This document shows positions 1 through 64,000 of a DNA stretch of 64,000 nt, one piece after another. Below the pieces are notes generated by a model, which was not told where the DNA came from, made no database searches, and was given only the letters and a program-made list of their open reading frames with translations. A program made the translations under genes and the position numbers. Numbering within the stretch: position 1 is the stretch's first letter; every line of letters starts with the position of its first letter. This DNA comes from Kineococcus xinjiangensis (lineage in GTDB: Bacteria; Actinomycetota; Actinomycetes; Actinomycetales; Kineococcaceae): assembly GCF_002934625.1 (NCBI RefSeq), contig NZ_PTJD01000001.1:62001-126000 (forward strand), given 5' to 3'.

Positions 1-562
1 GCACCACCACCTCGTGGGAGCGGTGCCGGCGCAGGCCCGCCCGGCCCTCGGCGTCGACCGCGAAGGCCGTCCGCGTCCGCCAGCGCAGCCCGTCCTCGTC
101 CCCCGGCACGGCCTCCACCACCACGGGCAGCTCCAGCCCCGCCAGCCGGCGCAGCTGCTCCGCCACCACCGCCGCCTTCAGCTCCCGCTGCGCGGGCAGC
201 GCCACGTGCTGGAAGTCGCAGCCGCCGCACAGCCCCGGCCGCGCCACCGGGCACGGCTGCTGCACGCGGTCCGGGCTGGCCTCCAGGACCTCCACGGCGT
301 CGGCGCGCCAGAACTTCGAGCCCTCCCCGCCCTCGGTGACCCGCACCCGGACCCGCTCACCGGGGATCGTGTGGCGGACGAAGACGACGCGACCGCCGTG
401 GCGGGCCACGCAGTGGCCGCCGTGCGCGACCGGGCCCACCTCGACCTCGAACTCGGTCCCGACCGCGGAGTCGTCGCGCTGCCGCTCCTGCCGCTGCGGG
501 CGCCCGCCCGCGCGCCGCACCGGGCGCCCGCGCCGCGGCCCGGCCCCGCCGTCGCGGCTCAT
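1..562 (-). CDS. TRAM-domain class I SAM-dependent RNA methyltransferase (3' part outside window)
   Basis: Only the first 187 codons are inside the window, and the SAM-binding domain lies beyond base 1. After a basic N-terminus of about 30 residues, a TRAM RNA-binding domain spans roughly residues 33-95. Cysteines at 104, 112 and 115, within the motif CGGCDFQH, are the usual iron-sulfur ligands of the TrmA/RlmD/RumA family, which methylates uridine-C5 in tRNA or rRNA. The ATG at 562 overlaps the stop of the upstream permease gene (ATGA), so the two are translationally coupled. The target nucleotide cannot be told from this part. Family assignment is firm; substrate is open. Confidence 0.88.
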   Translation of the reverse strand, partial: MSRDGGAGPRRGRPVRRAGGRPQRQERQRDDSAVGTEFEVEVGPVAHGGHCVARHGGRVVFVRHTIPGERVRVRVTEGGEGSKFWRADAVEVLEASPDRVQQPCPVARPGLCGGCDFQHVALPAQRELKAAVVAEQLRRLAGLELPVVVEAVPGDEDGLRWRTRTAFAVDAEGRAGLRRHRSHEVVV

Positions 563-2613
563 CGCCCACCCCGCCGGGGCCGCTCGTCCGGCGTCGGGCC
601 GAAGGTCCCCCGCCGCACCGCACCCGGCGCGGACCGCTCGATGCGCTCCTCCGCACCCGCCGACGAGCTGAGCTGCCACGGCACGCTCGCCACCATCACC
701 CCCGGCGTGTAGCGCAGCCACGTCCGCAGACGCAGCGCCGACTGGTTGTGCAAGAGCGCCTCCCACCAGTGACCCAGCACGTACTCGGGGATGTAGACGG
801 TGACCAGGTCGCGCGGGTAGCGCGCCCGGATGTCCTTCACGTGCTGCACGACCGGGCGGATGATGTCGCGGTAGGGGGAGTCCAGCACCGTCAGCGGCAC
901 CGGGATGCCCGCCTCCTCCCACTGCCGCTGCAGCGCCGCGGCCTCCTTCGGGTCCACCGCCACCGTGACCGCCTCCAGCGCCGTCAGCCGCGCCGCCCGC
1001 GCGTACGCCAGCGCCCGCAGGGTCGGCTTGTGCAGCTTCGACACCAGCACGACACCGCGCACGCCCGAGGGCAGCGCGCGGGCCTGCGGGGAGTGCTGCG
1101 GCTCCAGCTCCCGCGCCACCGCCGCGTAGTGCCGGCGGATCAGGCGCATGTTGACGAACAGGAACGCCATCGCCACCAGCGCCAGCCACGCCCCCTGCAT
1201 GAACTTCGTGGTCAGGACGACGACGAGCACGAGTCCCGTCAGGCTCACGCCGACGGTGTTGATGGCCCGCGAGCGCCGCATCCGCCGCCGCTTCACCCGG
1301 TCGGTCTCGGTGCGCAGCAGCCGCGTCCAGTGCCGGACCATCCCCAGCTGGCTGATCGTGAAGGACACGAAGACGCCCACGATGTAGAGCTGGATCAGCT
1401 CGGTGACGCGCGCGTCGAAGACGACGATCAGGACGATCGCCGCACCGGCGAGGGCGATGATGCCGTTGGAGAAGGCGAGCCGGTCCCCGCGCGTGTGCAG
1501 CTGCCGGGGCAGGAAGCCGTCCTTGGCGAGGACGGAGGCCAGCACCGGGAAGCCGTTGAACGCGGTGTTGGCCGCCAGCACCAGGATGATCCCGGTCGCC
1601 GCGGCCACCAGGTAGAAGGCCGGCGAGAAGTGGTCGAAGATCGCATCCGCGAGCTGCCCGATCACCGGGGTCTGCACGTAGTCCTCGCCCACCGGCACGC
1701 CGTCGCGCAGCAGCTGCTCCGCCGGCACCTCGGCGTAGCGCAGACCCGTCAGGTTCGCCAGCGCCACGATGCTCATCAGCATCGTGGTCGAGATCAGCCC
1801 GAGCAGCAGCAGCGTGGTCGCCGCGTTGCGGCTCTTCGGCTTGCGGAAGGCCGGCACGCCGTTGCTGATCGACTGCACGCCGGTCAGGGCGGCGCAGCCG
1901 GAGGAGAAGGCCCGCAGGATCAGGAAGCCCCCGGCCAGACTGGTCAGCCCGGCCGTGAAGTGGTCCTCGGCCCGCAGCTCCAGCTCCGCGCTGGCCACCT
2001 GGGGCAGGTCCCCGAAGAGGTAGCGGAGGAAGCCCCACGCCGACATGCCGAGGACCGCGACCATGAAGAAGTAGGTGGGGATCGCGAACGCCGCGCCGCT
2101 CTCCTTCATCCCGCGCAGGTTCGCCGACATCAGCACCAGCACCAGGCCCACCGCCACGAGCGTCTCGTGGCCGCGCACGAACTCCAGCGCCGTGGCCGCG
2201 TACTGCGCGGCCGCGGCGATCGACACCGCCACCGTGAGCACGTAGTCCACCAGCAGCGCGCTGGCCACCCCCAGTCCGGCCGTGGGCCCCAGGTTGACCG
2301 TCGCGACCTCGTAGTCGCCACCGCCCGAGGGGTAGGCGTGCACGTTCTGCCGGTACGAGGTGACCACCACGAGCATCACCAGCAGCACCGCGAGCGTCAC
2401 CCACGGAGACACCGTGTAGGCCGCGATGCCCGCGATGGACAGGGTGAGGAAGATCTCATCGGGCGCGTAGGCCACCGACGACAGGGCGTCGGAGGCGAAG
2501 ACCGGCAGCGCGATGCGCTTGGGCAGGAGCCTCTCCGACAGCTTCTCGCTGCGGAAGGGGCGCCCCACCAGCAGCCGCTTGGCTGCGTCGGTGAGATCTG
2601 CGACGGAGGGCAC
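559..2613 (-). CDS. APC-superfamily permease, KimA-like probable potassium transporter
   Basis: A polytopic membrane protein of 684 residues. About twelve hydrophobic segments fill the first 480 residues, followed by a soluble C-terminal domain with a stress-protein-like fold. The early motifs PVFASDALSSVAYAP and SYRQNVHAYPSGGGDYEVA match the KimA group of the APC superfamily, whose characterised member is a K+/H+ symporter in Bacillus subtilis. Two TrkA (RCK) genes start divergently next door, which supports a role in potassium. The GTG at 2613 was chosen because the conserved N-terminus starts there and a TAGCAT -10 box lies 7 bases upstream, suggesting a leaderless message. Family is secure; substrate is inferred. 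Confidence 0.87.
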   Translation of the reverse strand: MPSVADLTDAAKRLLVGRPFRSEKLSERLLPKRIALPVFASDALSSVAYAPDEIFLTLSIAGIAAYTVSPWVTLAVLLVMLVVVTSYRQNVHAYPSGGGDYEVATVNLGPTAGLGVASALLVDYVLTVAVSIAAAAQYAATALEFVRGHETLVAVGLVLVLMSANLRGMKESGAAFAIPTYFFMVAVLGMSAWGFLRYLFGDLPQVASAELELRAEDHFTAGLTSLAGGFLILRAFSSGCAALTGVQSISNGVPAFRKPKSRNAATTLLLLGLISTTMLMSIVALANLTGLRYAEVPAEQLLRDGVPVGEDYVQTPVIGQLADAIFDHFSPAFYLVAAATGIILVLAANTAFNGFPVLASVLAKDGFLPRQLHTRGDRLAFSNGIIALAGAAIVLIVVFDARVTELIQLYIVGVFVSFTISQLGMVRHWTRLLRTETDRVKRRRMRRSRAINTVGVSLTGLVLVVVLTTKFMQGAWLALVAMAFLFVNMRLIRRHYAAVARELEPQHSPQARALPSGVRGVVLVSKLHKPTLRALAYARAARLTALEAVTVAVDPKEAAALQRQWEEAGIPVPLTVLDSPYRDIIRPVVQHVKDIRARYPRDLVTVYIPEYVLGHWWEALLHNQSALRLRTWLRYTPGVMVASVPWQLSSSAGAEERIERSAPGAVRRGTFGPTPDERPRRGGR

Positions 2614-2620
2614 GAACGGC

Positions 2621-2626
2621 CATGCT
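2621..2626 (-). promoter_or_regulatory. Candidate -10 box for a leaderless APC permease transcript
   Basis: TAGCAT on the minus strand ends 7 bases before the GTG start of the permease, so transcription would begin at or next to the start codon. No Shine-Dalgarno sequence is visible. No convincing -35 box is present. Confidence 0.35.
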
Positions 2627-2764
2627 AGGCGCCTGCCGCGCTGCGCACCGGCCGGGCACCGGGGTGCACTCCGACCGGCCCAGCGGGCGGCGCGGTAGCG
2701 TTTCCGCCGCCGGACCCGGGCCGGTGAGCAGGACCGCCACAGGCCGAGGAGAACCGGAGCGGCA

Positions 2765-3430
2765 GTGCACATCGTGATCATGGGGTGCGGGCGCGTGGGC
2801 TCCACACTCGCCGTCACCCTCGAGCGGCTCGGCCACCGGGTCGCCGTCATCGACCAGGACCCGGACGCCTTCCGCAGGCTCGGGTCCGGTTTCGGCGGCC
2901 GCCGCGTCACCGGGGTGGGCTTCGACCACGACACCCTCCTCGAGGCGGGCATCGACCACGCCGGCGCCTTCGCCGCCGTCTCCAGCGGCGACAACTCCAA
3001 CATCATCGCCGCGCGGGTGGCGCGGGAGAAGTTCGGCGTCGAGACGGTCGTCGCCCGCATCTACGACCCGGGCCGCGCCGAGGTCTACCAACGCCTCGGC
3101 ATCCCCACCATCGCCACGGTCCGCTGGACGGCCGACCAGGTCCTGCGACGCCTCCTGCCCGACGGGCCCGTCACCGAGCACCTCGACGCCAGCGGCCGGG
3201 TGGCCCTCGCCGAGGTGCCCGTCCACATCGCCTGGGTCGGGCAGCGGCTCTCCAGCCTGGAAGAGGCCGCCGAGGTCCGCGTCGCCTACCTCACCCGCCT
3301 CGGGGTCGGGCTGCTGCCGACCGCCGCGACCGTCTACCAGGAGGGCGACGTGCTGCACGTCGCCTGCGACCAGACCCGGATCGCGGAGGCGAGCGCCGTG
3401 CTGGCCGCACCGCCGGCGGAGGAGGACTGA
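2765..3430 (+). CDS. trkA: TrkA-family RCK potassium-uptake regulator, first of pair
   Basis: A cytoplasmic protein of 221 residues with an N-terminal Rossmann NAD-binding fold (GCGRVGSTLA near residue 7, then the acidic end of strand 2 in VIDQD) and a C-terminal TrkA_C domain from about residue 140. RCK proteins of this kind gate potassium transporters in response to nucleotides. The start is GTG. Its stop overlaps the next trkA start by one base (TGATG). The pair resembles the adjacent ceoB-ceoC genes of Mycobacterium and stands divergent from the KimA-like permease, its probable partner. That partnership is inferred from position only. Confidence 0.88.
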   Translation: MHIVIMGCGRVGSTLAVTLERLGHRVAVIDQDPDAFRRLGSGFGGRRVTGVGFDHDTLLEAGIDHAGAFAAVSSGDNSNIIAARVAREKFGVETVVARIYDPGRAEVYQRLGIPTIATVRWTADQVLRRLLPDGPVTEHLDASGRVALAEVPVHIAWVGQRLSSLEEAAEVRVAYLTRLGVGLLPTAATVYQEGDVLHVACDQTRIAEASAVLAAPPAEED

Positions 3431-4101
3431 TGCGCGTCGTCATCGCAGGAGCGGGCATCGTGGGACGCTCCATCGCCCGCGAGCTGCTGGCCAACGGCCA
3501 CCGCGTCCTCCTCGTCGACCGCTCCCCCGCCGCCATGAAGATCGCCAGCGTTCCGGACGCGCAGTGGCTGCTCGCCGACGCCTGCGAGATCTCCAGCCTC
3601 GACGAGGCGCGCGCCGCCGAGTGCGACGTCGTGGTCGCCGCCACCGGCGACGACAAGGCCAACCTCGTCGTGTCCCTGCTCGCCAAGACCGAGTACGGCG
3701 TCCCGCGGACCGTGGCCCGCGTGAACAACCCGAAGAACGAGTGGCTCTTCGACGAGGCGTGGGGCGTCGACGTCGCGGTCTCCACGCCCCGGCTGATGAC
3801 GGCCCTGGTCGAGGAGGCGGTCAGCGTCGGCGAGCTCGTGCGGCTCTTCACCTTCCAGCAGAGCCGCACGACGATGTCGGAGTTCACCATCGACGAGGGC
3901 AGCCCCGTCCTCGGCTACACCGTCGGGCAGGTGCACTTCCCGCACGACACCGTCCTGCTCGCCATCGTCCGCAAGGACCGCCCCACCGCGCCGTCGGCGG
4001 ACGACGTCCTCGAGGCCGGCGACCACCTGCTCTTCCTCAGCTCCCCGGAGTCCGAGCCGGAGCTGCAGTCGCTGCTCGCCCCGGCCCGCGACGGCGACTG
4101 A
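3430..4101 (+). CDS. trkA: TrkA-family RCK potassium-uptake regulator, second of pair
   Basis: A cytoplasmic RCK protein of 223 residues. The Rossmann motif GAGIVGRSIA sits near residue 7 and LLVDRSP closes the second strand. The C-terminal half, from about residue 135, is a TrkA_C domain. It is translated from an ATG that overlaps the stop of the preceding trkA, so the two are almost certainly one transcript and may form a heteromeric ring. The coding region ends just before a very long perfect hairpin at 4103-4171 that separates it from the convergent DUF3159 gene. Confidence 0.88.
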   Translation: MRVVIAGAGIVGRSIARELLANGHRVLLVDRSPAAMKIASVPDAQWLLADACEISSLDEARAAECDVVVAATGDDKANLVVSLLAKTEYGVPRTVARVNNPKNEWLFDEAWGVDVAVSTPRLMTALVEEAVSVGELVRLFTFQQSRTTMSEFTIDEGSPVLGYTVGQVHFPHDTVLLAIVRKDRPTAPSADDVLEAGDHLLFLSSPESEPELQSLLAPARDGD

Positions 4102-4102
4102 C

Positions 4103-4171
4103 ACCGGCCCCGCACGCGGATGGGCCCCCGGCGCACGACGCGCCGGGGGCCCATCCGCGTGCGGGGCCGGT
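4103..4171. terminator. Bidirectional terminator, perfect 32-bp stem
   Basis: Bases 4103-4134 and 4140-4171 are exact reverse complements around a 5-base loop (acgac). It lies between the convergent trkA and DUF3159 genes, starting 2 bases after the trkA stop and ending 6 bases before the DUF3159 stop. A factor-independent terminator serving both strands is the simplest reading, although no U-tract follows. Confidence 0.8.
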
Positions 4172-4176
4172 CCGGC

Positions 4177-4908
4177 TCAGGGCTCGGCGCGGGTGGGGGC
4201 CGCCGCCCCCGTCGGGGGGCCGTCCTCGGGCCGGTCCTCGCCCAGCGCCGAGACGTCGGTCAGCGGGGTGTGCCCCCGCAGGAGGATCGCGGCGATCACG
4301 GCCACGCCTGCCACCAGCAGCGGCCAGCCGAGCACCAGCTTGGAGACGGCCAGCGCCGTGGTGTACCCGGCCAGCAGCAGGGGCAGCTGCACCACCACCC
4401 GCAGCAGGTACATGGCGAGGAAGACGCCCGTGACCCGCTGGCACAGCCGCACCACCCCCGGGTCCCGCCGCCAGGCCGTCACCTCCCCCGCCACCGAGCC
4501 GACGAGGAAGCCGAGCACCGGCCAGCGCGCCAGCATCGAGGCGGCGAAGACCACGGCCAGGCCGGCGTTGTAGAGGATGCCGGTGAGGAAGTAGTCCTCC
4601 GTCCGCCCGGTGCGGGCCGCGATGGCCGCGGCGATCGCGATGGCAACGATGCCCCCGAGGGCGTGCTGCACCGTCTCCCGGCGCGCCAGCCGGATGACGA
4701 CGGCCACGACGAGCACCGCCACCGCGGCGGTGATCGCCGTGCGCAGGTCCTCCCGCCACAGCCAGGCGAGGAGGAAGGCCAGCGCCGGCGCCGCCGACTC
4801 CGCCATCCCCCGCCAGCCGCCGAGGGCGCTGTCGAGGCGGTGGCGGACGACCTCCTCCACCGTCGTCGGCACCACCGCCGACCCGCCGGCGCCCGCGGCG
4901 GCGGTCAC
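4177..4908 (-). CDS. DUF3159 family integral membrane protein
   Basis: A membrane protein of 243 residues with about six hydrophobic helices between residues 38 and 225, followed by a short polar tail rich in Pro, Glu and Asp. It matches the actinobacterial DUF3159 family, which has no established function and is almost always found beside the OB-fold gene and the TrkA pair, as here. The GTG start overlaps the stop of the OB-fold gene (GTGA), so the two are coupled. Conserved context with potassium genes is suggestive but no mechanism can be read from the sequence. Confidence 0.85.
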   Translation of the reverse strand: MTAAAGAGGSAVVPTTVEEVVRHRLDSALGGWRGMAESAAPALAFLLAWLWREDLRTAITAAVAVLVVAVVIRLARRETVQHALGGIVAIAIAAAIAARTGRTEDYFLTGILYNAGLAVVFAASMLARWPVLGFLVGSVAGEVTAWRRDPGVVRLCQRVTGVFLAMYLLRVVVQLPLLLAGYTTALAVSKLVLGWPLLVAGVAVIAAILLRGHTPLTDVSALGEDRPEDGPPTGAAAPTRAEP

Positions 4909-5300
4909 ACCGCCTCCGAGCACAGCAGCTCGTAGCGGGGGTTGAAGATGACGCGGCGCCCGTCGTCCTCCACGACCATCCCCTCGGCCATGATCCGGCG
5001 GCCGACGTCCACCCCGGCGATGCGGCGGCGGCCCAGCCAGACCAGTTGCACCGTCCCCGAACCGTCGAACAGCTCCGCCTGCAGCGTGGGCACCCCACCG
5101 CGCGGCTGCAGCGTCACGGAGCGCACGGCCCCGCAGACGCAACCGCGCTGCCGCAGCGGCAACCGCTCGCACAGGGTTCCCCCGTGCCGGGCGGCCACCT
5201 CCTTCTCGTCCGCGGCGGCCAGGTCCAGCTCCGAGGCGGTGAAGCGCTGCAGCACCCGGCGCCAGCGCGGCCCGGTGCTCATCGACGAGGACTTCGACAC
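4905..5300 (-). CDS. OB-fold nucleic-acid-binding domain protein
   Basis: A 131-residue protein. From about residue 55 onward it shows the five-strand pattern of a nucleic-acid-binding OB fold, with VTLQPRGGVPTLQAELFDGS and LVWLGRRRIAGVDVGRRI as the typical RecG/RecJ-like core. CVCG near residue 54 gives two closely spaced cysteines whose role is unclear. The N-terminal 45 residues are helical and charged. It is part of the conserved actinobacterial DUF3710-OB-DUF3159 cluster, and 60 bases separate it from the upstream DUF3710 gene. Single-stranded nucleic-acid binding is inferred from the fold. Confidence 0.85.
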   Translation of the reverse strand: MSKSSSMSTGPRWRRVLQRFTASELDLAAADEKEVAARHGGTLCERLPLRQRGCVCGAVRSVTLQPRGGVPTLQAELFDGSGTVQLVWLGRRRIAGVDVGRRIMAEGMVVEDDGRRVIFNPRYELLCSEAV

Positions 5301-5360
5301 GGCACCAGCGTAGGCGCCGCCTCCCCCGCTGGGGAGGCGGACCCGCTGGCAGACGCCCGG

Positions 5361-6197
5361 TCAGCGCACCTCGGTGATCTCCGGGCCCCGCTCGAAGGGC
5401 TGCAGCGGGTCGCGCCCGCCCTCCGGCGCCTCCGCGGCCGGCTCGCCCTCGGGCTGCTCGGCGCCGGGCTCGCCGCCCTCCCCCGGAGCCGGCGGCAGCT
5501 GCGGCAGCTCGAAGAACAGGACCTCGCGCGGGGCCATCGCCTCGCTGCCGCGCACCACCACGACGTCGCGCAGCACCGACTCCAGCGGCTCCGCCGCCGC
5601 CGGGTCGTGCGCCGCGGGCCCGACGAAGACCGCGCGCAGGAACCAGCGCGGCCCGTCGATGCCGACGAACCTGGTCGGCTGGTGACCGGTGCGCCCGTCG
5701 GAGGTCCGCACCGGCAGCCGGGCCACCAGCTCCCGGCCGAAGGTCCCGTCCACCTCGTCCACGGAACCGCCCTGGGCCACGGCCGACTCGGCGATCTCGG
5801 CCCGGATCTCGTCCCAGACGCCGAGCGTGCGGGGGGCCGCGAAGACCTGCAGCTGCACCTGGGATCCGGCCAGCCCGACGATCAGCGCGATCGGCCGCTG
5901 GCTCTCCTCCTGGATCTCCATCCGGATCTCCATGCCCTCGCGCCCGGGCAGCCACACGGCCCCCAGCGCCAGCCGCTCCCCGCGGCCCTCGACCTCAGAG
6001 ACGTCGAAGGGACCGGAGGAGCGGTCGAAGCTGCTGCCCGCCTCCGCGGCCTGCTCCGTCTCCGGGGCGTCCTGCTGCGCCACGTCCGCGGTGGTCTCCG
6101 CGGCGGTGGTCCCGGCAGCGGTCGTCTCCGCGGCGGTGCCCTCCGTGCCCGGGGCGCCGCTCGAGTCCTCCGAGCGGCGGCGTCGGAAGATGCTCAT
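5361..6197 (-). CDS. DUF3710 domain protein
   Basis: A 278-residue soluble protein. The start (MSIFRRRR) is basic, followed by an Ala/Glu/Thr-rich low-complexity stretch up to about residue 55. The conserved DUF3710 domain then spans about 60-235, with GPFDVSEV opening and RWFLRAVF near the middle. The C-terminal 45 residues are again low-complexity and acidic. The family is restricted to Actinobacteria and is uncharacterised. It starts 3 bases after the dut stop, so it is co-transcribed with dUTPase. Confidence 0.86.
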   Translation of the reverse strand: MSIFRRRRSEDSSGAPGTEGTAAETTAAGTTAAETTADVAQQDAPETEQAAEAGSSFDRSSGPFDVSEVEGRGERLALGAVWLPGREGMEIRMEIQEESQRPIALIVGLAGSQVQLQVFAAPRTLGVWDEIRAEIAESAVAQGGSVDEVDGTFGRELVARLPVRTSDGRTGHQPTRFVGIDGPRWFLRAVFVGPAAHDPAAAEPLESVLRDVVVVRGSEAMAPREVLFFELPQLPPAPGEGGEPGAEQPEGEPAAEAPEGGRDPLQPFERGPEITEVR

Positions 6198-6200
6198 CCT

Positions 6201-6770
6201 TCAGCCCTCTCTGCTGTTCCTGTCGGTGCTGCCCCGATGTCCTGCTGCCCCGATGTCCTGCCGCGCGCCGACCAGGGCCGAGGCCCCGCCCGTCGAGCCG
6301 TGCCCGCCGGTGCCGCGCTCGGACTCCGGCAGCCGCGCCACCTCCACGAACCGCACCCGCTCCACCCGCTGCACCACCAGCTGCGCGATGCGGTCGCCCG
6401 CCCGCAGCTCGACGCTGCGCTCGCGGTCGGTGTTGAGCAGCGTGACGCGGATCTCGCCGCGGTAGCCGGCGTCGACGGTGCCCGGCGCGTTGAGCGTGGT
6501 GACCCCCAGCCTGGCGGCCAGTCCGGAGCGCGGCACGACGAAACCGGCGAACCCCTCCGGCAGGGCGAGCGCCACCCCCGTGGGCACCGTCACCCGCTGG
6601 CCCGGCCCCAGGGTGACGTCCACCCGGGTCGTCAGGTCGGCGCCCGCATCGCCCGGGTGGGCGTAGGAGGGCACCGGGACCGCCGCGTCGGAGCGCACCA
6701 GGGGCACCTCCAGCGTCCCCGCGGGGGAGCCGGAGGGCGGGGCGGCGCTGGACCCGTCCGGTGTGCTCAC
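6201..6770 (-). CDS. dut: Deoxyuridine 5'-triphosphate nucleotidohydrolase (dUTPase)
   Basis: A trimeric-type dUTPase of 189 residues that hydrolyses dUTP to dUMP and pyrophosphate, keeping uracil out of DNA and feeding dTMP synthesis. All five motifs are visible: GDAGADLT (1), PRSGLAARLGV (2), TVDAGYRGEIRV (3), AGDRIAQLVVQ (4) and GTGGHGSTGG (5). His in place of Phe in motif 5 is a common actinobacterial variant. About 20 extra N-terminal and 30 extra C-terminal residues flank the core. The GTG start at 6770 sits just after a TAGGGT -10 box, so the message is probably leaderless. UdgX, a uracil-DNA glycosylase homologue, is encoded at 45081. Confidence 0.95.
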   Translation of the reverse strand: MSTPDGSSAAPPSGSPAGTLEVPLVRSDAAVPVPSYAHPGDAGADLTTRVDVTLGPGQRVTVPTGVALALPEGFAGFVVPRSGLAARLGVTTLNAPGTVDAGYRGEIRVTLLNTDRERSVELRAGDRIAQLVVQRVERVRFVEVARLPESERGTGGHGSTGGASALVGARQDIGAAGHRGSTDRNSREG

Positions 6771-6778
6771 GGTCGCCG

Positions 6779-6784
6779 ACCCTA
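6779..6784 (-). promoter_or_regulatory. Candidate -10 box for leaderless dut transcript
   Basis: TAGGGT on the minus strand ends 8 bases before the GTG start of dut, which would give a leader of no more than about two bases. No ribosome binding site precedes dut, in agreement. The -35 region is not recognisable. Confidence 0.4.
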
Positions 6785-6811
6785 CTCCCCGCCCGTGAGA
6801 CGCTGACCGGC

Positions 6812-7291
6812 ATGAGCAGCAGCGCCGGTCCCGCCGGGGCGGGCACCTCCGCCGGCCCGGGCCACCGCGAGCGACTCTCCCCCTCGGCGGGCACCTGGGT
6901 GGCCTGCCTCGGCATCGCCCTCACCGCGGGCTTCGTGCCGCTGCCCGTCCTCGGGCCGGCCGGCGCGCTGGTGGCCGCCCTGGTCGCCGCCGCAGCCGTG
7001 ACCGCGGCGCTGCTCGCGGCGTCGGCGCGCGTGGAGGTCTCCGGGGGCACGCTCGTGGCGGGCCGCTCCCGGATCCCCCTGCACCACCTCGGGCGGGCCG
7101 AGCCGCTCGACGCCGGCGCCATGCGCCGGGTGATGGGCCCGGACGCGGACGCGCGCGCCCACCTCGTCACGCGCGGCTGGGTGCGCACGGGAGTGCGGGT
7201 CGCGGTCGAGGACCCCGAGGACCCCACCCCCTACTGGCTGATCTCCACCCGGCGGCCCGCGGAGCTGGCCGCCGCGCTGCGCCGCCCGTAG
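6812..7291 (+). CDS. DUF3093 family membrane protein
   Basis: A 159-residue protein with two adjacent transmembrane helices at about residues 30-70, followed by a soluble domain. The family signature includes VEVSGGTLVAGRSRIPL and GWVRTGVRVAVEDPEDPTPYWLISTRRP. DUF3093 proteins are small actinobacterial membrane proteins of unknown function, usually divergent from dut as here. The ATG at 6812 is preferred over an upstream in-frame start at 6761 because the earlier one would overlap the dut promoter and the conserved family begins near here. Confidence 0.85.
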   Translation: MSSSAGPAGAGTSAGPGHRERLSPSAGTWVACLGIALTAGFVPLPVLGPAGALVAALVAAAAVTAALLAASARVEVSGGTLVAGRSRIPLHHLGRAEPLDAGAMRRVMGPDADARAHLVTRGWVRTGVRVAVEDPEDPTPYWLISTRRPAELAAALRRP

Positions 7292-7339
7292 CGGGCGCCC
7301 CGCCCGGCGGACCGGGAGGAGCGCCCGCCGGGCGCCGGC

Positions 7340-7639
7340 TCAGGCCGCGCACTCCTTGCAGACGAAGGAGCCGTTGCGCTCGCCGGCGAGCTGGCTGCGG
7401 TGGTGCACCAGGAAGCAGCTGGAGCAGGTGAACTCGTCCGCCTGGCGCGGGAGGACCCGCACGGACAGCTCCTCGTTGGAGAGGTCCGCCCCGGGCAGTT
7501 CGAAGCCCTCGGCAGCCTCCGTCTCGTCCTCGTCGACCGTGCTCGAGGACTTGTCCGTGCGCCGGGCCTTCAGCTCCTCGAGGGAGTCCTCGTTGAGCTC
7601 GTCGTCGGTCTTGCGCGGTGCGTCGTAGTCGGTGGCCAT
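7340..7639 (-). CDS. DUF4193 family zinc-ribbon-like small protein
   Basis: A 99-residue acidic protein. The first 60 residues are charged and probably disordered. The C-terminal 40 contain CSSC and CKEC, a four-cysteine pair spaced as in a treble-clef or zinc ribbon. This matches DUF4193, a conserved actinobacterial family without assigned function that some authors place among transcription-related zinc proteins. The ATG at 7639 opens the conserved MATDYDAPRK start. It is convergent with the DUF3093 gene, with about 48 bases between them. Confidence 0.88.
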   Translation of the reverse strand: MATDYDAPRKTDDELNEDSLEELKARRTDKSSSTVDEDETEAAEGFELPGADLSNEELSVRVLPRQADEFTCSSCFLVHHRSQLAGERNGSFVCKECAA

Positions 7640-8196
7640 CGCGTGCCTCACATTCCGAAATCTCTCGTCCGGCCCTCCACCTGGCGTGGCCAGTCGTGAC
7701 GGTGCCGCCGGAGCAACGTCTGGCGCTCCGGATCCATGCCCGACCGTTCCCCGTGAGCGCCCGCCGACACGTGGGCGGACGGTGGAGGTGGTCCACCGCG
7801 GCGGGCTCCGGGGAGGCCGGGCGACCACGGATTGTGCCGCACCTCGGCGATCACTTCGACTCGGGTGCCGTCCCGGCCGGTGAGCCGCCCGGGTGGCCGG
7901 TGCCGTGCCGACTTGGTCCACCGCACCGCGCGACCGTACGCTCGTCCCACTGGCAGCCGAGGCCGCCGGAGTCTCCCAGACCCGGTGCAGCCGGAGCCAG
8001 CAGGACACGCCGCGACGTGATCGGGCAGGATGCCGCCGTCCGAGGATCTCGCAGCACCACCCCCGCCCCACCGACAGTGCCCCACCCGCGACACCCCGCC
8101 GCCAGCGGGGCAGCGAAATCCCCCCACCCCGCACGCCGCCCGGCGCCGCGGGAGCTGCCCCAGGGCCGCCCAGCCCCCACCCAGGAGGTGCCCGCC
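7640..8196. other. Intergenic stretch of 557 bases without a convincing gene
   Basis: This lies between the divergent DUF4193 and 98-residue protein genes. Several open frames cross it on both strands, but their translations are Pro/Arg-rich with no family-like pattern, as expected from antisense noise at this GC content. A strong Shine-Dalgarno sequence (aggaggtg, 8183-8190) closes the stretch. No tRNA, riboswitch or clear hairpin array was recognised. Its length suggests promoters for both flanking genes or an unrecognised small RNA. Confidence 0.5.
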
Positions 8197-8493
8197 ATGT
8201 CGCTCCCCCAGACGACCCCCGTGCCCGAGGCCGCCGCGACGGCGCGCCCGTCGCACTTCCAGCAGGAGATCGAGGACCGCGCCCAGCGTGCGCGCGCCTC
8301 CATCGAGCGCGCCACCGCCGAGGGCGAGGACTACCTCGCCGAGGTCCACCTCGCCGAACTGGAGTCCCTGGTCCGCCTGGCCTCCGAGAACGACGTCGAC
8401 CTGCCCGCCGCCCGCGACTACCTCCGCGCGCAGCGGGTCATCGACCTCACGGCGCTGGAGGAGCGGGCCGCAGCGCCCTCCTGCGGCGCCTGA
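8197..8493 (+). CDS. Small helical protein of unknown function, 98 residues
   Basis: I do not recognise the family. The product is 98 residues, strongly helical and charged. A region with EIEDRAQRARASIERATAEG and a second, Leu/Glu-rich helix (LAEVHLAELESLVRLA) suggest a helical hairpin or coiled coil. No membrane segment or signal peptide is seen. The start is well supported by aggaggtg 6 bases before the ATG. A perfect 24-bp stem terminator follows the stop by 14 bases, so this is a stand-alone expressed unit. The coding signal is good; function is unknown. Confidence 0.72.
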   Translation: MSLPQTTPVPEAAATARPSHFQQEIEDRAQRARASIERATAEGEDYLAEVHLAELESLVRLASENDVDLPAARDYLRAQRVIDLTALEERAAAPSCGA

Positions 8494-8506
8494 GCGCCCT
8501 CCGCAC

Positions 8507-8554
8507 CGACGACGGCGCCCCCCTCCCCGGCCGGGGAGGGGGGCGCCGTCGTCG
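8507..8554. terminator. Bidirectional terminator, perfect 24-bp palindrome
   Basis: Bases 8507-8530 and 8531-8554 are exact reverse complements with no spacer, so the hairpin would close with a loop of about four bases. It separates the plus-strand 98-residue protein gene from the convergent inositol phosphatase gene. Confidence 0.75.
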
Positions 8555-8574
8555 TGCGTCGTGCTGCCGCGGTC

Positions 8575-9441
8575 TCAGGCGCCGGCGTCGGCCAGCGCCT
8601 GCAGCAGGGGGGCGTGCAGGGCAGGGCGGGCCGCCAGCAGGCCCGCGCCACCCGCCGGGCCGCCCGCGAAGTCCGTGACCCGCACGCCGGTCTCCGTGGC
8701 CACCAGCAGGGCGGCCGCGAAGTCCCACGGGTTGAGCCCCCGCTCGTAGTAGGCGTCGGTGCGCCGCGCGGCGACCCCGCACAGGTCCAGGGACGCCGTG
8801 CCGATGCGCCGCACGTCGCGCACCCGGGGCAGCAGCCCCGCCAGCACCGCCGCCTGCTCCGCACGCCGCACCGGGTCGTAGCCGAACCCGGTGGCCACCA
8901 GGGCCGTCTCCAGGGACGCCTCGGCCCCCTGGGGGCCCTCGCTCCGCTGCAGCAGGACCCCGTCCAGCCGGGCGCCGAGGCCGGCGCCGGCCGTCCACGT
9001 CTCCGCACCGGCCGGGTTGTGCACGCAGCCGGCCAGCACCCGCCACGTCGCCGGGTCCGGCGCGCGGTCGGGACCGGCGGCGGGATCGGCCACCACGGCG
9101 ACGCTGACGGCGTAGGCGGGGATGCCGTAGAGGTAGTTGACGGTGCCGTCGATCGGGTCGACCACCCACGTCAGGCCCGACGTGCCCGGCTCGTAGCCGT
9201 GCTCCTCGCCGAGGACGCCGTCGTCGGGACGCAGGGCCGCCAGCTCCTCGCGCAGCAGCTGCTCCGCCGCGGTGTCCATGGCCGTCACGACGTCGGTGAC
9301 CGTGGACTTCGTGGCCGCGACCTCCACCCGCGCCGGGCGGCCCTCGTGCACGAGGCGCCCCGCCGCGCGCGCCACCCGCTCGGCGACCGCGAGCAGGTCG
9401 GCCACGGACGTCCCGTCGGGCGTGCGGGCCGCGCCGCTCAC
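8575..9441 (-). CDS. Inositol monophosphatase family protein (SuhB-like)
   Basis: A 288-residue Mg2+-dependent sugar-phosphate phosphatase of the inositol monophosphatase family. Metal ligands are in GEEHG and in [12 protein letters not shown], and the C-terminal signature is [14 protein letters not shown]. Likely substrates are myo-inositol 1-phosphate, feeding phosphatidylinositol and mycothiol, or a related phosphomonoester. The family also includes histidinol-phosphate and FBP phosphatases, so substrate is not certain. A GTG at 9441 overlaps the ferrochelatase stop (GTGA), showing translational coupling to that gene. Confidence 0.88.
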
Positions 9442-10577
9442 GCGCCGCCCCCCTGCCCGGTCGGCGGCACCACGGTGGGCGGGACGTAGTCCGCGCCCGT
9501 CGCCGCCGGCAGGTCCGCGCGCAGGTTGCGGCAGCAGCCGACCGGGCACACCTCGTGGGAGGGGCCCAGCGACCCGGCGGCGGGCTTCGCGGGGCTGCCG
9601 CCGCGGGCCAGCGCGGCGCGCTCCTCCACCAGGTCGACGAGACCCGCGACGAAGTGCGCGTCCGTGCCCACGGTCGCGGCGCGGGCGCACGGCAGGCCCA
9701 GCTCGGCGGCCGTCTCCAGCGCCTCGGTGTCCAGGTCGAAGACGACCTCCATGTGGTCGGAGACGAACCCGACCGGCGCCAGCACCACCGCGGCGGCCCC
9801 CTGGCCCGCCAGCTCCCGCAGGTGGTCGTTGACGTCGGGCTCCAGCCACGGCTGGCTCGGCGGGCCGGAGCGGGAGCAGTAGACGAGGTCCCAGGCGTGC
9901 TCCCGGCCGGTGGACTCCGCGACCCGGGCGGCCACGGCGGCGGCCACGTCGAGGTGCTGGCGCACGTAGGCGCCGCCCTCGGGTCCGGACACGTCGTTCA
10001 TCGCGTCGGGGACGGAGTGGGTCACGAAGACCAGCCGGGCGGAGGCGCGCACGCCCTCGTCCAGCCCCTCCAGCGCGGCCAGCACCGCCCGGGCGTTGGT
10101 GTCGACGAACGCCGGGTGGTTGAAGTAGTGCCGCAGCTTGTCCACGGCCAGGGCCCGGCCCTCCGCCGCCAGCTCCGCCACCGACCGCGCCAGGTCCTCC
10201 CGGTACTGCCGGCAGCTGGAGTACGAGGAGTAGGCGCTCGTCAGGACGGCCAGCACCCGGCGCGCACCCCCCTCGTGGACCTCGCGCAGGGCGTCGGTCA
10301 GGTACGGGGCCCAGTTGCGGTTGCCCCACACCAGCGGCACGTCGAGGCCGCGGGAGCGCAGCTCGGCGCCGAGGGCGGCCAGCAGGGCCCGGTTCTGGTC
10401 GTTGATCGGGCTGCGGCCGCCGAAGTGCAGGTAGTGCTCGGCGACCTCCTCCAGCCGCTGGCGCGGGATGCCCCGGCCGCGGGTGACGTTCTCGAGGAAC
10501 GGCATGACGTCGTCGGGACCCTCGGGGCCGCCGAAGGACAGCAGCAGCAGGGCGTCGTACGGGCGGACATCGCTCAC
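9438..10577 (-). CDS. hemH: Ferrochelatase (coproporphyrin III type)
   Basis: A 379-residue enzyme that inserts Fe2+ into a porphyrin late in haem synthesis. Recognisable blocks are [15 protein letters not shown] at the start, [12 protein letters not shown] in the middle, [11 protein letters not shown], and [17 protein letters not shown] with the metal-site His and Glu. Actinobacterial enzymes of this group act on coproporphyrin III (also named CpfC), which fits here by family. The C-terminal CPVGCC cluster near residue 345, with one more Cys earlier, would bind the [2Fe-2S] cluster known from mycobacterial ferrochelatase. The GTG at 10577 has no Shine-Dalgarno sequence. Confidence 0.95.
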
Positions 10578-10780
10578 AGGAGGAGTCTCGCAAGCACCGG
10601 CGCCTCCCGCGCGGGCGCCTCCCGCGCAGGCGTCCGCGGCCCCTCCCGGCCAGCGCCGGACGCTGCCGGAGCAGACTGCTGCCGGGGCTGGCTTCGTCAG
10701 GGCCCGCGGAGGTGGCAGAGTTCGTCCGCGAGGTTCCGGGGGCAGCCGGGCCCGCTCGCCACTGCTGGGAGGACCCCGCC

Positions 10781-12322
10781 ATGCACGACCTGAGGCTCGT
10801 CGGAGTGCACGACGACGGTGAGCACGTGGTCCTCGTCGGCAGCGACGGCAACCGCTACCGCCTGCGAGTGGACGAAGCGCTGCGCGCGGCGGTGCGCCGC
10901 GACCGCGCGCGCCTGGGCCAGCTGCAGATCCAGTCCTCGGGCGACCTGCGCCCGCGGGAGATCCAGGCCCGCATCCGGGCGGGTGAGACGGCGGAGGAGA
11001 TCGCGGAGAGCGCGGGCATCCCGGTGGCCAAGGCCCGCCGCTACGAGGGCCCGGTCCTCGCCGAGCGCGCGCACGTGAGCGACCTCGCCCGGCGCACGCC
11101 GTTCGGACGCCGGGACGCCTCCGGTGCGGCCCCCACCCTGGAGGAGCTGGTCGTCCAGCGCCTCACCGCGCGCGCCGTGGACCCCGACGGGGTCCAGTGG
11201 GACGCGTGGCGGCAGGAGGACGGCACGTGGAACGTCCAGGTGGAGTTCGTGGCCGGCGGCCGCGGCCGCCTGGCCCGCTGGGGCTTCGACGTGGGCGCCC
11301 GCTCCCTCACGGCCGCCGACGACGAGGCGCGCTGGCTCTCGGAGGAGGCTCCGGCCGAGAGCGGGCCGCTGCCGCCGCGGCGGCTGACCAGCGTGGACGA
11401 CGGGGCCCGGCGGGCGCGCGAGCGCGTCTACGACGTCGAGGCCGACGGCGGCGTCCGGGCGGGCGGCGCGCGTCGCAGCGCGACGGAGGACCTGCTGGAC
11501 AGCCTCAGCGAGCGCCGCGGGCAGCGTCCCCCGGCCGGTGGGGAGCCGACCTGGCGGCCCCGCCCCGGTGAGGAGCCCGCACGTGCCCGGGCGCTGGACC
11601 CCGCTCGCCTGCCGCAGGCGCCGGGAGCCTCGTCGTCCCCGGTGCCCGGCACGGGTCCGGGCGCGCCCGACGAGCTGGAGGTCCCCGCGGCCCACCCGGC
11701 GGCCTCGCACCCGGAGGACCTCGTCGACGACCGGGTCCTGCCGCCGGCGGACCTCGGGGACGAGGAGCTCTCGGAGGAGGAGCGCCTGGCCGCGGAGGTC
11801 GTGGAGGGCGAACTCCTCGACGGCGGGGTCCTCGACGGCGGGGTCCCCGACGGTGGGGTCCCCGACGGCGAGGTGCTGAGCGGACAGGTCCTCGACGAGC
11901 AGGTCCCCGAGGAGACGGCCCTCGACGGCACCGTGCTCGACGGGACCGTCCTGGACGAGGCGATCCTGACCGGTGAGCCGGTCGGCGAGGTGGCGGTCGA
12001 CGCGCCGGTCGAGGTGCCCGTCGTGGCGCCGGTCGTGGCGCCCGCCGTCGCGGCCGCGCCCGCGGTTCCGGACGAGGTCGTCGACGACGCCGCCGCGGGG
12101 ATGACCGGCGCCGAGCCGCCCGCCGTCCCGGCCGCGCCGCAGGAGGCGCCCGCGCCGGAGGACGCCGCCGACGCCGGGCGCACGGCGGCACCGCAGCCCG
12201 CGGCGCCCCGCCCGCGCCCGCCGCGCGGTGGCCGCGGCAGGCAGGGCGGGCGCAGCAACGCCAAGCAGCGCCCCAGCGTGCCCAGCTGGGACGAGATCAT
12301 GTTCGGGGCCAAGCGGGACTGA
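10781..12322 (+). CDS. sepH: Septation protein SepH, with unusual acidic repeat insert
   Basis: SepH is an actinobacterial cell-division protein that stimulates FtsZ assembly. Residues 1-170 match the conserved N-terminal domain with its helix-turn-helix ([23 protein letters not shown]). The rest is long, Pro/Ala/Asp-rich and disordered, ending in a basic segment ([10 protein letters not shown]) and a short conserved tail (PSWDEIMFG). At 513 residues it is much longer than usual homologues of roughly 340. Part of the excess is a run of pentapeptides at residues 345-404. The ATG at 10781 follows gggagga; an in-frame start 69 bases earlier would add non-conserved residues. Confidence 0.9.
11813..11992 (+). 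repeat. Twelve degenerate 15-bp units in sepH
   Basis: Codons 345-404 of sepH form twelve pentapeptides with consensus (V/A/I)(L/P)D(G/E)x, for example [15 protein letters not shown] and VLDEA. The first four nucleotide units are nearly identical and the later ones diverge, as expected from slippage followed by decay. All units keep the reading frame. The spacing differs from classical A(D/N)LxX pentapeptide-repeat proteins. Confidence 0.85.
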
Positions 12323-12327
12323 GCGCG

Positions 12328-12354
12328 TCGCCCGGGGCGGAGCGCCCCGGGCGA
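12328..12354. terminator. Terminator between sepH and the phosphatase gene
   Basis: An 11-bp perfect GC stem (12328-12338 with 12344-12354) lies 6 bases after the sepH stop and before the end of the convergent phosphatase-family gene. Confidence 0.6.
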
Positions 12355-12394
12355 CCACCGGGATCAGCCCGGCGGTGGACCACCCCGGTGGTGC

Positions 12395-13606
12395 TCAGCC
12401 CGGAGTCACGAACAGCGGCACCAGCCGCTCCTGCGGGGTCAGCGCACCGTGGTGACCGAGCAGGCGCAGCACCTGCGGCCGCTGCCGTGCCGAGTTCACG
12501 ACCGCCGTGTCCGTCCGCATGACGGCCAGCACGTCGCCGATGCGTTCCGCGACCCCGGCAGCCACCGGCCCGAACCACCCCGCCGCCACCGCCTCGTCAC
12601 GGGTCAGCACCCAGGCCTCCTCCCCCAGGCGCCGGCGCCAGCGCTCCAGCACGTCCCCGGCCGCGTCCGGCTCGCAGTACAGGTGCAGCGCGCGCGGCTC
12701 CCCGCCGGCGTGGCGGACCCCTGCCGCCAGCTCCGGCTCCGCGGCCAGGTCGAGGCGGCGGGCGAAGGGCACGTCAACCATGCCGTGGTCGGCGGTGACC
12801 ACCAGCCGGCAGTCGCGGGGCAGCCGGCGCGCCAGGGCGGCCAGCGCCGCGTCGACCCGCTCCAGCTCGTCGCCCCACTCCCAGGAGCCGACCCCGGAGC
12901 CGTGCCCCGTCCAGTCCAGCTGCCCCCAGTAGACGTAGACGAGGGAGCGCGCGGAGGCTCGCACGGCGCTCACGGCCGCGTCCACCCGCGCGTCGAGGGA
13001 GTCCGGCGTGCCCACGAAGCGGCCGCCGCGCAGCACCGCCTCGGTCAGGCCGGAGCCGTCGAAGTGGGGCGGCCCCACCCGCACGACCTCCACGCCGGCG
13101 GCCTGCACCTCCTGCAGCACCGTCGGGTGCGGCTGCCACCGGCGCGGGTCCAGCTCCGCGTCCCAGGCGAGCTGGTTGACGAGCACGTCGCGGGCCGGGT
13201 CCAGGACCTCGTAGCCGACGAGGCCGTGCCCGCCCGGGGGCAGGCCGGTGCCGAAGAGGCCCATGCTCGTCGCGGTCGTCGTAGGGAACCCCGCCGTGAT
13301 GGCGCGGTGCGCGCCCTCGCCGCGCAGCCGGCGCAGGAACGGGGCGTGCCCGCCGCGGTCGGCCAGGGCCAGCTCCCCGAGGCCGTCGACGAGCACCACG
13401 CAGGCGCGGGCGCACGACGGGACCACGAGGCCGTCCCCGCCGCTCCCGACGGGCCGGCCGGGGAGCTCCACGCCCAGGGCGCGGGCGACGGCGGGCAGGA
13501 CGTCCGCGAGGCTGCTGGAGCCGTACGGCGGTGCCGCGGGCAGCCCCGTGCCCTCCCGGGACCCCCCGGGCCCGTCCACGCCCGGGGTGCCGACGCCACC
13601 GCTCAT
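12395..13606 (-). CDS. Alkaline phosphatase superfamily / nucleotide pyrophosphatase-type protein
   Basis: A 403-residue predicted phosphodiesterase or phosphatase of the alkaline phosphatase superfamily. Metal-site signatures are VVLVDGLGELAL (first Asp), AGFPTTTATSMG with the nucleophile Thr or Ser, YWGQLDWTGHGSG and VTADHGMVDV. No signal peptide is seen, so it is probably cytoplasmic. It is a standard neighbour of DUF5998 in actinomycetes. The ATG at 13606 overlaps the DUF5998 stop (ATGA). Physiological substrate is unknown. Confidence 0.86.
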   Translation of the reverse strand: MSGGVGTPGVDGPGGSREGTGLPAAPPYGSSSLADVLPAVARALGVELPGRPVGSGGDGLVVPSCARACVVLVDGLGELALADRGGHAPFLRRLRGEGAHRAITAGFPTTTATSMGLFGTGLPPGGHGLVGYEVLDPARDVLVNQLAWDAELDPRRWQPHPTVLQEVQAAGVEVVRVGPPHFDGSGLTEAVLRGGRFVGTPDSLDARVDAAVSAVRASARSLVYVYWGQLDWTGHGSGVGSWEWGDELERVDAALAALARRLPRDCRLVVTADHGMVDVPFARRLDLAAEPELAAGVRHAGGEPRALHLYCEPDAAGDVLERWRRRLGEEAWVLTRDEAVAAGWFGPVAAGVAERIGDVLAVMRTDTAVVNSARQRPQVLRLLGHHGALTPQERLVPLFVTPG

Positions 13607-14223
13607 GCCCGGGCTGTCGCCTCCGACAGCGCCCGCGCGAACGCCACCGCCGCCTGCACCGCCCCCGCGCCCTCCGCCGCGGCGCTCACGCGCAGGGTGA
13701 GGTCGTCGCCGCTCAGGGAGCCGGTGTAGCCGTGGTCGGCGTCGCACTCGGTGTCGGCGCAGCCCGCCGGCTCCAGGTCGACACGGCGCACCGCTCCCCA
13801 GCCCACGGTGAGCGTCACCTCGTGCGGGGTGGACCCGCTGCGGTGCTGGTCCGGACGGGTGACGACGTGGGAGACCACGACGGACTCCACCCGGTGCAGC
13901 GCCACCGCCTCGGTGGAGGCCACCGCGTAGTTCTCCGGGGACGTCTCGTCGGGGCCGTGGTCGTCGGCGTGGGCGATGACCAGCCGCGACGGCGTCAGCG
14001 CCAGCACCGTCACGTGACGGCGGACCTCCGCGCTGTCGAACGTCGTCTCCAGGTGCACCAGGTGCGCCTGGACCGGCTCACCGGCCAGGGCGGAGCGCAG
14101 CACGTCGGTGACGAGCTGGGGGTAGTACCCCGCCCGCTCCACGTCGGCGATCAGCTCGGGTGGCAGTTCCGCTGCTGTGCCGCCGTCGGGGACGTGGCGA
14201 CGGGACGTGGTGCGCTCGCGCAT
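13603..14223 (-). CDS. DUF5998 family protein
   Basis: A 206-residue soluble protein of an actinobacterial family without known function. Its conserved start region (IADVERAGYYPQLVTDVL) and middle (HLETTFDSAEVRRHVTVLALTPSRLVIAH) suggest a PH-like or DUF-type beta-sandwich reading. The C-terminal CADTECDADHGYTG has two close cysteines. It is transcribed ahead of, and coupled to, the phosphatase-superfamily gene. The ATG at 14223 was chosen because translation further upstream loses any conserved pattern. Confidence 0.8.
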   Translation of the reverse strand: MRERTTSRRHVPDGGTAAELPPELIADVERAGYYPQLVTDVLRSALAGEPVQAHLVHLETTFDSAEVRRHVTVLALTPSRLVIAHADDHGPDETSPENYAVASTEAVALHRVESVVVSHVVTRPDQHRSGSTPHEVTLTVGWGAVRRVDLEPAGCADTECDADHGYTGSLSGDDLTLRVSAAAEGAGAVQAAVAFARALSEATARA

Positions 14224-14291
14224 CCCGCCATCATCGCGCACTCCCCGCGCGGCGGGGCGCACCCCGTCCGCGGGCCCCGCCGGGCCGCGGT

Positions 14292-17021
14292 TCAGCTCGG
14301 CAGGACCCTGCGGTCGGCGTCGGCGCGCCCGGGGGGTGTCGCCACGCGCACCGCGGCGTCCAGCACCGAGGCGCCGCGCTCGGCCACCAGCACCGGCCCC
14401 AGCTTCAGGTCGGCGATCTCGGGGAGTGCATCGGCCAGCACCGCGACCCGCGCGATGACGTCCTCCAGCGCGGGCACGTCCAGCACGGGCGCACCCCGGT
14501 GGCCCAGCAGGCGCGGGGAGGCCTTCACGCAGCGGACGAGCTCGGAGACGTCGACGTCCGTCAGCGGCGGGATGCGGTAGGCGATGTCGTCGAGGAGGTC
14601 CAGGGGGTCGCCCTCCAGCCCGAAGCTCACCACGGGCCCGAACAGCGGGTCCTCCATGCTCCGCACCTGGCACGGCACCCCCAGCGGCGCCATGGGCTGC
14701 ACCACGAGGCGGGTGGCGTCCGGGCCCAGGGCCTCGCGCATCTCGTCGAAGGCGGCGCTCAGCGCGGCGGCGCTGCCGAGGCCGAGGCGCACCCCGCGCA
14801 GGTCCTGCCGCTCCGACAGCTCCCCGCCCGCGGTCTTCAGCGCCACCGGCCAGCCGAAGCGCAGGGCGGCCGCGACGGCCTGCTCCCGGGTGGAGACCTC
14901 CTCCCGCGGCCACAGGTGCAGCCCCGCCGTGGCCAGCAGCGCCGCGACGGAGTCCCGGTCCAGCTCCCCGTCGTCCGGCACGGCAGCCAGCAGCCGCTTC
15001 ACGAGCTCGCGGGCGGCCGGCAGGTCCACCCCCTCGGGGGCGACCACGCGGCCCGGGTCCCGCCTGCGCCACTCGGCGTAGCGGACGGCGGAGGCCAGCG
15101 CGCGCACGGCATCCTCGGGGGTCGGGTACGACGGCACCACCCGGTGCACCCGCCCGTCGGACTGCGCCGCGGTGGGACCGGGCAGCGTCTCCGTCGAGCG
15201 CACCGTGCGGGTGCCGAGGAAGCAGGTCACGCACGTCTTGCCCCCGCGCAGGGCCGCCTCGGCGACGGCGGCGGCGACTGCGGTGTCCACGGTGGCGGTC
15301 GGCGGGACGTAGCTAGCGACCACCGCGTCGACCTCCGGGTCGGCCATGGCGTCCTCCAGGGCGCGCACGACCTCCTCGACGCCGGCCTCCGGGTGCACCG
15401 ACGTCGGCCCGTGCACGACGCGCAGGCCCCAGCTGACGGCGGCGTCGGCGGCGAGGGTGGCCAGGGCGTCGGAGTTGCCGACGACGGCGACACGGTCCCC
15501 GGTGGGCAGCGGCTGGTCGACGACCACCTGCGCCACGTCGAAGAGCTGGTGGACGTTCTCCACCCGGATCACCCCGGCCTGGCGCAGCATCGCGTCGAAC
15601 GCGGCGAACGGCACCCGCGAGGGGCGCACCGCGTGCCCGGGCGGCACGCCGAAGCTGGACATGCCGGACTTCACGACGACGACGGGCTTGCGGCGGGAGA
15701 GGGAACGGGCGACCCGGCTGAACTTGCGGGGGTTGCCGACGCTCTCCAGGTACAGGCCCACGGCGGTGGTGCGCTCGTCCTCCGCCCAGAAGTGCATGCA
15801 GTCGTTGCCGGAGACGTCGGCGCGGTTGCCGGCGGAGACGAACGTGGACACCCCGAGGCCGCGCCGCGCCGCCGAGGACAGCACCGCGACCCCGAGCGCG
15901 CCGGACTGGCTGAACAGCCCGAAGCGCCCGGCCGCGGGCAGCTCCGTGTTCAGGGAGGCGTTGAGCCGCACCTCGGGGTCGGTGTTGATCAGGCCGAAGG
16001 AGTTGGGCCCCACCACGCGCATGCCGTTGGCGTGGGCGGCGCGGACGAGCTCGCGCTGCAGCACCAGCCCGTGCGGGCCGGTCTCGGCGAAGCCGCTGGA
16101 GACGACGACGAGGCCGCGCACCCCCAGGGCGGCGCACTCGGCGACGGTGGCGACGGCGCAGGACGGGGGCACGGCGATCACGGCGAGGTCCACCGGTGCG
16201 GGCACGTCGCGCAGGCTGCGGGCCAGCGGCACCCCGAGCAGCTCCCGCTCATCGGGCAGGGCGTCGGCGTTGACGGCGTGCACGCTGCCGCGGAAGCCGC
16301 CGGAGACGATGTCGGCGAGGAGGCGGTGCCCCACCGTGCCGGGGTTGCGGCTGGCACCGACGACGACGACGGAGGCGGGGGCGAGCAGCGACGCCATGCT
16401 GCGCGCCTCGGCCCGCTGCTCGCGGGCGCGCATGACGTCCACGGAGCGCTCGGTGGGATCGATGGCGAAGGAGACCTCGAGCACGCCGTCGGAGTAGCCC
16501 TGCCGCACCTCGTAGCCGGCCTCCCGGAAGACGTTGATCATCTTTCCGTTCTGGGGCAGCACGTCGGCGGTGAAGCGCCCCACGCCGCGCTCGCGGGCGG
16601 CGGCGGCGAGGTGCTCCAGCAGCACGGAGCCCAGGCCGCGGCCCTGGTGGGCGTCGGAGATGTTGAAGGCCACCTCGGCCTCGACGGGCCGCCCCTGGCG
16701 GCGCGGCGCCGCGTCGTAGCGGGCGATGCCGACGATGTCGTCGCCGACGGTGGCGACGAGGGCGACCCGCTCGTCGTGGTCGACGACGGTGAAACGCTGC
16801 AGGTCGCGCGCGGACAGGCGCGGCATGGGCGCGAAGAAGCGCAGGTAGCGCGACTCGTCGGACTGCCGCTCGTGGAAGCGGGCGACCGCGTCGGCGTCGG
16901 CGGGGGTGATGGGCCGCACGTGCGCGGTGCCGCCGTCGCGCAGCACCACGTCCGCCTCCCACCGCGTCGGGTACGGCTCCGCACCGGCGGTGGGTGCAGC
17001 CGCGGGCGGTTGCGTCCCCAT
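14292..17021 (-). CDS. GNAT acetyltransferase fused to acetate-CoA ligase-like domains (PatA type)
   Basis: A 909-residue protein. Residues 30-200 are a GNAT acetyltransferase domain (acetyl-CoA loop in ISDAHQGRGLGSVLL). From about 210 follow the CoA-binding, succinyl-CoA-ligase-like and ATP-grasp domains of NDP-forming acyl-CoA synthetases. Enzymes with this architecture acetylate lysines of acetyl-CoA synthetase and other proteins. The order here, GNAT first, is that described for Streptomyces lividans PatA and is the reverse of the enterobacterial protein. The ligase part usually acts as a sensor rather than a catalyst. It is divergent from a nitroreductase gene across a 246-base region with a tandem palindromic repeat. 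Confidence 0.9.
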   Translation of the reverse strand: MGTQPPAAAPTAGAEPYPTRWEADVVLRDGGTAHVRPITPADADAVARFHERQSDESRYLRFFAPMPRLSARDLQRFTVVDHDERVALVATVGDDIVGIARYDAAPRRQGRPVEAEVAFNISDAHQGRGLGSVLLEHLAAAARERGVGRFTADVLPQNGKMINVFREAGYEVRQGYSDGVLEVSFAIDPTERSVDVMRAREQRAEARSMASLLAPASVVVVGASRNPGTVGHRLLADIVSGGFRGSVHAVNADALPDERELLGVPLARSLRDVPAPVDLAVIAVPPSCAVATVAECAALGVRGLVVVSSGFAETGPHGLVLQRELVRAAHANGMRVVGPNSFGLINTDPEVRLNASLNTELPAAGRFGLFSQSGALGVAVLSSAARRGLGVSTFVSAGNRADVSGNDCMHFWAEDERTTAVGLYLESVGNPRKFSRVARSLSRRKPVVVVKSGMSSFGVPPGHAVRPSRVPFAAFDAMLRQAGVIRVENVHQLFDVAQVVVDQPLPTGDRVAVVGNSDALATLAADAAVSWGLRVVHGPTSVHPEAGVEEVVRALEDAMADPEVDAVVASYVPPTATVDTAVAAAVAEAALRGGKTCVTCFLGTRTVRSTETLPGPTAAQSDGRVHRVVPSYPTPEDAVRALASAVRYAEWRRRDPGRVVAPEGVDLPAARELVKRLLAAVPDDGELDRDSVAALLATAGLHLWPREEVSTREQAVAAALRFGWPVALKTAGGELSERQDLRGVRLGLGSAAALSAAFDEMREALGPDATRLVVQPMAPLGVPCQVRSMEDPLFGPVVSFGLEGDPLDLLDDIAYRIPPLTDVDVSELVRCVKASPRLLGHRGAPVLDVPALEDVIARVAVLADALPEIADLKLGPVLVAERGASVLDAAVRVATPPGRADADRRVLPS

Positions 17022-17073
17022 GGCCGGAGCCTATCGGCGGGTGTGTGCGACGCCTCTGGAGGAGGGCCCGGCG

Positions 17074-17202
17074 GGCGGGGACCTCCGGCGACGACACGCC
17101 GGCGCGTCGGCTGCGAGACGTCCCCGCCACGCCTGCTCGCCCGGCGGGGCGGGGACCTCCGGCGACGACACGCCGGCGCGTCGGCTGCGAGACGTCCCCG
17201 CC
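17074..17202. repeat. Two copies of a 55-bp quasi-palindromic unit, 74-bp period
   Basis: Bases 17074-17128 and 17148-17202 are identical. Each copy begins ggcgggga and ends tccccgcc, a perfect 8-bp inverted pair, with an internal near-palindrome around cgccggcg. Each copy can therefore fold into a long hairpin. They lie in the divergent region between the PatA-type gene and the nitroreductase gene. No flanking transposase is present. Confidence 0.85.
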
Positions 17203-17267
17203 GCGCCGCGGAACGCACCGTCCCCGCCGCGCCGTGGACGCCGCGCCGCCGCGGCAGACTGCGCGGC

Positions 17268-17915
17268 GTGGAGCTCTCCGAGGCGGTGCGCCGCCGCCGC
17301 ATGGTCCGCAGCTACGACCCCTCCCGCGAGGTGGACGGCGCCTGCCTGGACCGGCTGCTGCGCGAGGCCCTGCGCGCACCGTCGGCGGGCTTCGCGCAGG
17401 GCCGGGAGTTGCTGGTGCTGCGCCGGGCGCAGGAGCGGGAGCTGTTCTGGCGGCTGACCGCCGAGCACGGCGCGCCGCCGCCGCGGGCCGGTGCGGGCGA
17501 CGGGGGCGGGCGCTGGCTGGCGGGGATGCGCACGGCGCCGGTGCTGGTGGTGGTGCTCAGCTCCCCCGCCACGTACCTGGAGCGCTACGCGGAGCCGGAC
17601 AAGGGGTGGACCGACCGCGACCCGGGGCGCTGGCCGGTGCCGTACTGGGACGTCGACGCCGGCATGGCCGCGCACCAGCTGCTGCTGTCGGCCGTGGACG
17701 CCGGGCTGGGTGCCTGCTTCTTCGGGGTGCCGTCCGGGGCGCACGCGGCGGTGAGGGAGAGCTTCGGCGTGCCGGCGGAGCGGCGGCTGGTCGGGGTGGT
17801 GAGCCTGGGGCACCCGGCGCCGGACCGGCGCTCCCCGTCGTTGCGGCGGGGGCGGCGCCCGGCGGCGGAGGTCGTGCACGACGGGCGCTACGGCGGCGGG
17901 TGGCCCGCGGGCTGA
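17268..17915 (+). CDS. Nitroreductase family FMN-dependent oxidoreductase
   Basis: A 215-residue protein with the nitroreductase fold. The start VRRRRMVRSYDP is the typical FMN-binding Arg/Ser block, APSAGFAQGRELLVL follows, and the C-terminal half has MAAHQLLLSAVDAGLGACFFGVP and VGVVSLGHPAP. Such enzymes reduce nitroaromatics, quinones or other electrophiles with NAD(P)H; the natural substrate here is unknown. The GTG at 17268 fits the conserved start of the family. It stands alone, 72 bases before parC. Confidence 0.88.
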   Translation: MELSEAVRRRRMVRSYDPSREVDGACLDRLLREALRAPSAGFAQGRELLVLRRAQERELFWRLTAEHGAPPPRAGAGDGGGRWLAGMRTAPVLVVVLSSPATYLERYAEPDKGWTDRDPGRWPVPYWDVDAGMAAHQLLLSAVDAGLGACFFGVPSGAHAAVRESFGVPAERRLVGVVSLGHPAPDRRSPSLRRGRRPAAEVVHDGRYGGGWPAG

Positions 17916-17987
17916 GGGGGCTCCCCGCGCGCGGGTCCCCGGCACGCCCTGCGCACCGGCGTCGGCGGCGGCGGGCAGGATGGCCCC

Positions 17988-20504
17988 ATGGCACGTCGCA
18001 CCACCGAAGCCCCCCCGCCCCCGCCGACTCCGGAGCGCATCGTCGACATCGACGTGCAGCAGGAGATGCAGGGGGCGTTCCTGGAGTACGCCTACTCGGT
18101 CATCTACTCCCGGGCCCTGCCGGACGCCCGCGACGGCCTGAAGCCCGTCCAGCGGCGGATCCTCTACATGATGCACGACATGGGCCTGCGCCCCGACCGC
18201 GGTCACGTGAAGTCGGCGCGCGTGGTCGGCGAGGTGATGGGAAAGCTGCACCCGCACGGCGACACGGCCATCTACGACGCGCTGGTGCGCCAGGCGCAGC
18301 CGTTCACGATGCGCCTGCCGCTGGTGGACGGCCACGGCAACTTCGGCTCCCTGGACGCCGGCCCGGCCGCGCAGCGCTACACCGAGGTGCGCCCGGCCGA
18401 GGCGGCCCTGCTGATGACGACGAGCCTCGACGAGGACGTCGTCGACTTCGTGCCGAACTACGACGACCGCCTCACCGAACCGGGGGTGCTGCCGGCGGCG
18501 TTCCCCAACCTGCTCGTCAACGGGGCCAGCGGCATCGCGGTGGGCATGGCCACGAACATGCCGCCGCACAACCTCAACGAGGTCGTCGCCGCGGCGCGGC
18601 ACCTCATCGACGACCCGAAGGCCACGACGGCCGACCTGATGCGCTACGTGCCCGGTCCGGACCTGCCGACGGGCGGGCGCATCGTCGGGCTGGAGGGCAT
18701 CCGCGAGGCGTACGAGACGGGCCGCGGGACGTTCCGCACGCGGGCCACGACGCGCATCGAGAACATCACCCCTCGCCGCAAGGGGATCATCGTCACGGAG
18801 CTGCCCCTCGGGGTGGGCCCGGAGCGCCTGACCGAGAAGATCAAGGACGCGATCACCGCGAAGAAGCTGCAGGGCATCGCGGACGTCGTCGACCTCACCG
18901 ACCGCACCCGGGGCCTGCACTTCGTCATCGAGGTGAAGAACGGGTTCGTGCCCGAGGCGGTGCTGGAGCAGCTGTACCGCCTCACGCCGATGGAGGAGTC
19001 CTTCGGCATCAACAACGTCGCCCTCGTCGAGGGGCAGCCGCGGACCCTGGGGCTGCGGGAGCTGCTGCAGGTGTTCGTCGGCCACCGCATCGACGTGGTG
19101 CGGCGGCGCACGGCGTACCGGTTGCGCCGCAAGGAGGAGCGGCTGCACCTGGTCGACGGGCTGCTGGTGGCGATCCTCGACATCGACGAAGTCATCCAGA
19201 TCGTGCGCACCAGCGACGACGCCGAGGCGGCCCGGGCCCGGCTGATGCAGGTGTTCGACCTGTCCGACGTGCAGGCCCGCTACATCCTGGAGATGCAGCT
19301 GCGGCGGCTGACGAAGTTCTCCCGGCTGGAGCTGGAGAAGGAGCAGAAGGAGCTCAACCGCGAGATCGCCGCGCTGCGGGCGGTCCTGAACTCCGAGCGC
19401 AGGCTGCGCGGCCTCGTCAGCGACGAGCTGGCGCAGGTGGCCGCGGAGCACGGCACGCCCCGGCGCACGGTGCTGCTGACCTCGGACGGGCCGGCGACGG
19501 GGACGGGCGCGGCCCGCAGCGGCGCGCGGGGCGGCGCGGCGCTGGAGGTCGCCGACGACCCGTGCCTGGTGCTGCTGTCGTCGACGGGCCTGCTGGCGCG
19601 CACCGCCGGTGACGAGCCGCTGGGCAGCGAGGGCCGTCGCACGAAGCACGACCTGGTGGTCTCCACGACCCCGGCCACGGCGCGCGGCTGGGTGGGGGTG
19701 GTGACCTCCCGTGGCCGGCTGGTGCGGCTGCCGGTGCTGGATCTGCCCGCGCTGCCGCCGACGGTGGGGCGCCCCTCCTTGTCGGGCGGGGTGTCGGTGA
19801 AGGAGTTCGTCACCCTCGCCAAGGGCGAGCGGGTGCTGTGCCTGGCCACGCTGGCCGACGAGCCGGCCGGGCCGGGCCTGGCGCTGGCCACCGCGCAGGG
19901 CGTGGTGAAGCGGGTCGCGCCCGAGCCGATGGGCAACCGCGAGGAGGTCGACGTCATCGCCCTGAAGGATCGCGACGAGGTCGTCGGCGCGGTGCAGCTG
20001 ACCACGGGCGAGGAGGACCTCGTGTTCGTCAGCTCCGACGCGCAGCTGCTGCGCTTCCCCGCCGGGAGCGTGCGGCCGCAGGGCCGGGCCGCAGCGGGCA
20101 TGGCGGGCATCCGCCTCTCCCCCGGGGCGCGGGTGGTGTTCTTCGGGGCGGTCGCGCAGGACGCCCCCGGCAGCGGCGACGCGGTGGTGGTGACGGTCGC
20201 GGGTTCCTCGCAGGCGCTGGAGGGGATGCACCACGGCACCGTGAAGGTGACGCCGCTGGCGGAGTACCCGCCGAAGGGGCGCGCCACGGGCGGGGTGCGC
20301 TGCCACCGGCTGCTGCGCGGGGAGGACGGTCTGCTGCTGGCGTGGGCCGGCGCCGGTCCCGCCGAGGCCGCCACCCCCACGGGCACCGCGGCGCCGCTGC
20401 CGGAGGCCGTGGGGCGCCGCGACGGCAGCGGCGTGCCGGCGGAGAAGCCGATCGCGGCGGTGGCGGGAGCGCCGGCCCCGGCGGTGGCCCCGCCGGTGGC
20501 CTGA
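17988..20504 (+). CDS. parC: DNA topoisomerase IV subunit A
   Basis: An 838-residue type IIA topoisomerase breakage-reunion subunit. The winged-helix region has [17 protein letters not shown], the quinolone-interaction segment, with Thr93 where Ser is common. The catalytic tyrosine is Tyr131 in QRYTEVR. From about 510 a beta-pinwheel C-terminal domain follows. I see no canonical QRRGGKG GyrA box, which favours topoisomerase IV over gyrase. The matching B subunit lies about 9 kb away on the opposite strand, an arrangement also known from Streptomyces. The ATG at 17988 is the only sensible start. Confidence 0.94.
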
Positions 20505-20516
20505 GCCGGCGGCGCC

Positions 20517-21360
20517 TCACCAGCGCAGGCGCGGGTCCTGCGCGAGGTCGCCGAGGACCGTGACGTCGACGGGGCGGCGGTCCGCGACCCGCTCCGCGGT
20601 GGGCGTGTCCATGACGTGGCTCGTCACCCGCACGATGTGGCGGCTCGCAGCGAACGCCGCCCCGGTGCCGCCGTCGGCGGGCGCGTCGACGGTGGCGAGC
20701 ACCCCTCCCGGCACACCGGTCTGCGTGCACGTTCCCCCGGGGGCCTCGCTGCCCGGGTCGGCAGCGGTGAGCCAGTCGCAGAGGTCGACGGCGGTGGAGC
20801 CGGTGCCGAGGCGGTGGGTGGCGACGAGCACTCCCGCGCCGTGCTCGGTCAGGTACGCGGTGCCCACCAGCCCTTCGCCGGCCGGCCCGGAGCCCCCCCT
20901 CCCCGGCCTCGCCACCGGCGTCGGCCCACCGCAGCAGGCTCGCCCGGCGCAGCCCGCGCTGGTCCAGCGCCTCCTCCACCCCGGTGAGGAAGCCCGCCGG
21001 CGGCGGCGCGTCGAGACCGAGGCCGTCGAGGACGGCGCGCTCTTCCGCGGCGGGCAACATCGGCGGCGGCAGCGCCGGGCTCGGGAGGGGCGCGCCCGCC
21101 GGGGGGCGCTCCGTCGTCGTGGTGCTCCCGCCCGCCGGGCCGTCCGGTCGCGGGGACGTCGGCTGCCCGGTCACGAGCGCCACCACGGCGACGGCGGCGG
21201 CCCCGACCAGTGCGGCGCCGGCCGAGCGGCGGCGCAGCGCGGTGCGGCGCAGGACCCGCACGCGCTCGTCCACGCCGGCCAGCCGCTCCTCGTGCGAGAT
21301 CCGCGGAGCGGAGGCCTCGGCCTCCGCGCGCAGCCGGGCACGCATCTCCTCCACGTTCAC
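20517..21360 (-). pseudogene. Membrane protein linked to SigE-family sigma factor, frameshifted
   Basis: A 280-residue reading frame broken once. The N-terminal part (GTG at 21360) is charged and helical, has one transmembrane segment near residues 50-66 (GAALVGAAAVAVVALVTG) and then a Pro-rich stretch. At about 20893-20899 seven G (minus strand) sit where six would keep frame. Removing one G joins it exactly to the downstream frame (EGLVGTAYLTEHGAGVLVATHRL) that runs to 20517, giving 843 coding bases. Its start overlaps the sigma-factor stop (GTGA), so it is probably the regulator or membrane partner of that factor. It could be a sequencing error, a decayed gene or a slippage-switched gene. 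Confidence 0.7.
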
Positions 21361-21860
21361 CGCTCACCTCCGATCCCCGTGCGGTCGCCCAGCACGTCGT
21401 CCACCCGCAGCTTCGCCAGCGCCTTGCTGGCCTGGCTCTTGACCGTGCCGACGCTGCACCCGAGCAGCTCGGCGACCTCCGCCTCGGGGAGGCCCTCGAC
21501 GTAGCGCAGCACCACCACGGCGCGCTGGCGGACGGGGAGGCGGCCCAGCGCCCCGGCGAGGTCGAGGCGGTCGTCGCTGGCCCGGTAGGTGTCCGGCGTC
21601 GCCTCGTCCGGGGGGTCGTCGTCCGGGTGCTCGCCCCACCACCGCCGACGCCTCGACGTCAGGAATTCGTGGACCAGGATGCGGCGCACGTACGGCTCCG
21701 GGGCCCCGTCGACGCGGTGCCACGCGATCCAGGCCCGCGCGAGCGCCGTCTGCACGAGGTCCTCGGCGAGGCCGTGGTCGCGCGTCAGCAGGTAGGCGCT
21801 GGTGTGCAGCCGTCTGCCTGCCGCCACCACGAACGCCTCGAAGTCACCCCGGTCCCGCAT
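21357..21860 (-). CDS. SigE-family RNA polymerase sigma-70 factor (ECF type)
   Basis: A 167-residue ECF-type sigma factor of the actinobacterial SigE subfamily. Region 2 is visible in FEAFVVAAGRRLHTSAYLLTRD and region 4 in LGRLPVRQRAVVVLRYVEGL followed by the helix-turn-helix VAELLGCSVGTVKSQASKAL. The ATG at 21860 follows ggaggg at a good distance. The downstream gene, coupled by GTGA, encodes a single-span membrane protein that is frameshifted here, so control of the factor may be altered. It is divergent from the unknown 374-residue protein gene, which may be a target. Confidence 0.9.
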   Translation of the reverse strand: MRDRGDFEAFVVAAGRRLHTSAYLLTRDHGLAEDLVQTALARAWIAWHRVDGAPEPYVRRILVHEFLTSRRRRWWGEHPDDDPPDEATPDTYRASDDRLDLAGALGRLPVRQRAVVVLRYVEGLPEAEVAELLGCSVGTVKSQASKALAKLRVDDVLGDRTGIGGER

Positions 21861-21930
21861 CCCGCTCCCTCCGTCATGAAGGTGTACGACCTGGGACGCT
21901 CGTGGGGTTGCCCGCGTCCGAGGAGGTTCT

Positions 21931-23055
21931 GTGTCTGATCCACTCTCGCTGGGGAACTCGCTGCAGCGCCTCGTCGCCGAGGGGCCGGAGGAGGCCTTCG
22001 ACGTCCGGCTCGTCACGGACCTGCCCCACCCGGAGGCACTGCGCCGCTGGCGGGCCGTCCGCGAGCTGGCGGCGGTCCGGTCCGAGGAGGACGAGTCCGG
22101 TGACTTCGACGACCTCCTTCCCCTCGTGGGCGGCGATGCCCTGCTCCCCGACGGGTTCGCCTTCAGGATCACCGACTACCACGACCTCGCCGGGGGGATG
22201 GCGCTGCTCGTGGAACTCATGGCGGAGGCGGGGCTCAGGGGGCGCCTGGACCTGGTGGAGCTGCCCGCGCCGCACCTCGTGGGCGCCACGTGGACGCCGC
22301 TCCTGAGCACCCGTCTGAACGTGCGCGCGCGGCACGAGGTCGAGGGGGTCGCCGTGCTGAGGACGGTGGCGGACGCGGAGTCGCTGGCGGCGGTGGCCCG
22401 GGACCTCGCCGGCCGCGCCCTGCGCTCCTGCACCGGTCGCGTCCAGGTCGGTGCCGGGTTGCCGTGGACGTGCGCTCCGGCTGATGCCGCGGACGTCGTC
22501 GAGGACGCCCTCGGGCACGGCCGGGGCTTCCGGCTGGTGACGGACGAGGAGGGGGTGCGACGGGTGCTGGAGGTCCCGCCGGACGGCCGGGTGGTGTCCA
22601 CCGTCGCCGACAGCGAGTGGCGCAGGCACCTGGCGGGGGCTCGCGAGGACCTGCTGCGCAACGCGGCGCACCTGGAGTACGGGCGCATCCGCGCCGTCGT
22701 GGGCTGGACCGCCACTCCCGTCGAGGACACGGAGCAGACGTCCTGGCCCGGGAGGCTGGCGGCCGCGGCGCCGTTCCGCGCGCTCGCCGAGACCGTCGGG
22801 GTCGCCGACGTGTTCGCGGTGCAGGTCGTGCGCGAGGAGCTGGCGGCACGCGTCGACGCGGCAGCGTGGCGGCACGTCGCCGCGGCGGGCGGGATGGTGC
22901 TGGTGGAGCACCGGGACCCCGCCGTCTGGTTCGAGGGGCCGCAGCCCGACCCGGCGGTGCTCGAGGCGGCCCGCCACGACTGGCGGACGGTGGTCGCGGA
23001 CCAGGGGACGGTCGACACCCTCGCGGCCGGTCTTCCGCGGACCGGCGGGGAGTGA
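21931..23055 (+). CDS. Unknown 374-residue soluble protein
   Basis: I do not recognise this family. The product is 374 residues, acidic, with no signal peptide, membrane segment or low-complexity tract. Its N-terminal third is helical (SLQRLVAEGPEEAFDVRLV). Later parts alternate strands and helices, with clear motifs such as FRITDYHDLAGGMALLVELM and VGWTATPVEDTEQTSWPG. The codon pattern and aggagg at 21921-21926, 4 bases before the GTG, support a real gene. It is divergent from the SigE-type sigma factor with 70 bases between starts, so shared or autoregulated promoters are likely. Function cannot be assigned. Confidence 0.75.
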   Translation: MSDPLSLGNSLQRLVAEGPEEAFDVRLVTDLPHPEALRRWRAVRELAAVRSEEDESGDFDDLLPLVGGDALLPDGFAFRITDYHDLAGGMALLVELMAEAGLRGRLDLVELPAPHLVGATWTPLLSTRLNVRARHEVEGVAVLRTVADAESLAAVARDLAGRALRSCTGRVQVGAGLPWTCAPADAADVVEDALGHGRGFRLVTDEEGVRRVLEVPPDGRVVSTVADSEWRRHLAGAREDLLRNAAHLEYGRIRAVVGWTATPVEDTEQTSWPGRLAAAAPFRALAETVGVADVFAVQVVREELAARVDAAAWRHVAAAGGMVLVEHRDPAVWFEGPQPDPAVLEAARHDWRTVVADQGTVDTLAAGLPRTGGE

Positions 23056-23095
23056 GCGCCGGGCACCGGGCGGGCGCCGCGGCGATGCCGCCGGC

Positions 23096-24703
23096 TCAGC
23101 CGGCGAGGACCAGCCGGTCGCGCCCGCCCGCCTTGGCGGCGTAGAGGGCGGCGTCGGCCGCCGCGATCAGTGAGCGGGCGTCGGCCCCGTCGGCGGGGAA
23201 GACCCCCACGCCGGCGGAGAGGGTCACGGTGATGCTGATCCCGTGGCCGGTGGCACCCGGGAGGCTCCCCGACTCCGGCGAGCGGCACGGGAGGGGAACG
23301 GGAACCGGACGGGTGCTGCAGCCGGCCCGCAGCTCCTCCGCCCGCCGCAGTGCGGTGTCGCGGTCCGCGGCGTCGAGGAGCACGACGAACTCCTCCCCGC
23401 CGTAGCGGGCCACGGTGTCCCCGTCGCGGGTGCCGGCCCGCAGGGACTGCGCGACCGCGCACAGCACCTCGTCGCCGGTCTGGTGGCCGTGGGTGTCGTT
23501 GACGGACTTGAAGTGGTCCACGTCGAGGATGACCAGCGCCACGGGCCGCCGCTCGGCCAGGGTGGTCTCCAGCACGCTCATCAGGTGGCGGCGGTTGTGC
23601 AGGCCGGTCAGGGCGTCACGGATCGCGTCCTCGCTGAGGCGCTCCTGCAGGGCCTGGATGGTGCTCAGCTGCTCCCGCAGGCGCCGGTCGGCCACCACGG
23701 ACTCGCTGACGTCCCGGGCGGTGACGACCCGCGCCAGCACGGCGCCGCGGGAGTCCTGCTGCAGGCGGCAGCGCACGTCGAGGTGCAGGCCCTCGGCGGC
23801 CTCCAGGGTCTGCTGCCCCTCCCCCGCGGCCAGGGTGCGCAGGCGGGGGTCGGTCAGCACCGCCTCGGCGGGCAGGCCCAGCACCCCGGCGGGCAGCGCG
23901 GGCTCCAGGCGCCTCAGCAGGGTGTCGGCGGCCGGGTTGGCGTCCACGAGGCGGCCGCAGTGGTCGAGGACCAGCACGGCGTCCTCGAGGGCCTCCACGA
24001 TCTGCGAGCGCGCCAGGGGCACCACCCGGCGCCGGGCCTGCCGGGCGATGACGTAGGCGAAGAGGAGGGCCGTGACGAGGAAGAAGAAGGGCGTGCCGTC
24101 GACGCCGCGCAGGTCGGCGGGGAGGCTCAGCGCCACGACGTTCAGCGGGACCGGCAGCAGCGTGGCGAGGATCGAGAAGCCGATCGGCTTGCGGAACACC
24201 CACGAGGCGCGCCACCACGCCCGCGCCAGCCGGCCGAGCCCCACGAGGAAGAGGCCGTAGCAGTAGGCGGCGTGCACCCAGAACAGCGGCCCGAACTCCC
24301 ACGCCGACGCGGCGTCGGGGCCGCTCGGCACGAGGAACGCGCGGTGCCAGGGGTTCGTGGCCACGAGGGCGAGGATCACCGCGGGGGCGGCGGCGAAGCG
24401 CGTGACGGTGGTGCGGGTGGGCCGCCACGTCGGCTCCGCCACCGACCAGGCCACGCAGACCAGCGCCGCCATGGCGGCGTTGATCGCGGTGTACTGGACC
24501 ACGTGGAGGACGGCCTCGACGGCGGGCGAGGCCGCGAGGCGGGCGAGGCCGTCGCTCGCGGTCCACAGGCCGATCGCGGTGAGGGCCGCCGTCAGCGACC
24601 CTGCGGTGCGGATGCGGCGGCGCCCCCGCCACGCCCAGGTGGCGGTGAGCACAGCCACGGCGGTCGCGACGGAGAACGCGGCGGCGATCGCTGTGCCCGT
24701 CAC
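23096..24703 (-). CDS. 7TM-PAS-GGDEF diguanylate cyclase, paralogue 1
   Basis: A 535-residue membrane protein. Residues 1-225 hold seven hydrophobic helices like the N-terminal 7TM sensor of some histidine kinases; about 235-350 is a PAS-like domain (EALEDAVLVLDHCGRLVDANPAA is its core); a short coiled coil leads to a GGDEF domain from about 365. The active-site motif is GGEEF and the inhibitory site RDGD lies five residues upstream, so c-di-GMP synthesis with product inhibition is expected. Unlike its paralogues it has an extra loop after the active site (near SPESGSLPGATG). The GTG start follows aggaggtgg. A FliA-like promoter sits 46 bases upstream. Confidence 0.92.
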   Translation of the reverse strand: MTGTAIAAAFSVATAVAVLTATWAWRGRRRIRTAGSLTAALTAIGLWTASDGLARLAASPAVEAVLHVVQYTAINAAMAALVCVAWSVAEPTWRPTRTTVTRFAAAPAVILALVATNPWHRAFLVPSGPDAASAWEFGPLFWVHAAYCYGLFLVGLGRLARAWWRASWVFRKPIGFSILATLLPVPLNVVALSLPADLRGVDGTPFFFLVTALLFAYVIARQARRRVVPLARSQIVEALEDAVLVLDHCGRLVDANPAADTLLRRLEPALPAGVLGLPAEAVLTDPRLRTLAAGEGQQTLEAAEGLHLDVRCRLQQDSRGAVLARVVTARDVSESVVADRRLREQLSTIQALQERLSEDAIRDALTGLHNRRHLMSVLETTLAERRPVALVILDVDHFKSVNDTHGHQTGDEVLCAVAQSLRAGTRDGDTVARYGGEEFVVLLDAADRDTALRRAEELRAGCSTRPVPVPLPCRSPESGSLPGATGHGISITVTLSAGVGVFPADGADARSLIAAADAALYAAKAGGRDRLVLAG

Positions 24704-24748
24704 GTCTCCACCTCCTGCGGCGCCCTCGGTCCGGACGCCCTGCTCAAT

Positions 24749-24777
24749 TCATCGGTACGTTCGGGCGCTTGCCTGAG
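24749..24777 (-). promoter_or_regulatory. FliA-like promoter of diguanylate cyclase 1
   Basis: On the minus strand CTCA (24777-24774) is followed after 17 bases by ACCGATGA (24756-24749). This resembles FliA (sigma-28) promoters of motile actinomycetes, CTCA then GCCGA-type -10. The same element, spacing and distance occur before the other two paralogues. Transcription would start about 40 bases before the GTG. Confidence 0.55.
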
Positions 24778-24806
24778 CGGGCCGCCGCGGGCGCCGCCGG
24801 ACGGGC

Positions 24807-26381
24807 TCAGGAGGTGGCGCAGACCACGCGGTTGCGGCCGCCGGCCTTGGCGGCGTACAGCGCGGCGTCCGCGGCGGCCACCAGGGCGCGCGCGTCGGCG
24901 CCGTCGGCGGGGTGGACGGCCACCCCGGCGGAGATCGTCACGGACAGCGTGCGCGGGTCCTCGCCCACGATGATCGGGACCTTCGTCGCCTGGCAGCGGG
25001 CGCGGATCTGCTCGGCCCGCCGCATGGTGGCCTCCACCCCGGCGCCGGGCAGCAGCACGACGAACTCCTCCCCGCCGTAGCGGGCGACGGTGTCGCCCTC
25101 GCGGGTGCCCTCCAGCAGCGAGTGCGCCACGGCGACGAGCACGTCGTCGCCGGTCTGGTGGCCGTGGGTGTCGTTGACGGACTTGAAGTGGTCCACGTCG
25201 AGGATCACCAGGCCCACCTGGTCGCCCGTGGCCAGCACGGCGTCCAGCACGGCCATCAGGTGCCGGCGGTTGTGCAGCCCCGTCAGCGGGTCGCGGATCG
25301 CGTCCTCCTGCAGGCGCTCCTGCAGGTCCTGGATGGTGCTGAGCTGCTCGCGCAGCCTGCGGTCGGCCAGAACGAGGTCGCTGACGTCGCGGGCGGTGAC
25401 GACGCGCGCCAGCAGGTGCCCGCGGTCGTCCAGGTGGACGCGGGAGCGCAGGTCCATGTGCAGGCCCCGGGCGAGTTCGAGGGTGCGCTGGCAGTTGTCC
25501 TCCAGCAGCGGCCGCACGGCCTCGTGGTGGAAGATCTCGTCCGCCGAGAGCCCGACGATCTCCTCGGGCAGGTCCTTGCGCAGACCCCTCACCAGGCTGC
25601 GCGCGGCGGTGTTGGCGTCCACCAGGCGGCCGGAGTGGTCGATGACGAGGACCGCGTCCTCGAGGGTGTCCACGACCTGCGAGCGGGCCACCGGCACGAC
25701 CTGCAGCAGGCCCTGGCGGAAGAGGGCCCGTGCCATCAGCGCGCCGGTGAAGACGAAGAAGACGGGCGTGTAGTCGACGCCGTGGAAGATGACCCGCTGG
25801 CTCAGCGTCACGGCGTTGAGGCCGGTGGGCAGCAGCGTCGCGAGGATGATGCTGCCGATCTGCTTCCGGAAGATCGACGACGCCCGCCACCACTCACGGC
25901 CCAGCCGGACGAGGATGTAGCCGAGCAGCGCGTAGGAGTACGCCGTGTGGGCCCAGAAGGCCGGACCGAACTCGACCTCGGGGTAGACGCCGGTGGGCGC
26001 GATCGCGCGGAAGAACTGCCCGTGGAGCGGGTTGGTCGCCGCGACCAGCGTGACGAGGACCGGCACGATCGACAGGCCGACCACAGTGCGGCGGCGCGGC
26101 CGCCACGCGGGGTCGACCACCGCCCAGCTCAGCATGACCGTGGCGGCGATCATCACGTGCTTGGCGGGGTAGGCGAGGACGACGAGGGCCTGCTCGAGGA
26201 CCGGCGGCATGCCGGCGTGGAGGACGCCGGCGCTGGCGGCCCACGTGGCGGCGCCGCTCAGGAGCACCGCGAGCGCGGTGGCGGCGGGGGTGACGTCCCG
26301 GCGGCGCCACGATCCGAACGCGGTGCCGACGCAGATGAGCGCTGCGGCGAGGAAGACGGCGACGACTACTCCGGTGGTCAC
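24807..26381 (-). CDS. 7TM-PAS-GGDEF diguanylate cyclase, paralogue 2
   Basis: A 524-residue protein with the same layout as its neighbours: seven-helix membrane sensor to about residue 225, PAS-like domain to about 350 (DTLEDAVLVIDHSGRLVDAN), then coiled coil and GGDEF. The catalytic motif is GGEEF and the I-site is REGD, five residues upstream. The segment FFRAIAPTGVYPEVEFGPAFW in the membrane part differs from the other copies and may reflect a different signal. The GTG at 26381 follows gaggaggaacc. It has its own FliA-like promoter, so the three copies are probably expressed together but not as one strict operon. Confidence 0.92.
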   Translation of the reverse strand: MTTGVVVAVFLAAALICVGTAFGSWRRRDVTPAATALAVLLSGAATWAASAGVLHAGMPPVLEQALVVLAYPAKHVMIAATVMLSWAVVDPAWRPRRRTVVGLSIVPVLVTLVAATNPLHGQFFRAIAPTGVYPEVEFGPAFWAHTAYSYALLGYILVRLGREWWRASSIFRKQIGSIILATLLPTGLNAVTLSQRVIFHGVDYTPVFFVFTGALMARALFRQGLLQVVPVARSQVVDTLEDAVLVIDHSGRLVDANTAARSLVRGLRKDLPEEIVGLSADEIFHHEAVRPLLEDNCQRTLELARGLHMDLRSRVHLDDRGHLLARVVTARDVSDLVLADRRLREQLSTIQDLQERLQEDAIRDPLTGLHNRRHLMAVLDAVLATGDQVGLVILDVDHFKSVNDTHGHQTGDDVLVAVAHSLLEGTREGDTVARYGGEEFVVLLPGAGVEATMRRAEQIRARCQATKVPIIVGEDPRTLSVTISAGVAVHPADGADARALVAAADAALYAAKAGGRNRVVCATS

Positions 26382-26430
26382 CGGTTCCTCCTCGTGGCAC
26401 GGGGCCCGCGGACGCGGGCTGCTCCCTGTC

Positions 26431-26459
26431 TCATCGGCAGCCGCGGGACGGAGCCTGAG
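26431..26459 (-). promoter_or_regulatory. FliA-like promoter of diguanylate cyclase 2
   Basis: CTCA (26459-26456) is followed after exactly 17 bases by GCCGATGA (26438-26431) on the minus strand, the best match of the three. The -10 end is 50 bases before the GTG start. Confidence 0.6.
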
Positions 26460-26475
26460 CGGATGGCGGCGTTCG

Positions 26476-28074
26476 TCACCGGGCGAGGACGACGCGGTTG
26501 CGCCCGCCGGCCTTGGCGGCGTACAGCGCGGCGTCCGCGGCGGCCACCAGGGCGCGCGCGTCGGCGCCGTCGGCGGGGTGGACGGCTACCCCGGCGGAGA
26601 TGGTCACGGACAGGCTGCGGGGCCCGTCGGCGCCCACCAGCGGCACGACGGTGGCCTCGCAGCGGGTGCGGATCTGCTCCGCCCGCCGCATGGTGGCCTC
26701 CACCCCGGCGCCGGGCAGCAGCACGACGAACTCCTCCCCGCCGTAGCGGGCGACGGTGTCGCCCTCGCGGGTGCCTGCCAGCAACGAGTGCGCCACCGCG
26801 CACAGCACGTCGTCGCCGACCTGGTGGCCGTGGGTGTCGTTGACGGACTTGAAGTGGTCCACGTCCATCAGCACCAGGCCCACCGGCTCGCCGGTGGCTG
26901 CGGCGTCCGCCAGCGCCCGGTCCAGGGAGGCCATCAGGTGCCGGCGGTTGTGCAGGCCCGTCAGCGCGTCCCGCACCGCCTCCTCCTGCAGCTGCTCGCG
27001 CAGCTCCTCGATGGTGGCCACGTGCTCGCGCAGCGCCCGGTCCGCGGCGACCGCCTCGCTGACGTCGCGGGCGGTCACCACCCGCGCCAGGAGGTTGCCG
27101 CGCGCGTCGACGTGGACGCTGGAGCGCAGGTCCAGGTGCAGGCCGGGCGCCACCTCGACGATCCGCTGGCAGGTCTCCTCCAGCAGCGGCCGCACCTCGG
27201 GCCGGCGCAGGACCTCCCGCGCCGGCAGGCCGACGAGCTCGGCGGGCAGGTCGGGGCGGATCCGTCGGATCATCGTCTGCCCGGCGCGGTTGACGTCCAC
27301 GACGCGCCCGGCGTGGTCGACGACGAAGACGCCGTCCTGCAGGGTGTCCACGACCTGCGCCCGCGCGACCGGCACCACCTGCAGCAGGCCCTGCCGGAAC
27401 AGCGCCCGCGCCATGATCAGGCCGGTGAGCACGAAGAAGACGGGGGTGTAGTCGACGCCGCTGAAGACCTGCGGCGCGCTGAGGGTCACGGCGTTCAGCG
27501 CGGTGGGCAGCAGGGCCCCCGCGATGAGGCTGCCCAGCTGCTTGCGGAAGATCGACGACGCCCGCCACCAGCCGCGCACCAGGCGCGCCATCGACCAGGT
27601 CAGCAGCGCGTAGCAGTAGGCGGAGTGCGCCCAGAACGCCGGCCCGAAGACCAGCTTCGGGTACCCGGCGGTGTCCTCGTAGCCGCTGTAGAAGAGGTGG
27701 TGCCAGGCGTCGGTGGCCACGACCAGCACGACGACGGCCGGGACCAGCGCGAGCACGGCGAGCGTGCGGCGCCGCAGCCGCCAGGACGGGTCGACGACCG
27801 CCCACGTCATGCACAGCGTCGAGGCGATGAGCAGGTGGATCGCGGCGTAGTTGACGACGTGGACCACCCGCTCGGCGAGCACCGGCACGCCCAGGTGCAG
27901 GAGCCCGGCGCACGCGGCCCAGCCCCCCGCCCCGGCCATCAGCGCAGCGAGCGCCGTCGCGGCGGGGGTGATCCGCCGGTGCCGCCACGACCATCCCGCG
28001 GTGGCCCCGCAGAGCAGGGCCGCGAGGAGGAAGACGACGATGCCCGCCGATGGGATCTCCGCTGGTGCGCTCAT
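26476..28074 (-). CDS. 7TM-PAS-GGDEF diguanylate cyclase, paralogue 3
   Basis: A 532-residue paralogue, first in transcription order. It has a seven-helix sensor (residues 5-225), PAS-like domain (DTLQDGVFVVDHAGRVVDVN), coiled coil and GGDEF domain with active motif GGEEF and I-site REGD. Its GGDEF-coding 3' end is nearly identical at nucleotide level to that of paralogue 2, while the sensor parts have diverged, so the output is held constant and the input varied. The ATG at 28074 follows gaggaggtcacg. The gene is preceded by a third FliA-like promoter. Confidence 0.92.
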   Translation of the reverse strand: MSAPAEIPSAGIVVFLLAALLCGATAGWSWRHRRITPAATALAALMAGAGGWAACAGLLHLGVPVLAERVVHVVNYAAIHLLIASTLCMTWAVVDPSWRLRRRTLAVLALVPAVVVLVVATDAWHHLFYSGYEDTAGYPKLVFGPAFWAHSAYCYALLTWSMARLVRGWWRASSIFRKQLGSLIAGALLPTALNAVTLSAPQVFSGVDYTPVFFVLTGLIMARALFRQGLLQVVPVARAQVVDTLQDGVFVVDHAGRVVDVNRAGQTMIRRIRPDLPAELVGLPAREVLRRPEVRPLLEETCQRIVEVAPGLHLDLRSSVHVDARGNLLARVVTARDVSEAVAADRALREHVATIEELREQLQEEAVRDALTGLHNRRHLMASLDRALADAAATGEPVGLVLMDVDHFKSVNDTHGHQVGDDVLCAVAHSLLAGTREGDTVARYGGEEFVVLLPGAGVEATMRRAEQIRTRCEATVVPLVGADGPRSLSVTISAGVAVHPADGADARALVAAADAALYAAKAGGRNRVVLAR

Positions 28075-28125
28075 CGTGACCTCCTCCCCCGTCCCGCCCC
28101 CGGCGGCGCCGAGAGTCCTGGGAGG

Positions 28126-28154
28126 ACATCGGCACGCGCGGGGCGGGAACTGAG
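28126..28154 (-). promoter_or_regulatory. FliA-like promoter of diguanylate cyclase 3
   Basis: CTCA (28154-28151), 17 bases, then GCCGATGT (28133-28126) on the minus strand. The -10 end is 52 bases before the ATG. Confidence 0.55.
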
Positions 28155-28262
28155 CCCCGGGACCGCGAGGGCGGGGCGGCTGCGTGCGACCGACCGGGTC
28201 CCGGACCGGCGCGGTCCGCCCGCCCCGCCACCGCGGCCGCCCTGCTGCTACACCTGTCGGGC

Positions 28263-29618
28263 ATGACGCGTCTGACCGGCGGAAGCGACCCGTCCCTGCC
28301 CGAGCGCCCCGGCACCGCCCACCTGGACGCCCTGCGCGACGCCGCCGACAGCGCGGCCGGGCGCGCCACTCCCCTCCCCAGCGGGTACTCCGGCGCTCCG
28401 GCCGCGCTGCTCGACGCCGCCGAGTCCGCGGTGGAGGCCGCCGCGCCCGACCTCCTCGCCCTCAGCCGCGACCTGCACGCCCACCCCGAGGAGGGCTGGG
28501 CCGAGCACCGCTCCGCGCGGGCCCTGGCCGACCTCCTCGCCCGCCACGGCGTCGACGCGCAGGTGGGCGTCCACGGCCTCGACACGGCCCTGCGCGCCAC
28601 CACGGGCGCCGGCGGGCCGGTCGTGGCGGTCCTCGCCGAGTACGACGCCCTGCCGGGCATCGGTCACGGCTGCGGCCACAACGTCATCGCCGCCGCGGCC
28701 GCCGGGGCCTTCCTCGGCCTGCACGCGGTGCTCTCCGGCTCCGGGGACCGAGCGCTTCCGGGCACGGCGGTGCTGCTGGGCACTCCCGCGGAGGAGGGCG
28801 GCGGCGGCAAGGAGCTGCTGGCCCGCGCGGGCGCGCTGGAGGGGGTGGACGCCGTCCTGATGGTCCACCCGTTCACCTACGACGTGGCGGTGCTGCCCTT
28901 CCTGGGCCGGCGGCAGGTGCGGGCCACCTACCGGGGGGTCGCCGCCCACGCCTCGGCGCAGCCGTTCATGGGGCGCAACGCCCTCGACGCGGTGGTGGCC
29001 GGTTACCAGGGGATCGCCATGCTGCGGCAGCACATCCCGTCCTCTGACCGGGTCCACGGCATCGTCCTCGAGGGCGGTGAGCGGCCCAACGTGGTGCCGG
29101 AGCGGGCGGTGGCGGAGTACTACGTGCGCTCGGCGCGGCCGGAGACGCTGGTGGAGCTGTGCACGCGGGTGGAGGCGGTGCTGGTCGCGGCGGCGGCGAT
29201 GACCGGCTGCGGCTACGAGCTGGAGTGGGACCGGCAGCCGGCGTACCTGCCGATCCGGGCGAACCTGGCGATGGCGGCGCGCTGGACCCTGCACCAGCGC
29301 CGGCGCGGGCGCACCGCACTGCCGCCGGGGGTGGTGCCGGAGTCGCTGTCGGGCTCGACGGACCTGGGCAACCTCAGCGTCCGGGTCCCCGCGATCCACC
29401 CCATGATCGCCATCGCGGGCCCGGAGGAGTCGCTGCACACGCGGGGCTTCGCCGAGGCGGCGGGTTCGGAGGCCGGCGACCGGGGTGCGCTGGACGGGGC
29501 GGTGGGGCTGGCGCTGACGGCCCTGGACCTGCTGGCCGACGCGGACCTGCTGGCCGCCGTCCGGGCGGAGTTCGCCGCTGCCGGGGGCGCCCTCGACGTG
29601 GAGGAGTACCTCTCGTGA
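28263..29618 (+). CDS. M20 family metallopeptidase / amidohydrolase
   Basis: A 451-residue cytoplasmic enzyme of the M20 family, closest in pattern to AbgB-like and M20D amidohydrolases. Metal-binding residues are visible in LSRDLHAHPEEG, AEYDALPGIGHGCGHN and GTPAEEGGGGK, and the dimerisation domain lies at about residues 215-330 (RGVAAHASAQPFMGRNALD). It would hydrolyse an amide bond of a small dipeptide-like or acylated amino-acid substrate, which is not identifiable. It stands alone between the cyclases and the convergent parE, 15 bases from the parE stop. Confidence 0.88.
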   Translation: MTRLTGGSDPSLPERPGTAHLDALRDAADSAAGRATPLPSGYSGAPAALLDAAESAVEAAAPDLLALSRDLHAHPEEGWAEHRSARALADLLARHGVDAQVGVHGLDTALRATTGAGGPVVAVLAEYDALPGIGHGCGHNVIAAAAAGAFLGLHAVLSGSGDRALPGTAVLLGTPAEEGGGGKELLARAGALEGVDAVLMVHPFTYDVAVLPFLGRRQVRATYRGVAAHASAQPFMGRNALDAVVAGYQGIAMLRQHIPSSDRVHGIVLEGGERPNVVPERAVAEYYVRSARPETLVELCTRVEAVLVAAAAMTGCGYELEWDRQPAYLPIRANLAMAARWTLHQRRRGRTALPPGVVPESLSGSTDLGNLSVRVPAIHPMIAIAGPEESLHTRGFAEAAGSEAGDRGALDGAVGLALTALDLLADADLLAAVRAEFAAAGGALDVEEYLS

Positions 29619-29633
29619 GGGCGCCCGGGCGGC

Positions 29634-31781
29634 TCAGGCGTCGATGCGCTCCCGGTCCAGCTTCGCCGCCCCGGCCACGATGAAGTCCTTGCGGGGTGCG
29701 ACCTCGTTGCCCATCAGCAGCTCGAAGACGTCCTCGGCCCCCTGGGCGTCGGCGATGGTCACCCGCCGCAGGGTGCGGCGGCCCGGGTCCATCGTCGTCT
29801 CGGCGAGCTGGTCGGCGTTCATCTCGCCGAGGCCCTTGTACCGCTGGATGGGCTCCTTGTAGCGGCGGCCCTTCTTGGCCAGGTCCGCCAGCAGCCGCCG
29901 CAGCTCCGCGTCGGAGTACGTGTAGACGACCTCGTTGGGCTTGCGCCCGGCGCCGATCACCTCGATGCGGTGCAGCGGCGGGACGGCGGCGAAGACCCGC
30001 CCGGCGTCCACCAAGGGCCGCATGTAGCGGAAGAACAGGGTCAGCAGCAGGGTGCGGATGTGGGCGCCGTCCACGTCCGCGTCCGTCATCAGCACGATCT
30101 TGCCGTAGCGGGCGGCGTCGACGTCGAAGCTGCGCCCGGAGCCGGCGCCGACGACCTGGATGATCGAGGCGCACTCGGCGTTCTTGAGCATGTCCGCCAC
30201 GGACGCCTTCTGGACGTTGAGGATCTTGCCGCGCAGGGGCAGCAGCGCCTGGTACTCCGAGTCGCGGGCGACGTTGGCCGTGCCGAGCGCGGAGTCGCCC
30301 TCCACGAGGAACAGCTCGGTGCGGGCCACGTCGTCGGAGCGGCAGTCCTTGAGCTTTGCGGGCAGCGAGGAGGTCTCCAGGGCGTTCTTGCGCCGCTGCG
30401 TCTCCTTGTGCTGGCGGGCGGAGACGCGGGCCTTCATCTCCGCGACGACCTTCTCCAGCAGCATCGACGACTGCTGCTTCTCGTCGCGCTTGGCCGACGT
30501 CAGGATCGCGGTCAGCTCCCGCTCGACGACGCGGGCGACGATGGGACGCACGGCCGCGGTGCCCAGCACCTCCTTGGTCTGCCCCTCGAACTGCGGCTCC
30601 GCCAGTCGCACGGTGACCACCGCGGTCAGCCCTGCGAGGACGTCGTCCTTCTCGATCTTGTCGTCCTTGCCGCCGGCCTTGAGGCGCCGCGCGTTGACCT
30701 CGACCTGCTTGCGCAGGACCTTCAGCAGCGCCGCGTCGAAGCCGGCGAGGTGGGTGCCGCCCTTGGGGGTGGAGATGATGTTGACGTAGGACTGCACGGT
30801 CGTCTCGTAGCCGGTGCCCCAGCGGACGGCGATGTCCACGTCGCACTGGCGCTCCACCTCGGTGACCGTCATGTGCCCGTCGTCGTCGAGGACCGGCACG
30901 TTCTCCCGGAAGTGGTCGGTGCCCTGCAGCCGCCACACGCCGGTGACGGGCGCGTCGGGTGCGAGGAAGTCGGCGAACTCCCCGATGCCGCCGTCGTGGC
31001 GGAAGGTCTCCTCGTGGGGGCCGTGCTCGGCCGGCGTGCCGGGCAGGCCGCGCTCGTCGCGGATGACGATGGACAGCCCCGGCACCAGGAACGAGGTCTG
31101 CCGGGCGCGGGCGACGAGGTCGGAGTAGGAGAACTCCGCCTCCTTGAGGAAGATCTGCTTGTCCGCCCAGTAGCGCACCCGGGTGCCGGTCACGCCCCGC
31201 TTGGCGCGGCCGACGACCTCCAGGCCGGTGGTGCGCTCGAACGGCGCGTCGGGGCCCTCCCCCGCGAAGCGCCCCGGCACGCCGCGCCGGAAGCTGGTGG
31301 CGTGGGTCTTGCCGCCCCGGTCGACCTCGACGTCCAGGCGCGCAGAGAGGGCGTTGACGACGCTGGCGCCGACGCCGTGCAGACCGCCGGAGGCGGAGTA
31401 GGAGCCGCCGCCGAACTTGCCGCCCGCGTGCAGGTGGGTGAAGACGACCTCCACGCCCGACAGGCCCGTGCGCGGCTCCACGTCCACGGGGATGCCGCGG
31501 CCGTCGTCGCGCACCTCCACGGAGGAGTCGGCGTGCAGGACCACGACGATCCGGGAGCAGTGCTCGCCCAGCGCCTCGTCCACGGAGTTGTCGATGATCT
31601 CCCACAGGCAGTGCATGAGGCCGCGGGAGTCGGTGGAGCCGATGTACATGCCGGGGCGCTTGCGGACCGCTTCCAGCCCCTCCAGCACCAGCAGGTGGGC
31701 GGCGGTGTAGCCGTCCGGCTCCTTCTTCGCGGGACGCCGCCCGGCAGGGCTCGCGGCGGGATCGACGGGCTCAGCACTCAC
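29634..31781 (-). CDS. parE: DNA topoisomerase IV subunit B
   Basis: A 715-residue type IIA topoisomerase ATPase subunit. The GHKL ATP site shows EIIDNSVDEALG, DGRGIPVD and GLHGVGASVVNAL. The TOPRIM domain has LFLVEGDSALGTANVARD, LPLRGKILNV and TDADVDGAHIRTLLL, and the C-terminal block is IQRYKGLGEMNADQL. LGTANVARD in place of GGSAKQGRD separates it from GyrB. With ParC it decatenates chromosomes after replication. The GTG at 31781 starts the conserved N-terminus. The order parE, DUF7455, principal sigma factor is conserved in Streptomyces. Confidence 0.94.
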   Translation of the reverse strand: MSAEPVDPAASPAGRRPAKKEPDGYTAAHLLVLEGLEAVRKRPGMYIGSTDSRGLMHCLWEIIDNSVDEALGEHCSRIVVVLHADSSVEVRDDGRGIPVDVEPRTGLSGVEVVFTHLHAGGKFGGGSYSASGGLHGVGASVVNALSARLDVEVDRGGKTHATSFRRGVPGRFAGEGPDAPFERTTGLEVVGRAKRGVTGTRVRYWADKQIFLKEAEFSYSDLVARARQTSFLVPGLSIVIRDERGLPGTPAEHGPHEETFRHDGGIGEFADFLAPDAPVTGVWRLQGTDHFRENVPVLDDDGHMTVTEVERQCDVDIAVRWGTGYETTVQSYVNIISTPKGGTHLAGFDAALLKVLRKQVEVNARRLKAGGKDDKIEKDDVLAGLTAVVTVRLAEPQFEGQTKEVLGTAAVRPIVARVVERELTAILTSAKRDEKQQSSMLLEKVVAEMKARVSARQHKETQRRKNALETSSLPAKLKDCRSDDVARTELFLVEGDSALGTANVARDSEYQALLPLRGKILNVQKASVADMLKNAECASIIQVVGAGSGRSFDVDAARYGKIVLMTDADVDGAHIRTLLLTLFFRYMRPLVDAGRVFAAVPPLHRIEVIGAGRKPNEVVYTYSDAELRRLLADLAKKGRRYKEPIQRYKGLGEMNADQLAETTMDPGRRTLRRVTIADAQGAEDVFELLMGNEVAPRKDFIVAGAAKLDRERIDA

Positions 31782-32016
31782 CCGGCCAGGTTAGGCGACG
31801 CGGGCGACACATCCGGCGGGGCACGCGCGTCGGGCGAGCGCCGGGCACCCGTCCGAGGCGCGATCGCTCCTGGCGAACGGGCGACATGGCGATGCGGGAA
31901 CCAGCGGGGGTGGTTGGATGTTGGAGCACAGTGGAGGCGGCAGGCAGCCGCCTCCCCGCGAGCCCCGGCCGGCGACGGACGGTGCCCGCACAGCCGAGCA
32001 CTCCGGAAGGAGCCCC

Positions 32017-32244
32017 GTGACCACAGCTCTTGCCCACGACCCGCTGACCGCCGCCGACCGCTGCGACCGCTGCGGCGCTCAGGCCTACGTGCGCGTCGTC
32101 CTGGGTACCGGCGGAGAGCTGCTCTTCTGCGGCCACCACGGCCGCGAGCACCGCGAGGCCCTCCAGGGCGTCGCCCGCCAGATCCAGGACGAGACCGGCC
32201 GGCTCACCGCGACGCCGGCCTCGTCGCAGGACGACGAACGCTGA
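32017..32244 (+). CDS. DUF7455 family small zinc-ribbon protein
   Basis: A 75-residue protein. The core DRCDRCGAQAYVRVVL followed by LLFCGHHGREH holds a CxxC and a CGHH that would together coordinate zinc. The family occurs beside the principal sigma-factor gene in many Actinobacteria and has no assigned role. The GTG at 32017 follows ggaagga at a good distance; a longer in-frame start at 31918 is rejected because it lacks this site and conserved residues. It is divergent from parE with a 235-base gap. Confidence 0.88.
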   Translation: MTTALAHDPLTAADRCDRCGAQAYVRVVLGTGGELLFCGHHGREHREALQGVARQIQDETGRLTATPASSQDDER

Positions 32245-32289
32245 GCACCGCAACCACGCACACCGGAGCCCGGCTCCACCCACCGACCC

Positions 32290-32778
32290 GTGGGTGACGC
32301 CGGGCTCCTGCTCGTCGCCCTCGTCATGGCCGTGGGGGTGGCGGGCACGCTGCTGCCCGTCCTGCCGGGGGCGCTGCTCGTGCTGGCGGCCGGCCTGGCC
32401 TGGGCCTGGCTCACCGGCGGGGCCGCCTGGTGGGTGCTGCTCGGCATGGTCGTCGTGCTCAGCGGCGGGCAGGTCGCCAAGTACCTCCTGCCCGGCCGGC
32501 GCATGCAGGAGCTGGGCATCCCCAACCGCACCCTCTTCGTCGGCGCCGCCCTCGCGGTCGCCGGCTTCTTCGCCGTCCCCGTCGTCGGCCTGCCCCTCGG
32601 CTTCGTCGCGGGCGTCTACCTCGCCGAGTCCGCGCGCCTGCGCGGCGGGGGCGCGGAGGCCTGGCGCTCCACGGTGCACGCCCTCAAGGCCGCCGGGCTG
32701 AGCATGGCGATCGAGGTCGCCGCGGCGCTGCTGGCCGTGGGGGGCTGGGCCGTGGCCGCCCTGGTGCTGCGCGGCTGA
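32290..32778 (+). CDS. DUF456 family membrane protein
   Basis: A 162-residue integral membrane protein with about five helices and the glycine-rich family pattern VGVAGTLLPVLPGALLVLAAG and GGQVAKYLLPGRRMQELG. DUF456 proteins are widespread and uncharacterised; Gly-zipper packing suggests a channel-like or stress role, which is inference. The GTG at 32290 lies 45 bases after the DUF7455 stop, so they may be co-transcribed. A strong hairpin at 32900 follows. Confidence 0.87.
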   Translation: MGDAGLLLVALVMAVGVAGTLLPVLPGALLVLAAGLAWAWLTGGAAWWVLLGMVVVLSGGQVAKYLLPGRRMQELGIPNRTLFVGAALAVAGFFAVPVVGLPLGFVAGVYLAESARLRGGGAEAWRSTVHALKAAGLSMAIEVAAALLAVGGWAVAALVLRG

Positions 32779-32899
32779 CGGGGCGGCGCGGGGCGCGACC
32801 GCAGATGGGGGTGGTGGCCGTCGGGTCGCCACCCCCACCTGCGTGGTGGTGCGGTCCGGTCCGTGCGGGCCGGTGTCCCGTCGACGGCGGCCGCAACGG

Positions 32900-32943
32900 C
32901 GGAGGCCCCGCCCCCCCGTCCAGGACGGGGGGCGGGGCCTCCG
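32900..32943. terminator. Bidirectional terminator, about 21-bp stem
   Basis: Bases 32900-32921 pair with 32923-32943 apart from one extra C in a C7 run opposite G6. It lies between the plus-strand DUF456 gene and the end of the minus-strand secreted protein gene. Confidence 0.7.
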
Positions 32944-32990
32944 CTGTCGGTGCGGCCGCGCGGCAGGGGGACGCTCAGCCGCGGCCCGGG

Positions 32991-34562
32991 TCAGTCGACC
33001 TGACGCTCCACGTCGACGTGGATGCCGTAGTTGGCGGTGTTCGCGAGGCCGCTGATGGTGATCGAGTCGCCCGTGGCAGTGCGCTTGACGGAGAAGGAAC
33101 CGACCTTGACCTCCTTGGTGGGCACCGTGCTCAGCGGCTGCACCTTCACGTTCTCGAGGACGCCGGCGAAGCGGTAGCCCTTGTCCAGGACGATCGTGAG
33201 GCTGGTGCTGTTGCTGGCCAGCCCGCGGCTCGCGGTGACCTGACCGGCGTCGAAGTGCTGGCCGGCGACCAGGTCGACGCCCGTGCCGTTCGACAGCGCG
33301 CTGTAGGACGAGTACATGAACCAGTTGCCGCTCCCCGGGTACGCGGTGCCGCGACCGGTGGCGGTCTCCCCCTTCCACGTCGCGGGGTACTCGCAGTTCA
33401 GCGTCACCGACGCGCTGCCGTGGAGGGCGGTGCCGCCGGTCGGGGTCAGCACCGCGGTGTTCTCCACCGTCGTGGTGAACTTGCGGAAGGCGTCGTAGGC
33501 GCTGCGCTCCGTGGGGCAGGTGTCGGTCCGCGACTCGACGATCGCGGCGCTGTTCCCGATGGTCTCGCTGTAGCTGAGCAGGTCGTCCCTGAGCAGCGCG
33601 CTGTCGGAGCCGTCGAGGTTCTCCGTGAACTCCACGGCCGCGGTGGTGGTCTTGACGCCGTCCTCGTTCTCGCCGAAGCCGATGAAGCCGACGTGGCCGG
33701 CGGGCACGGTCTCCACGGTCGTGACGGTGGCCGTGTTCAGCGTCGCCGAGGTCCCGCCGGGAGCGGCACGGTAGAGGCAGTCGACGCCCGCGCCCGCCGC
33801 GAGGGTCAGGGTAACCTGAGCCCCCTCGGTCCCGGGGTCGCAGTCGAGGTCGACGCGGCTGCCGTCGTCCAGCGTGTCGGCGACGTTCACGGTGGCCTGC
33901 ATGTTGGTGCCGTTGGTGACCGTGATCTTGCCGGTGATGAGGTGGTCGCGGGGGCCGGAGTCGGCCTTGGTGGCCTGCACGTTCCACGTCGAGGTGAAGG
34001 ACTGACCCGGCGTTCCGCTGTAGGTGACGTCTGCCTGGCCGGCTTCGCTGCCCGCGGTCAGGACGTCCTTGGTGAGGGCCCAGCTGACCTTGCGGTCGTA
34101 GGTGGCGACCGCGGTCTTGCTGACCGTCAGCTCACCGGTCGGCTTGAAGGGCAGGTAGCAGAAGGAGACATGGCTGATCTCCTGCCCCGTCGACGTGGTG
34201 AGGCCGTCGTCACCGAACGTGCCCTTGAGGGTCGTGTAGTTGTAGACGTTGAACGCGGACTGCGTGCCGCCCTTGACCACGATGACGAGGACGGGCAGAT
34301 CGGAGACGAAGTCGAAGGTGTTGCCGGTCACCTTGGTGATCGTGACCGGGCCGGCCTCGTCTCCCACCTGGGGCGCCCTGTCGATCTTCTCTTCGAGCGC
34401 CCCCGAGGTGAAGTCACCGCACGTGGGGTTGTCCTTCGTGCCGGAACTCGGCTTGACGTCCGGCCCCGTGGGGGTGGTCGCGAAGGCGGGGGCCGCGAGG
34501 CTGCCGCCGAAGATCAGGGAAGTCGTGGCGAGCGCCGCGAGTGCTGCTCGGGTGGTGCGCAT
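32991..34562 (-). CDS. Large secreted protein with Ig-like beta domains
   Basis: A 523-residue exported protein. The Sec signal is MRTTRAALAALATT, a hydrophobic stretch, then AAPAFA at about residue 29. A first domain (about 45-150) contains FDFVSDLPVLVIVVKGG and HVSFCYLPF, a motif shared by many secreted actinomycete proteins. Repeated beta-sandwich segments follow (TGKITVTNGTNMQATVNV and similar), then a C-terminal domain with GNWFMYSSYSAL. No LPXTG motif, hydrophobic tail or catalytic site is seen, so it may be released or held non-covalently. A role in adhesion or the cell surface is inferred. The ATG at 34562 follows ggaggga. Confidence 0.82.
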   Translation of the reverse strand: MRTTRAALAALATTSLIFGGSLAAPAFATTPTGPDVKPSSGTKDNPTCGDFTSGALEEKIDRAPQVGDEAGPVTITKVTGNTFDFVSDLPVLVIVVKGGTQSAFNVYNYTTLKGTFGDDGLTTSTGQEISHVSFCYLPFKPTGELTVSKTAVATYDRKVSWALTKDVLTAGSEAGQADVTYSGTPGQSFTSTWNVQATKADSGPRDHLITGKITVTNGTNMQATVNVADTLDDGSRVDLDCDPGTEGAQVTLTLAAGAGVDCLYRAAPGGTSATLNTATVTTVETVPAGHVGFIGFGENEDGVKTTTAAVEFTENLDGSDSALLRDDLLSYSETIGNSAAIVESRTDTCPTERSAYDAFRKFTTTVENTAVLTPTGGTALHGSASVTLNCEYPATWKGETATGRGTAYPGSGNWFMYSSYSALSNGTGVDLVAGQHFDAGQVTASRGLASNSTSLTIVLDKGYRFAGVLENVKVQPLSTVPTKEVKVGSFSVKRTATGDSITISGLANTANYGIHVDVERQVD

Positions 34563-34712
34563 GGTCCCTCCAGGGGCTGTAGCTCCGTCGCGTCGCAACT
34601 GTCGCGGGCTGAGCCGTTGAGGACATGACCACCTGTGACTAGCTGGAGTTCAACTTCCTAAACGCCGGAACGACGGTTGCGGTCTCCGTGATCGGAGCAT
34701 CACCCAGCGCAT

Positions 34713-34760
34713 GCAGAAAGCCCCGCTCCTCCGGGAGAACCGGAGGAACGGGGCTTCTGC
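34713..34760 (-). terminator. Terminator of the principal sigma-factor gene
   Basis: A stem of about 20 bp (34713-34734 with 34740-34760, two imperfections) lies some 50 bases beyond the stop of the sigma-factor gene and before the promoter region of the secreted protein gene. Confidence 0.65.
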
Positions 34761-34810
34761 ACGAACTCGCCGCGAGCGGGTCGCCGCGTGACGGCCCGCC
34801 GGGGCGGCGC

Positions 34811-36385
34811 TCAGTCCAGGTAGTCGCGCAGCACCTGCGAGCGCGAGGGATGCCGCAGCTTCGACATCGTCTTGGACTCGATCTGGCGGATCCGCTCGCG
34901 CGTGACGCCGTAGACCTTGCCGATCTCGTCCAGCGTCTTCGGCTGCCCGTCGGTGAGGCCGAAGCGCATCGACACCACACCCGCCTCGCGCTCGGAGAGC
35001 GTGTCGAGGACGGAGTGCAGCTGCTCCTGCAGCAGGGTGAAGCTCACCGCGTCGGCCGGCACGACGGCCTCGGAGTCCTCGATGAGGTCACCGAACTCCG
35101 AGTCCCCGTCCTCGCCCAGCGGCGTGTGCAGGGAGATCGGCTCACGCCCGTACTTCTGGACCTCGACGACCTTCTCCGGGGTCATGTCGAGCTCCTTGGC
35201 GAGCTCCTCCGGGGTGGGCTCGCGCCCGAGGTCCTGCAGCATCTGGCGCTGGACGCGGGCCAGCTTGTTGATGACCTCGACCATGTGCACCGGAATGCGG
35301 ATGGTGCGGGCCTGGTCGGCCATCGCGCGCGTGATGGCCTGCCGGATCCACCAGGTGGCGTACGTGGAGAACTTGTAGCCCTTGGTGTAGTCGAACTTCT
35401 CCACCGCGCGGATCAGGCCGAGGTTGCCCTCCTGGATGAGGTCCAGGAAGAGCATGCCGCGGCCGGTGTAGCGCTTGGCGAGGGAGACGACGAGGCGCAG
35501 GTTGGCCTCGAGCAGGTGGTTCTTGGCCCGGCGGCCGTCCTCGGCGATCCACCACAGCTCGCGCTTGAGCTTGGGCTCGATCTTGGCGCCGGAGTGCAGC
35601 TTCTCCTCGGCGAAGAGGCCGGCCTCGATGCGCTTGGCGAGCTCGACCTCCTGCTCGGCGTTGAGGAGGGCGACCTTGCCGATCTGCTTGAGGTAGTCCT
35701 TGACGGGGTCGGCCGTGGCGCCGGCGGTGGCGACCTGCTGGGCGGGCGCGTCGTCGTCGTCGTCGGTGAGGACGAAGCCCCCGGTGGTCGGGGACTTGCC
35801 GCGCTCGGTGGTCTCGGCGTCCGGCTCGGCGTCGGCCGCGATCTCCTCGACCTCCTCCAGCGCGCCGGCCGGAACGTCCGCGAGGGCGTCGTCGTCGATC
35901 GCGACGTCCTCGACCGCGCCCTCCGGCTCGTCCTTCGAGGAACCGGCCGTCTTGCGGGCCTTGGCGGGCGCGGCGGGCCCGGTGCCCTCCTCGGCAGCGG
36001 CGCGCTTGGCGGGTGCGCGGGTCGTCTTGGCGGCCGCCTTGGCCGGTGCGGCCTTGGCGGCGGCGGTCTTGGCCGGAGCCGCCTTCGCGGCGGCGGACTT
36101 CGACGCGGCGGTCTTCGACGCCGTGGCCGTCGACGTGGCGCGGCGCGTGGAGGCGGCCGCCACGGCGCGCTTCGGCTGCTCCTCGACGCGGACGGTGACG
36201 CCGGCGTCGTCCAGGGCGCGCAGGACGGCCTTCATGCGCTGAAGGGGCAGCTGGGCCTCCTCGCAGGCGCTGCGCACGGCGTGCGCCTCGACGTAGCCGC
36301 GAGCAGTCCCCTCCCGCATGAGCTGCTGGAAGGTCTCGTGAGCGAACTCGGGCGGGAGCGGCCGGGAGGTCGATGCCGACGACAC
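34811..36385 (-). CDS. rpoD: Principal RNA polymerase sigma factor (RpoD/HrdB)
   Basis: A 524-residue housekeeping sigma factor. Residues 1-75 are region 1.1-like ([17 protein letters not shown]). An Ala/Lys/Pro-rich linker at about 80-135 and an acidic stretch follow. Region 1.2 starts at [16 protein letters not shown]; region 2 includes [20 protein letters not shown] and the -10 recognition helix; region 4 ends [20 protein letters not shown]. It sets transcription of most genes in the cell. The GTG at 36385 is favoured; an upstream ATG at 36508 would add 41 unconserved residues. Position next to DUF4192 and DUF7455 is conserved in actinomycetes. Confidence 0.95.
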
Positions 36386-36595
36386 GAACTGCCTTTCGTC
36401 GAGGGGCGGAACGGGTCGCGAGCAGCGACCGTGATGGCAACCGGTGTCCACAACACCTGGCCGGGCGGGAACATGCCCAGTGGAGACATCAACTGCCAAT
36501 TGTGGCACGCCGGACCGGGTCGCGGCGCGTCCGGCGCGCGACTGCCCTCGAACGGCGGCGCGCGAGCGGCCCGCCCGGCTCGGGGGGCCTCGACC

Positions 36596-36994
36596 TCAGG
36601 GGGCCTTGACGGCGAGGACCGGGCAGGGCGCGTCGAGGAGGACGCGCTGGGCGCTGGCGCCGAGGATGAGCTTGCCCACGGGGGTGCGGCGGCGCAACCC
36701 GATCACGACGAGCTGCGCACCCGTCTCCTCCACCGCTGCGATGAGGTCCTCCGCGGCGTCCAGGCTGTCGGGCACCTCCCGCACGTCGTGCGCCAGGCCG
36801 GCCGCCTCGAGCTGCGCGCGGACCCGGGAGTGGACCGCCTCGAGCTCGGCGACCTCCTCGGCGTCCTGCTCACGCCCCGGACGCAGGCTGCGCACGGCGA
36901 CGAGCGCGGTCCCCTCCCGCACGGCGGCCTCGGCCGCCTGTTCCAGGGCGGTCCGCCCCTCGGGGGTGGGCACCAGGCCGACGACGATCGCCAT
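36596..36994 (-). CDS. Universal stress protein (UspA family)
   Basis: A single-domain, 132-residue UspA-fold protein. The start (MAIVVGLVPTPEGRTALEQA) and the C-terminal ATP-loop GLRRRTPVGKLILGASAQRV, with the Gly-x2-Gly-x9-Gly-Ser type spacing, support nucleotide binding. Proteins of this group help survive starvation or oxidative stress, but the partner here is unknown. It is transcribed alone; its stop is 211 bases before the sigma-factor start on the same strand. Confidence 0.92.
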   Translation of the reverse strand: MAIVVGLVPTPEGRTALEQAAEAAVREGTALVAVRSLRPGREQDAEEVAELEAVHSRVRAQLEAAGLAHDVREVPDSLDAAEDLIAAVEETGAQLVVIGLRRRTPVGKLILGASAQRVLLDAPCPVLAVKAP

Positions 36995-37141
36995 GCAGTC
37001 CTCCGGGCACGGGCTGGCGGGGCAGGGCCCGGAGCGCCGTGCGCCGCCCGGACCGGAGGCCGACCGTACCCGATGGCTGCCGCGGCGCTGTGTCCGCCCG
37101 GCTCCGGAGCGCAGCGGCCGGGCGGGAGGGCCTTCGCGAGA

Positions 37142-38290
37142 TCAGGTGGGGCGCCGCCCGGACACCGCGCGCGCAGCCAGCCCGGTGGTGACGGCGCGCG
37201 CGACGAGCGCCGCGAGGCTGTGGCCGGGATCACGGCGCAGCGCCTCGGCGGCACACTCCCCCGCGACGACGCAGGACCCGCCCCACCAGGACGCCCACGC
37301 CGCCACGGCCAGCGCCGCCGCACCCGCGGCCCCGTCGCAGCGTGCCGCGAGGTCGCAGGCCAGCCGCACCGTCGCCGCGACGTCGCCGGGCACGGGGGGC
37401 CGGGACAGGGCGTCGGCGACAGCGCCGGGCGCTCCGCCGGCGGCCACCCGGTCGGCGAGGACGGCGGCGCCGGCTGCGAGATCCACGAGCGCGGCGTCGC
37501 GGACGCTCACGTCGCGGACGGCGGCGAGCAGCCGGGCACTCTCGGTCACGTCCACCCCGGGCCCGCCCCGCCGGTAGCGCTCCCGCACGAGCCGCCAGTC
37601 CCGCCACGCCCCGGCCCGCCACGCGGTGCGCCCGTCCGCGCAGGAGGGCGGGGCGGCGGAGGCCCCCGCCCTGCGGACGGCCTCGCGCACGTGCTCCCCG
37701 GCGAGGGTGAGGTCGGGGAGCACGTCGGCACGGGAGGGCGCCGCGACGAGGCCCCGCCAGACGGCCTCCGCGGGCACCGTCCCGCCGGTCAGCTCCCCCA
37801 CCGGCCACCCCGGCGCGGGGCAGCAGCCGCGCGCGCCGTCGCAGAGGTAGGAGCGGTAGGTGCGGGCCCCGACGTGCCAGGCGTCCAGCACCTGCGCGCC
37901 GGAGACGGCCAGCGCGCGGGTGAGCGCGCCGAGCAGCGAGCGCCGCGGGAGCGGTCCTCCCCGCTCGACGCCCGTCGCGTCGTACACGGCGACGACGGCC
38001 CAGGGCGCGCAGGCGGCGGCCGTCGCCGTCAGGGCCCGGACGACCTCCCGTTCCCCCGCCGGGCCCGGGGGCGGCAGGTCGACCCGGGCGAGCGCCGTCA
38101 CCCCCAGCCGCCCCGGAACCGCCGGGCCGTGGCCCGGCACCTCCGAGCCCCCGTCGCGGGGGGCACCGGGCTCCGCCGCCGAGTCGAGGTGGACCACCAC
38201 CAGGCTGTCCACGGGCACGAAGCCCAGCTGGTAGGGGATGCTCGCGAGGAGGTCGCGGGGGGAGGACAGCAGCAGCGGGGTGGTCGTCAC
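37142..38290 (-). CDS. DUF4192 domain protein
   Basis: A 382-residue soluble protein of the actinobacterial DUF4192 family. The family start LLLSSPRDLLASIPYQLGFVP and the later DAWHVGARTYRSYLCD are clear. Function is unknown; the family is found with the principal sigma factor in most actinomycetes. It is very Ala/Arg-rich, with a variable middle. The GTG at 38290 is chosen over an upstream ATG at 38335 because the conserved region begins right after it. Confidence 0.87.
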   Translation of the reverse strand: MTTTPLLLSSPRDLLASIPYQLGFVPVDSLVVVHLDSAAEPGAPRDGGSEVPGHGPAVPGRLGVTALARVDLPPPGPAGEREVVRALTATAAACAPWAVVAVYDATGVERGGPLPRRSLLGALTRALAVSGAQVLDAWHVGARTYRSYLCDGARGCCPAPGWPVGELTGGTVPAEAVWRGLVAAPSRADVLPDLTLAGEHVREAVRRAGASAAPPSCADGRTAWRAGAWRDWRLVRERYRRGGPGVDVTESARLLAAVRDVSVRDAALVDLAAGAAVLADRVAAGGAPGAVADALSRPPVPGDVAATVRLACDLAARCDGAAGAAALAVAAWASWWGGSCVVAGECAAEALRRDPGHSLAALVARAVTTGLAARAVSGRRPT

Positions 38291-38405
38291 CCGCCGAGCG
38301 TGGTGGCGCCGCCCGCCTCGCAGCGTGGCGTCCACCGGCGGAGGACCGCAGCGGCCCCGGGCACGGACTGTGCACGACTCGCCGAACCGGGTCGCCCCCG
38401 GGGCC

Positions 38406-38852
38406 TCAGCCCCTGCGCCGCCGCGAGGCCGACGTCGCGGACGGGGCCGGTTCCTCCGACACCACCACCTCGTGCGTCACGACCTGGCCGGGGACGGTGC
38501 GCGGCGCGGCGCGCTCCCAGCGCAGGAAGTCCTCCGTGGCACTGAGGAGGGTTCCCGCCACCCAGGCGGCGAGCACCGCGTCGTCGACGGTCCCGAGCAT
38601 CCCGAGGAGCGCCTCGGGCAGGGGGTCCAGCGGCGAGAGGACGTAGCCCGCCGCGGCGCCAGCCGCCAGCAGGCGCAACCGGCTGGTTCCCCGGTACTCC
38701 CCGCGTGCCGCCGCCGAGACCATGCGCGGCAGGGCCTGCAGGCGCTGCCCGACACCGGGCTCCCCCGCCGGGGTCCCGTGGCGCACGGTCCGCCACATGA
38801 CCGCCAGGGCGGCGCCGCGGCGCTTCAGGAGTGCTGTCCGGGCGGCGTCCAC
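38406..38852 (-). CDS. DUF1232 (YkvA-like) small membrane-associated protein
   Basis: A 148-residue protein with the YkvA/DUF1232 core in the middle: a hydrophobic helix then SPLDPLPEALLGMLGTVDDAVLAAW, the typical Pro-Asp-rich motif. Function is unknown in the family; some members affect membranes or sporulation. The GTG at 38852 is backed by a strong ggggagga. The C-terminal 35 residues are polar and end in a basic tail (SASRRRRG). It is followed by a DUF4192 gene in the same direction 115 bases away. Confidence 0.83.
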   Translation of the reverse strand: MDAARTALLKRRGAALAVMWRTVRHGTPAGEPGVGQRLQALPRMVSAAARGEYRGTSRLRLLAAGAAAGYVLSPLDPLPEALLGMLGTVDDAVLAAWVAGTLLSATEDFLRWERAAPRTVPGQVVTHEVVVSEEPAPSATSASRRRRG

Positions 38853-38979
38853 GGGTCCTCCCCTCTCCCGCCGGGTCGAGCGGCGGGCTGCTGCGGGTGG
38901 GCGCCGGCGAGCGGCCGGTGCCCACCCGGTCAACGGCACGGCGGGTCCGGCGGTTCCCCGGGGCCCCGCCGTCGAACCC

Positions 38980-39708
38980 TCAGCTGCCCCCTGCCGCGGC
39001 CTCCCCGGCGACGGGGACCGCGGAGTTGCTGCGGGGTGTGAACTCGCGCTCGGCGTGCTTGGCGATCCGGCGCAGCAGCAGCAGGTCGGCGCCCGCACCG
39101 ACCACCCCGCCCAGGACGGGCAGGATGCGCGAGGTCTGCAGGGCGCCGAAGCTGCCGAGACGGGCCAGGAGGCGGAAGCCGACCCCCTTGTTGACGATCA
39201 TGAGGACGTCCTTGGGGAGCCGCCGCTGCGCCAGCAGGGCCAGCGGCCCACCCGTGGGCAGTCCCGCCGAGCGGAGGACCTGCCCGGCGTCGGAGCCGAG
39301 GAGGCAGAGCAGGACGGCGCTGCGCACCTCGGGCCGGGAGACGTCGTAGCCGCGCAGGTGTGCGATGGCGGCGACCATGCGCGTGGCCAGGACGTAGAAG
39401 CCGACGATGTTGGCGGGCAGGGCGACCGGCATCGTCACGAGACCGCCCACGCCCGTGGCGAAGCCGCTCCCCGCGGCCATCCGCCCGTGCCGGCGAACCA
39501 CCACGTGCACGGCGGACTCGGCGCTCGGATGCCCGGCGCGGGCCCGCTCGGCGACCGACACGGCCGAGGCGAAGGGCCCCGCGCCGTCGACGCCCGTGTC
39601 GATCAGCCGCTGCACGAGCGCAGTCGCCTTCGACTCCTCCGCGCCGGGGGCGCGGCCCTCCACCTCGGCGTCGTCGCGCGTGCGACGGCCCCACAGCCGT
39701 TCGAACAT
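38980..39708 (-). CDS. EcsC family protein
   Basis: A 242-residue protein of the EcsC family, with helical, partly hydrophobic segments. Characteristic parts are ATGVGGLVTMPVALPANIVGFYVLATRMVAAIAHLRGYD, read as separate helices, then LLCLLGSDAGQVLRSAGL and GGVVGAGADLLLLRRIAKHAEREF. In Bacillus EcsC is linked to an ABC transporter; here there is no such neighbour. Membrane association is likely. The ATG at 39708 follows ggaggga; a start 45 bases upstream lacks a binding site. Confidence 0.82.
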   Translation of the reverse strand: MFERLWGRRTRDDAEVEGRAPGAEESKATALVQRLIDTGVDGAGPFASAVSVAERARAGHPSAESAVHVVVRRHGRMAAGSGFATGVGGLVTMPVALPANIVGFYVLATRMVAAIAHLRGYDVSRPEVRSAVLLCLLGSDAGQVLRSAGLPTGGPLALLAQRRLPKDVLMIVNKGVGFRLLARLGSFGALQTSRILPVLGGVVGAGADLLLLRRIAKHAEREFTPRSNSAVPVAGEAAAGGS

Positions 39709-39913
39709 GATCCCTCCCGCGGTCCTGCGGCCGGCGCCCGCAGTCGCTGCCACGGGCCGGTCCGGGGATCGACGCTAGGGGGATCGGGCGCTCGGCGCTC
39801 GCGGGACCGGTGACGGCGGGGGGCGCCGGTGCCGACGGGAGAGCGCGAAGGCCGTGGCAGGACCGCGGTCAGGGCCACGGCCGGGCCACGGTCAGATCCG
39901 GGTCGGGTCCGGG

Positions 39914-40141
39914 TCAGGCTGTGCGGTCCTGCTGCGCCAGCCAGGTGTCGACCTCGGCGAGACCGTCCTCGACGTAGCGGCGGCGGGAGCGGCCGCGCGG
40001 CATCGGGATGCGGGCCGCGTGCGGCGGGGCGTCCACCGCGGGCAGCAGGTACGGGCTGGCAGCGCTGCGGCGGGCACGGCGTTCGAGCGCCGCGGGAACG
40101 AGGAAGCAGGCCAGCAGAGCGATGAGGAGGAAGGTCGCCAT
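39914..40141 (-). CDS. Small single-span membrane protein, 75 residues
   Basis: I do not recognise a family. One hydrophobic helix fills residues 3-18 (TFLLIALLACFLVPAAL), followed by a basic, Arg-rich tail (ERRARRSAA) and a short acidic end (LAEVDTWLAQQ). The basic residues after the helix predict the C-terminus inside. It is divergent from the spermidine-synthase-like gene by 97 bases. The ATG start has no strong binding site, so the call is moderate. Confidence 0.6.
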   Translation of the reverse strand: MATFLLIALLACFLVPAALERRARRSAASPYLLPAVDAPPHAARIPMPRGRSRRRYVEDGLAEVDTWLAQQDRTA

Positions 40142-40238
40142 GCTGAGTACCTCGGCAGGAGCGGGCGATTCCTTCAGTCCCGATGTTCGCGGGGCCGCCG
40201 GGAGGACCCCGATCGGGCCACTGGGAGGATGGGCTCCC

Positions 40239-41135
40239 GTGGCCCGACCCCGCCGCCCGTCCCCCTCCGAGGGCGAGGCCCTCATCACCACCGGCACGGT
40301 CCGCTTCGAGCGCGACCGGGACGACCCCGACGGCTGGCTGGTCCTCGTCAACGGGGTCCCCAGCTCCTACGTCGACCTCGCGGACCCCACCCGCCTGGAC
40401 TTCGAGTACCAGCAGTGGACCGCTGCCGTGCTCGCTGCCGTGCACCCCGCACCGGCTCCGCTGCGCGCCGCGCACCTGGGCGGGGCGGGCTGCGTGCTGC
40501 CGCGCTGCCTGGAGGTGACCCGCCCCGGCTCCAGCCAGGTGGTCTTCGAGGTCGACGAGCGCCTCGTGGAGCTCACCCGCCAGGCGTTCGGGCTGCGCTC
40601 CCACCCGCGCTTCCGGCTGCGCGTCAAGGACGGCCGCGACGGCGTGGCCACCCTGCCCGACGCGAGCCAGGACGCCGTCGTCCGCGACGCCTTCGCCCAC
40701 GACCGGGTCCCCGCCCACCTGTGCACCCGGCAGTTCCTCGCCGACGTCGCCCGGGTGCTGGCCCCCGGCGGGATCTACGTGGCCAACCTGGCCGACCGGC
40801 CGCCGATGCCGCGCTCGCGCGCCGAGCTGGCCACCGCCCTGGACGTGTTCGAGCACGTGGCGCTGGTCGCCGAGCCCGCGCAGCTGCGGGGGCGCCGCTA
40901 CGGCAACGTGCTGCTGCTCGCCTCCTCCGCACCCCTGCCCGCGCAGGCGCTGGTGCGCGGCCTGAGCGGCGGCGCGGCCCCGGCGCGGCTGCTGCACGGC
41001 GAGGACGCGCGGAACTACGCGGCCGGGGCGGCCGTCATCACCGACGAGGCCCTGGAGGCGGCCGCCGCCGGATCCGCTGCCCCCGGGACGGCGCGGGCGC
41101 GCGGCGGCGCGGACGAGGAGGAGGCCCGGCCGTGA
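40239..41135 (+). CDS. Spermidine-synthase-like methyltransferase-fold protein
   Basis: A 298-residue protein with the Rossmann methyltransferase fold of polyamine synthases. An N-terminal strand region (YVDLADPTRLDFEYQQW) precedes HLGGAGCVLPRCL (glycine loop), VFEVDERLVEL and KDGRDGV (nucleotide ligands), and VVRDAF. The canonical aminopropyltransferase signature is weak, so it may act on something other than putrescine or be a regulatory homologue. The GTG at 40239 follows gggagga. The C-terminal 60 residues are Ala-rich and poorly conserved. Confidence 0.8.
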   Translation: MARPRRPSPSEGEALITTGTVRFERDRDDPDGWLVLVNGVPSSYVDLADPTRLDFEYQQWTAAVLAAVHPAPAPLRAAHLGGAGCVLPRCLEVTRPGSSQVVFEVDERLVELTRQAFGLRSHPRFRLRVKDGRDGVATLPDASQDAVVRDAFAHDRVPAHLCTRQFLADVARVLAPGGIYVANLADRPPMPRSRAELATALDVFEHVALVAEPAQLRGRRYGNVLLLASSAPLPAQALVRGLSGGAAPARLLHGEDARNYAAGAAVITDEALEAAAAGSAAPGTARARGGADEEEARP

Positions 41136-41295
41136 CGTCCCCGGCGCTGCCGCCGGCCGGCGACCGGGTCCAGCAGGAGCGGACGGGGCCGGAGGCGGGG
41201 GTCGCGGTGGTGCCAGCGGCACCCGGCGCCGGCACCACCGGTCGCCTCGCGGCGCCCGGAACCGCTGCGGGTCCCGGGCGCCGCGACGGCGGGCG

Positions 41296-42789
41296 TCAGG
41301 AGAACTGCGACTCCGACAGGTCCCCGCTCCAGTCGATGTGGAAGGAGCCGGGACGGTCGACGCGGCGGTAGGTGTGGGCGCCGAACAGGTCGCGCAGCCC
41401 CTGCACGAGGGCCGCGGAGGAGCGCTCCCGGCGCAGGCCGTCGTAGTAGGCGAGCGCCGAGGAGAAGCCGGGCGCGGGGATGCCCGACTGCACGGACTGC
41501 ACGACGACGCGGCGCCACGCCTCCTGCCCGGCCGCGACGGCACCGGCGAAGTACGGGTCCACGAGCAGCGACGGCAGGTCCGGCTGCTTCTCGTAGGCCT
41601 CGCGGATGCGGTCGAGGAAGCGGGCTCGGATGATGCAGCCGCCGCGCCAGATGGTGGCCATCGCACCGGGGTCGATGCCCCATCCGTACTCGACGGAGCC
41701 GGCGCGGATCATGTCGAAGCCCTGGGCGTAGGCCACGACCTTGGACGCGTACAGCGCGGCGCGCACGTCCTCGACGAAGGACTCCGCGTCGGCGGCGTCG
41801 ACGAAGCCGCCGGCCCCCTCCTCGCCGCCGGGCTCGCCGACGGCCGGCACCTCGGCCGGGCCGGGCAGGACGCCCTGGGCGGCGCGGCGCTGCGCGGCGG
41901 AGCCGGACAGCGCGCGGGCGAAGACGGCCTCGGCGATGCCGGAGACGGGGGTGCCGAGGTCGAGGGCGGTCTGCACGGTCCAGCGGCCGGTGCCCTTCTG
42001 CTCCGCCTCGTCGACGATGACGTCGACGAGGGGCCGCTCCGGCTGCGAGGGGTCGCCGGCGCGCAGCACGCGCGCGGTGATCTCGATGAGGAAGGACTCC
42101 AGGTCACCGGAGTTCCAGCTCTCGAAGACCTCGGCGAGCCGCTCGGGCGTCCAGCCGAGGCCGTGGCGCAGCAGGTCGTAGGCCTCGGCGATGAGCTGCA
42201 TGTCGGCGTACTCGATGCCGTTGTGCACCATCTTCACGAAGTGCCCGGCGCCGTCGGGACCGACGTGCGTGGAGCAGGGCGTGCCGTCGACGTCCACCGC
42301 GATGTCGGCCAGGATCGGGCCGAGCTTGGCGTAGGCGTGCTCGCTGCCACCGGGCATGATGCTCGGCCCGAGCAGGGCGCCCTCCTCGCCGCCGGAGATG
42401 CCGACGCCGGCGAAGTGGATGCCGCGCTCCCGCAGGGCGACCTCGCGGCGGCGGGTGTCGGCGAAGTGCGCGTTGCCGCCGTCGACGAGGATGTCGCCCT
42501 CCTCCAGGAGCGGCGCGAGCTCGTCGATGACGGCGTCGGTGGGCGCACCCGCCTTCACCATGATGATGATCGTGCGGGGCACGGTGAGGGAGGCGACGAA
42601 CTCCTCGGCGGTGGCCGCGGGCACGAAGGTGCCCTCGTGGCCGAACTCGCCGACGAGGGCCTTCGTCTTCGACTCGGTGCGGTTGTGGACGGCGGTCACG
42701 TAGCCGTGCCGGGCGATGTTGCGCGCGAGGTTGCGCCCCATCGTGGCGAGTCCGGTGACGCCGATCTGCGCGGTGGGGGTGTTGGTCAC
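41296..42789 (-). CDS. gnd: 6-phosphogluconate dehydrogenase, decarboxylating
   Basis: A 497-residue oxidoreductase that converts 6-phosphogluconate to ribulose 5-phosphate with release of CO2 and reduction of NADP+ in the pentose phosphate pathway. The NADP motif is GLATMGRNLARNIARHGY; the substrate and catalytic residues are in VDGGNAHFADTRRRE, GGEEGALLGPSIMPGG and KMVHNGIEYADMQLIAE; and the C-terminal dimer tail ends RRVDRPGSFHIDWSG. A short Gly/Glu-rich insertion at about residues 315-330 breaks the usual alignment. It is a long-form (about 470-500 residue) enzyme. The GTG at 42789 is the start. Confidence 0.95.
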   Translation of the reverse strand: MTNTPTAQIGVTGLATMGRNLARNIARHGYVTAVHNRTESKTKALVGEFGHEGTFVPAATAEEFVASLTVPRTIIIMVKAGAPTDAVIDELAPLLEEGDILVDGGNAHFADTRRREVALRERGIHFAGVGISGGEEGALLGPSIMPGGSEHAYAKLGPILADIAVDVDGTPCSTHVGPDGAGHFVKMVHNGIEYADMQLIAEAYDLLRHGLGWTPERLAEVFESWNSGDLESFLIEITARVLRAGDPSQPERPLVDVIVDEAEQKGTGRWTVQTALDLGTPVSGIAEAVFARALSGSAAQRRAAQGVLPGPAEVPAVGEPGGEEGAGGFVDAADAESFVEDVRAALYASKVVAYAQGFDMIRAGSVEYGWGIDPGAMATIWRGGCIIRARFLDRIREAYEKQPDLPSLLVDPYFAGAVAAGQEAWRRVVVQSVQSGIPAPGFSSALAYYDGLRRERSSAALVQGLRDLFGAHTYRRVDRPGSFHIDWSGDLSESQFS

Positions 42790-42900
42790 GCCGCGCAGCC
42801 TGCCATGCCGAGGTGACCGGCGGGACGGCCCCGTGTTACGGAGCGCTCACAGCGGGTCGACGCGGATGTGCGCCGGGCTGCCGGGCCGGTACCGGGGGTG

Positions 42901-42929
42901 TTCACCCGGTGACGATCCTGCGCTAGGGT
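42901..42929 (+). promoter_or_regulatory. Orphan promoter-like element, plus strand
   Basis: TTCACC (42901-42906) and TAGGGT (42924-42929) are separated by 17 bases, a good housekeeping promoter layout for Actinobacteria. No plus-strand gene follows; transcription would run into the 3' end of the MFS gene on the opposite strand. Confidence 0.35.
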
Positions 42930-42962
42930 CGTGCCCGGCGGGAGCGCAGCGTCGCGGTCCCG

Positions 42963-44327
42963 TCACTCACCTCCTCGTCCGCCGCGCCGGGCCGCGACCT
43001 CGCGTCGCAGCACCTCGCGCACCGGCGGAACGACGAACCCCTCCGCCGCGAGCTTGCGCCGGGTGGCCGCCCGGGCCCGGAGGATCGCCACGACCCCCAG
43101 TCCCCACAGCGGGAACTGCACCGCCATCGCCGTCTTGAAGGCGCCCAGCGTGTAGGTGTCCGGCGTGCCGGCGCCCTGCAGGTCGAGGGCCACGCCGATG
43201 AGCAGCATCACGAGCAGCGCGGAGAAGAACCCGCCGACGTTGACGATGCCCGTCGCGCCCCCGAGGCGGCCCGCCGGGTTGGACGTGCGGGCGTAGTCGA
43301 AGCCGATCATCGAGGCGGGCGCCCCGGCGGACATGGCGACCACCAGGACCACGAGCAGCGGCAGCGGGGCGCGGCCGGGCCAGGCCAGCACCGCCGCCCA
43401 CGCCAGGGCCTGCGCGGCCACGATGCTCAGCACCAGCCACGAGCGGCGCAGCGGGTGGCGGCCGACGAGCGCGCCGAGGGCGGGGCCGATGGCGGCGCCG
43501 GAGCAGACGAAGAGGGTGAGCAGCGCCCCGGCGCCGGCGGGGCTGAGGCCCTGCGCCGAGACGAGGAACGGGTAGCCCCACAGCAGCACGAAGGCGGTTC
43601 CGGCGAACGGCGTCGCGAAGTGCGAGTACAGCCCGAGCCTCGTGCCGGGATGGCGCCAGGACGCGCGCAGGTCCGCGGCGACGTCGGGCAGGGGCTTGCG
43701 GGCGCGCGGGGGCGCCACGCCGGGCGGGGCGTCGCGCAGCACCAGCCAGGCCAGCACCGCGGTGAGCGCGCCGAGGGCCGCGGCGCTGCCGTAGGCGGTC
43801 GTCCAGCCGCGGCTGTGCAGCAGCGCCATGAGCGGGAAGACGCTGGCGATCTGCCCCACCTGCCCGAGCAGCCCGACGAGCTGGACGAGGACGGGGGTGC
43901 GCCGCGGCGGGAACCAGGTGGAGACGATGCGCAGGACGCTGACGAAGGTCATGGCGTCCCCGGCGCCCAGCAGGATGCGCGCGGCGACCGCCGTCTCCAC
44001 CTCGGTGGCCACGGCGAGCCCCGCCTGGCCGGCGGACATCAGGACGGCTCCGGTGACGACGAGGACCCGCGCGCCGAAGCGGTCGATGAGGACCCCGACG
44101 GGCACCTGCAGCGCCGCGTACACGAGGAGCTGGAGGACCGCGAAGGTGGAGAGGGAGCCGGCGCCGATCCCGAAGCGGGTGGAGGCGTCGATGCCGGCGG
44201 CGGACAGGGAGGTGCGGTGCAGGACGGCGACGCCGTAGGCGAGGGTGCCGACGGCGAGGACGAGCCGGGCGCCGCGGGGCGCGGCGGGGGGCGCGGCGGA
44301 GGGTGCGGTGGCGGTGGCGGAGGTCAC
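42963..44327 (-). CDS. MFS transporter
   Basis: A 454-residue major facilitator with about twelve transmembrane helices. The loop 2-3 motif is visible as GVLIDRFGARVLVVTGAVLM; a polar central loop (residues 210-230) and a charged C-terminal tail follow. A GTG start at 44327 overlaps the stop of the GntR gene (GTGA), so transporter and regulator are translationally coupled and the regulator probably controls the transport substrate. The family is close to nitrate/oxalate or sugar-phosphate-like facilitators in general outline, but substrate cannot be told. Confidence 0.88.
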   Translation of the reverse strand: MTSATATAPSAAPPAAPRGARLVLAVGTLAYGVAVLHRTSLSAAGIDASTRFGIGAGSLSTFAVLQLLVYAALQVPVGVLIDRFGARVLVVTGAVLMSAGQAGLAVATEVETAVAARILLGAGDAMTFVSVLRIVSTWFPPRRTPVLVQLVGLLGQVGQIASVFPLMALLHSRGWTTAYGSAAALGALTAVLAWLVLRDAPPGVAPPRARKPLPDVAADLRASWRHPGTRLGLYSHFATPFAGTAFVLLWGYPFLVSAQGLSPAGAGALLTLFVCSGAAIGPALGALVGRHPLRRSWLVLSIVAAQALAWAAVLAWPGRAPLPLLVVLVVAMSAGAPASMIGFDYARTSNPAGRLGGATGIVNVGGFFSALLVMLLIGVALDLQGAGTPDTYTLGAFKTAMAVQFPLWGLGVVAILRARAATRRKLAAEGFVVPPVREVLRREVAARRGGRGGE

Positions 44328-44992
44328 CGGGCGCCCCGCAGCCGGTCGCCGGCGCCGCGCAGGTGCTCGCGGGTGAGGCCGCGCCAGGTGTCCTCGTCCC
44401 CGCTGCGGGCGGCCTGGAGCAGCGTGGTGTGCTCGCGCAGGGCGATGGTCATGCGCTCGGGCTCGTCCTCCATGCGCGTGACGCCCATCCGCATCTGCCG
44501 GTCGCGGAGGCTGTCGTAGAAGCGGGTGAGGACGGCGTTGCCGGCGGCGGCGACGACGGCGGCGTGGAAGGCGCGGTCGGCGCCCATGAAGGCCCAGGTG
44601 TCGCCGTCCTGCGCGGCGGCGTGCATGGCGGCGAGGTGGTCGGCGAGGACGGGGGCGAGCTGGTCGCGCCGGGGCCAGGCGACTGCGGCGGCGTGGGTCT
44701 CGACGAGCTCGCGGGCCTCGAGGACGTCCTCGACCTCCTCCGGGGAGACGGGGACGACGAGCGCGCCGCGCTTGGGGATGAGCTTGAGCAGCCCCTCGGC
44801 CTCCAGCCGCAGCAGCCCCTCGCGCACGGGGGTGCGGGAGACGCCGACGCGCTCGGCGATGTCGCCCTCGGTGAGCAGCTCCCCGCCGGGGAGGGAGCGG
44901 TCGAGGATCGCGGCCTTGACCGCGGCGTAGACGCGCTCGGCGGCCGGTGGGGCGCCCGGCTCGCGGACGGACGGCGAAGCGGAGCGCGACAT
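44324..44992 (-). CDS. GntR family transcriptional regulator (FadR/FCD type)
   Basis: A 222-residue regulator. The winged helix-turn-helix is at about residues 20-85 (GDIAERVGVSRTPVREGLLRLEAEGLL in outline), followed by an all-helical FCD ligand domain with the expected metal-binding histidines in DRAFHAAVVAAAGN and REHTTLLQAA. It probably represses the coupled MFS gene until a small carboxylate or sugar acid binds. The ATG at 44992 follows cagggattctc; a second ATG at 45013 in the same frame would give seven more residues. AT-rich direct repeats just upstream may be its operator. Confidence 0.88.
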   Translation of the reverse strand: MSRSASPSVREPGAPPAAERVYAAVKAAILDRSLPGGELLTEGDIAERVGVSRTPVREGLLRLEAEGLLKLIPKRGALVVPVSPEEVEDVLEARELVETHAAAVAWPRRDQLAPVLADHLAAMHAAAQDGDTWAFMGADRAFHAAVVAAAGNAVLTRFYDSLRDRQMRMGVTRMEDEPERMTIALREHTTLLQAARSGDEDTWRGLTREHLRGAGDRLRGAR

Positions 44993-45011
44993 GAGAATCC
45001 CTGCTGCATCC

Positions 45012-45028
45012 ATGATGTATCTATGATG
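45012..45028. promoter_or_regulatory. AT-rich direct repeats, candidate GntR operator
   Basis: ATGATG occurs at 45012-45017 and again at 45023-45028, one helical turn apart, within a short AT-rich island unlike the surrounding GC-rich DNA. It lies directly upstream of the GntR gene and 52 bases before udgX on the other strand. Autoregulation is inferred. Confidence 0.35.
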
Positions 45029-45080
45029 CCACGGGTTCTCCGATGGCCGCGCCACCCCCGCTGGGACACGCTCTGGGGCC

Positions 45081-45728
45081 ATGACCACGATCGAGCGCCC
45101 CGGGGCCCGGCAGTGGGTCCCCGCCGACGGGGACGTCGAGGCCCTGCGCACCGCCGTCGGGCAGTGCCGCGGCTGCGAGCTGTGGGAGCCCGCCACGCAG
45201 GCCGTCTTCTCCGCCGGCTCCCCCACCGCCCGCCTCGCCCTCGTCGGCGAGCAGCCCGGGGACCAGGAGGACCGCCGCGGCATCCCCTTCGTCGGCCCCG
45301 CCGGGCGGCTGCTGCAGCGGGCGGTGGACGAGGCCGGCATCGACCGCGCGCAGGTCTACGTCACCAACGCCGTCAAGCACTTCCGCTTCGAGCAGGCCGG
45401 CGAGGGCGCGCGCCGCATCCACAAGAGCCCGGAGCTGGCGCACATCACCGCCTGCAAGCCGTGGCTGGCTGCGGAGCTGGCCCGTGTCGACCCGGACGTC
45501 GTCGTGTGCCTCGGTGCCACCGCCGCCAAGGCGCTGCTGCCGAAGGACTTCCGCGTGACCCGGCAGCGGGGGCAGCTGATGCGGCTGGCCACCTCGCGCG
45601 GGGAGAAGACGTTCCTGGGCACCATCCACCCCTCCGCGGTGCTGCGGGTGCCGGAGGAGCAGCGGCAGGAGGCCTACGACGCGCTCGTGGCCGACCTGCG
45701 GGTGGCGGCGGGCGCGCTCGCGGGCTGA
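45081..45728 (+). CDS. udgX: UdgX family uracil-DNA binding protein
   Basis: A 215-residue member of the uracil-DNA glycosylase superfamily. Motif A is GEQPGDQED and motif B is HPSAVLR. The family-defining R-loop appears as ARRIHKSP with His114, the residue that in mycobacterial UdgX forms a covalent bond with the deoxyribose after uracil excision. Cysteines 29, 32, 125 and 143 fit the four [4Fe-4S] ligands. It thus traps uracil-containing DNA rather than turning over. It is transcribed alone from the ATG at 45081 and divergent from the GntR gene. Confidence 0.93.
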   Translation: MTTIERPGARQWVPADGDVEALRTAVGQCRGCELWEPATQAVFSAGSPTARLALVGEQPGDQEDRRGIPFVGPAGRLLQRAVDEAGIDRAQVYVTNAVKHFRFEQAGEGARRIHKSPELAHITACKPWLAAELARVDPDVVVCLGATAAKALLPKDFRVTRQRGQLMRLATSRGEKTFLGTIHPSAVLRVPEEQRQEAYDALVADLRVAAGALAG

Positions 45729-45734
45729 GCGCCT

Positions 45735-45827
45735 GCTGACACCCCTGCTGCACCGGGAGCGCGACATGCCCGGGGCGGAACCCCGTGGGACGGCGCGCCG
45801 GGCCCTCGGTGCAGCCGGGGTGTCAGC
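45735..45827. terminator. Long-looped hairpin between udgX and psuK
   Basis: Bases 45735-45754 and 45808-45827 form a 20-bp stem with one mismatch. The 53-base loop holds a smaller GC hairpin. It follows the udgX stop by 6 bases, and its right arm contains the psuK stop codon. Confidence 0.6.
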
Positions 45828-46704
45828 CGACCAGCGGCACGCCGCTGCCCGCCTGCCCCAGGACGTGCGCGGCGGCGGCGTGCCCCGCCTCGCAGGCCGC
45901 GTACGGGTCGCCGCCGCGCAGCCACCCGGCGAGGAAGCCCGCGGCGAAGGCGTCGCCCGCGCCGGTGGTGTCGCGCACCCGGGGCACCGGCGGGACGGGG
46001 ACCCGCACCGGCGCGGCGCTCGGGGGCAGCACCGTGCTCGGGCGCGGGCCGTCCTTCACCACCAGGGTCGCGGCGGGCAGCGCCGCGGCCGCCGCCCCCC
46101 GCCCCCCGTCCCCGACGAGGCCCAGGAACTCCGCCTCGGAGCGGTTGGCGAAGACCAGGTCCGGCCGAAGCCGGGCGAGCAGGGCGAGGAACTCCTCCTC
46201 CCCCACCGCACGCATCAGGCCGGTGGAGGCGACGTCGACCGACACCGCGCCGCCGCGGCGGTGGACCGCCTCCGCGGCGGCCAGCGCCACCGCCCCCAGC
46301 CCCGCCGGGTCGAAGGCGTACCCGGAGACGTGCAGGTGCTCCAGGTCCGCCAGCCAGCGCTCGTCCACGGTGGACAGCGACTGGGACGCGGCGCGGTCGG
46401 GGAACATCGACCGCTCCCCCGAGGGGTCCACCAGCACCACCACGGTGCCCGTCCGCCCGCGCCGCTGCACGCGCACGTCCACGCCGTGGGAGGCCAGCTC
46501 CCGCGCGAGGGCCTCCCCCGCCGCGTCCTCGCCGACGCAGCCGAGGAAGCGGGTCGGCACCTGCCGCGCTGCGTGCACGGCGACGTTCGCGGCGCTGCCC
46601 CCGCGGGTGCGCACGACCGTGCACGCGGTGTCGGTGGCCGCCTGCAGGGGTTCGCCCAGCCAGACGACGACGTCCTCCACCAGGTCGCCGAGGATCCCGA
46701 GCAC
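45823..46704 (-). CDS. psuK: PfkB family kinase, probable pseudouridine kinase
   Basis: A 293-residue ribokinase-type sugar kinase. The N-terminal signature RTRGGSAANVAVHAARQ and the C-terminal RDTTGAGDAFAAGFLAGWL, containing the catalytic Asp and anion hole, are both intact. Its start lies 10 bases after the stop of the pseudouridine-phosphate glycosidase gene psuG. The pair therefore fits the PsuK-PsuG pathway in which PsuK makes pseudouridine 5'-phosphate and PsuG splits it into uracil and ribose 5-phosphate. Assignment as psuK rests on this context plus the family; a different nucleoside kinase is possible. Confidence 0.85.
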   Translation of the reverse strand: MLGILGDLVEDVVVWLGEPLQAATDTACTVVRTRGGSAANVAVHAARQVPTRFLGCVGEDAAGEALARELASHGVDVRVQRRGRTGTVVVLVDPSGERSMFPDRAASQSLSTVDERWLADLEHLHVSGYAFDPAGLGAVALAAAEAVHRRGGAVSVDVASTGLMRAVGEEEFLALLARLRPDLVFANRSEAEFLGLVGDGGRGAAAAALPAATLVVKDGPRPSTVLPPSAAPVRVPVPPVPRVRDTTGAGDAFAAGFLAGWLRGGDPYAACEAGHAAAAHVLGQAGSGVPLVG

Positions 46705-46714
46705 GACGGCGCCC

Positions 46715-47632
46715 TCAGGCCGCGAGGGCGCGGGCGATCTCGGCGCCGAGGCCGACGTTGCCCCGGTAGACGGCCACGTTGACGTCGAGGCTGCGCCCGC
46801 CCGTGGCGCGCTGGAAGTGGTCGAGCAGGAACGGCGTGGCGTCGTGGCCGGTGATGCCCGCCGCCTCCGCCGCGGCCAGCGCCTCCGCGAGCACGCGGTC
46901 GTGCTCGGCCGGGTCGAGCTGCGCCGCGGCGGAGACGGGGTTGGCGACGAGCAGGGCGGCCTCCAGGTCGAGCTCGTCGCGGGCGCGCACGAGGTCGGCG
47001 GCCTCCGCGGCGTCGGCGACGGAGTGCTCCAGGCCGTGGCCGGAGTCGGCGACGTAGAAGCCGGGGAAGCGGGTGGTGCGGTAGCCGACGACGGGGATGG
47101 ACAGCGTCTCCAGCCGCTCCAGGCTCGCGGGGACGTCGAGGATGGACTTCACCCCCGCGCTCACCACCACGATCGGGGTGCGGGCGAGGACCGGCAGGTC
47201 GGCGGACTCGTCGAAGGTCTGCGACGCCCCGCGGTGCACTCCCCCGAGCCCGCCGGTGGAGAACACCCGGATCCCGGCGCGGTGCGCCAGCAACGCGGTG
47301 GCGGCGACGGTCGTGCCGCCGCTGAGGCCCTTGGCGGCGGCGACGGGGAGGTCGCGCACGCTGACCTTGACGGCGCCGTCCTCCTGCGCGAGGCGGGTGA
47401 TGAGGTCCTTCCCGAGGCCGACGACCGCCTGCCCGTCGACGATGCCGATGGTGGCGGGCACCACCCCGGACGCCCGCACCCGCTCCTCCGCCTCCAGCGC
47501 GACCTCCAGGTTGCGGGGCCGCGGCAGCCCGTGGGTGAAGATCGTCGACTCCAGCGCCAGCACGGGCCGGCCGGCGGCGACGGCCTCGGCGACCTCGTCG
47601 GAGACGACGGTGCGGGGGCGGGACTGCGTCAC
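46715..47632 (-). CDS. psuG: Pseudouridine-5'-phosphate glycosidase
   Basis: A 305-residue enzyme that cleaves the C-C glycosidic bond of pseudouridine 5'-phosphate. It matches the PsuG family throughout: [54 protein letters not shown] with the catalytic Lys, [16 protein letters not shown] and [18 protein letters not shown]. The GTG at 47632 follows aaggagct. It is first in a two-gene operon with psuK. Pseudouridine from RNA turnover would be returned to uracil and ribose 5-phosphate. Confidence 0.95.
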
Positions 47633-47733
47633 GGGGAGCTCCTTCGCTCGGGTGGGGACGGGACACCATGCACCCCCCGGTGCCGCCGGTCCAAGTCGCG
47701 TCGCAGCCCACCTCGCGGAGGTACCGTGACGGC

Positions 47734-48273
47734 ATGTCGGCTGAGGTGGTGCACGAGGTCCCGCGGGACGGAGCGTCGTCGCGGCCCATGTCGTGGGAGG
47801 ACTACGAGGCGCTGGGGGACGACGTCCGTGGCGAGTACATCGACGGGTGCCTCGTGATGGTGCCCTCTCCGAGCAGGCGCCACCAGCAGGCCGCGCGCCG
47901 CCTGGCGAACCTGCTGGAAGGCGTCGTCGAGGGGCACGAGGTGACGACCGAGTGGGCCTGGAAGCCGGGTCGGAACGAGTTCGTCCCCGACGTCATGGTG
48001 TTCCCCGCCACGGACGAGGACGTCCGCTTCACCGGCACCCCCCTGCTCTGCGTGGAAGTCCTCTCCACGAACCGCTCCGATGACCTGGTGCGGAAGGCGT
48101 TCAAGTACGCCAAGGCCGGCCTGCCGAACTACTGGGTCCTCGACCCCGTCGAGCGGGCCCTGCACGCCTACGCCCTGCAGGAGGGCATCTACGAGGAGGC
48201 GGCTGTCGTCGCGCCGCGCGGCAGCGTCCCCGGCTGGGACGTGCAGATCGACGTGGAGGACCTGCTGCGCTGA
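47734..48273 (+). CDS. Uma2 family nuclease-fold protein
   Basis: A 179-residue protein of the Uma2 (DUF820) family, which has a PD-(D/E)xK restriction-endonuclease-like fold. The putative catalytic residues are in [22 protein letters not shown] and the Lys of [18 protein letters not shown]. Uma2 proteins are abundant in some bacteria but not functionally established. The ATG at 47734 is preferred over an earlier in-frame start at 47668 because of a ggag-type site and the conserved start. It is divergent from psuG. Confidence 0.88.
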
Positions 48274-48374
48274 CGGGTCCAGCCGGCTCGGCGGCCGGCT
48301 GCGGTGGCCGGATCCCCCGGAGGGGGCCAGCATGGCGCGCGACCCACGCCACCCCGTCCTCCGGAGGCAGCACG

Positions 48375-49409
48375 ATGGAGTACCGCACCCTGGGGAGCAG
48401 CGGCTGCGCCGTGTCCTCCCTCGCCCTGGGCACCATGACGTTCGGGCAGGAGACCGACCCCGACGGCGCGTTCGCGCAGCTCGACCGGTTCGTGGAGGCG
48501 GGGGGCACCCTCGTCGACACCGCCGACGTCTACGCCGCCGGCACGTCGGAGGAGATCGTCGGCCGCTGGCTGTCGCAGCGGCCCGCCGACGTCACCGACC
48601 GGGTGGTGCTCACGACCAAGGGCCGCTTCCCCACCGGCTCCGAGCCCAACGCGGTGGGACTCTCCCGCCGCCACCTCACCCGGGCGCTCGACGACTCGCT
48701 GCGCCGGCTGGGGGTGGACTGCGTGGACTTCTACCAGGTGCACGCCTGGGATCCGTGGACGCCACTGGAGGAGACCCTGCGGGCGCTCGACGACTTCGTC
48801 AGCGCCGGGAAGGTCCACTACTACGGCCTGTCGAACTTCACCGGCTGGCAGGTGCAGAAGGCGGTGTGCACCGCCGACATGACCGGCGTCCCGCGGCCGG
48901 TGACGCTGCAGGCGCAGTACAACCTGCTGGCGCGCGAGGTGGAGTGGGAGATGGTCCCCGCGTGCGAGGAGAACGGGCTCGGCGTGCTGCCGTGGTCCCC
49001 GCTGGGCGGGGGCTGGCTGACGGGCAAGTACTCCCGCGACACCGAGCCGAGCGGCGCCACCCGCCTCGGGGAGGACCCGGGCCGCGGCGTGGAGGCGTAC
49101 GCGGGCCGCAACGCCCGCCAGCGGACCTGGGACGTGGTCGCGGCCGTGGAGTCGGTGGCCCGGGGACGCGGGGCGACGATGGCGCAGGTGGCGCTGGCGT
49201 GGCTGTCGGCGCAGCCGGTGGTGTCCTCCGTCATCCTCGGCGCCCGCACGCTGGAGCAGCTCGAGGACAACCTCGGCGCGGCGGACCTGCAGCTCACCGA
49301 AGACGAGATGGACCTGCTCGACGCCGCCAGTGACCCGGGGGCGGCGGACTACCCCTACGGCGGCCCCGGCCGGGAGCAGCGCAGCCGCAAGCTCACCGGC
49401 GGCCGCTGA
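48375..49409 (+). CDS. Aldo/keto reductase
   Basis: A 344-residue NADPH-dependent reductase with the (beta/alpha)8 AKR fold. The catalytic tetrad is Asp48, Tyr53 (DTADVYAAG), Lys82 and His123 (DFYQVHAWDP). The typical KVHYYGLSNFTGWQ and the C-terminal NADPH region SSVILGARTLEQLEDN are present. It belongs to the AKR11/12-like group. Substrate is unknown. It lies between the Uma2 gene and the galactan locus, from which a strong bidirectional terminator separates it, so it is probably not part of that pathway. Confidence 0.92.
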   Translation: MEYRTLGSSGCAVSSLALGTMTFGQETDPDGAFAQLDRFVEAGGTLVDTADVYAAGTSEEIVGRWLSQRPADVTDRVVLTTKGRFPTGSEPNAVGLSRRHLTRALDDSLRRLGVDCVDFYQVHAWDPWTPLEETLRALDDFVSAGKVHYYGLSNFTGWQVQKAVCTADMTGVPRPVTLQAQYNLLAREVEWEMVPACEENGLGVLPWSPLGGGWLTGKYSRDTEPSGATRLGEDPGRGVEAYAGRNARQRTWDVVAAVESVARGRGATMAQVALAWLSAQPVVSSVILGARTLEQLEDNLGAADLQLTEDEMDLLDAASDPGAADYPYGGPGREQRSRKLTGGR

Positions 49410-49423
49410 GCGGACCGGAACGG

Positions 49424-49476
49424 CCGCGAGGGGCGGCCCGGGCGGGAAGGGGTTCCGCCCGGGCCGCCCCTCGCGG
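49424..49476. terminator. Bidirectional terminator, perfect 22-bp stem
   Basis: Bases 49424-49445 and 49455-49476 are exact reverse complements around a 9-base loop. It lies between the aldo/keto reductase gene and the convergent GH53 gene that ends the galactan operon. Confidence 0.8.
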
Positions 49477-49509
49477 GTCAGCCGTCGCGCCCGGAGGTGA
49501 CGGCAGTCG

Positions 49510-50652
49510 TCACGGAGTCCAGCGCACGTGCGGGTTGACCCGGCCGTTCCAGTCGAACACGGCCATGTTCTCCCACTCGTTGCCGCTGCCGTTGATGTCG
49601 TCGGGGTTCCAGCCGTTCCCCTTCACCGCGGTCCAGGTGGGTTCCCAGTAGAAGACACCGAGCGCACCGGCGTTGCGGGCGGTGTTCTGCACCCACGTGA
49701 ACTGCTTGGCCTGCCCCTCCCACGTGGCAGGGATCCCGTCGCAGGTCGTCGTGCCCGGGATCGAGTTGTGGAACCCGTCGGCATCGGCGGTCGTGAAGGG
49801 GTACGCCGTTTCCACGATCACCACCGGCTTCCCGTAGCGCGTGCGCAGGTCGACGATGTTGTTGTAGAGGTTCCCCAGCGTGCCGTGCCACATGCAGTAG
49901 TACGACTGCCCGGTGATGTCCCACCTGACGCCCTGGGCGGTGATGCCGTCGAAGAACCAGCGCGCCTTCGCGTTGCTGTCCGCGTGCGCGGTGTGGATGA
50001 TCACCTGGGTGCCGGCGTTGCAGGCCTTCGTGGCGTTGTAGCCGGACTTCAGCAGCGCGGCCAGGGGGGCGAACTTGCTGTTGACGACCTTGCCCTCGTT
50101 CCAGAGCATCCCCACGTTGATCTCGTTGCCGATCTGCACGCTGTCCGGGGTGGTGCCCTGGGCCTTCAGTGCGGTGCAGACGTCGTACGTGTGGTCGTAG
50201 ACGTCCTTCTGGAGCTGGGTGAGGCTGTGGGTGGACCAGGCGGCCGGCTTGTACTGCTTGCCGGGGTCGGCCCAGGTGTCGGAGTAGTGGAAGTCGATCA
50301 TGACCTTCAGGCCCTTGGCCTTCAGCGTCCTGGCCTGCTGGAGGACCTTCGCCTTGTTGTTGTAGCCGCTCTTGGGGTTGTGCCAGATCCGCAGGCGGGC
50401 GTAGTTCATGCCGGCGCCCTTGAGCACGTCGATCGGGTCGCTGACCGTTCCGGCGGCGTTGTAGTACTTGAACGTCGTCGCCCCGGAGTGCTGCAGGTCC
50501 TGGGTGCGCTGCAGCGTCGAGACGTCACCGCCCAGCATGGTCATCACGTTGGCCGCCGAGGCGGTGGGGGCGGTGGTGCCGGCCACCGCGACCGGGACCG
50601 CCAGGGCGCAGGCCACGAGTGCGGCCCGGAGCGGGTTGATCCTGCGAGACAT
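49510..50652 (-). CDS. Secreted arabinogalactan endo-beta-1,4-galactanase (GH53), Sec type
   Basis: A 380-residue extracellular glycosidase that cuts internal beta-1,4-galactan bonds. A Sec signal (MSRRINPLRAALVACALAVP, cleavage near ASA at 33) precedes the (beta/alpha)8 domain. The GH53 catalytic pair is Glu177 in QIGNEINVG (acid/base) and Glu281 in VVIVETAYPF (nucleophile). The C-terminal WEPTW is typical of the family. The ATG follows aaggagag. It is the last gene of the galactan operon and lies 125 bases from the second GH53 gene, with which it shares fold but differs in export route. Confidence 0.93.
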   Translation of the reverse strand: MSRRINPLRAALVACALAVPVAVAGTTAPTASAANVMTMLGGDVSTLQRTQDLQHSGATTFKYYNAAGTVSDPIDVLKGAGMNYARLRIWHNPKSGYNNKAKVLQQARTLKAKGLKVMIDFHYSDTWADPGKQYKPAAWSTHSLTQLQKDVYDHTYDVCTALKAQGTTPDSVQIGNEINVGMLWNEGKVVNSKFAPLAALLKSGYNATKACNAGTQVIIHTAHADSNAKARWFFDGITAQGVRWDITGQSYYCMWHGTLGNLYNNIVDLRTRYGKPVVIVETAYPFTTADADGFHNSIPGTTTCDGIPATWEGQAKQFTWVQNTARNAGALGVFYWEPTWTAVKGNGWNPDDINGSGNEWENMAVFDWNGRVNPHVRWTP

Positions 50653-50777
50653 GTCTCTCCTTCGAGTCAGTCCTGGGTGCCCGCCGCGACAGGGTTCCGA
50701 CGGCGGGCGGATGGGGCGGTTCGTGCAGTTCGGGGCCCACCGGGTCCGGCCGGGCCGCGTCGTGGGGACCGGCCGGG

Positions 50778-51959
50778 TCAGCGGGCCGGGCGGAAGGCGC
50801 GCAGCGCGGGCAGCGCCGCGCCGGAGCGGTCGAACATCGTGAGGTTGTCGTTGGGGTTGCCCTCGCCGGGCGCCCAGCCGACGCCGGGCAGCCACTCCGG
50901 CTCCCAGGCGAAGAATCCGAGCCCGCGGCCGCCGGGGATGCCGACGAGGACCGCGCGCAGCGCCTCGAAGTACGCCGCCTGTCCCTCCGGGCTGGCGGGG
51001 AAGCGGCCGCCGTCGGGCAGCTGCGATGGCCGGTAGATGAAGTTCTCCAGGCCGTCGCCGTTCTCCAGCGTCCACGGGTACGCGGTCTCGACGAGGACGA
51101 CGTCCCTGCCGTAGCGCTCGGCACTGTCCGTGAGGTTGGCGCTCAGGTCGGCGAAGGAACCGTGCCAGAACGGGTAGTACGACTGCCCGATGACGTCGAA
51201 CTCGACGCCCTCGGCGAGGACGTTGTCGAAGAACCAGCGGGTGTGGTCCATCCGGCCGCCGCGGTCGATGTGCAGCATGGTCGGGATCCGCGCCCCCGTG
51301 GCGGTGGAGTCGTGCACCCCGGCGATGCCGGCCTTCAGCAGGGTGGTGAACTCCTTCCACTTCGGCGCCCCGGAACCGTAGAGCTTGCCGATCGGCCAGA
51401 GCATCCCGGCGGTGATCTCGTTGCCGACCTGCACCATGTCGACACGGCCGCCGGCGGCCTCGATCTGCTCCAGGCTGGTGCGGGTGTACGAGCGGACCGT
51501 CTCGGCCAGGGCGGCGAGGTCCTGCCCGCGCCAGGCGGCGGGGATCGTCTGGTGCGCGGGGTCGGCCCAGAAGTCGGAGTAGTGGAAGTCCAGCAGCACC
51601 TTCAGCCCGGAGCGCTTGGCGCGCCGGGTCATCTCGATGACGCTGGCGATGTCGCTGTAGCCGGCGGGCGGGTTCACCCACAGCCGCAGGCGGATCCAGT
51701 TGGCGCCGTTGGCGCGGAGGATGTGCTCGATCGGCCGGACGTGGCCGCCGTCGCTGAAGGTGATGCCGGCCGCCTCCAGCTGGGGCGTGAAGGAGATGTC
51801 GGCACCGCGGATGCTCAGGGCGTGCCCGCGCCCGGAGCTGCCGGCGGCCGGACCGGCGGCGGTGGCCGGTGCGGCGCCGAGGGCCACGGCACCGGCGGCG
51901 ACGGGCAGGGCGGACAGCAGCCCGCGGCGGGTGAGGGCGGTGGTGCGCTGGGTGGACAT
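50778..51959 (-). CDS. Exported endo-beta-1,4-galactanase (GH53), Tat type
   Basis: A 393-residue GH53 protein. The N-terminus has a twin-arginine signal (TRRGLLSAL) and an Ala-rich cleavage region near residues 28-36, so it is exported folded by Tat. The catalytic glutamates are Glu181 in VQVGNEITAG and Glu291 in LVETAYPW. In GH53 part of the family it resembles its neighbour but is more distant than a recent duplicate. Both galactanases would feed galacto-oligosaccharides to the ABC importer upstream in the same operon. Confidence 0.93.
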   Translation of the reverse strand: MSTQRTTALTRRGLLSALPVAAGAVALGAAPATAAGPAAGSSGRGHALSIRGADISFTPQLEAAGITFSDGGHVRPIEHILRANGANWIRLRLWVNPPAGYSDIASVIEMTRRAKRSGLKVLLDFHYSDFWADPAHQTIPAAWRGQDLAALAETVRSYTRTSLEQIEAAGGRVDMVQVGNEITAGMLWPIGKLYGSGAPKWKEFTTLLKAGIAGVHDSTATGARIPTMLHIDRGGRMDHTRWFFDNVLAEGVEFDVIGQSYYPFWHGSFADLSANLTDSAERYGRDVVLVETAYPWTLENGDGLENFIYRPSQLPDGGRFPASPEGQAAYFEALRAVLVGIPGGRGLGFFAWEPEWLPGVGWAPGEGNPNDNLTMFDRSGAALPALRAFRPAR

Positions 51960-52068
51960 GTCGCTCCTTCGCGGCAGTCGTCACAGGGGGGAGGGAGTTG
52001 CGGGGGGCTGCGCGGGGTCGTGCGCTGCGTCGTGGCGTCGCGCGGGGTGGTGTGCGACGCGGTGGTGC

Positions 52069-52129
52069 GGTTCGGGTGGTCCGGTTCAGGTGGCCCGGTT
52101 CGGGTGGTCCGGTTCAGGTGGTCCGGTTC
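52069..52129. repeat. 14-bp tandem repeat (28-bp super-period) across the lacI stop codon
   Basis: Four full units of ggttcNggtggNcc and a partial fifth run from 52069 to 52129. Units 1 and 3 are identical and units 2 and 4 differ by one base, so the true period is 28. The stop codon of the first lacI gene lies in unit 2, and the repeats encode the tail GPPEPDHPNRAT that its paralogue lacks. Confidence 0.85.
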
Positions 52130-53243
52130 GTCGCCGGGCGGAGATGGCGGGCAGGTCCGCGGAGGCGCGGACGACGAGCTGGGTCGGGATGGTGACCGAG
52201 ACGGGTGCGCGGCCGGCGACGCGCTCGGAGATGAGGCGGACCATCTCGTCGCTGATCCGCTCCAGCGGCTGCCGGACGGTGGCCAGCGGCGGGTCGAGCG
52301 TCGCCGCGAGACCGGAGTCGTCGAAGCCGACCACCGCCACGTCGCCGGGCACCTCGCGCCCGGCGTCGCGCAGGACGGCGAGGGCGCCGGCGGCCATGAG
52401 GTCGGAGGCGACGAAGACGCCGTCGACGTCCGGCGCCACGTCGAGCAGGGCCCGCATGGCGGCGGCACCGCCGTCGCGGCTCCAGTCGCCGTGGGTGATG
52501 AGCAGGTCGTCGAGGGGCAGGTCCGCGGCGCGCAGCGCGTCGCGGTAGCCGTCGAGCCGGTCCACACCGCCGGAGGTGTCCAGCGGCCCCGTGATGGTGG
52601 CGATCCGGCGCCGGCCGGCGGCGATCAGGTGCGCCACGGCGGAGCGCGCCCCGGCGCAGTCGTCGGCGGCGACGGAGGAGATGACCTGCTCGTGGCCGAG
52701 GGCCCGGCCGCAGGCGACGACGGGCACGTCGGCGCTCACGAGCTGCTCCAGGAGGGGGTCGCCGGAGTGCGAGGAGACGACGAGCACCCCGTCGACGTGG
52801 CCGCCCGAGAGGTACGTCAGCGCCCGGCGGCGCTCGTCCGGCGTACCGGCGATCATCAGGACGAGGGTGAGCTCCCGCTGCGCCAGCGCCTCGGCGACAC
52901 CGCGCAGGAGGATCGAGAAGTTCGGGTCCTCGAACAGCAGGTGCTGCGGCTCGGTGAGCAGGAAGGCGATGGAGCCGGACCGGCCCGTCGCCAGCGACCG
53001 GGCGTGCGGGTTGGCCGTGTAGCCGGTGCGGGCGATCGCCGCCCGCACTGCCTGCGCGGCGTCCGGGCTGACCCAGTCCCGGCCGTTGAGGACGCGCGAG
53101 ACGGTCGCGTACGACACGCCGGCCTCGCGAGCCACGTCCCGGATGGTGGGGCGCTTGCGGGGGACCACCTGGTCGGGAGGGGTGATCCTGCGGGTCGGCA
53201 CGGGTGCCCCGGCACCGGGGGCGACGCCGGGGATCGTGGTCAC
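52086..53243 (-). CDS. LacI family transcriptional regulator 1 (galactan operon)
   Basis: A 385-residue LacI-type repressor. An N-terminal helix-turn-helix (RDVAREAGVSYATVSRVLNG) is followed by the periplasmic-binding-protein-like sugar domain, with GLPLERISDEMVRL-type and GFDDSGLAATLDPPLATVRQPL segments near the end. The GTG at 53243 overlaps the stop of the upstream permease gene (GTGA), so the regulator is embedded within the operon it probably controls. It differs from its paralogue at 59314 mainly in the tail, which is extended by a tandem repeat. By eye the two agree at about four fifths of positions. Confidence 0.92.
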   Translation of the reverse strand: MTTIPGVAPGAGAPVPTRRITPPDQVVPRKRPTIRDVAREAGVSYATVSRVLNGRDWVSPDAAQAVRAAIARTGYTANPHARSLATGRSGSIAFLLTEPQHLLFEDPNFSILLRGVAEALAQRELTLVLMIAGTPDERRRALTYLSGGHVDGVLVVSSHSGDPLLEQLVSADVPVVACGRALGHEQVISSVAADDCAGARSAVAHLIAAGRRRIATITGPLDTSGGVDRLDGYRDALRAADLPLDDLLITHGDWSRDGGAAAMRALLDVAPDVDGVFVASDLMAAGALAVLRDAGREVPGDVAVVGFDDSGLAATLDPPLATVRQPLERISDEMVRLISERVAGRAPVSVTIPTQLVVRASADLPAISARRRTGPPEPDHPNRAT

Positions 53244-54157
53244 GACTTGACCGCGCCCGCGGCGAGGTCGACCTGCCAGTACCGCTGCAGGCAGAGGAAG
53301 AGCGCGACCAGCGGGAGGATGGACAGCAGGGCACCGGTGACGACCGTCGTGTACATCGCCGGCTGGGACGCCCCCTGGTTCAGCAGGCCGTGCAGGCCGA
53401 CGGTGACGGGGAAGAGCCGGTCGTCGCCGAGCATGATGTAGGGCAGCATGAAGTTGTTCCAGATCGCGACGAACTGGAACAGGAAGATCGTGACGAGGCC
53501 GGCCTGCATCATGGGCAGCACGATCCGAGCGAAGATGCGCCCGTCGCGGGCCCCGTCGACGCGGGCCGCCTCCAGCACGTCGTCCGGGACGGCCGCCGCC
53601 GCGAAGATGCGCGACAGGTAGATGCCGTACGGGCTGATGATGCTGGGCAGCAGCACCGCCCAGTAGGTGTTCGTCATGTCCAGCTTGGCCAGCAGCAGGT
53701 ACTGCGGGATCGCGAGGATGACGCCGGGCACCAGCACACCGGCCAGCAGCATGTTGAAGACGGCCGACTTGCCGGGGAAGGTGTACTTCGCCAGGGCGAA
53801 GCCGGCCATCGCGGAGACGAGGGTGGACAGCAGCGCCCCCACCCCGGCGTAGAGCGCGGTGTTCAGCATCCAGCGCCAGTACAGGCCGTCGCGGTAGGCG
53901 CTGAGGTCGGCCACGTTCTGGAACAGGTGGGTGCTGGGCGCGAAGGTGAACGTCGAGAACAGCTCGGCGGCGCTCTTGGTGGAGGCGATGAGCACCCACA
54001 GCACCGGCAGGAGGCAGTAGGCGGCGCCGAGCAGCAGGAGGATCGTCACGGCCGCGTTCGAGCGGCGGGGCTTGCCGGGGCTGCTGTCGCGGTGGGTGGC
54101 GCGGGAGACGCCGTCGACGGGGGCGGGCGGCGGCGCGGTGATCGAGGTGGTGGTCAC
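53240..54157 (-). CDS. Carbohydrate ABC transporter permease (MalG type)
   Basis: A 305-residue inner-membrane permease with about six helices after a Pro-rich cytoplasmic start. The EAA loop that docks the ATPase is EAARVDGARDGRIFARIVLP, typical of CUT1 sugar importers. A GTG at 54157 is preceded by aggaga. It lies 5 bases after the MalF-type gene and overlaps the lacI start. No ATPase gene is in the locus, so a shared MsiK-like ATPase is expected. The imported sugar is probably galacto-oligosaccharide, inferred from neighbours. Confidence 0.93.
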   Translation of the reverse strand: MTTTSITAPPPAPVDGVSRATHRDSSPGKPRRSNAAVTILLLLGAAYCLLPVLWVLIASTKSAAELFSTFTFAPSTHLFQNVADLSAYRDGLYWRWMLNTALYAGVGALLSTLVSAMAGFALAKYTFPGKSAVFNMLLAGVLVPGVILAIPQYLLLAKLDMTNTYWAVLLPSIISPYGIYLSRIFAAAAVPDDVLEAARVDGARDGRIFARIVLPMMQAGLVTIFLFQFVAIWNNFMLPYIMLGDDRLFPVTVGLHGLLNQGASQPAMYTTVVTGALLSILPLVALFLCLQRYWQVDLAAGAVKS

Positions 54158-54162
54158 GGTTC

Positions 54163-55146
54163 TCACTTCTCCTGGTTGAAGGCGCGCGAGCCGACGAGCT
54201 TGAGGAACCCGAAGGAGAGCACGAACGTGGCCAGCGCGATGAGGACGGACGTCGCAGCCGCCGAGTACACGTCGTTGCGGACGAAGGCGTCGCGGTAGAC
54301 CTTCATGAGCGGGGTCCAGGTCGTGGAGATCGTGTTGCTCAGGGGGCGCAGCGTCATCGGCTCGGCGAACACCTGGAGGGTGGCGATGAGCGAGAACACG
54401 AAGGTCATGATCATCGACGGCACCACGATCGGGATCTTGATGCGCAGCGCGATCTGCACGTCGCTGGCGCCGTCGAGCCGGGCCGCCTCGTAGATGTCGC
54501 TCGGGATCGACTTCAGCGCCGTGTACAGGACGATCATGTTGAAGCCCGTGCCGCCCCAGACCGCGATGTTCGCGACGGCGAACATGATGAGCTGGGAGGA
54601 CATGACGTTCGGGGCCGAGACCCCGACGAGGCCGAGGACGTCGACCACCGGGCTGACGCGCGGCAGGTAGAGGAAGCCCCACAGCAGCGAGGCCACCACG
54701 GCCGGCACGGCGTACGGGAGGAAGATCGCGGTGCGGGAGAACCCGCCGACCCGGGTCCGGCCGGAGTCGAGCAGCAGCGCGAAGAGCAGAGCCAGGCCAA
54801 GCATCGTGGGGACGACGATCAGGCCGTAGAGGGCGACGCGGCCGACACTGGCGAGGAACTCGGGGTCCGCCACGGACCGCACGTAGTTCTCCATGCCCAC
54901 CCACTGCTCGGTCCGGGACCCGGACCCGAGGCCGAGGCCCTTCACCTTCGCCGCACGGAAGCTCAGGTAGAGCGAGTAGAAGATGGGGGCCGCGAGGAAC
55001 GCGACGAAGAGCAGGATCGCGGGCGCGAGGAAGGCGTACGGGACGGCGGCGTTCGACGCCCGGTAGCGGGGCTGGGTCGCCCGCGTCAGCGCCGGCGCGG
55101 GATCGGTCCCCGCCGGCGCGATGAGCGACGGTGCTCTGGTCGACAT
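54163..55146 (-). CDS. Carbohydrate ABC transporter permease (MalF type)
   Basis: A 327-residue permease that pairs with the MalG-type protein. Six or more helices are seen, with the EAA motif EAARLDGASDVQIALRIKIP. The N-terminal segment is extended and polar, without the long extra helices of enteric MalF. It is second in the operon, 171 bases after the solute-binding protein gene, and a hairpin in that gap may lower its expression relative to the binding protein. Confidence 0.93.
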   Translation of the reverse strand: MSTRAPSLIAPAGTDPAPALTRATQPRYRASNAAVPYAFLAPAILLFVAFLAAPIFYSLYLSFRAAKVKGLGLGSGSRTEQWVGMENYVRSVADPEFLASVGRVALYGLIVVPTMLGLALLFALLLDSGRTRVGGFSRTAIFLPYAVPAVVASLLWGFLYLPRVSPVVDVLGLVGVSAPNVMSSQLIMFAVANIAVWGGTGFNMIVLYTALKSIPSDIYEAARLDGASDVQIALRIKIPIVVPSMIMTFVFSLIATLQVFAEPMTLRPLSNTISTTWTPLMKVYRDAFVRNDVYSAAATSVLIALATFVLSFGFLKLVGSRAFNQEK

Positions 55147-55265
55147 GGTCTGGCCTTCCTGCGATCAGCGGTGGCGGGGACGGGCCGTGGGCTCGCAGCG
55201 CCGGGACGGTGGGGGGGACCGGGGCGGGACGGGGGCGGCAGCCCCGCCCCGGTCGGCTCAGGGAG

Positions 55266-55298
55266 CCGGCGCCGGAGGGGGGGAACCTCCGGCGCCGG
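55266..55298 (-). terminator. Intra-operon hairpin after the solute-binding protein gene
   Basis: A perfect 13-bp stem (55266-55278 with 55286-55298, 7-base loop) lies 20 bases after the stop of the binding-protein gene and before the MalF gene. It probably works as a partial terminator or message stabiliser, as is common in sugar ABC operons. Confidence 0.6.
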
Positions 55299-55317
55299 GG
55301 CGTGAGGGGCCGGGGGG

Positions 55318-56637
55318 TCAGCCCTCGACGTTGAAGCCGCTGTTCTGCATGTCCTCGACGGTCGTCTCCTGGACGGCCTCGACGGCCTTCGGGAACTCGG
55401 CGGCGGACTTCGCCTCGGCCGCCTTGCCGAAGGCGTCCTTGTAGGCGCTGTAGGCGACGTTCACGTTCGGCCCGTAGGTGAACGGGTTCGCGGCTTCGGC
55501 GGCCTCGGCGGCGATGTCGTAGAAGTCGGGCTGGTCGGCGAAGAAGGCCGGGGGCTCGGTGAGCGCGTTGGCGCGCGCGTCCGTGGCGGCCGGGTACACG
55601 TTGGCGGTGCCGGCCAGCAGCTTGACGGCCTCGGGGTCGGTGTTCAGCCAGGTGATGAACTCGGTGGCCGCCTCGGGGTGCTTCGACTGGCTCGTCACGC
55701 TGGTGGCCGAACCGCCCCAGTTGCCGTTGGCGGGGGTGGCGGCGTCCCAGTTGGGCAGGGGCGCGACCTTCCACTTGCCCTTGGTGGACTCGGCGTTCCC
55801 CTCGAGCACGCCCGGGCCCCACACGGCGCCGAGCCACGCGACCTGGGTGCCGTCGTTGAGGGCGGCGTTCCACTCCGGGGTGTACATCGGGGTGTTGTCG
55901 ATCACGCCTTCCTCCACGAGCCCGCCCCAGTAGGAGGCGACCTTCTTCGTGGCCTCGGAGTCGACGTCGACCTGCCAGGTGTCGCCGTCCACGCCCCACC
56001 AGGACGCGCCGACCTGCTGGGACAGGCCGGTGAACCAGCCCGGGTCGGCGGCCGAGAAGGTGCCGAGGAACTTCGACGGGTCGGCGGCCTTGATCTTGCG
56101 GGCGGCTTCGGCGTACTCGTCCCACGTGGTGGGGACCTCGATGCCGTACTGCTCGAAGAGGTCGGCGCGGTAGAAGAACATCATGGGCCCGGAGTCCTGG
56201 GGCACGCCGTAGACGGCGTCGGAGCCGAGGGTGACGGCCTCCCAGGCGGACTCGGGGAACTTGTCCGCGACGTCGCCGTCGAGCTCCTCGGAGATGTCGG
56301 CGAGGGCGTCGGCCGCCACGAGGGTCGGCACGGCCTGGTACTCGGCCTGCATGATGTCCGGCGCGCCGCTACCGGCCTTGATGGCGGTGAGCAGCTTGGT
56401 GACCGCAGCGTCGCCGCCGTCCTGCTTGTTGACGGTGACCTGGACGTCGGGGTTCTGCTCGTTCCACTTCGCGACGACCTGGTCCATGTTCGGAGTCCAG
56501 GTCCAGTAGGTCAGCTTCACCGGCTCGTCGCTGCCGCCGCTGCCGCTGGCCTCGGTGCTGCTGCCGCTGCACCCGGTGGCCAGGAGCATTGCCGCCGCCA
56601 CTGTCGCCAGGGCCTTGGCTGCCGTCTTGCTTCGCAT
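55318..56637 (-). CDS. Sugar ABC transporter substrate-binding lipoprotein
   Basis: A 439-residue extracellular binding protein of the CUT1 family. The signal ends in a lipobox LLATGC with the lipidated Cys at residue 23, followed by a Ser/Gly-rich linker. The mature part has the two-lobed pattern LTYWTWTPNMDQVVAKWNEQ and GVPQDSGPMMFFYRADLFEQ. It is the first gene of the galactan operon. Its promoter has TTGACA and a -10 box overlapped by a LacI-type operator. Its sugar is inferred from context to be galacto-oligosaccharide. Confidence 0.94.
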   Translation of the reverse strand: MRSKTAAKALATVAAAMLLATGCSGSSTEASGSGGSDEPVKLTYWTWTPNMDQVVAKWNEQNPDVQVTVNKQDGGDAAVTKLLTAIKAGSGAPDIMQAEYQAVPTLVAADALADISEELDGDVADKFPESAWEAVTLGSDAVYGVPQDSGPMMFFYRADLFEQYGIEVPTTWDEYAEAARKIKAADPSKFLGTFSAADPGWFTGLSQQVGASWWGVDGDTWQVDVDSEATKKVASYWGGLVEEGVIDNTPMYTPEWNAALNDGTQVAWLGAVWGPGVLEGNAESTKGKWKVAPLPNWDAATPANGNWGGSATSVTSQSKHPEAATEFITWLNTDPEAVKLLAGTANVYPAATDARANALTEPPAFFADQPDFYDIAAEAAEAANPFTYGPNVNVAYSAYKDAFGKAAEAKSAAEFPKAVEAVQETTVEDMQNSGFNVEG

Positions 56638-56709
56638 GGATCCTCCTCGATCGTGGCCGCCGCGTCCTCGCAGCGGGTGCCTGGCGCTCCGGTGGAGACG
56701 TCGCCGGCC

Positions 56710-56723
56710 TGTGACCGGTTACA
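56710..56723. promoter_or_regulatory. LacI-type operator for the ABC-galactanase operon
   Basis: TGTGACCGGTTACA is an almost perfect palindrome (one mismatch from TGTAACCGGTTACA) centred on CG, as expected for LacI-family sites. It begins 73 bases before the binding-protein start and overlaps its predicted -10 box. An identical copy lies before the GH35 gene. Confidence 0.8.
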
Positions 56724-56749
56724 GTGCGGATTTCCGGCGCGACTGTCAA
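56721..56749 (-). promoter_or_regulatory. Promoter of the ABC-galactanase operon
   Basis: On the minus strand TTGACA (56749-56744), a 17-base spacer and CACTGT (56726-56721) form a housekeeping promoter. The -10 box and start point near 56714 fall inside the operator, so bound LacI would block initiation. Confidence 0.6.
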
Positions 56750-56800
56750 GCCCGCTGCGGGATATGGGGGAATCCGCGCAACCCGGGGGCGACCTCCTCG

Positions 56801-56814
56801 TGTGACCGGTTACA
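56801..56814. promoter_or_regulatory. LacI-type operator for the GH35 beta-galactosidase gene
   Basis: Identical TGTGACCGGTTACA to the copy at 56710, and the match extends two bases further. It ends 73 bases before the GTG of the GH35 gene. TACAGT at 56811 could be the -10 box, so repression would again be by overlap. Confidence 0.8.
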
Positions 56815-56886
56815 GTCGGGCGTACCCGACTGCCGGCTGCTGCGGTCTCCGCAGCGCGCCGAACCGCTCCCCTGGAAGGAGCCCCC

Positions 56887-59259
56887 GTGACGACGCCCGC
56901 CACCCCGGCGCCCGCTCCCCTCGTGGCCCGCCACCAGCCGTGGGGCTCCCCCCTGCGACTGCCACGCATGAGCAACGAGGAGGACGCGCGCCCCGGACTG
57001 TCGCTGACGAACCGCTACCTCCTCCAGGACGGCGTCCCGGTGATCCCCGTGTCCGGGGAGGTGCACTACAGCCGCATCCCCCGCGCCCGCTGGGCCGAGC
57101 GGCTGCGCCTGGTGCGCTCCGGCGGCGTCACGGTCGTCTCGTGCTACGTCTTCTGGCTGCACCACGTCGAGCAGCGGGGCGAGCCGCGCTTCGACGGCAA
57201 CCTCGACGTGGCGGCGTTCGTGGACCTCTGCCACGAGACCGGCCTCGAGGTCGTGCTCCGCATCGGCCCGTGGGTCCACGCCGAGGCGCGCAACGGCGGC
57301 TTCCCGGACTGGGTGCAGGCGGCCCCCGTGGCGCACCGCACGGACGACCCGGGCTACCTGGAGCTCGTGCGCGAGTGGTTCGGGCAGCTCGCGGGCGCCC
57401 TGCAGGGCCGCGCCTCCGCCACCGGCACCGTGCTCGGCATCCAGCTGGAGAACGAGCTCTACGACCAGCCCGGCCACCTCGTGACCCTCAAGCGCCTGGC
57501 CCGCGACGCCGGGATGTCGGCGCCGCTGTGGACGGCAACCGCCTGGGGCAGCGCGGACCTCCCGCCCGGCGAGGTGCTGCCCCTCTACGGCGGCTACGGC
57601 GACGGCTTCTGGGTCGACACCGACGCCCCCTGGGACCCCAGCTTCCGGGACCACTACTTCTTCTCGCACGTCTGGGACGACCCGGGCATCGGCGCGGACG
57701 TGCGCGCGGCCGCGGGCGTCGCCGCGGCGGGGCACCCGCGCACGCCGTCGGAGGAGTTCCCCCCGGCCACCTGCGAGCTCGGCGGAGGGATGGCCACCGC
57801 CTACCACCGCAGGCCGCGCCCGCACGCGCTCGACATCGCGACCATCGCCCACTGCAAGATCGGCAACGGGTCCGCCTGGCAGGGCTACTACATGTACGCC
57901 GGCGGAACGAACCCGCGCGGCCTGCCGGGCGTCCACGACGGGATGCAGGAGTCGCACGCGACCGGCTACCCCAACGACGTGCCCCGCCTCGGCTACGACT
58001 TCCACGCCCCCATCGGGGAGGCGGGCACCCTCGCCCCCAGCCACGCCGAGCTGCGCCGCCAGCACGCGTTCCTCGCCGCCTTCGGGGCCTCGCTCGCCGA
58101 GATGCCCTCCAGCCTGCCGGAGGTGCGCCCGACCGGGGTGGAGGACTCGGCCACGCTGCGCTGGGCGCTGCGCTCCGACGGCTCCTCCGGCTTCCTGTTC
58201 CTCGCCTGGCACCAGCCCCACGTCCCCCTCGACACGTACCGGGGCGCGCGCTTCCGGCTGGAGCTGGAGGACCGCACCGTCACGCTGCCCTCCCGGCCCG
58301 TCGACGTGCCGCCGGGCACGCTGGCGCGCTGGCCCGTCGGTCTGGAGGCCGGCGGCGTGCGGGTGGAGTGGGCCAGCGCCTCGGCGCTGACCCTGCTCCC
58401 CGGCCCGGACGCGCCCGTCCTCGTGCTCGCCGCCGAGGAGGGCATCGACGTCGAACTGGCGACCGACTCGCGCGTGAGCGCCTACGGCCTGGTGACCAGC
58501 GAACCGTCGGCGGAGGTCCCCGGGCTCACCGTGCACGAGCTCTCCCCCGGCAGCCCGCCGGTGCGCCTCGCCGGACCCGCCGGCACCCTCGACGTCCTCG
58601 TCCTCGCCGCCGACCGGGCGCGCGAGGCGTGGGTGTGCGAGGACGGGGCGGCGCGGCGGCTCCTGCTGTCGCCCGAGGAGCTGTCCTGGGGCCCCGACGG
58701 GCGCATCTCCGTGCGCTCCGCCTCGGTCCGCCCGGAGGTGCGCGTCTACGACCCGGAGGCGCGGCGCTTCCTGCCGCTCCCGCTGCGGACGGACCAGCCG
58801 GCCACCGCCTCCTGCACCGTGGGGCCGGAGCAGCTGCGCCCGGCCGCCACCGCCGTGCCGGTGGTGCACGGCAAGCACGACGGCCGCCAGTCGGCCCCCG
58901 CGCCCGAGGCGTTCGACGCGATGGCCGCCGTCCACCGGCTCCCGCTCCCGGACTGGGCGGCCGACCCGGCCGGCGACGCCCTGCTGCACCTCACCTGGGC
59001 GGGTGACGTCGCCGAGCTGCGCATCGACGGCCGGCCGGTCACGGACCGCTTCTGGGACGGCTCCCGATGGACGGTCAGCCTGCGCGACGCCGGGCTGCGC
59101 AGCGGCTCCGCCGTCACGCTGCACCTGCTGCCGCTGCCCGCGGGCTCCCCCGTGCACCTGCCGACGGACGCCGCCGAGCGGCTGGCCGCGCAGGAGGGGC
59201 AGCTCGAGGCGATCGACGAGGTGCTCGTGGTCGGGAGGCGGCTGTGGCAGGAGGCCTGA
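56887..59259 (+). CDS. Cytoplasmic beta-galactosidase (GH35)
   Basis: A 790-residue glycosidase of family GH35. The family start SGEVHYSRIPRARWAERL and the next strand VTVVSCYVFWLHHVE are clear. Glu190 in QLENELYDQ is the expected acid/base; Glu297 in ATCELGGG is a candidate nucleophile but its identity is less certain. C-terminal beta-domains follow. No signal peptide is seen, so it would act on imported galacto-oligosaccharides. This differs from the GH42 enzymes usual in galactan loci. The GTG at 56887 follows ggaagga. Expression is probably controlled by the operator 73 bases upstream. Confidence 0.92.
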   Translation: MTTPATPAPAPLVARHQPWGSPLRLPRMSNEEDARPGLSLTNRYLLQDGVPVIPVSGEVHYSRIPRARWAERLRLVRSGGVTVVSCYVFWLHHVEQRGEPRFDGNLDVAAFVDLCHETGLEVVLRIGPWVHAEARNGGFPDWVQAAPVAHRTDDPGYLELVREWFGQLAGALQGRASATGTVLGIQLENELYDQPGHLVTLKRLARDAGMSAPLWTATAWGSADLPPGEVLPLYGGYGDGFWVDTDAPWDPSFRDHYFFSHVWDDPGIGADVRAAAGVAAAGHPRTPSEEFPPATCELGGGMATAYHRRPRPHALDIATIAHCKIGNGSAWQGYYMYAGGTNPRGLPGVHDGMQESHATGYPNDVPRLGYDFHAPIGEAGTLAPSHAELRRQHAFLAAFGASLAEMPSSLPEVRPTGVEDSATLRWALRSDGSSGFLFLAWHQPHVPLDTYRGARFRLELEDRTVTLPSRPVDVPPGTLARWPVGLEAGGVRVEWASASALTLLPGPDAPVLVLAAEEGIDVELATDSRVSAYGLVTSEPSAEVPGLTVHELSPGSPPVRLAGPAGTLDVLVLAADRAREAWVCEDGAARRLLLSPEELSWGPDGRISVRSASVRPEVRVYDPEARRFLPLPLRTDQPATASCTVGPEQLRPAATAVPVVHGKHDGRQSAPAPEAFDAMAAVHRLPLPDWAADPAGDALLHLTWAGDVAELRIDGRPVTDRFWDGSRWTVSLRDAGLRSGSAVTLHLLPLPAGSPVHLPTDAAERLAAQEGQLEAIDEVLVVGRRLWQEA

Positions 59260-59313
59260 CGAGCCGGCCGCCGCACGGTCCCGGGGTCCGGCCGGCACCG
59301 GGACCACCGGCCC

Positions 59314-60384
59314 TCACCCGGGAGCCGACTCCCGCACGACGAGCTCGGTGGGCACGGTGACCGACAGGGGCCGCTGCCCGGAGAAGCTCTCCGTGAGCAG
59401 CCGCACCATCTCCTCGCTGATCCGCTCCAGCGGCTGGCGCACCGTCGTCAGAGGCGGATCCAGGGTGGCGGCCAGGCCGGAGTCGTCGAACCCCACCACG
59501 GCCACGTCCGCGGGCACCGACCGGTCCCCCTCGCGCAGGGTCGCCAGCGCCCCGGCGGCCATCAGGTCGGACGCGACGAACACCGCGTCCAGCTCCGGGT
59601 CCGCCGCCAGCAGCGAGCGCATCGCCTCCGCACCGCTCTCGCGGCCCCAGTCCCCGTGCGCGACCAGGTCCTCCCGGTACCCGGCCCCGGCGGCCTCCAG
59701 CGCGTCGCGGTAGCCGCTGAGGCGGTCCACGCCCCCGGAGGTGTCCAGCGGGCCGGTGATGGTGGCGATCCGGCGCCGCCCGGTGCCCAGCAGGTGCCGC
59801 ACCGCCGCGCGGGCTCCCGCCCGGTCGTCGGCCGCCACCGACGCCATCTGCTCCTCGTGGCCCAGCGGGCGCCCGCACGCCACGACCGAGACCTCCGCCG
59901 CCACCAGCTCGTCCAGCAGCGGGTCCCCCGCGTGGGAGGAGACGAGGAGGACGCCGTCCACGTGCCCGCCGGACAGGTACGTGAGGACCCGCCCGCGCTC
60001 GTCGGGCGTACCCGCGATCATCAGGACGAGCGTCAGCTCCCGCCGGGAGAGCGCCTGCGCGACCCCGCGCAGGAGGATCGAGAAGTTCGGGTCCTCGAAC
60101 AGCAGGTGCTGCGGCTCCGTCAGCAGGAACGCGATGGACCCGGACCGGCCGGTGGCCAGCGACCGGGCGTGGTGGTTGGTGGTGTAACCGGTGCGGGCGA
60201 TGGCCGCCTTCACCGCGCGCGCGGCCTCCGGGCTCACCCAGTCGCGGTCGTTGAGCACGCGGGAGACCGTGCCGTAGGAGACGCCCGCCTCCCGCGCCAC
60301 GTCGCGGATGGTCGGGCGCTTGCGAGGCCCGCCCGGCCCCGGCGCGGTACCGCGCCCGTCCTCGGGCGCACCGGTGTCGGTCAC
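59314..60384 (-). CDS. LacI family transcriptional regulator 2 (galactan locus)
   Basis: A 356-residue LacI-type repressor, convergent with the GH35 gene. The helix-turn-helix (RDVAREAGVSYGTVSRVLND) differs from that of regulator 1 at only two or three positions in the recognition region, so both should bind the same operator. The sugar-binding domain is also very similar (FLLTEPQHLLFEDPNFSILL in both). It lacks the repeat-encoded tail. A GTG at 60384 starts the protein. Two almost identical repressors in one locus may give different inducer responses or simple redundancy. Confidence 0.92.
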   Translation of the reverse strand: MTDTGAPEDGRGTAPGPGGPRKRPTIRDVAREAGVSYGTVSRVLNDRDWVSPEAARAVKAAIARTGYTTNHHARSLATGRSGSIAFLLTEPQHLLFEDPNFSILLRGVAQALSRRELTLVLMIAGTPDERGRVLTYLSGGHVDGVLLVSSHAGDPLLDELVAAEVSVVACGRPLGHEEQMASVAADDRAGARAAVRHLLGTGRRRIATITGPLDTSGGVDRLSGYRDALEAAGAGYREDLVAHGDWGRESGAEAMRSLLAADPELDAVFVASDLMAAGALATLREGDRSVPADVAVVGFDDSGLAATLDPPLTTVRQPLERISEEMVRLLTESFSGQRPLSVTVPTELVVRESAPG

Positions 60385-60433
60385 GCTGGGATCTTAGGCG
60401 GCCACCTCGGCGGTGCCGGGGCAGGCGGCGGGG

Positions 60434-61081
60434 TCAGCGGGCGTGGCGCGCGCCGAGCAGCAGGCCCGCCGTGGTCGTGACCGCCGCGAAGCCCCCTGCC
60501 AGCAGCACGGCCACGACCCGCTCCCCCGGCCCGGATCCTGTGGCGGCGAACGCCTCCAGCACCGGGCCGGCCGGCGGCAGCCAGCCGAGGACCAGGGAGG
60601 CGAGGGTCCAGCCGGTGACCGCGAGGACCGCCGCGCCGGCGCGCACCCGCAGCGGAGGCGAGACCAGCACGCCGAGCCCGGCGCCGGCGAGGGCCAGGAG
60701 CAGGTGCAGGGCGAGCAGCAGGAGCACCGTCGGCACGGGGTACGGGTGGGGGTTGGCGGCGGCGGCCCAGGCGACCGCGACGACGGCGAGCGCCGCGGCG
60801 ACCAGCAGTCCCGCGGCCAACCGGGCGAGCTGCTGGCGCCGCCGGCCGCCGACGCGGACGAGGCCGACGTCGGCGAACGGGCCGCTCTCGGCCGTCGCGG
60901 CGAGCCGCTGCAGCCACGCGCTGACCGGCACCAGCAGGGCGGCGGTGAGGGCGCCGGCGGGCACGGGCGGGCCCGCGTCGGAGGCGTAGAACACCGCCAG
61001 CAGCACGAGGTAGAGCAGGACCGCCGGCACCGCGCTCTGCCGCAGCGCCAGCAGCCGGAGGTGGTGCACGACCCCGCTCAC
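60434..61081 (-). CDS. ABC transporter membrane subunit, type unknown
   Basis: A 215-residue membrane protein with about six hydrophobic helices (for example LAGLLVAAALAVVAVAWAAA and PTVLLLLALHLLLALAGAG). It resembles integral subunits of exporter-type ABC systems, although no clear family motif is present. The GTG at 61081 overlaps the stop of the ATPase gene (GTGA), so the two form one transporter. Substrate unknown. Confidence 0.72.
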   Translation of the reverse strand: MSGVVHHLRLLALRQSAVPAVLLYLVLLAVFYASDAGPPVPAGALTAALLVPVSAWLQRLAATAESGPFADVGLVRVGGRRRQQLARLAAGLLVAAALAVVAVAWAAAANPHPYPVPTVLLLLALHLLLALAGAGLGVLVSPPLRVRAGAAVLAVTGWTLASLVLGWLPPAGPVLEAFAATGSGPGERVVAVLLAGGFAAVTTTAGLLLGARHAR

Positions 61082-61851
61082 GGCACCTCCCGGGGAGGGG
61101 CCTCGCGCACGGCCAGGACCTCGCCGCCCGAGCTCAGCACGGCCAGCAGCGTCGCGTCGCGCTCCCGCGCGGGGACCACGACCGCGCGGGCCACCTGCCC
61201 CGGCCGGCGCAGGAGGAGGTGCCACGAGGCCTCCGCGCCGTCGCCGGCGACGGCGCGGGAGGCGGTGACCGCCCCGCCGGCCAGGTCGGCGACCACCCCG
61301 GCGAGGTCCGCCGCGGCGGCACCGTGGTCGGTCAGCAGGACGGCCGCACCCCGTTCCGCGGCCCGGGTCACGAGCCGCGCGGCGACCGGGACGGAGCCGG
61401 CGTCCAGCGCCGCGAACGGCTCGTCGAGCACGGCGAGCCCCGTGCCCGCCGTGAGCGCGGAGGCCAGCAGCACCTTCGCGAGGGAGCCGCCGCTGAGCTC
61501 GGCGAGCGGCCGGTGCGGGGCCGGCCCGCCGAGCTCGGCGAGCATCCGGCACGCCTCCTCGCGGCGCCTGCCCGTGGTGAAGCCGAGCCAGGTCCGCACC
61601 GCCAGCCGCGGCGGGGGCTCACCGCCGGTCTGCGGCTGGTAGCCGACCGGGCCGAACCGTTCGGCGCTGCCTGCGTCCGGGGCCAGGATGCCCGCCGCCA
61701 CGCGCAGCAGGGTCGTCTTGCCGCTGCCGTTGCCCCCGCGCAGCAGCACCACCTGCCCGGGCTCGACGTCGAGGTCGACGCCGCGCAGGACCTCCGGGCC
61801 GCGCCCGAAGCGCCGCGAGACCCCGCGCAGGCGCAGGGCGGGTGGGGGCAC
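61078..61851 (-). CDS. ABC transporter ATP-binding protein
   Basis: A 257-residue ATPase. Walker A is GGNGSGKTTLL, the signature is ELSGGSLAKVLLA, Walker B is LAVLDEPFAALD and the switch is LLTDHG. The Q-loop is in GYQPQTGG. It is shorter than sugar-import ATPases and lacks their C-terminal regulatory domain, so it does not supply the missing ATPase of the galactan importer. The C-terminal 60 residues are unusual, with a beta-rich stretch. It partners the membrane subunit encoded next. The GTG at 61851 is chosen from the conserved start. Confidence 0.9.
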   Translation of the reverse strand: MPPPALRLRGVSRRFGRGPEVLRGVDLDVEPGQVVLLRGGNGSGKTTLLRVAAGILAPDAGSAERFGPVGYQPQTGGEPPPRLAVRTWLGFTTGRRREEACRMLAELGGPAPHRPLAELSGGSLAKVLLASALTAGTGLAVLDEPFAALDAGSVPVAARLVTRAAERGAAVLLTDHGAAAADLAGVVADLAGGAVTASRAVAGDGAEASWHLLLRRPGQVARAVVVPARERDATLLAVLSSGGEVLAVREAPPREVP

Positions 61852-61883
61852 GGCTCCAGCGTAGGCAGCGGGCCGGGCCGGGC

Positions 61884-63386
61884 TCAGGCGGGCCGGCGCT
61901 CCGCTGGGCGCAGCGCGGCCGTGAGCCGCTCCAGCGTGCGCCGCGCGCCCACCTCGTGCAGGGAGCGCAGCGCGTCCAGGTAGGCGGAGACGAACCGGTC
62001 GTCGTCGGCGAGGTCCCCGAACAGCTCCCGGTCCTCCAGGAACGCCGTCGGATCGTGGTGCTGGCGCGCCGCAGCCGCGGTCAGCCTGCCCCGCTGGCGG
62101 TCCACGACCTCGATCGGCTCGCCCTGCTCGTCCACCCCCTCGGCGTAGCGCGCCCACGACGCCAGCACCGCGGCCGAACGGCGCACCTCGCCGCCGTGGG
62201 AGAGCTGGTGCCGGATGACGGGGAGGAGCCACTTGGGGATGCGGTCCGAGGTCTCCGCGCACAGCCGCGCCAGGGTGTCGCGGATCTGCGCGTTCCCGAA
62301 CCGCTCCAGCAGCTGCCGCTGGTAAGCGGCGAGGTCGATGCCCGGCACCGGCGGCAGGCTGGGCTGCGCTTCGTCGCGCATGTAGCCGAGGACGAACTCC
62401 GCCAGGAGCGGGTCCCGGGCGGCCTCGTGCACGAAGCGGTGGCCCACGAGCCGCCCGAAGTAGGCCAGCGCCTGGTGACCGGCGTTCAGCAGGCGCAGCT
62501 TCATCAGCTCGTAGGGCTCGACCTCCCCGACCACCTGCACACCCACCTCCTCCCAGGCGGGGCGCCCGGCCGCGAAGGAGTCCTCCAGCACCCACTGGCT
62601 GAAGGGCTCGCAGACCACGGGCCACTCGTCGCGCACCCCGAGGATGCCCGCGACCTCGTCCCGCTCCGCGTCCGTCGTCTGGGGGGTGATGCGGTCCACC
62701 ATGGAGTTGGGGAAGCGGACGTTCTCCTCGATCCACGCGCCGAGGCCGGGGTCGCACGCGGACGCGAACGCGCAGAAGGCGTGCCGCGTCACCTCGCCGT
62801 TGCCCTGGACGTTGTCGCACGACATGACCGTGAAGGGCCCGACCCCGCGCTCGCGGCGCCGGGCGAGGGCCGCCGTCACCAGGCCGAACGTCGTCCGCCA
62901 GGCGGCGCCGGGCTGCAGGTCGTGGACGACGTCGGGGTGCTCGAGGTCGAACCGGCCCGTGACGGCGTGGATGTTGTACCCGCCCTCGGTCACCGTCAGC
63001 GACACGATGCGGACGGCGGGGTCGGCCATCCGCTCGACCACCGCCAGGGGGTTCGCGGGGGCCAGCGCGTACTCCACGAGGGATCCGACGACCCGGGCCT
63101 GCCGGTGCCCGTCGGGGTGCTTCTCCAGCACGGTGTAGAGGCAGTCCTGGGTGGCCATGACGTCCCGCATCCGCGCATCCGCGGAGAGGACGCCGACGCC
63201 GCAGATCCCCCAGTCGTGCGCCCCGCCCCGACGCAGCAGGTCGTCGACGTAGACGGCCTGGTGAGCGCGGTGGAAGCCGCCGACGCCGATGTGCACGATG
63301 CCGGGCCGCACGCGGGCCCTGTCGTAGTCCGGCACGGGCACCCGAGCACCGACGCCCGGCGACGTCCCGGAGCACAGGAGTTGCAT
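61884..63386 (-). CDS. Mannitol dehydrogenase family protein
   Basis: A 500-residue, long-chain polyol dehydrogenase. The NAD-binding motif is HIGVGGFHRAHQA and the catalytic block with active Lys and His is KLRLLNAGHQA. The C-terminal domain covers about residues 290-500. It may oxidise mannitol, arabitol or a hexuronate (fructuronate reductase is in the same family), so the exact substrate is open. The ATG at 63386 follows agggagga. It stands alone. Confidence 0.9.
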   Translation of the reverse strand: MQLLCSGTSPGVGARVPVPDYDRARVRPGIVHIGVGGFHRAHQAVYVDDLLRRGGAHDWGICGVGVLSADARMRDVMATQDCLYTVLEKHPDGHRQARVVGSLVEYALAPANPLAVVERMADPAVRIVSLTVTEGGYNIHAVTGRFDLEHPDVVHDLQPGAAWRTTFGLVTAALARRRERGVGPFTVMSCDNVQGNGEVTRHAFCAFASACDPGLGAWIEENVRFPNSMVDRITPQTTDAERDEVAGILGVRDEWPVVCEPFSQWVLEDSFAAGRPAWEEVGVQVVGEVEPYELMKLRLLNAGHQALAYFGRLVGHRFVHEAARDPLLAEFVLGYMRDEAQPSLPPVPGIDLAAYQRQLLERFGNAQIRDTLARLCAETSDRIPKWLLPVIRHQLSHGGEVRRSAAVLASWARYAEGVDEQGEPIEVVDRQRGRLTAAAARQHHDPTAFLEDRELFGDLADDDRFVSAYLDALRSLHEVGARRTLERLTAALRPAERRPA

Positions 63387-63602
63387 GCAGTCCTCCCTGG
63401 TGGGTGCGTCCGTCCATCCTGCCCCATCGCGCAGGAAGCGGCCGGGAACGCCGCCGGGCGCCTCGACGGCACCACAGCCCGCTCCCCGGGGGAACCCTGA
63501 GTGGGCCGCAGTGCCGTTCACGGGCATCATGGGGAGCCCGTGCGCCGTTGATGGGGTTGGGCAGCAGCCCCGAGGAGCGCCCGCAGAGCACAGAGGTGTT
63601 GC

Positions 63603-64000
63603 GTGACCAAGAGGTCCAAGGTCGTCTACCACAGCTTCGAAGGCAGGTACACGGATTCCCCGCGTGCCGTCTACGAGTCGCTGCTGGCACGAGGCGACGA
63701 CCTCGAGCACGTGTGGCTGTCGGCGCCGGCCCACGCCCACGGGTTCCCGCCCGGCATCGTCACGGTCCCCTACGGCGGCGAGGAGTGCGTCGCGGCGCTG
63801 GAGTCCGCGGACGTCGTCGTCTCGAACACCCACATCGACCTGGACTGGCACAAGCCCGCCGGCTCGACGTACGTGCAGACCTGGCACGGCACCCCGCTGA
63901 AGACCATCCACTGGGACGTGCTCTTCGCTCCCGAGGGCCGGTTGGCGCGGCTGGACCAGGACATCGCCCGCTGGGACGCGCTGCTCTCGCCGAACACCGC
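63603..64000 (+). CDS. CDP-glycerol glycerophosphotransferase family protein (5' part only)
   Basis: The first 132 codons of a larger gene cut off by the window end. The motif TWHGTPLKTIH and the preceding ADVVVSNTHIDLDW match the TagB/TagF family that builds poly(glycerol phosphate) or other phosphodiester-linked cell-wall glycopolymers. The GTG at 63603 opens a typical start (VTKRSKVVYHSFEG). Residues for catalysis lie further downstream, so the exact activity cannot be judged. Confidence 0.85.
   Translation, partial: MTKRSKVVYHSFEGRYTDSPRAVYESLLARGDDLEHVWLSAPAHAHGFPPGIVTVPYGGEECVAALESADVVVSNTHIDLDWHKPAGSTYVQTWHGTPLKTIHWDVLFAPEGRLARLDQDIARWDALLSPNT

Follow-up and report, generated by a model that had tools for sequence, protein, structure and literature searches.

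The 64 kb stretch of Kineococcus xinjiangensis DNA analyzed here (the window) carries three tandem genes for 7TM-PAS-GGDEF proteins, and each gene is preceded by one copy of a promoter-like site, CTCA-N17-(A/G)CCGATG. Genes and sites all lie on the minus strand and are given below, with distances measured from the end of the -10 box to the start codon.

23096 to 24703, minus strand: cyclase a, 7TM-PAS-GGDEF protein of 535 aa (PF16927 and PF00990; I-site RDGD, GGEEF)
24750 to 24777, minus strand: promoter-like site a, CTCA-N17-ACCGATG, 46 nt ahead of cyclase a (weight-matrix score 22.9, p 0.002)
24807 to 26381, minus strand: cyclase b, 7TM-PAS-GGDEF protein of 524 aa (PF16927 and PF00990; I-site REGD, GGEEF)
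26432 to 26459, minus strand: promoter-like site b, CTCA-N17-GCCGATG, 50 nt ahead of cyclase b (weight-matrix score 24.5, p 0.002)
26476 to 28074, minus strand: cyclase c, 7TM-PAS-GGDEF protein of 532 aa (PF16927 and PF00990; I-site REGD, GGEEF)
28127 to 28154, minus strand: promoter-like site c, CTCA-N17-GCCGATG, 52 nt ahead of cyclase c (weight-matrix score 21.7, p 0.002)

The 7TM (PF16927) and GGDEF (PF00990) models exceeded their cut-offs in all three proteins, and the PAS match was over its cut-off in cyclases b and c and slightly under it in cyclase a. Cyclase b is 69% identical to cyclase c, and cyclase a is 55% identical to it. All three proteins have GGEEF at the active site and RxxD at the I-site position, and we predict that they are active diguanylate cyclases. 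Searching both strands of the window gave exactly three matches to the motif, where 0.07 were expected, and at least three matches occurred in 0 of 100 shuffled windows. This bears out the sequence-only reading, which had placed the motif once before each of the three paralogues, always with 17 bases between the boxes and with the -10 end 46 to 52 bases from the start codon; its start coordinate, 24749, was off by one base, as site a begins at 24750. The sites could have been a mere relic of the shared ancestry of the trio. Outside both boxes, identity among them is 0.47 to 0.65 in the spacer, 0.33 to 0.47 in the 30 nt downstream and 0.29 to 0.64 upstream, and we rejected shared ancestry as the explanation because spacers and flanks mostly differ.

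Across the genome the motif showed a strong preference for one spacing: 32 sites have N17, 13 have N16 and 2 have N18, compared with 4.0 for each other spacing within this same genome, the only one used for this control (Poisson P 1e-18 for the N17 excess). The position of the sites was also distinctive, with 31 of the 47 N16-18 sites intergenic and within 250 nt of a predicted start versus 7 of 47 control-spacing sites (Fisher P 7e-7); a site inside the fliH coding sequence, ahead of fliI (C7:13948), is excluded from the 31. We took these two controls in place of a reversed-pattern control (47 versus 16 sites), which was discarded as evidence because the reversed -10 box contains TAG, a triplet avoided by coding DNA. 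A search with CTCAAG-N-GCCGA (44 matches, against 26 for its reversed control; 30 loci inspected) was likewise kept out of the statistics.

The genes behind the 31 sites are flagellar, chemotaxis (MCP), two-component or c-di-GMP (GGDEF/EAL) genes in 18 cases. Exact sites stand ahead of the flbD and flgN operons and four MCP genes, near-consensus sites stand ahead of flgB, flhA, fliM and fliA, and a T2SSE ATPase gene also carries a site; no significant site was found upstream of whiG or rsiG (p 0.40 and 0.09). The enrichment of GGDEF genes was modest when the trio was counted once (4 of 29, P 0.003). The remaining 13 genes have no evident tie to motility or signaling, and the match ahead of a leuC-like gene (aconitase family), which was retained among the 31, overlaps an apparent palindrome as judged by eye and is probably another regulator's site, so the list of 31 includes false positives. 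With a GCCGAT-like -10 box, a CTAA/CTCA-type -35 box and a fixed spacing, and with flagellar and chemotaxis genes downstream, the sites look like promoters of the flagellar sigma clade. Enrichment at such genes was the check proposed in the sequence-only reading, and computationally the motif passed, being spacing-specific, ahead of starts and followed by flagellar and MCP genes. The spacing of classical flagellar promoters is shorter than that of the sites described here. The sites depart from the consensus TAAA / GCCGATAA, given in the available passages of PMC8325347, in their CTCA box and in their longer spacing.

To score other members of the cyclase family we used a weight matrix whose training set excluded the trio and its C2 paralogue. 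In 9 of the 10 full-length 7TM-GGDEF paralogues in this genome, the best site has a spacing of 17 and lies 42 to 68 nt from the predicted start (shuffle p <= 0.02). The idea that every relative's orthologue has the site failed, as 3 of 17 reached p <= 0.02 and two more 0.025, and a scan of the relatives' loci compared here found the exact motif ahead of none of their 7TM-GGDEF genes. In a Kineococcus-like relative, G008, 35 of 44 sites are intergenic and within 250 nt of a start, and sites precede flagellin, fliQ, flbD, flgN, six GGDEF genes and a type IV pilin-like gene; the flagellin promoter of our own genome lies beyond a contig end. The leuC-like match recurs ahead of the corresponding gene in G008. 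Raw motif counts do not discriminate between relatives and were dropped as a comparison, since the genome with the most matches (G017, 52) has neither a WhiG/FliA-class sigma factor nor RsiG.

The genome encodes both a FliA-like sigma factor and WhiG; the whiG and rsiG genes lie outside the window. WhiG scored 435.4 bits with the equivalog model NF004935 (cut-off 343) and retains the K, G and R residues that contact c-di-GMP. The second sigma factor (C16:387-1274) falls under its family cut-offs (TIGR02479, 184 versus 189.6 bits; NF005413, 171 versus 201), and we call it FliA-like because it is encoded beside flgN-flgK-flgL and has 1rp3 as its best PDB match. FliA carries G, S and E in place of the three contact residues, and RsiG should therefore not hold it; the near-consensus site of fliA lies 8 nt ahead of its start. 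RsiG matched a helix profile (E 7e-12), Pfam PF22802 (91.2 bits, cut-off 27, in two stretches) and Streptomyces venezuelae RsiG (6pfj_T, E 8e-24, residues 15-193 of 198), and it contains two intact E(X)3S(X)2R(X)3(Q/H)(X)3D motifs at residues 48 and 157; NCBIfam gave no match for RsiG or four small proteins. As a homologue of the known anti-WhiG factor, this protein is likely a c-di-GMP-armed inhibitor of WhiG, with which it would form a complex in this organism. WhiG and FliA co-occur in the same 15 of 19 genomes, and RsiG was found in 14 of those 15. FlgM (PF04316), the component that defines a classical FliA-FlgM circuit, was found in 0 of the 19 genomes, ours included, with 3 of 14 control genomes positive. 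Together this suggests that FliA alone would have no recognized brake. The flagellar cluster also encodes PilZ/YcgR-like and PAS-GGDEF proteins.

We conclude that the sites are probably promoters of flagellar-clade sigma factors, FliA and/or WhiG, and that the cyclases belong to a regulon of motility, chemotaxis and c-di-GMP genes spread over the genome. Motility-type promoters on cyclases, together with a likely RsiG-type inhibitor of WhiG, suggest a feedback loop between swimming and c-di-GMP. An active sigma factor would switch on transcription of flagellar operons together with that of chemoreceptor genes and several diguanylate cyclases, and flagellar expression would thereby drive all three sensors to synthesize c-di-GMP simultaneously, as the sequence-only reading had it. 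The cyclases would then make c-di-GMP according to the signals sensed by their 7TM and PAS parts, and c-di-GMP would arm RsiG, leading to sequestration of WhiG; it may also brake flagella through the PilZ/YcgR-like protein. The most likely consequence would be negative feedback and exit from motility. We propose this feedback, in which the product of the cyclases acts back through RsiG-WhiG, tentatively and with less than even confidence. More speculatively, we hypothesize that in Kineococcus-type actinobacteria RsiG-WhiG replaces FlgM: low c-di-GMP would free WhiG, which with FliA would induce flagella, chemoreceptors and cyclases, until c-di-GMP re-arms RsiG and ends the program. Such a replacement would act as a timer by which the motile stage limits itself.

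A competing explanation, which we rate at somewhat under an even chance, is that only FliA reads these promoters, that c-di-GMP affects motility at a post-transcriptional level, for instance through the PilZ/YcgR-like protein of the flagellar cluster, and that RsiG-WhiG runs a separate spore or pilus program with no sigma feedback. The site close to the fliA start is what an autoregulated gene would have, and the lost contact residues would put FliA beyond the reach of RsiG, but WhiG is stated in the available part of PMC8325347 to share the flagellar promoter specificity, it accompanies FliA in the same genomes, and the distribution of RsiG and FlgM would leave FliA acting alone without a recognized brake. 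Rather unlikely, in our estimate, is the converse, that only WhiG reads the promoters, as in Rubrobacter, with the cyclases in a developmental program that also induces fliA and affects flagellar genes indirectly. The full-strength equivalog score of WhiG, the WhiG-type promoters of Rubrobacter DGC/PDE genes (PMC8325347, as far as seen) and the sites on the T2SSE ATPase gene here and the type IV pilin-like gene in G008 are consistent with it; however, sites also stand on the structural flagellar operons themselves, which fits FliA equally well.

We consider it very improbable that the sites have nothing to do with this promoter class and either arose by chance in GC-rich DNA or persist as operators from the duplication of the paralogues. 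The cyclases are indeed paralogues, CTCAAG and GCCGATG are common in GC-rich coding sequence, G017 has many raw matches without the sigma factors, and the leuC-like match coincides with a palindrome. Against this stand the strict spacing, the intergenic placement, the functional coherence of the downstream genes, the dissimilar spacers and flanks of the trio and the presence of sites ahead of flagellar genes in two genera.

The sequence-only reading is supported in part: the flagellar-clade behavior of the promoters stands, and the link between motility and c-di-GMP, presented there as not known from this group, is not wholly new. The Actinoplanes consensus to which that reading likened the motif did not turn up in the literature library searched. 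Our literature search found no link between WhiG promoters and DGC/PDE genes for flagellated Kineococcus-type bacteria, but there are precedents in Rubrobacter (PMC8325347) and Pseudomonas putida (PMC5300878), as described in the available passages of both. In P. putida, FliA partly controls the c-di-GMP phosphodiesterase BifA (PMC5300878), so that a c-di-GMP enzyme is transcribed by the flagellar sigma factor as proposed here; that case, as far as the passages go, involves one phosphodiesterase that lowers c-di-GMP and favors swimming, whereas here several cyclases are predicted to raise it. The motility island of K. radiotolerans has similar flagellar gene content, csrA, a FliA and no flgM, and its FliA was suggested to be perhaps under a novel regulatory mechanism; WhiG, GGDEF enzymes and promoters of this class are not named in the passages available, and 'whiG', 'GGDEF' and 'diguanylate' have 0 occurrences in the main text (PMC2587704). 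According to a 2023 survey, GGDEF enzymes rise in actinobacteria with flagella or zoospores; its available passages give no promoter mechanism (PMC10746217). The promoter class and the apparently intact RsiG/WhiG pair yield a well-defined, testable circuit with relevance to the missing FlgM as well as to this rise.

The protein pair itself resembles RsiG-WhiG of S. venezuelae, with a twin-motif RsiG and a WhiG bearing the K, G and R contacts (PMC8325347; PMC13232838; PDB 6pfj, 6pfv, as far as seen), although there it governs sporulation in a nonmotile organism (PMC8325347). The promoter arrangement resembles that of the RsiG-(c-di-GMP)2-WhiG switch of Rubrobacter, where, according to the available passages of Schumacher et al. 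2021 (PMC8325347), WhiG-type promoters precede five DGC/PDE genes, feedback loops were raised, and mapping of transcription starts bore out 12 of 20 sites predicted in R. radiotolerans as promoters. Both organisms have WhiG, RsiG, flagellar-type promoters ahead of several DGC/PDE genes and a possible feedback. In R. radiotolerans RsiG is single-motif and type IV pili make up the rest of the main targets, whereas the RsiG here has two motifs, flagella and a second sigma factor, the flagellar FliA, are encoded as well, and the sites are predicted from sequence. The circuit proposed here would bring flagella under a switch described for sporulation and type IV pili.

The window contains exactly three copies of CTCA-N17-RCCGATG, against 0.07 expected, and none of 100 shuffled sequences held three or more. 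One copy lies upstream of each of three tandem genes for predicted diguanylate cyclases:

23096..24703, minus strand, cyclase a
24807..26381, minus strand, cyclase b
26476..28074, minus strand, cyclase c

The distances to the start codons are 46, 50 and 52 nt, in agreement with the sequence-only reading, which had placed one N17 motif 46-52 nt before each paralogue. All three products combine a 7TM region (PF16927), a PAS-like region and a GGDEF domain, and all three have an RxxD I-site and GGEEF. Relative to cyclase c, sequence identity is 69% for cyclase b and 55% for cyclase a; despite this paralogy, the three sites differ for the most part in their spacers and flanks. Elsewhere in the window, a flagellar-type site, CTGAAG...TGCCGAGG, is located 8 nt upstream of the start of a predicted protein of 75 residues that may have a membrane segment (39914-40141, minus strand), and this site has the top matrix score among the 54 other window genes.

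Across the organism's own genome (4.62 Mb), CTCA-N(16-18)-RCCGATG occurs 47 times, and widening the gap to 6-36 gave 158 sites in total. The sites are concentrated at N17 (32) and N16 (13), with 2 at N18, versus a mean of 4.0 over the other 28 spacings. All 47 were annotated by a gene finder whose codon model had been trained on the same genome. A site qualified if it was intergenic, lay no more than 250 nt from a predicted start on its own strand, and was not separated from that start by an opposing gene. By this measure 31 of the 47 qualified (24/32 at N17) and 11 fell within predicted genes. Among 47 controls with a different spacing, the figures were 7 and 37, respectively; these controls are the ones in 40 purpose-chosen stretches, two stretches and the window, out of 111. 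At four of the 31 sites the -10 end is exactly 8 nt upstream of the start codon, a distance shared by fliM and fliA and the pattern that leaderless transcripts would give.

The 31 downstream genes were scanned with Pfam, except for a 53-residue protein that was searched with NCBIfam only and had no match there. Of the 31, 18 are flagellar, chemotaxis, two-component or c-di-GMP genes, so the whole-genome scan that had been proposed did recover flagellar and chemotaxis genes.

Genes downstream of the 31 qualifying sites
GGDEF, 6/31: the trio, one further 7TM-GGDEF on contig C2, two others
EAL-DICT, 1/31
MCP, 4/31
Histidine-kinase-like, 4/31
Receiver protein, 1/31
Flagellar operon heads, 2/31: flbD, flgN
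Remaining, 13/31: aconitase-family (leuC-like), MarR, GH6, amidase, T2SSE ATPase, phage-type zinc finger, NHL, periplasmic binding protein, five small/unassigned proteins

GGDEF genes are enriched (6/31, P 5e-5; 4/29, P 0.003 with the trio taken as one) against a background of about 92 GGDEF genes, our own count from 100 matches, in about 4,100 genes, a total estimated from the window's gene density. Both genera have a matching site before the aconitase-family gene (L004:1501-1527 and L366). An apparent palindrome overlaps it, and here the site may be the operator of another regulator instead of a promoter. At three loci (L014, L027, L030) the motif is followed by short proteins without a Pfam or NCBIfam match; the one at L014 is related to a protein that also follows the motif in a related genome, G008 (L365, E 6e-44).

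Flagellar genes are located on C7:1-37k and C16:1-5k. In these regions flgB, flhA, fliM and the fliA-like gene each have a near-consensus site upstream, and the cluster encodes a PAS-GGDEF protein as well as one that resembles PilZ/YcgR. An EAL-GGDEF gene that is not one of the 31 also has a site, CTCAAG...GCCGATC, 8 nt upstream of its start. Using a weight matrix of the motif, with p from shuffled sequence, we found a site at spacing 17 (p <= 0.02) before 9/10 full-length 7TM-GGDEF paralogues of the organism's own genome, four of the nine having CTACAG or CTTCAG as the -35. Contig C10 of this genome carries another tandem array, of four 7TM-GGDEF genes (L111:2941-9957), three of which have a CTACAG-type site at this spacing. 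Among relatives' 7TM-GGDEF orthologues, 3/17 have a matrix site by the same threshold.

Eleven genomes of another genus in the family hold 29-47 motif sites each. Such raw counts prove little by themselves, because an order relative, G017, has 52 sites yet no sigma factor of the WhiG/FliA class and no match for RsiG or GGDEF; the spacing control covers the organism's own genome. In G008, 35 of 44 N16-17 sites are intergenic with a start within 250 nt. Among the genes behind these 35 are flagellin and fliQ (Pfam), and flbD and flgN (local profiles). Six are GGDEF genes, of which Pfam recognises three, NCBIfam one and a local profile two. Others are a type IV pilin-like gene, one MCP-type gene, and another MCP gene that occurs three times, each copy with the identical site; the start of this chemoreceptor gene and its site are repeated on three G008 contigs (L265, L269, L369), either as a repeated element or as an assembly duplicate.

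Two sigma factors are candidate readers of these sites. The protein at C1:225360-226214 is WhiG by equivalog model, and its closest PDB match is WhiG in the Streptomyces RsiG complex. The FliA-like factor (C16:387-1274) adjoins flgN-flgK-flgL-fliW and scores slightly below family cut-offs. PMC8325347 gives K57, G61 and R62 as the c-di-GMP contacts of Streptomyces WhiG; all three are kept here and at 15/15 WhiG loci read, while the FliA-like protein and 5/5 others read have G, S and E. RsiG would therefore be expected to hold only WhiG. A homologue on C17 resembles S. venezuelae RsiG across nearly its whole length, has both c-di-GMP motifs (exact in 11/12 RsiG loci read) and exceeds the Pfam RsiG cut-off in two stretches. 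Of 19 genomes, 15 have a WhiG-class gene, and these same 15 have a FliA-class gene; RsiG is present in 14 of the 15, the one miss being a 700-contig draft; in the other four RsiG was not found, leaving aside one 21-residue match (E 0.03). FlgM, the classical anti-FliA factor, was found in 0/19 genomes and in 3/14 control genomes.

The best-supported reading is that a flagellar-type sigma factor would transcribe the cyclases together with motility genes. The c-di-GMP they are predicted to make may then act via RsiG on WhiG, and may act via PilZ on the motor. The sequence itself establishes the sites, how they are distributed, and that the proteins are encoded with their signature residues; use of the sigma factor, activity of the enzymes, formation of the complex and the sign of any feedback are inferred from it. 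No significant site was found in the 300 nt upstream of whiG or rsiG in the organism's own genome (p 0.40 and 0.09), and a loop would therefore run via protein activity as opposed to transcription of these genes. Should FliA be the only reader of the promoters, no RsiG-WhiG feedback loop would exist.

We found no paper naming RsiG and Kineococcus together in the open-licence collection searched, and the RsiG families listed in the text portion of PMC8325347 do not include relatives of Kineococcus, although individual Kineococcus RsiGs may be in its supplementary table. Schumacher et al. 2021 (PMC8325347) mapped promoters of the same class ahead of five Rubrobacter DGC/PDE genes and proposed feedback. 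The DGC/PDE promoters of this class are mapped in Rubrobacter, whereas in Kineococcus xinjiangensis the sites are predicted from sequence.
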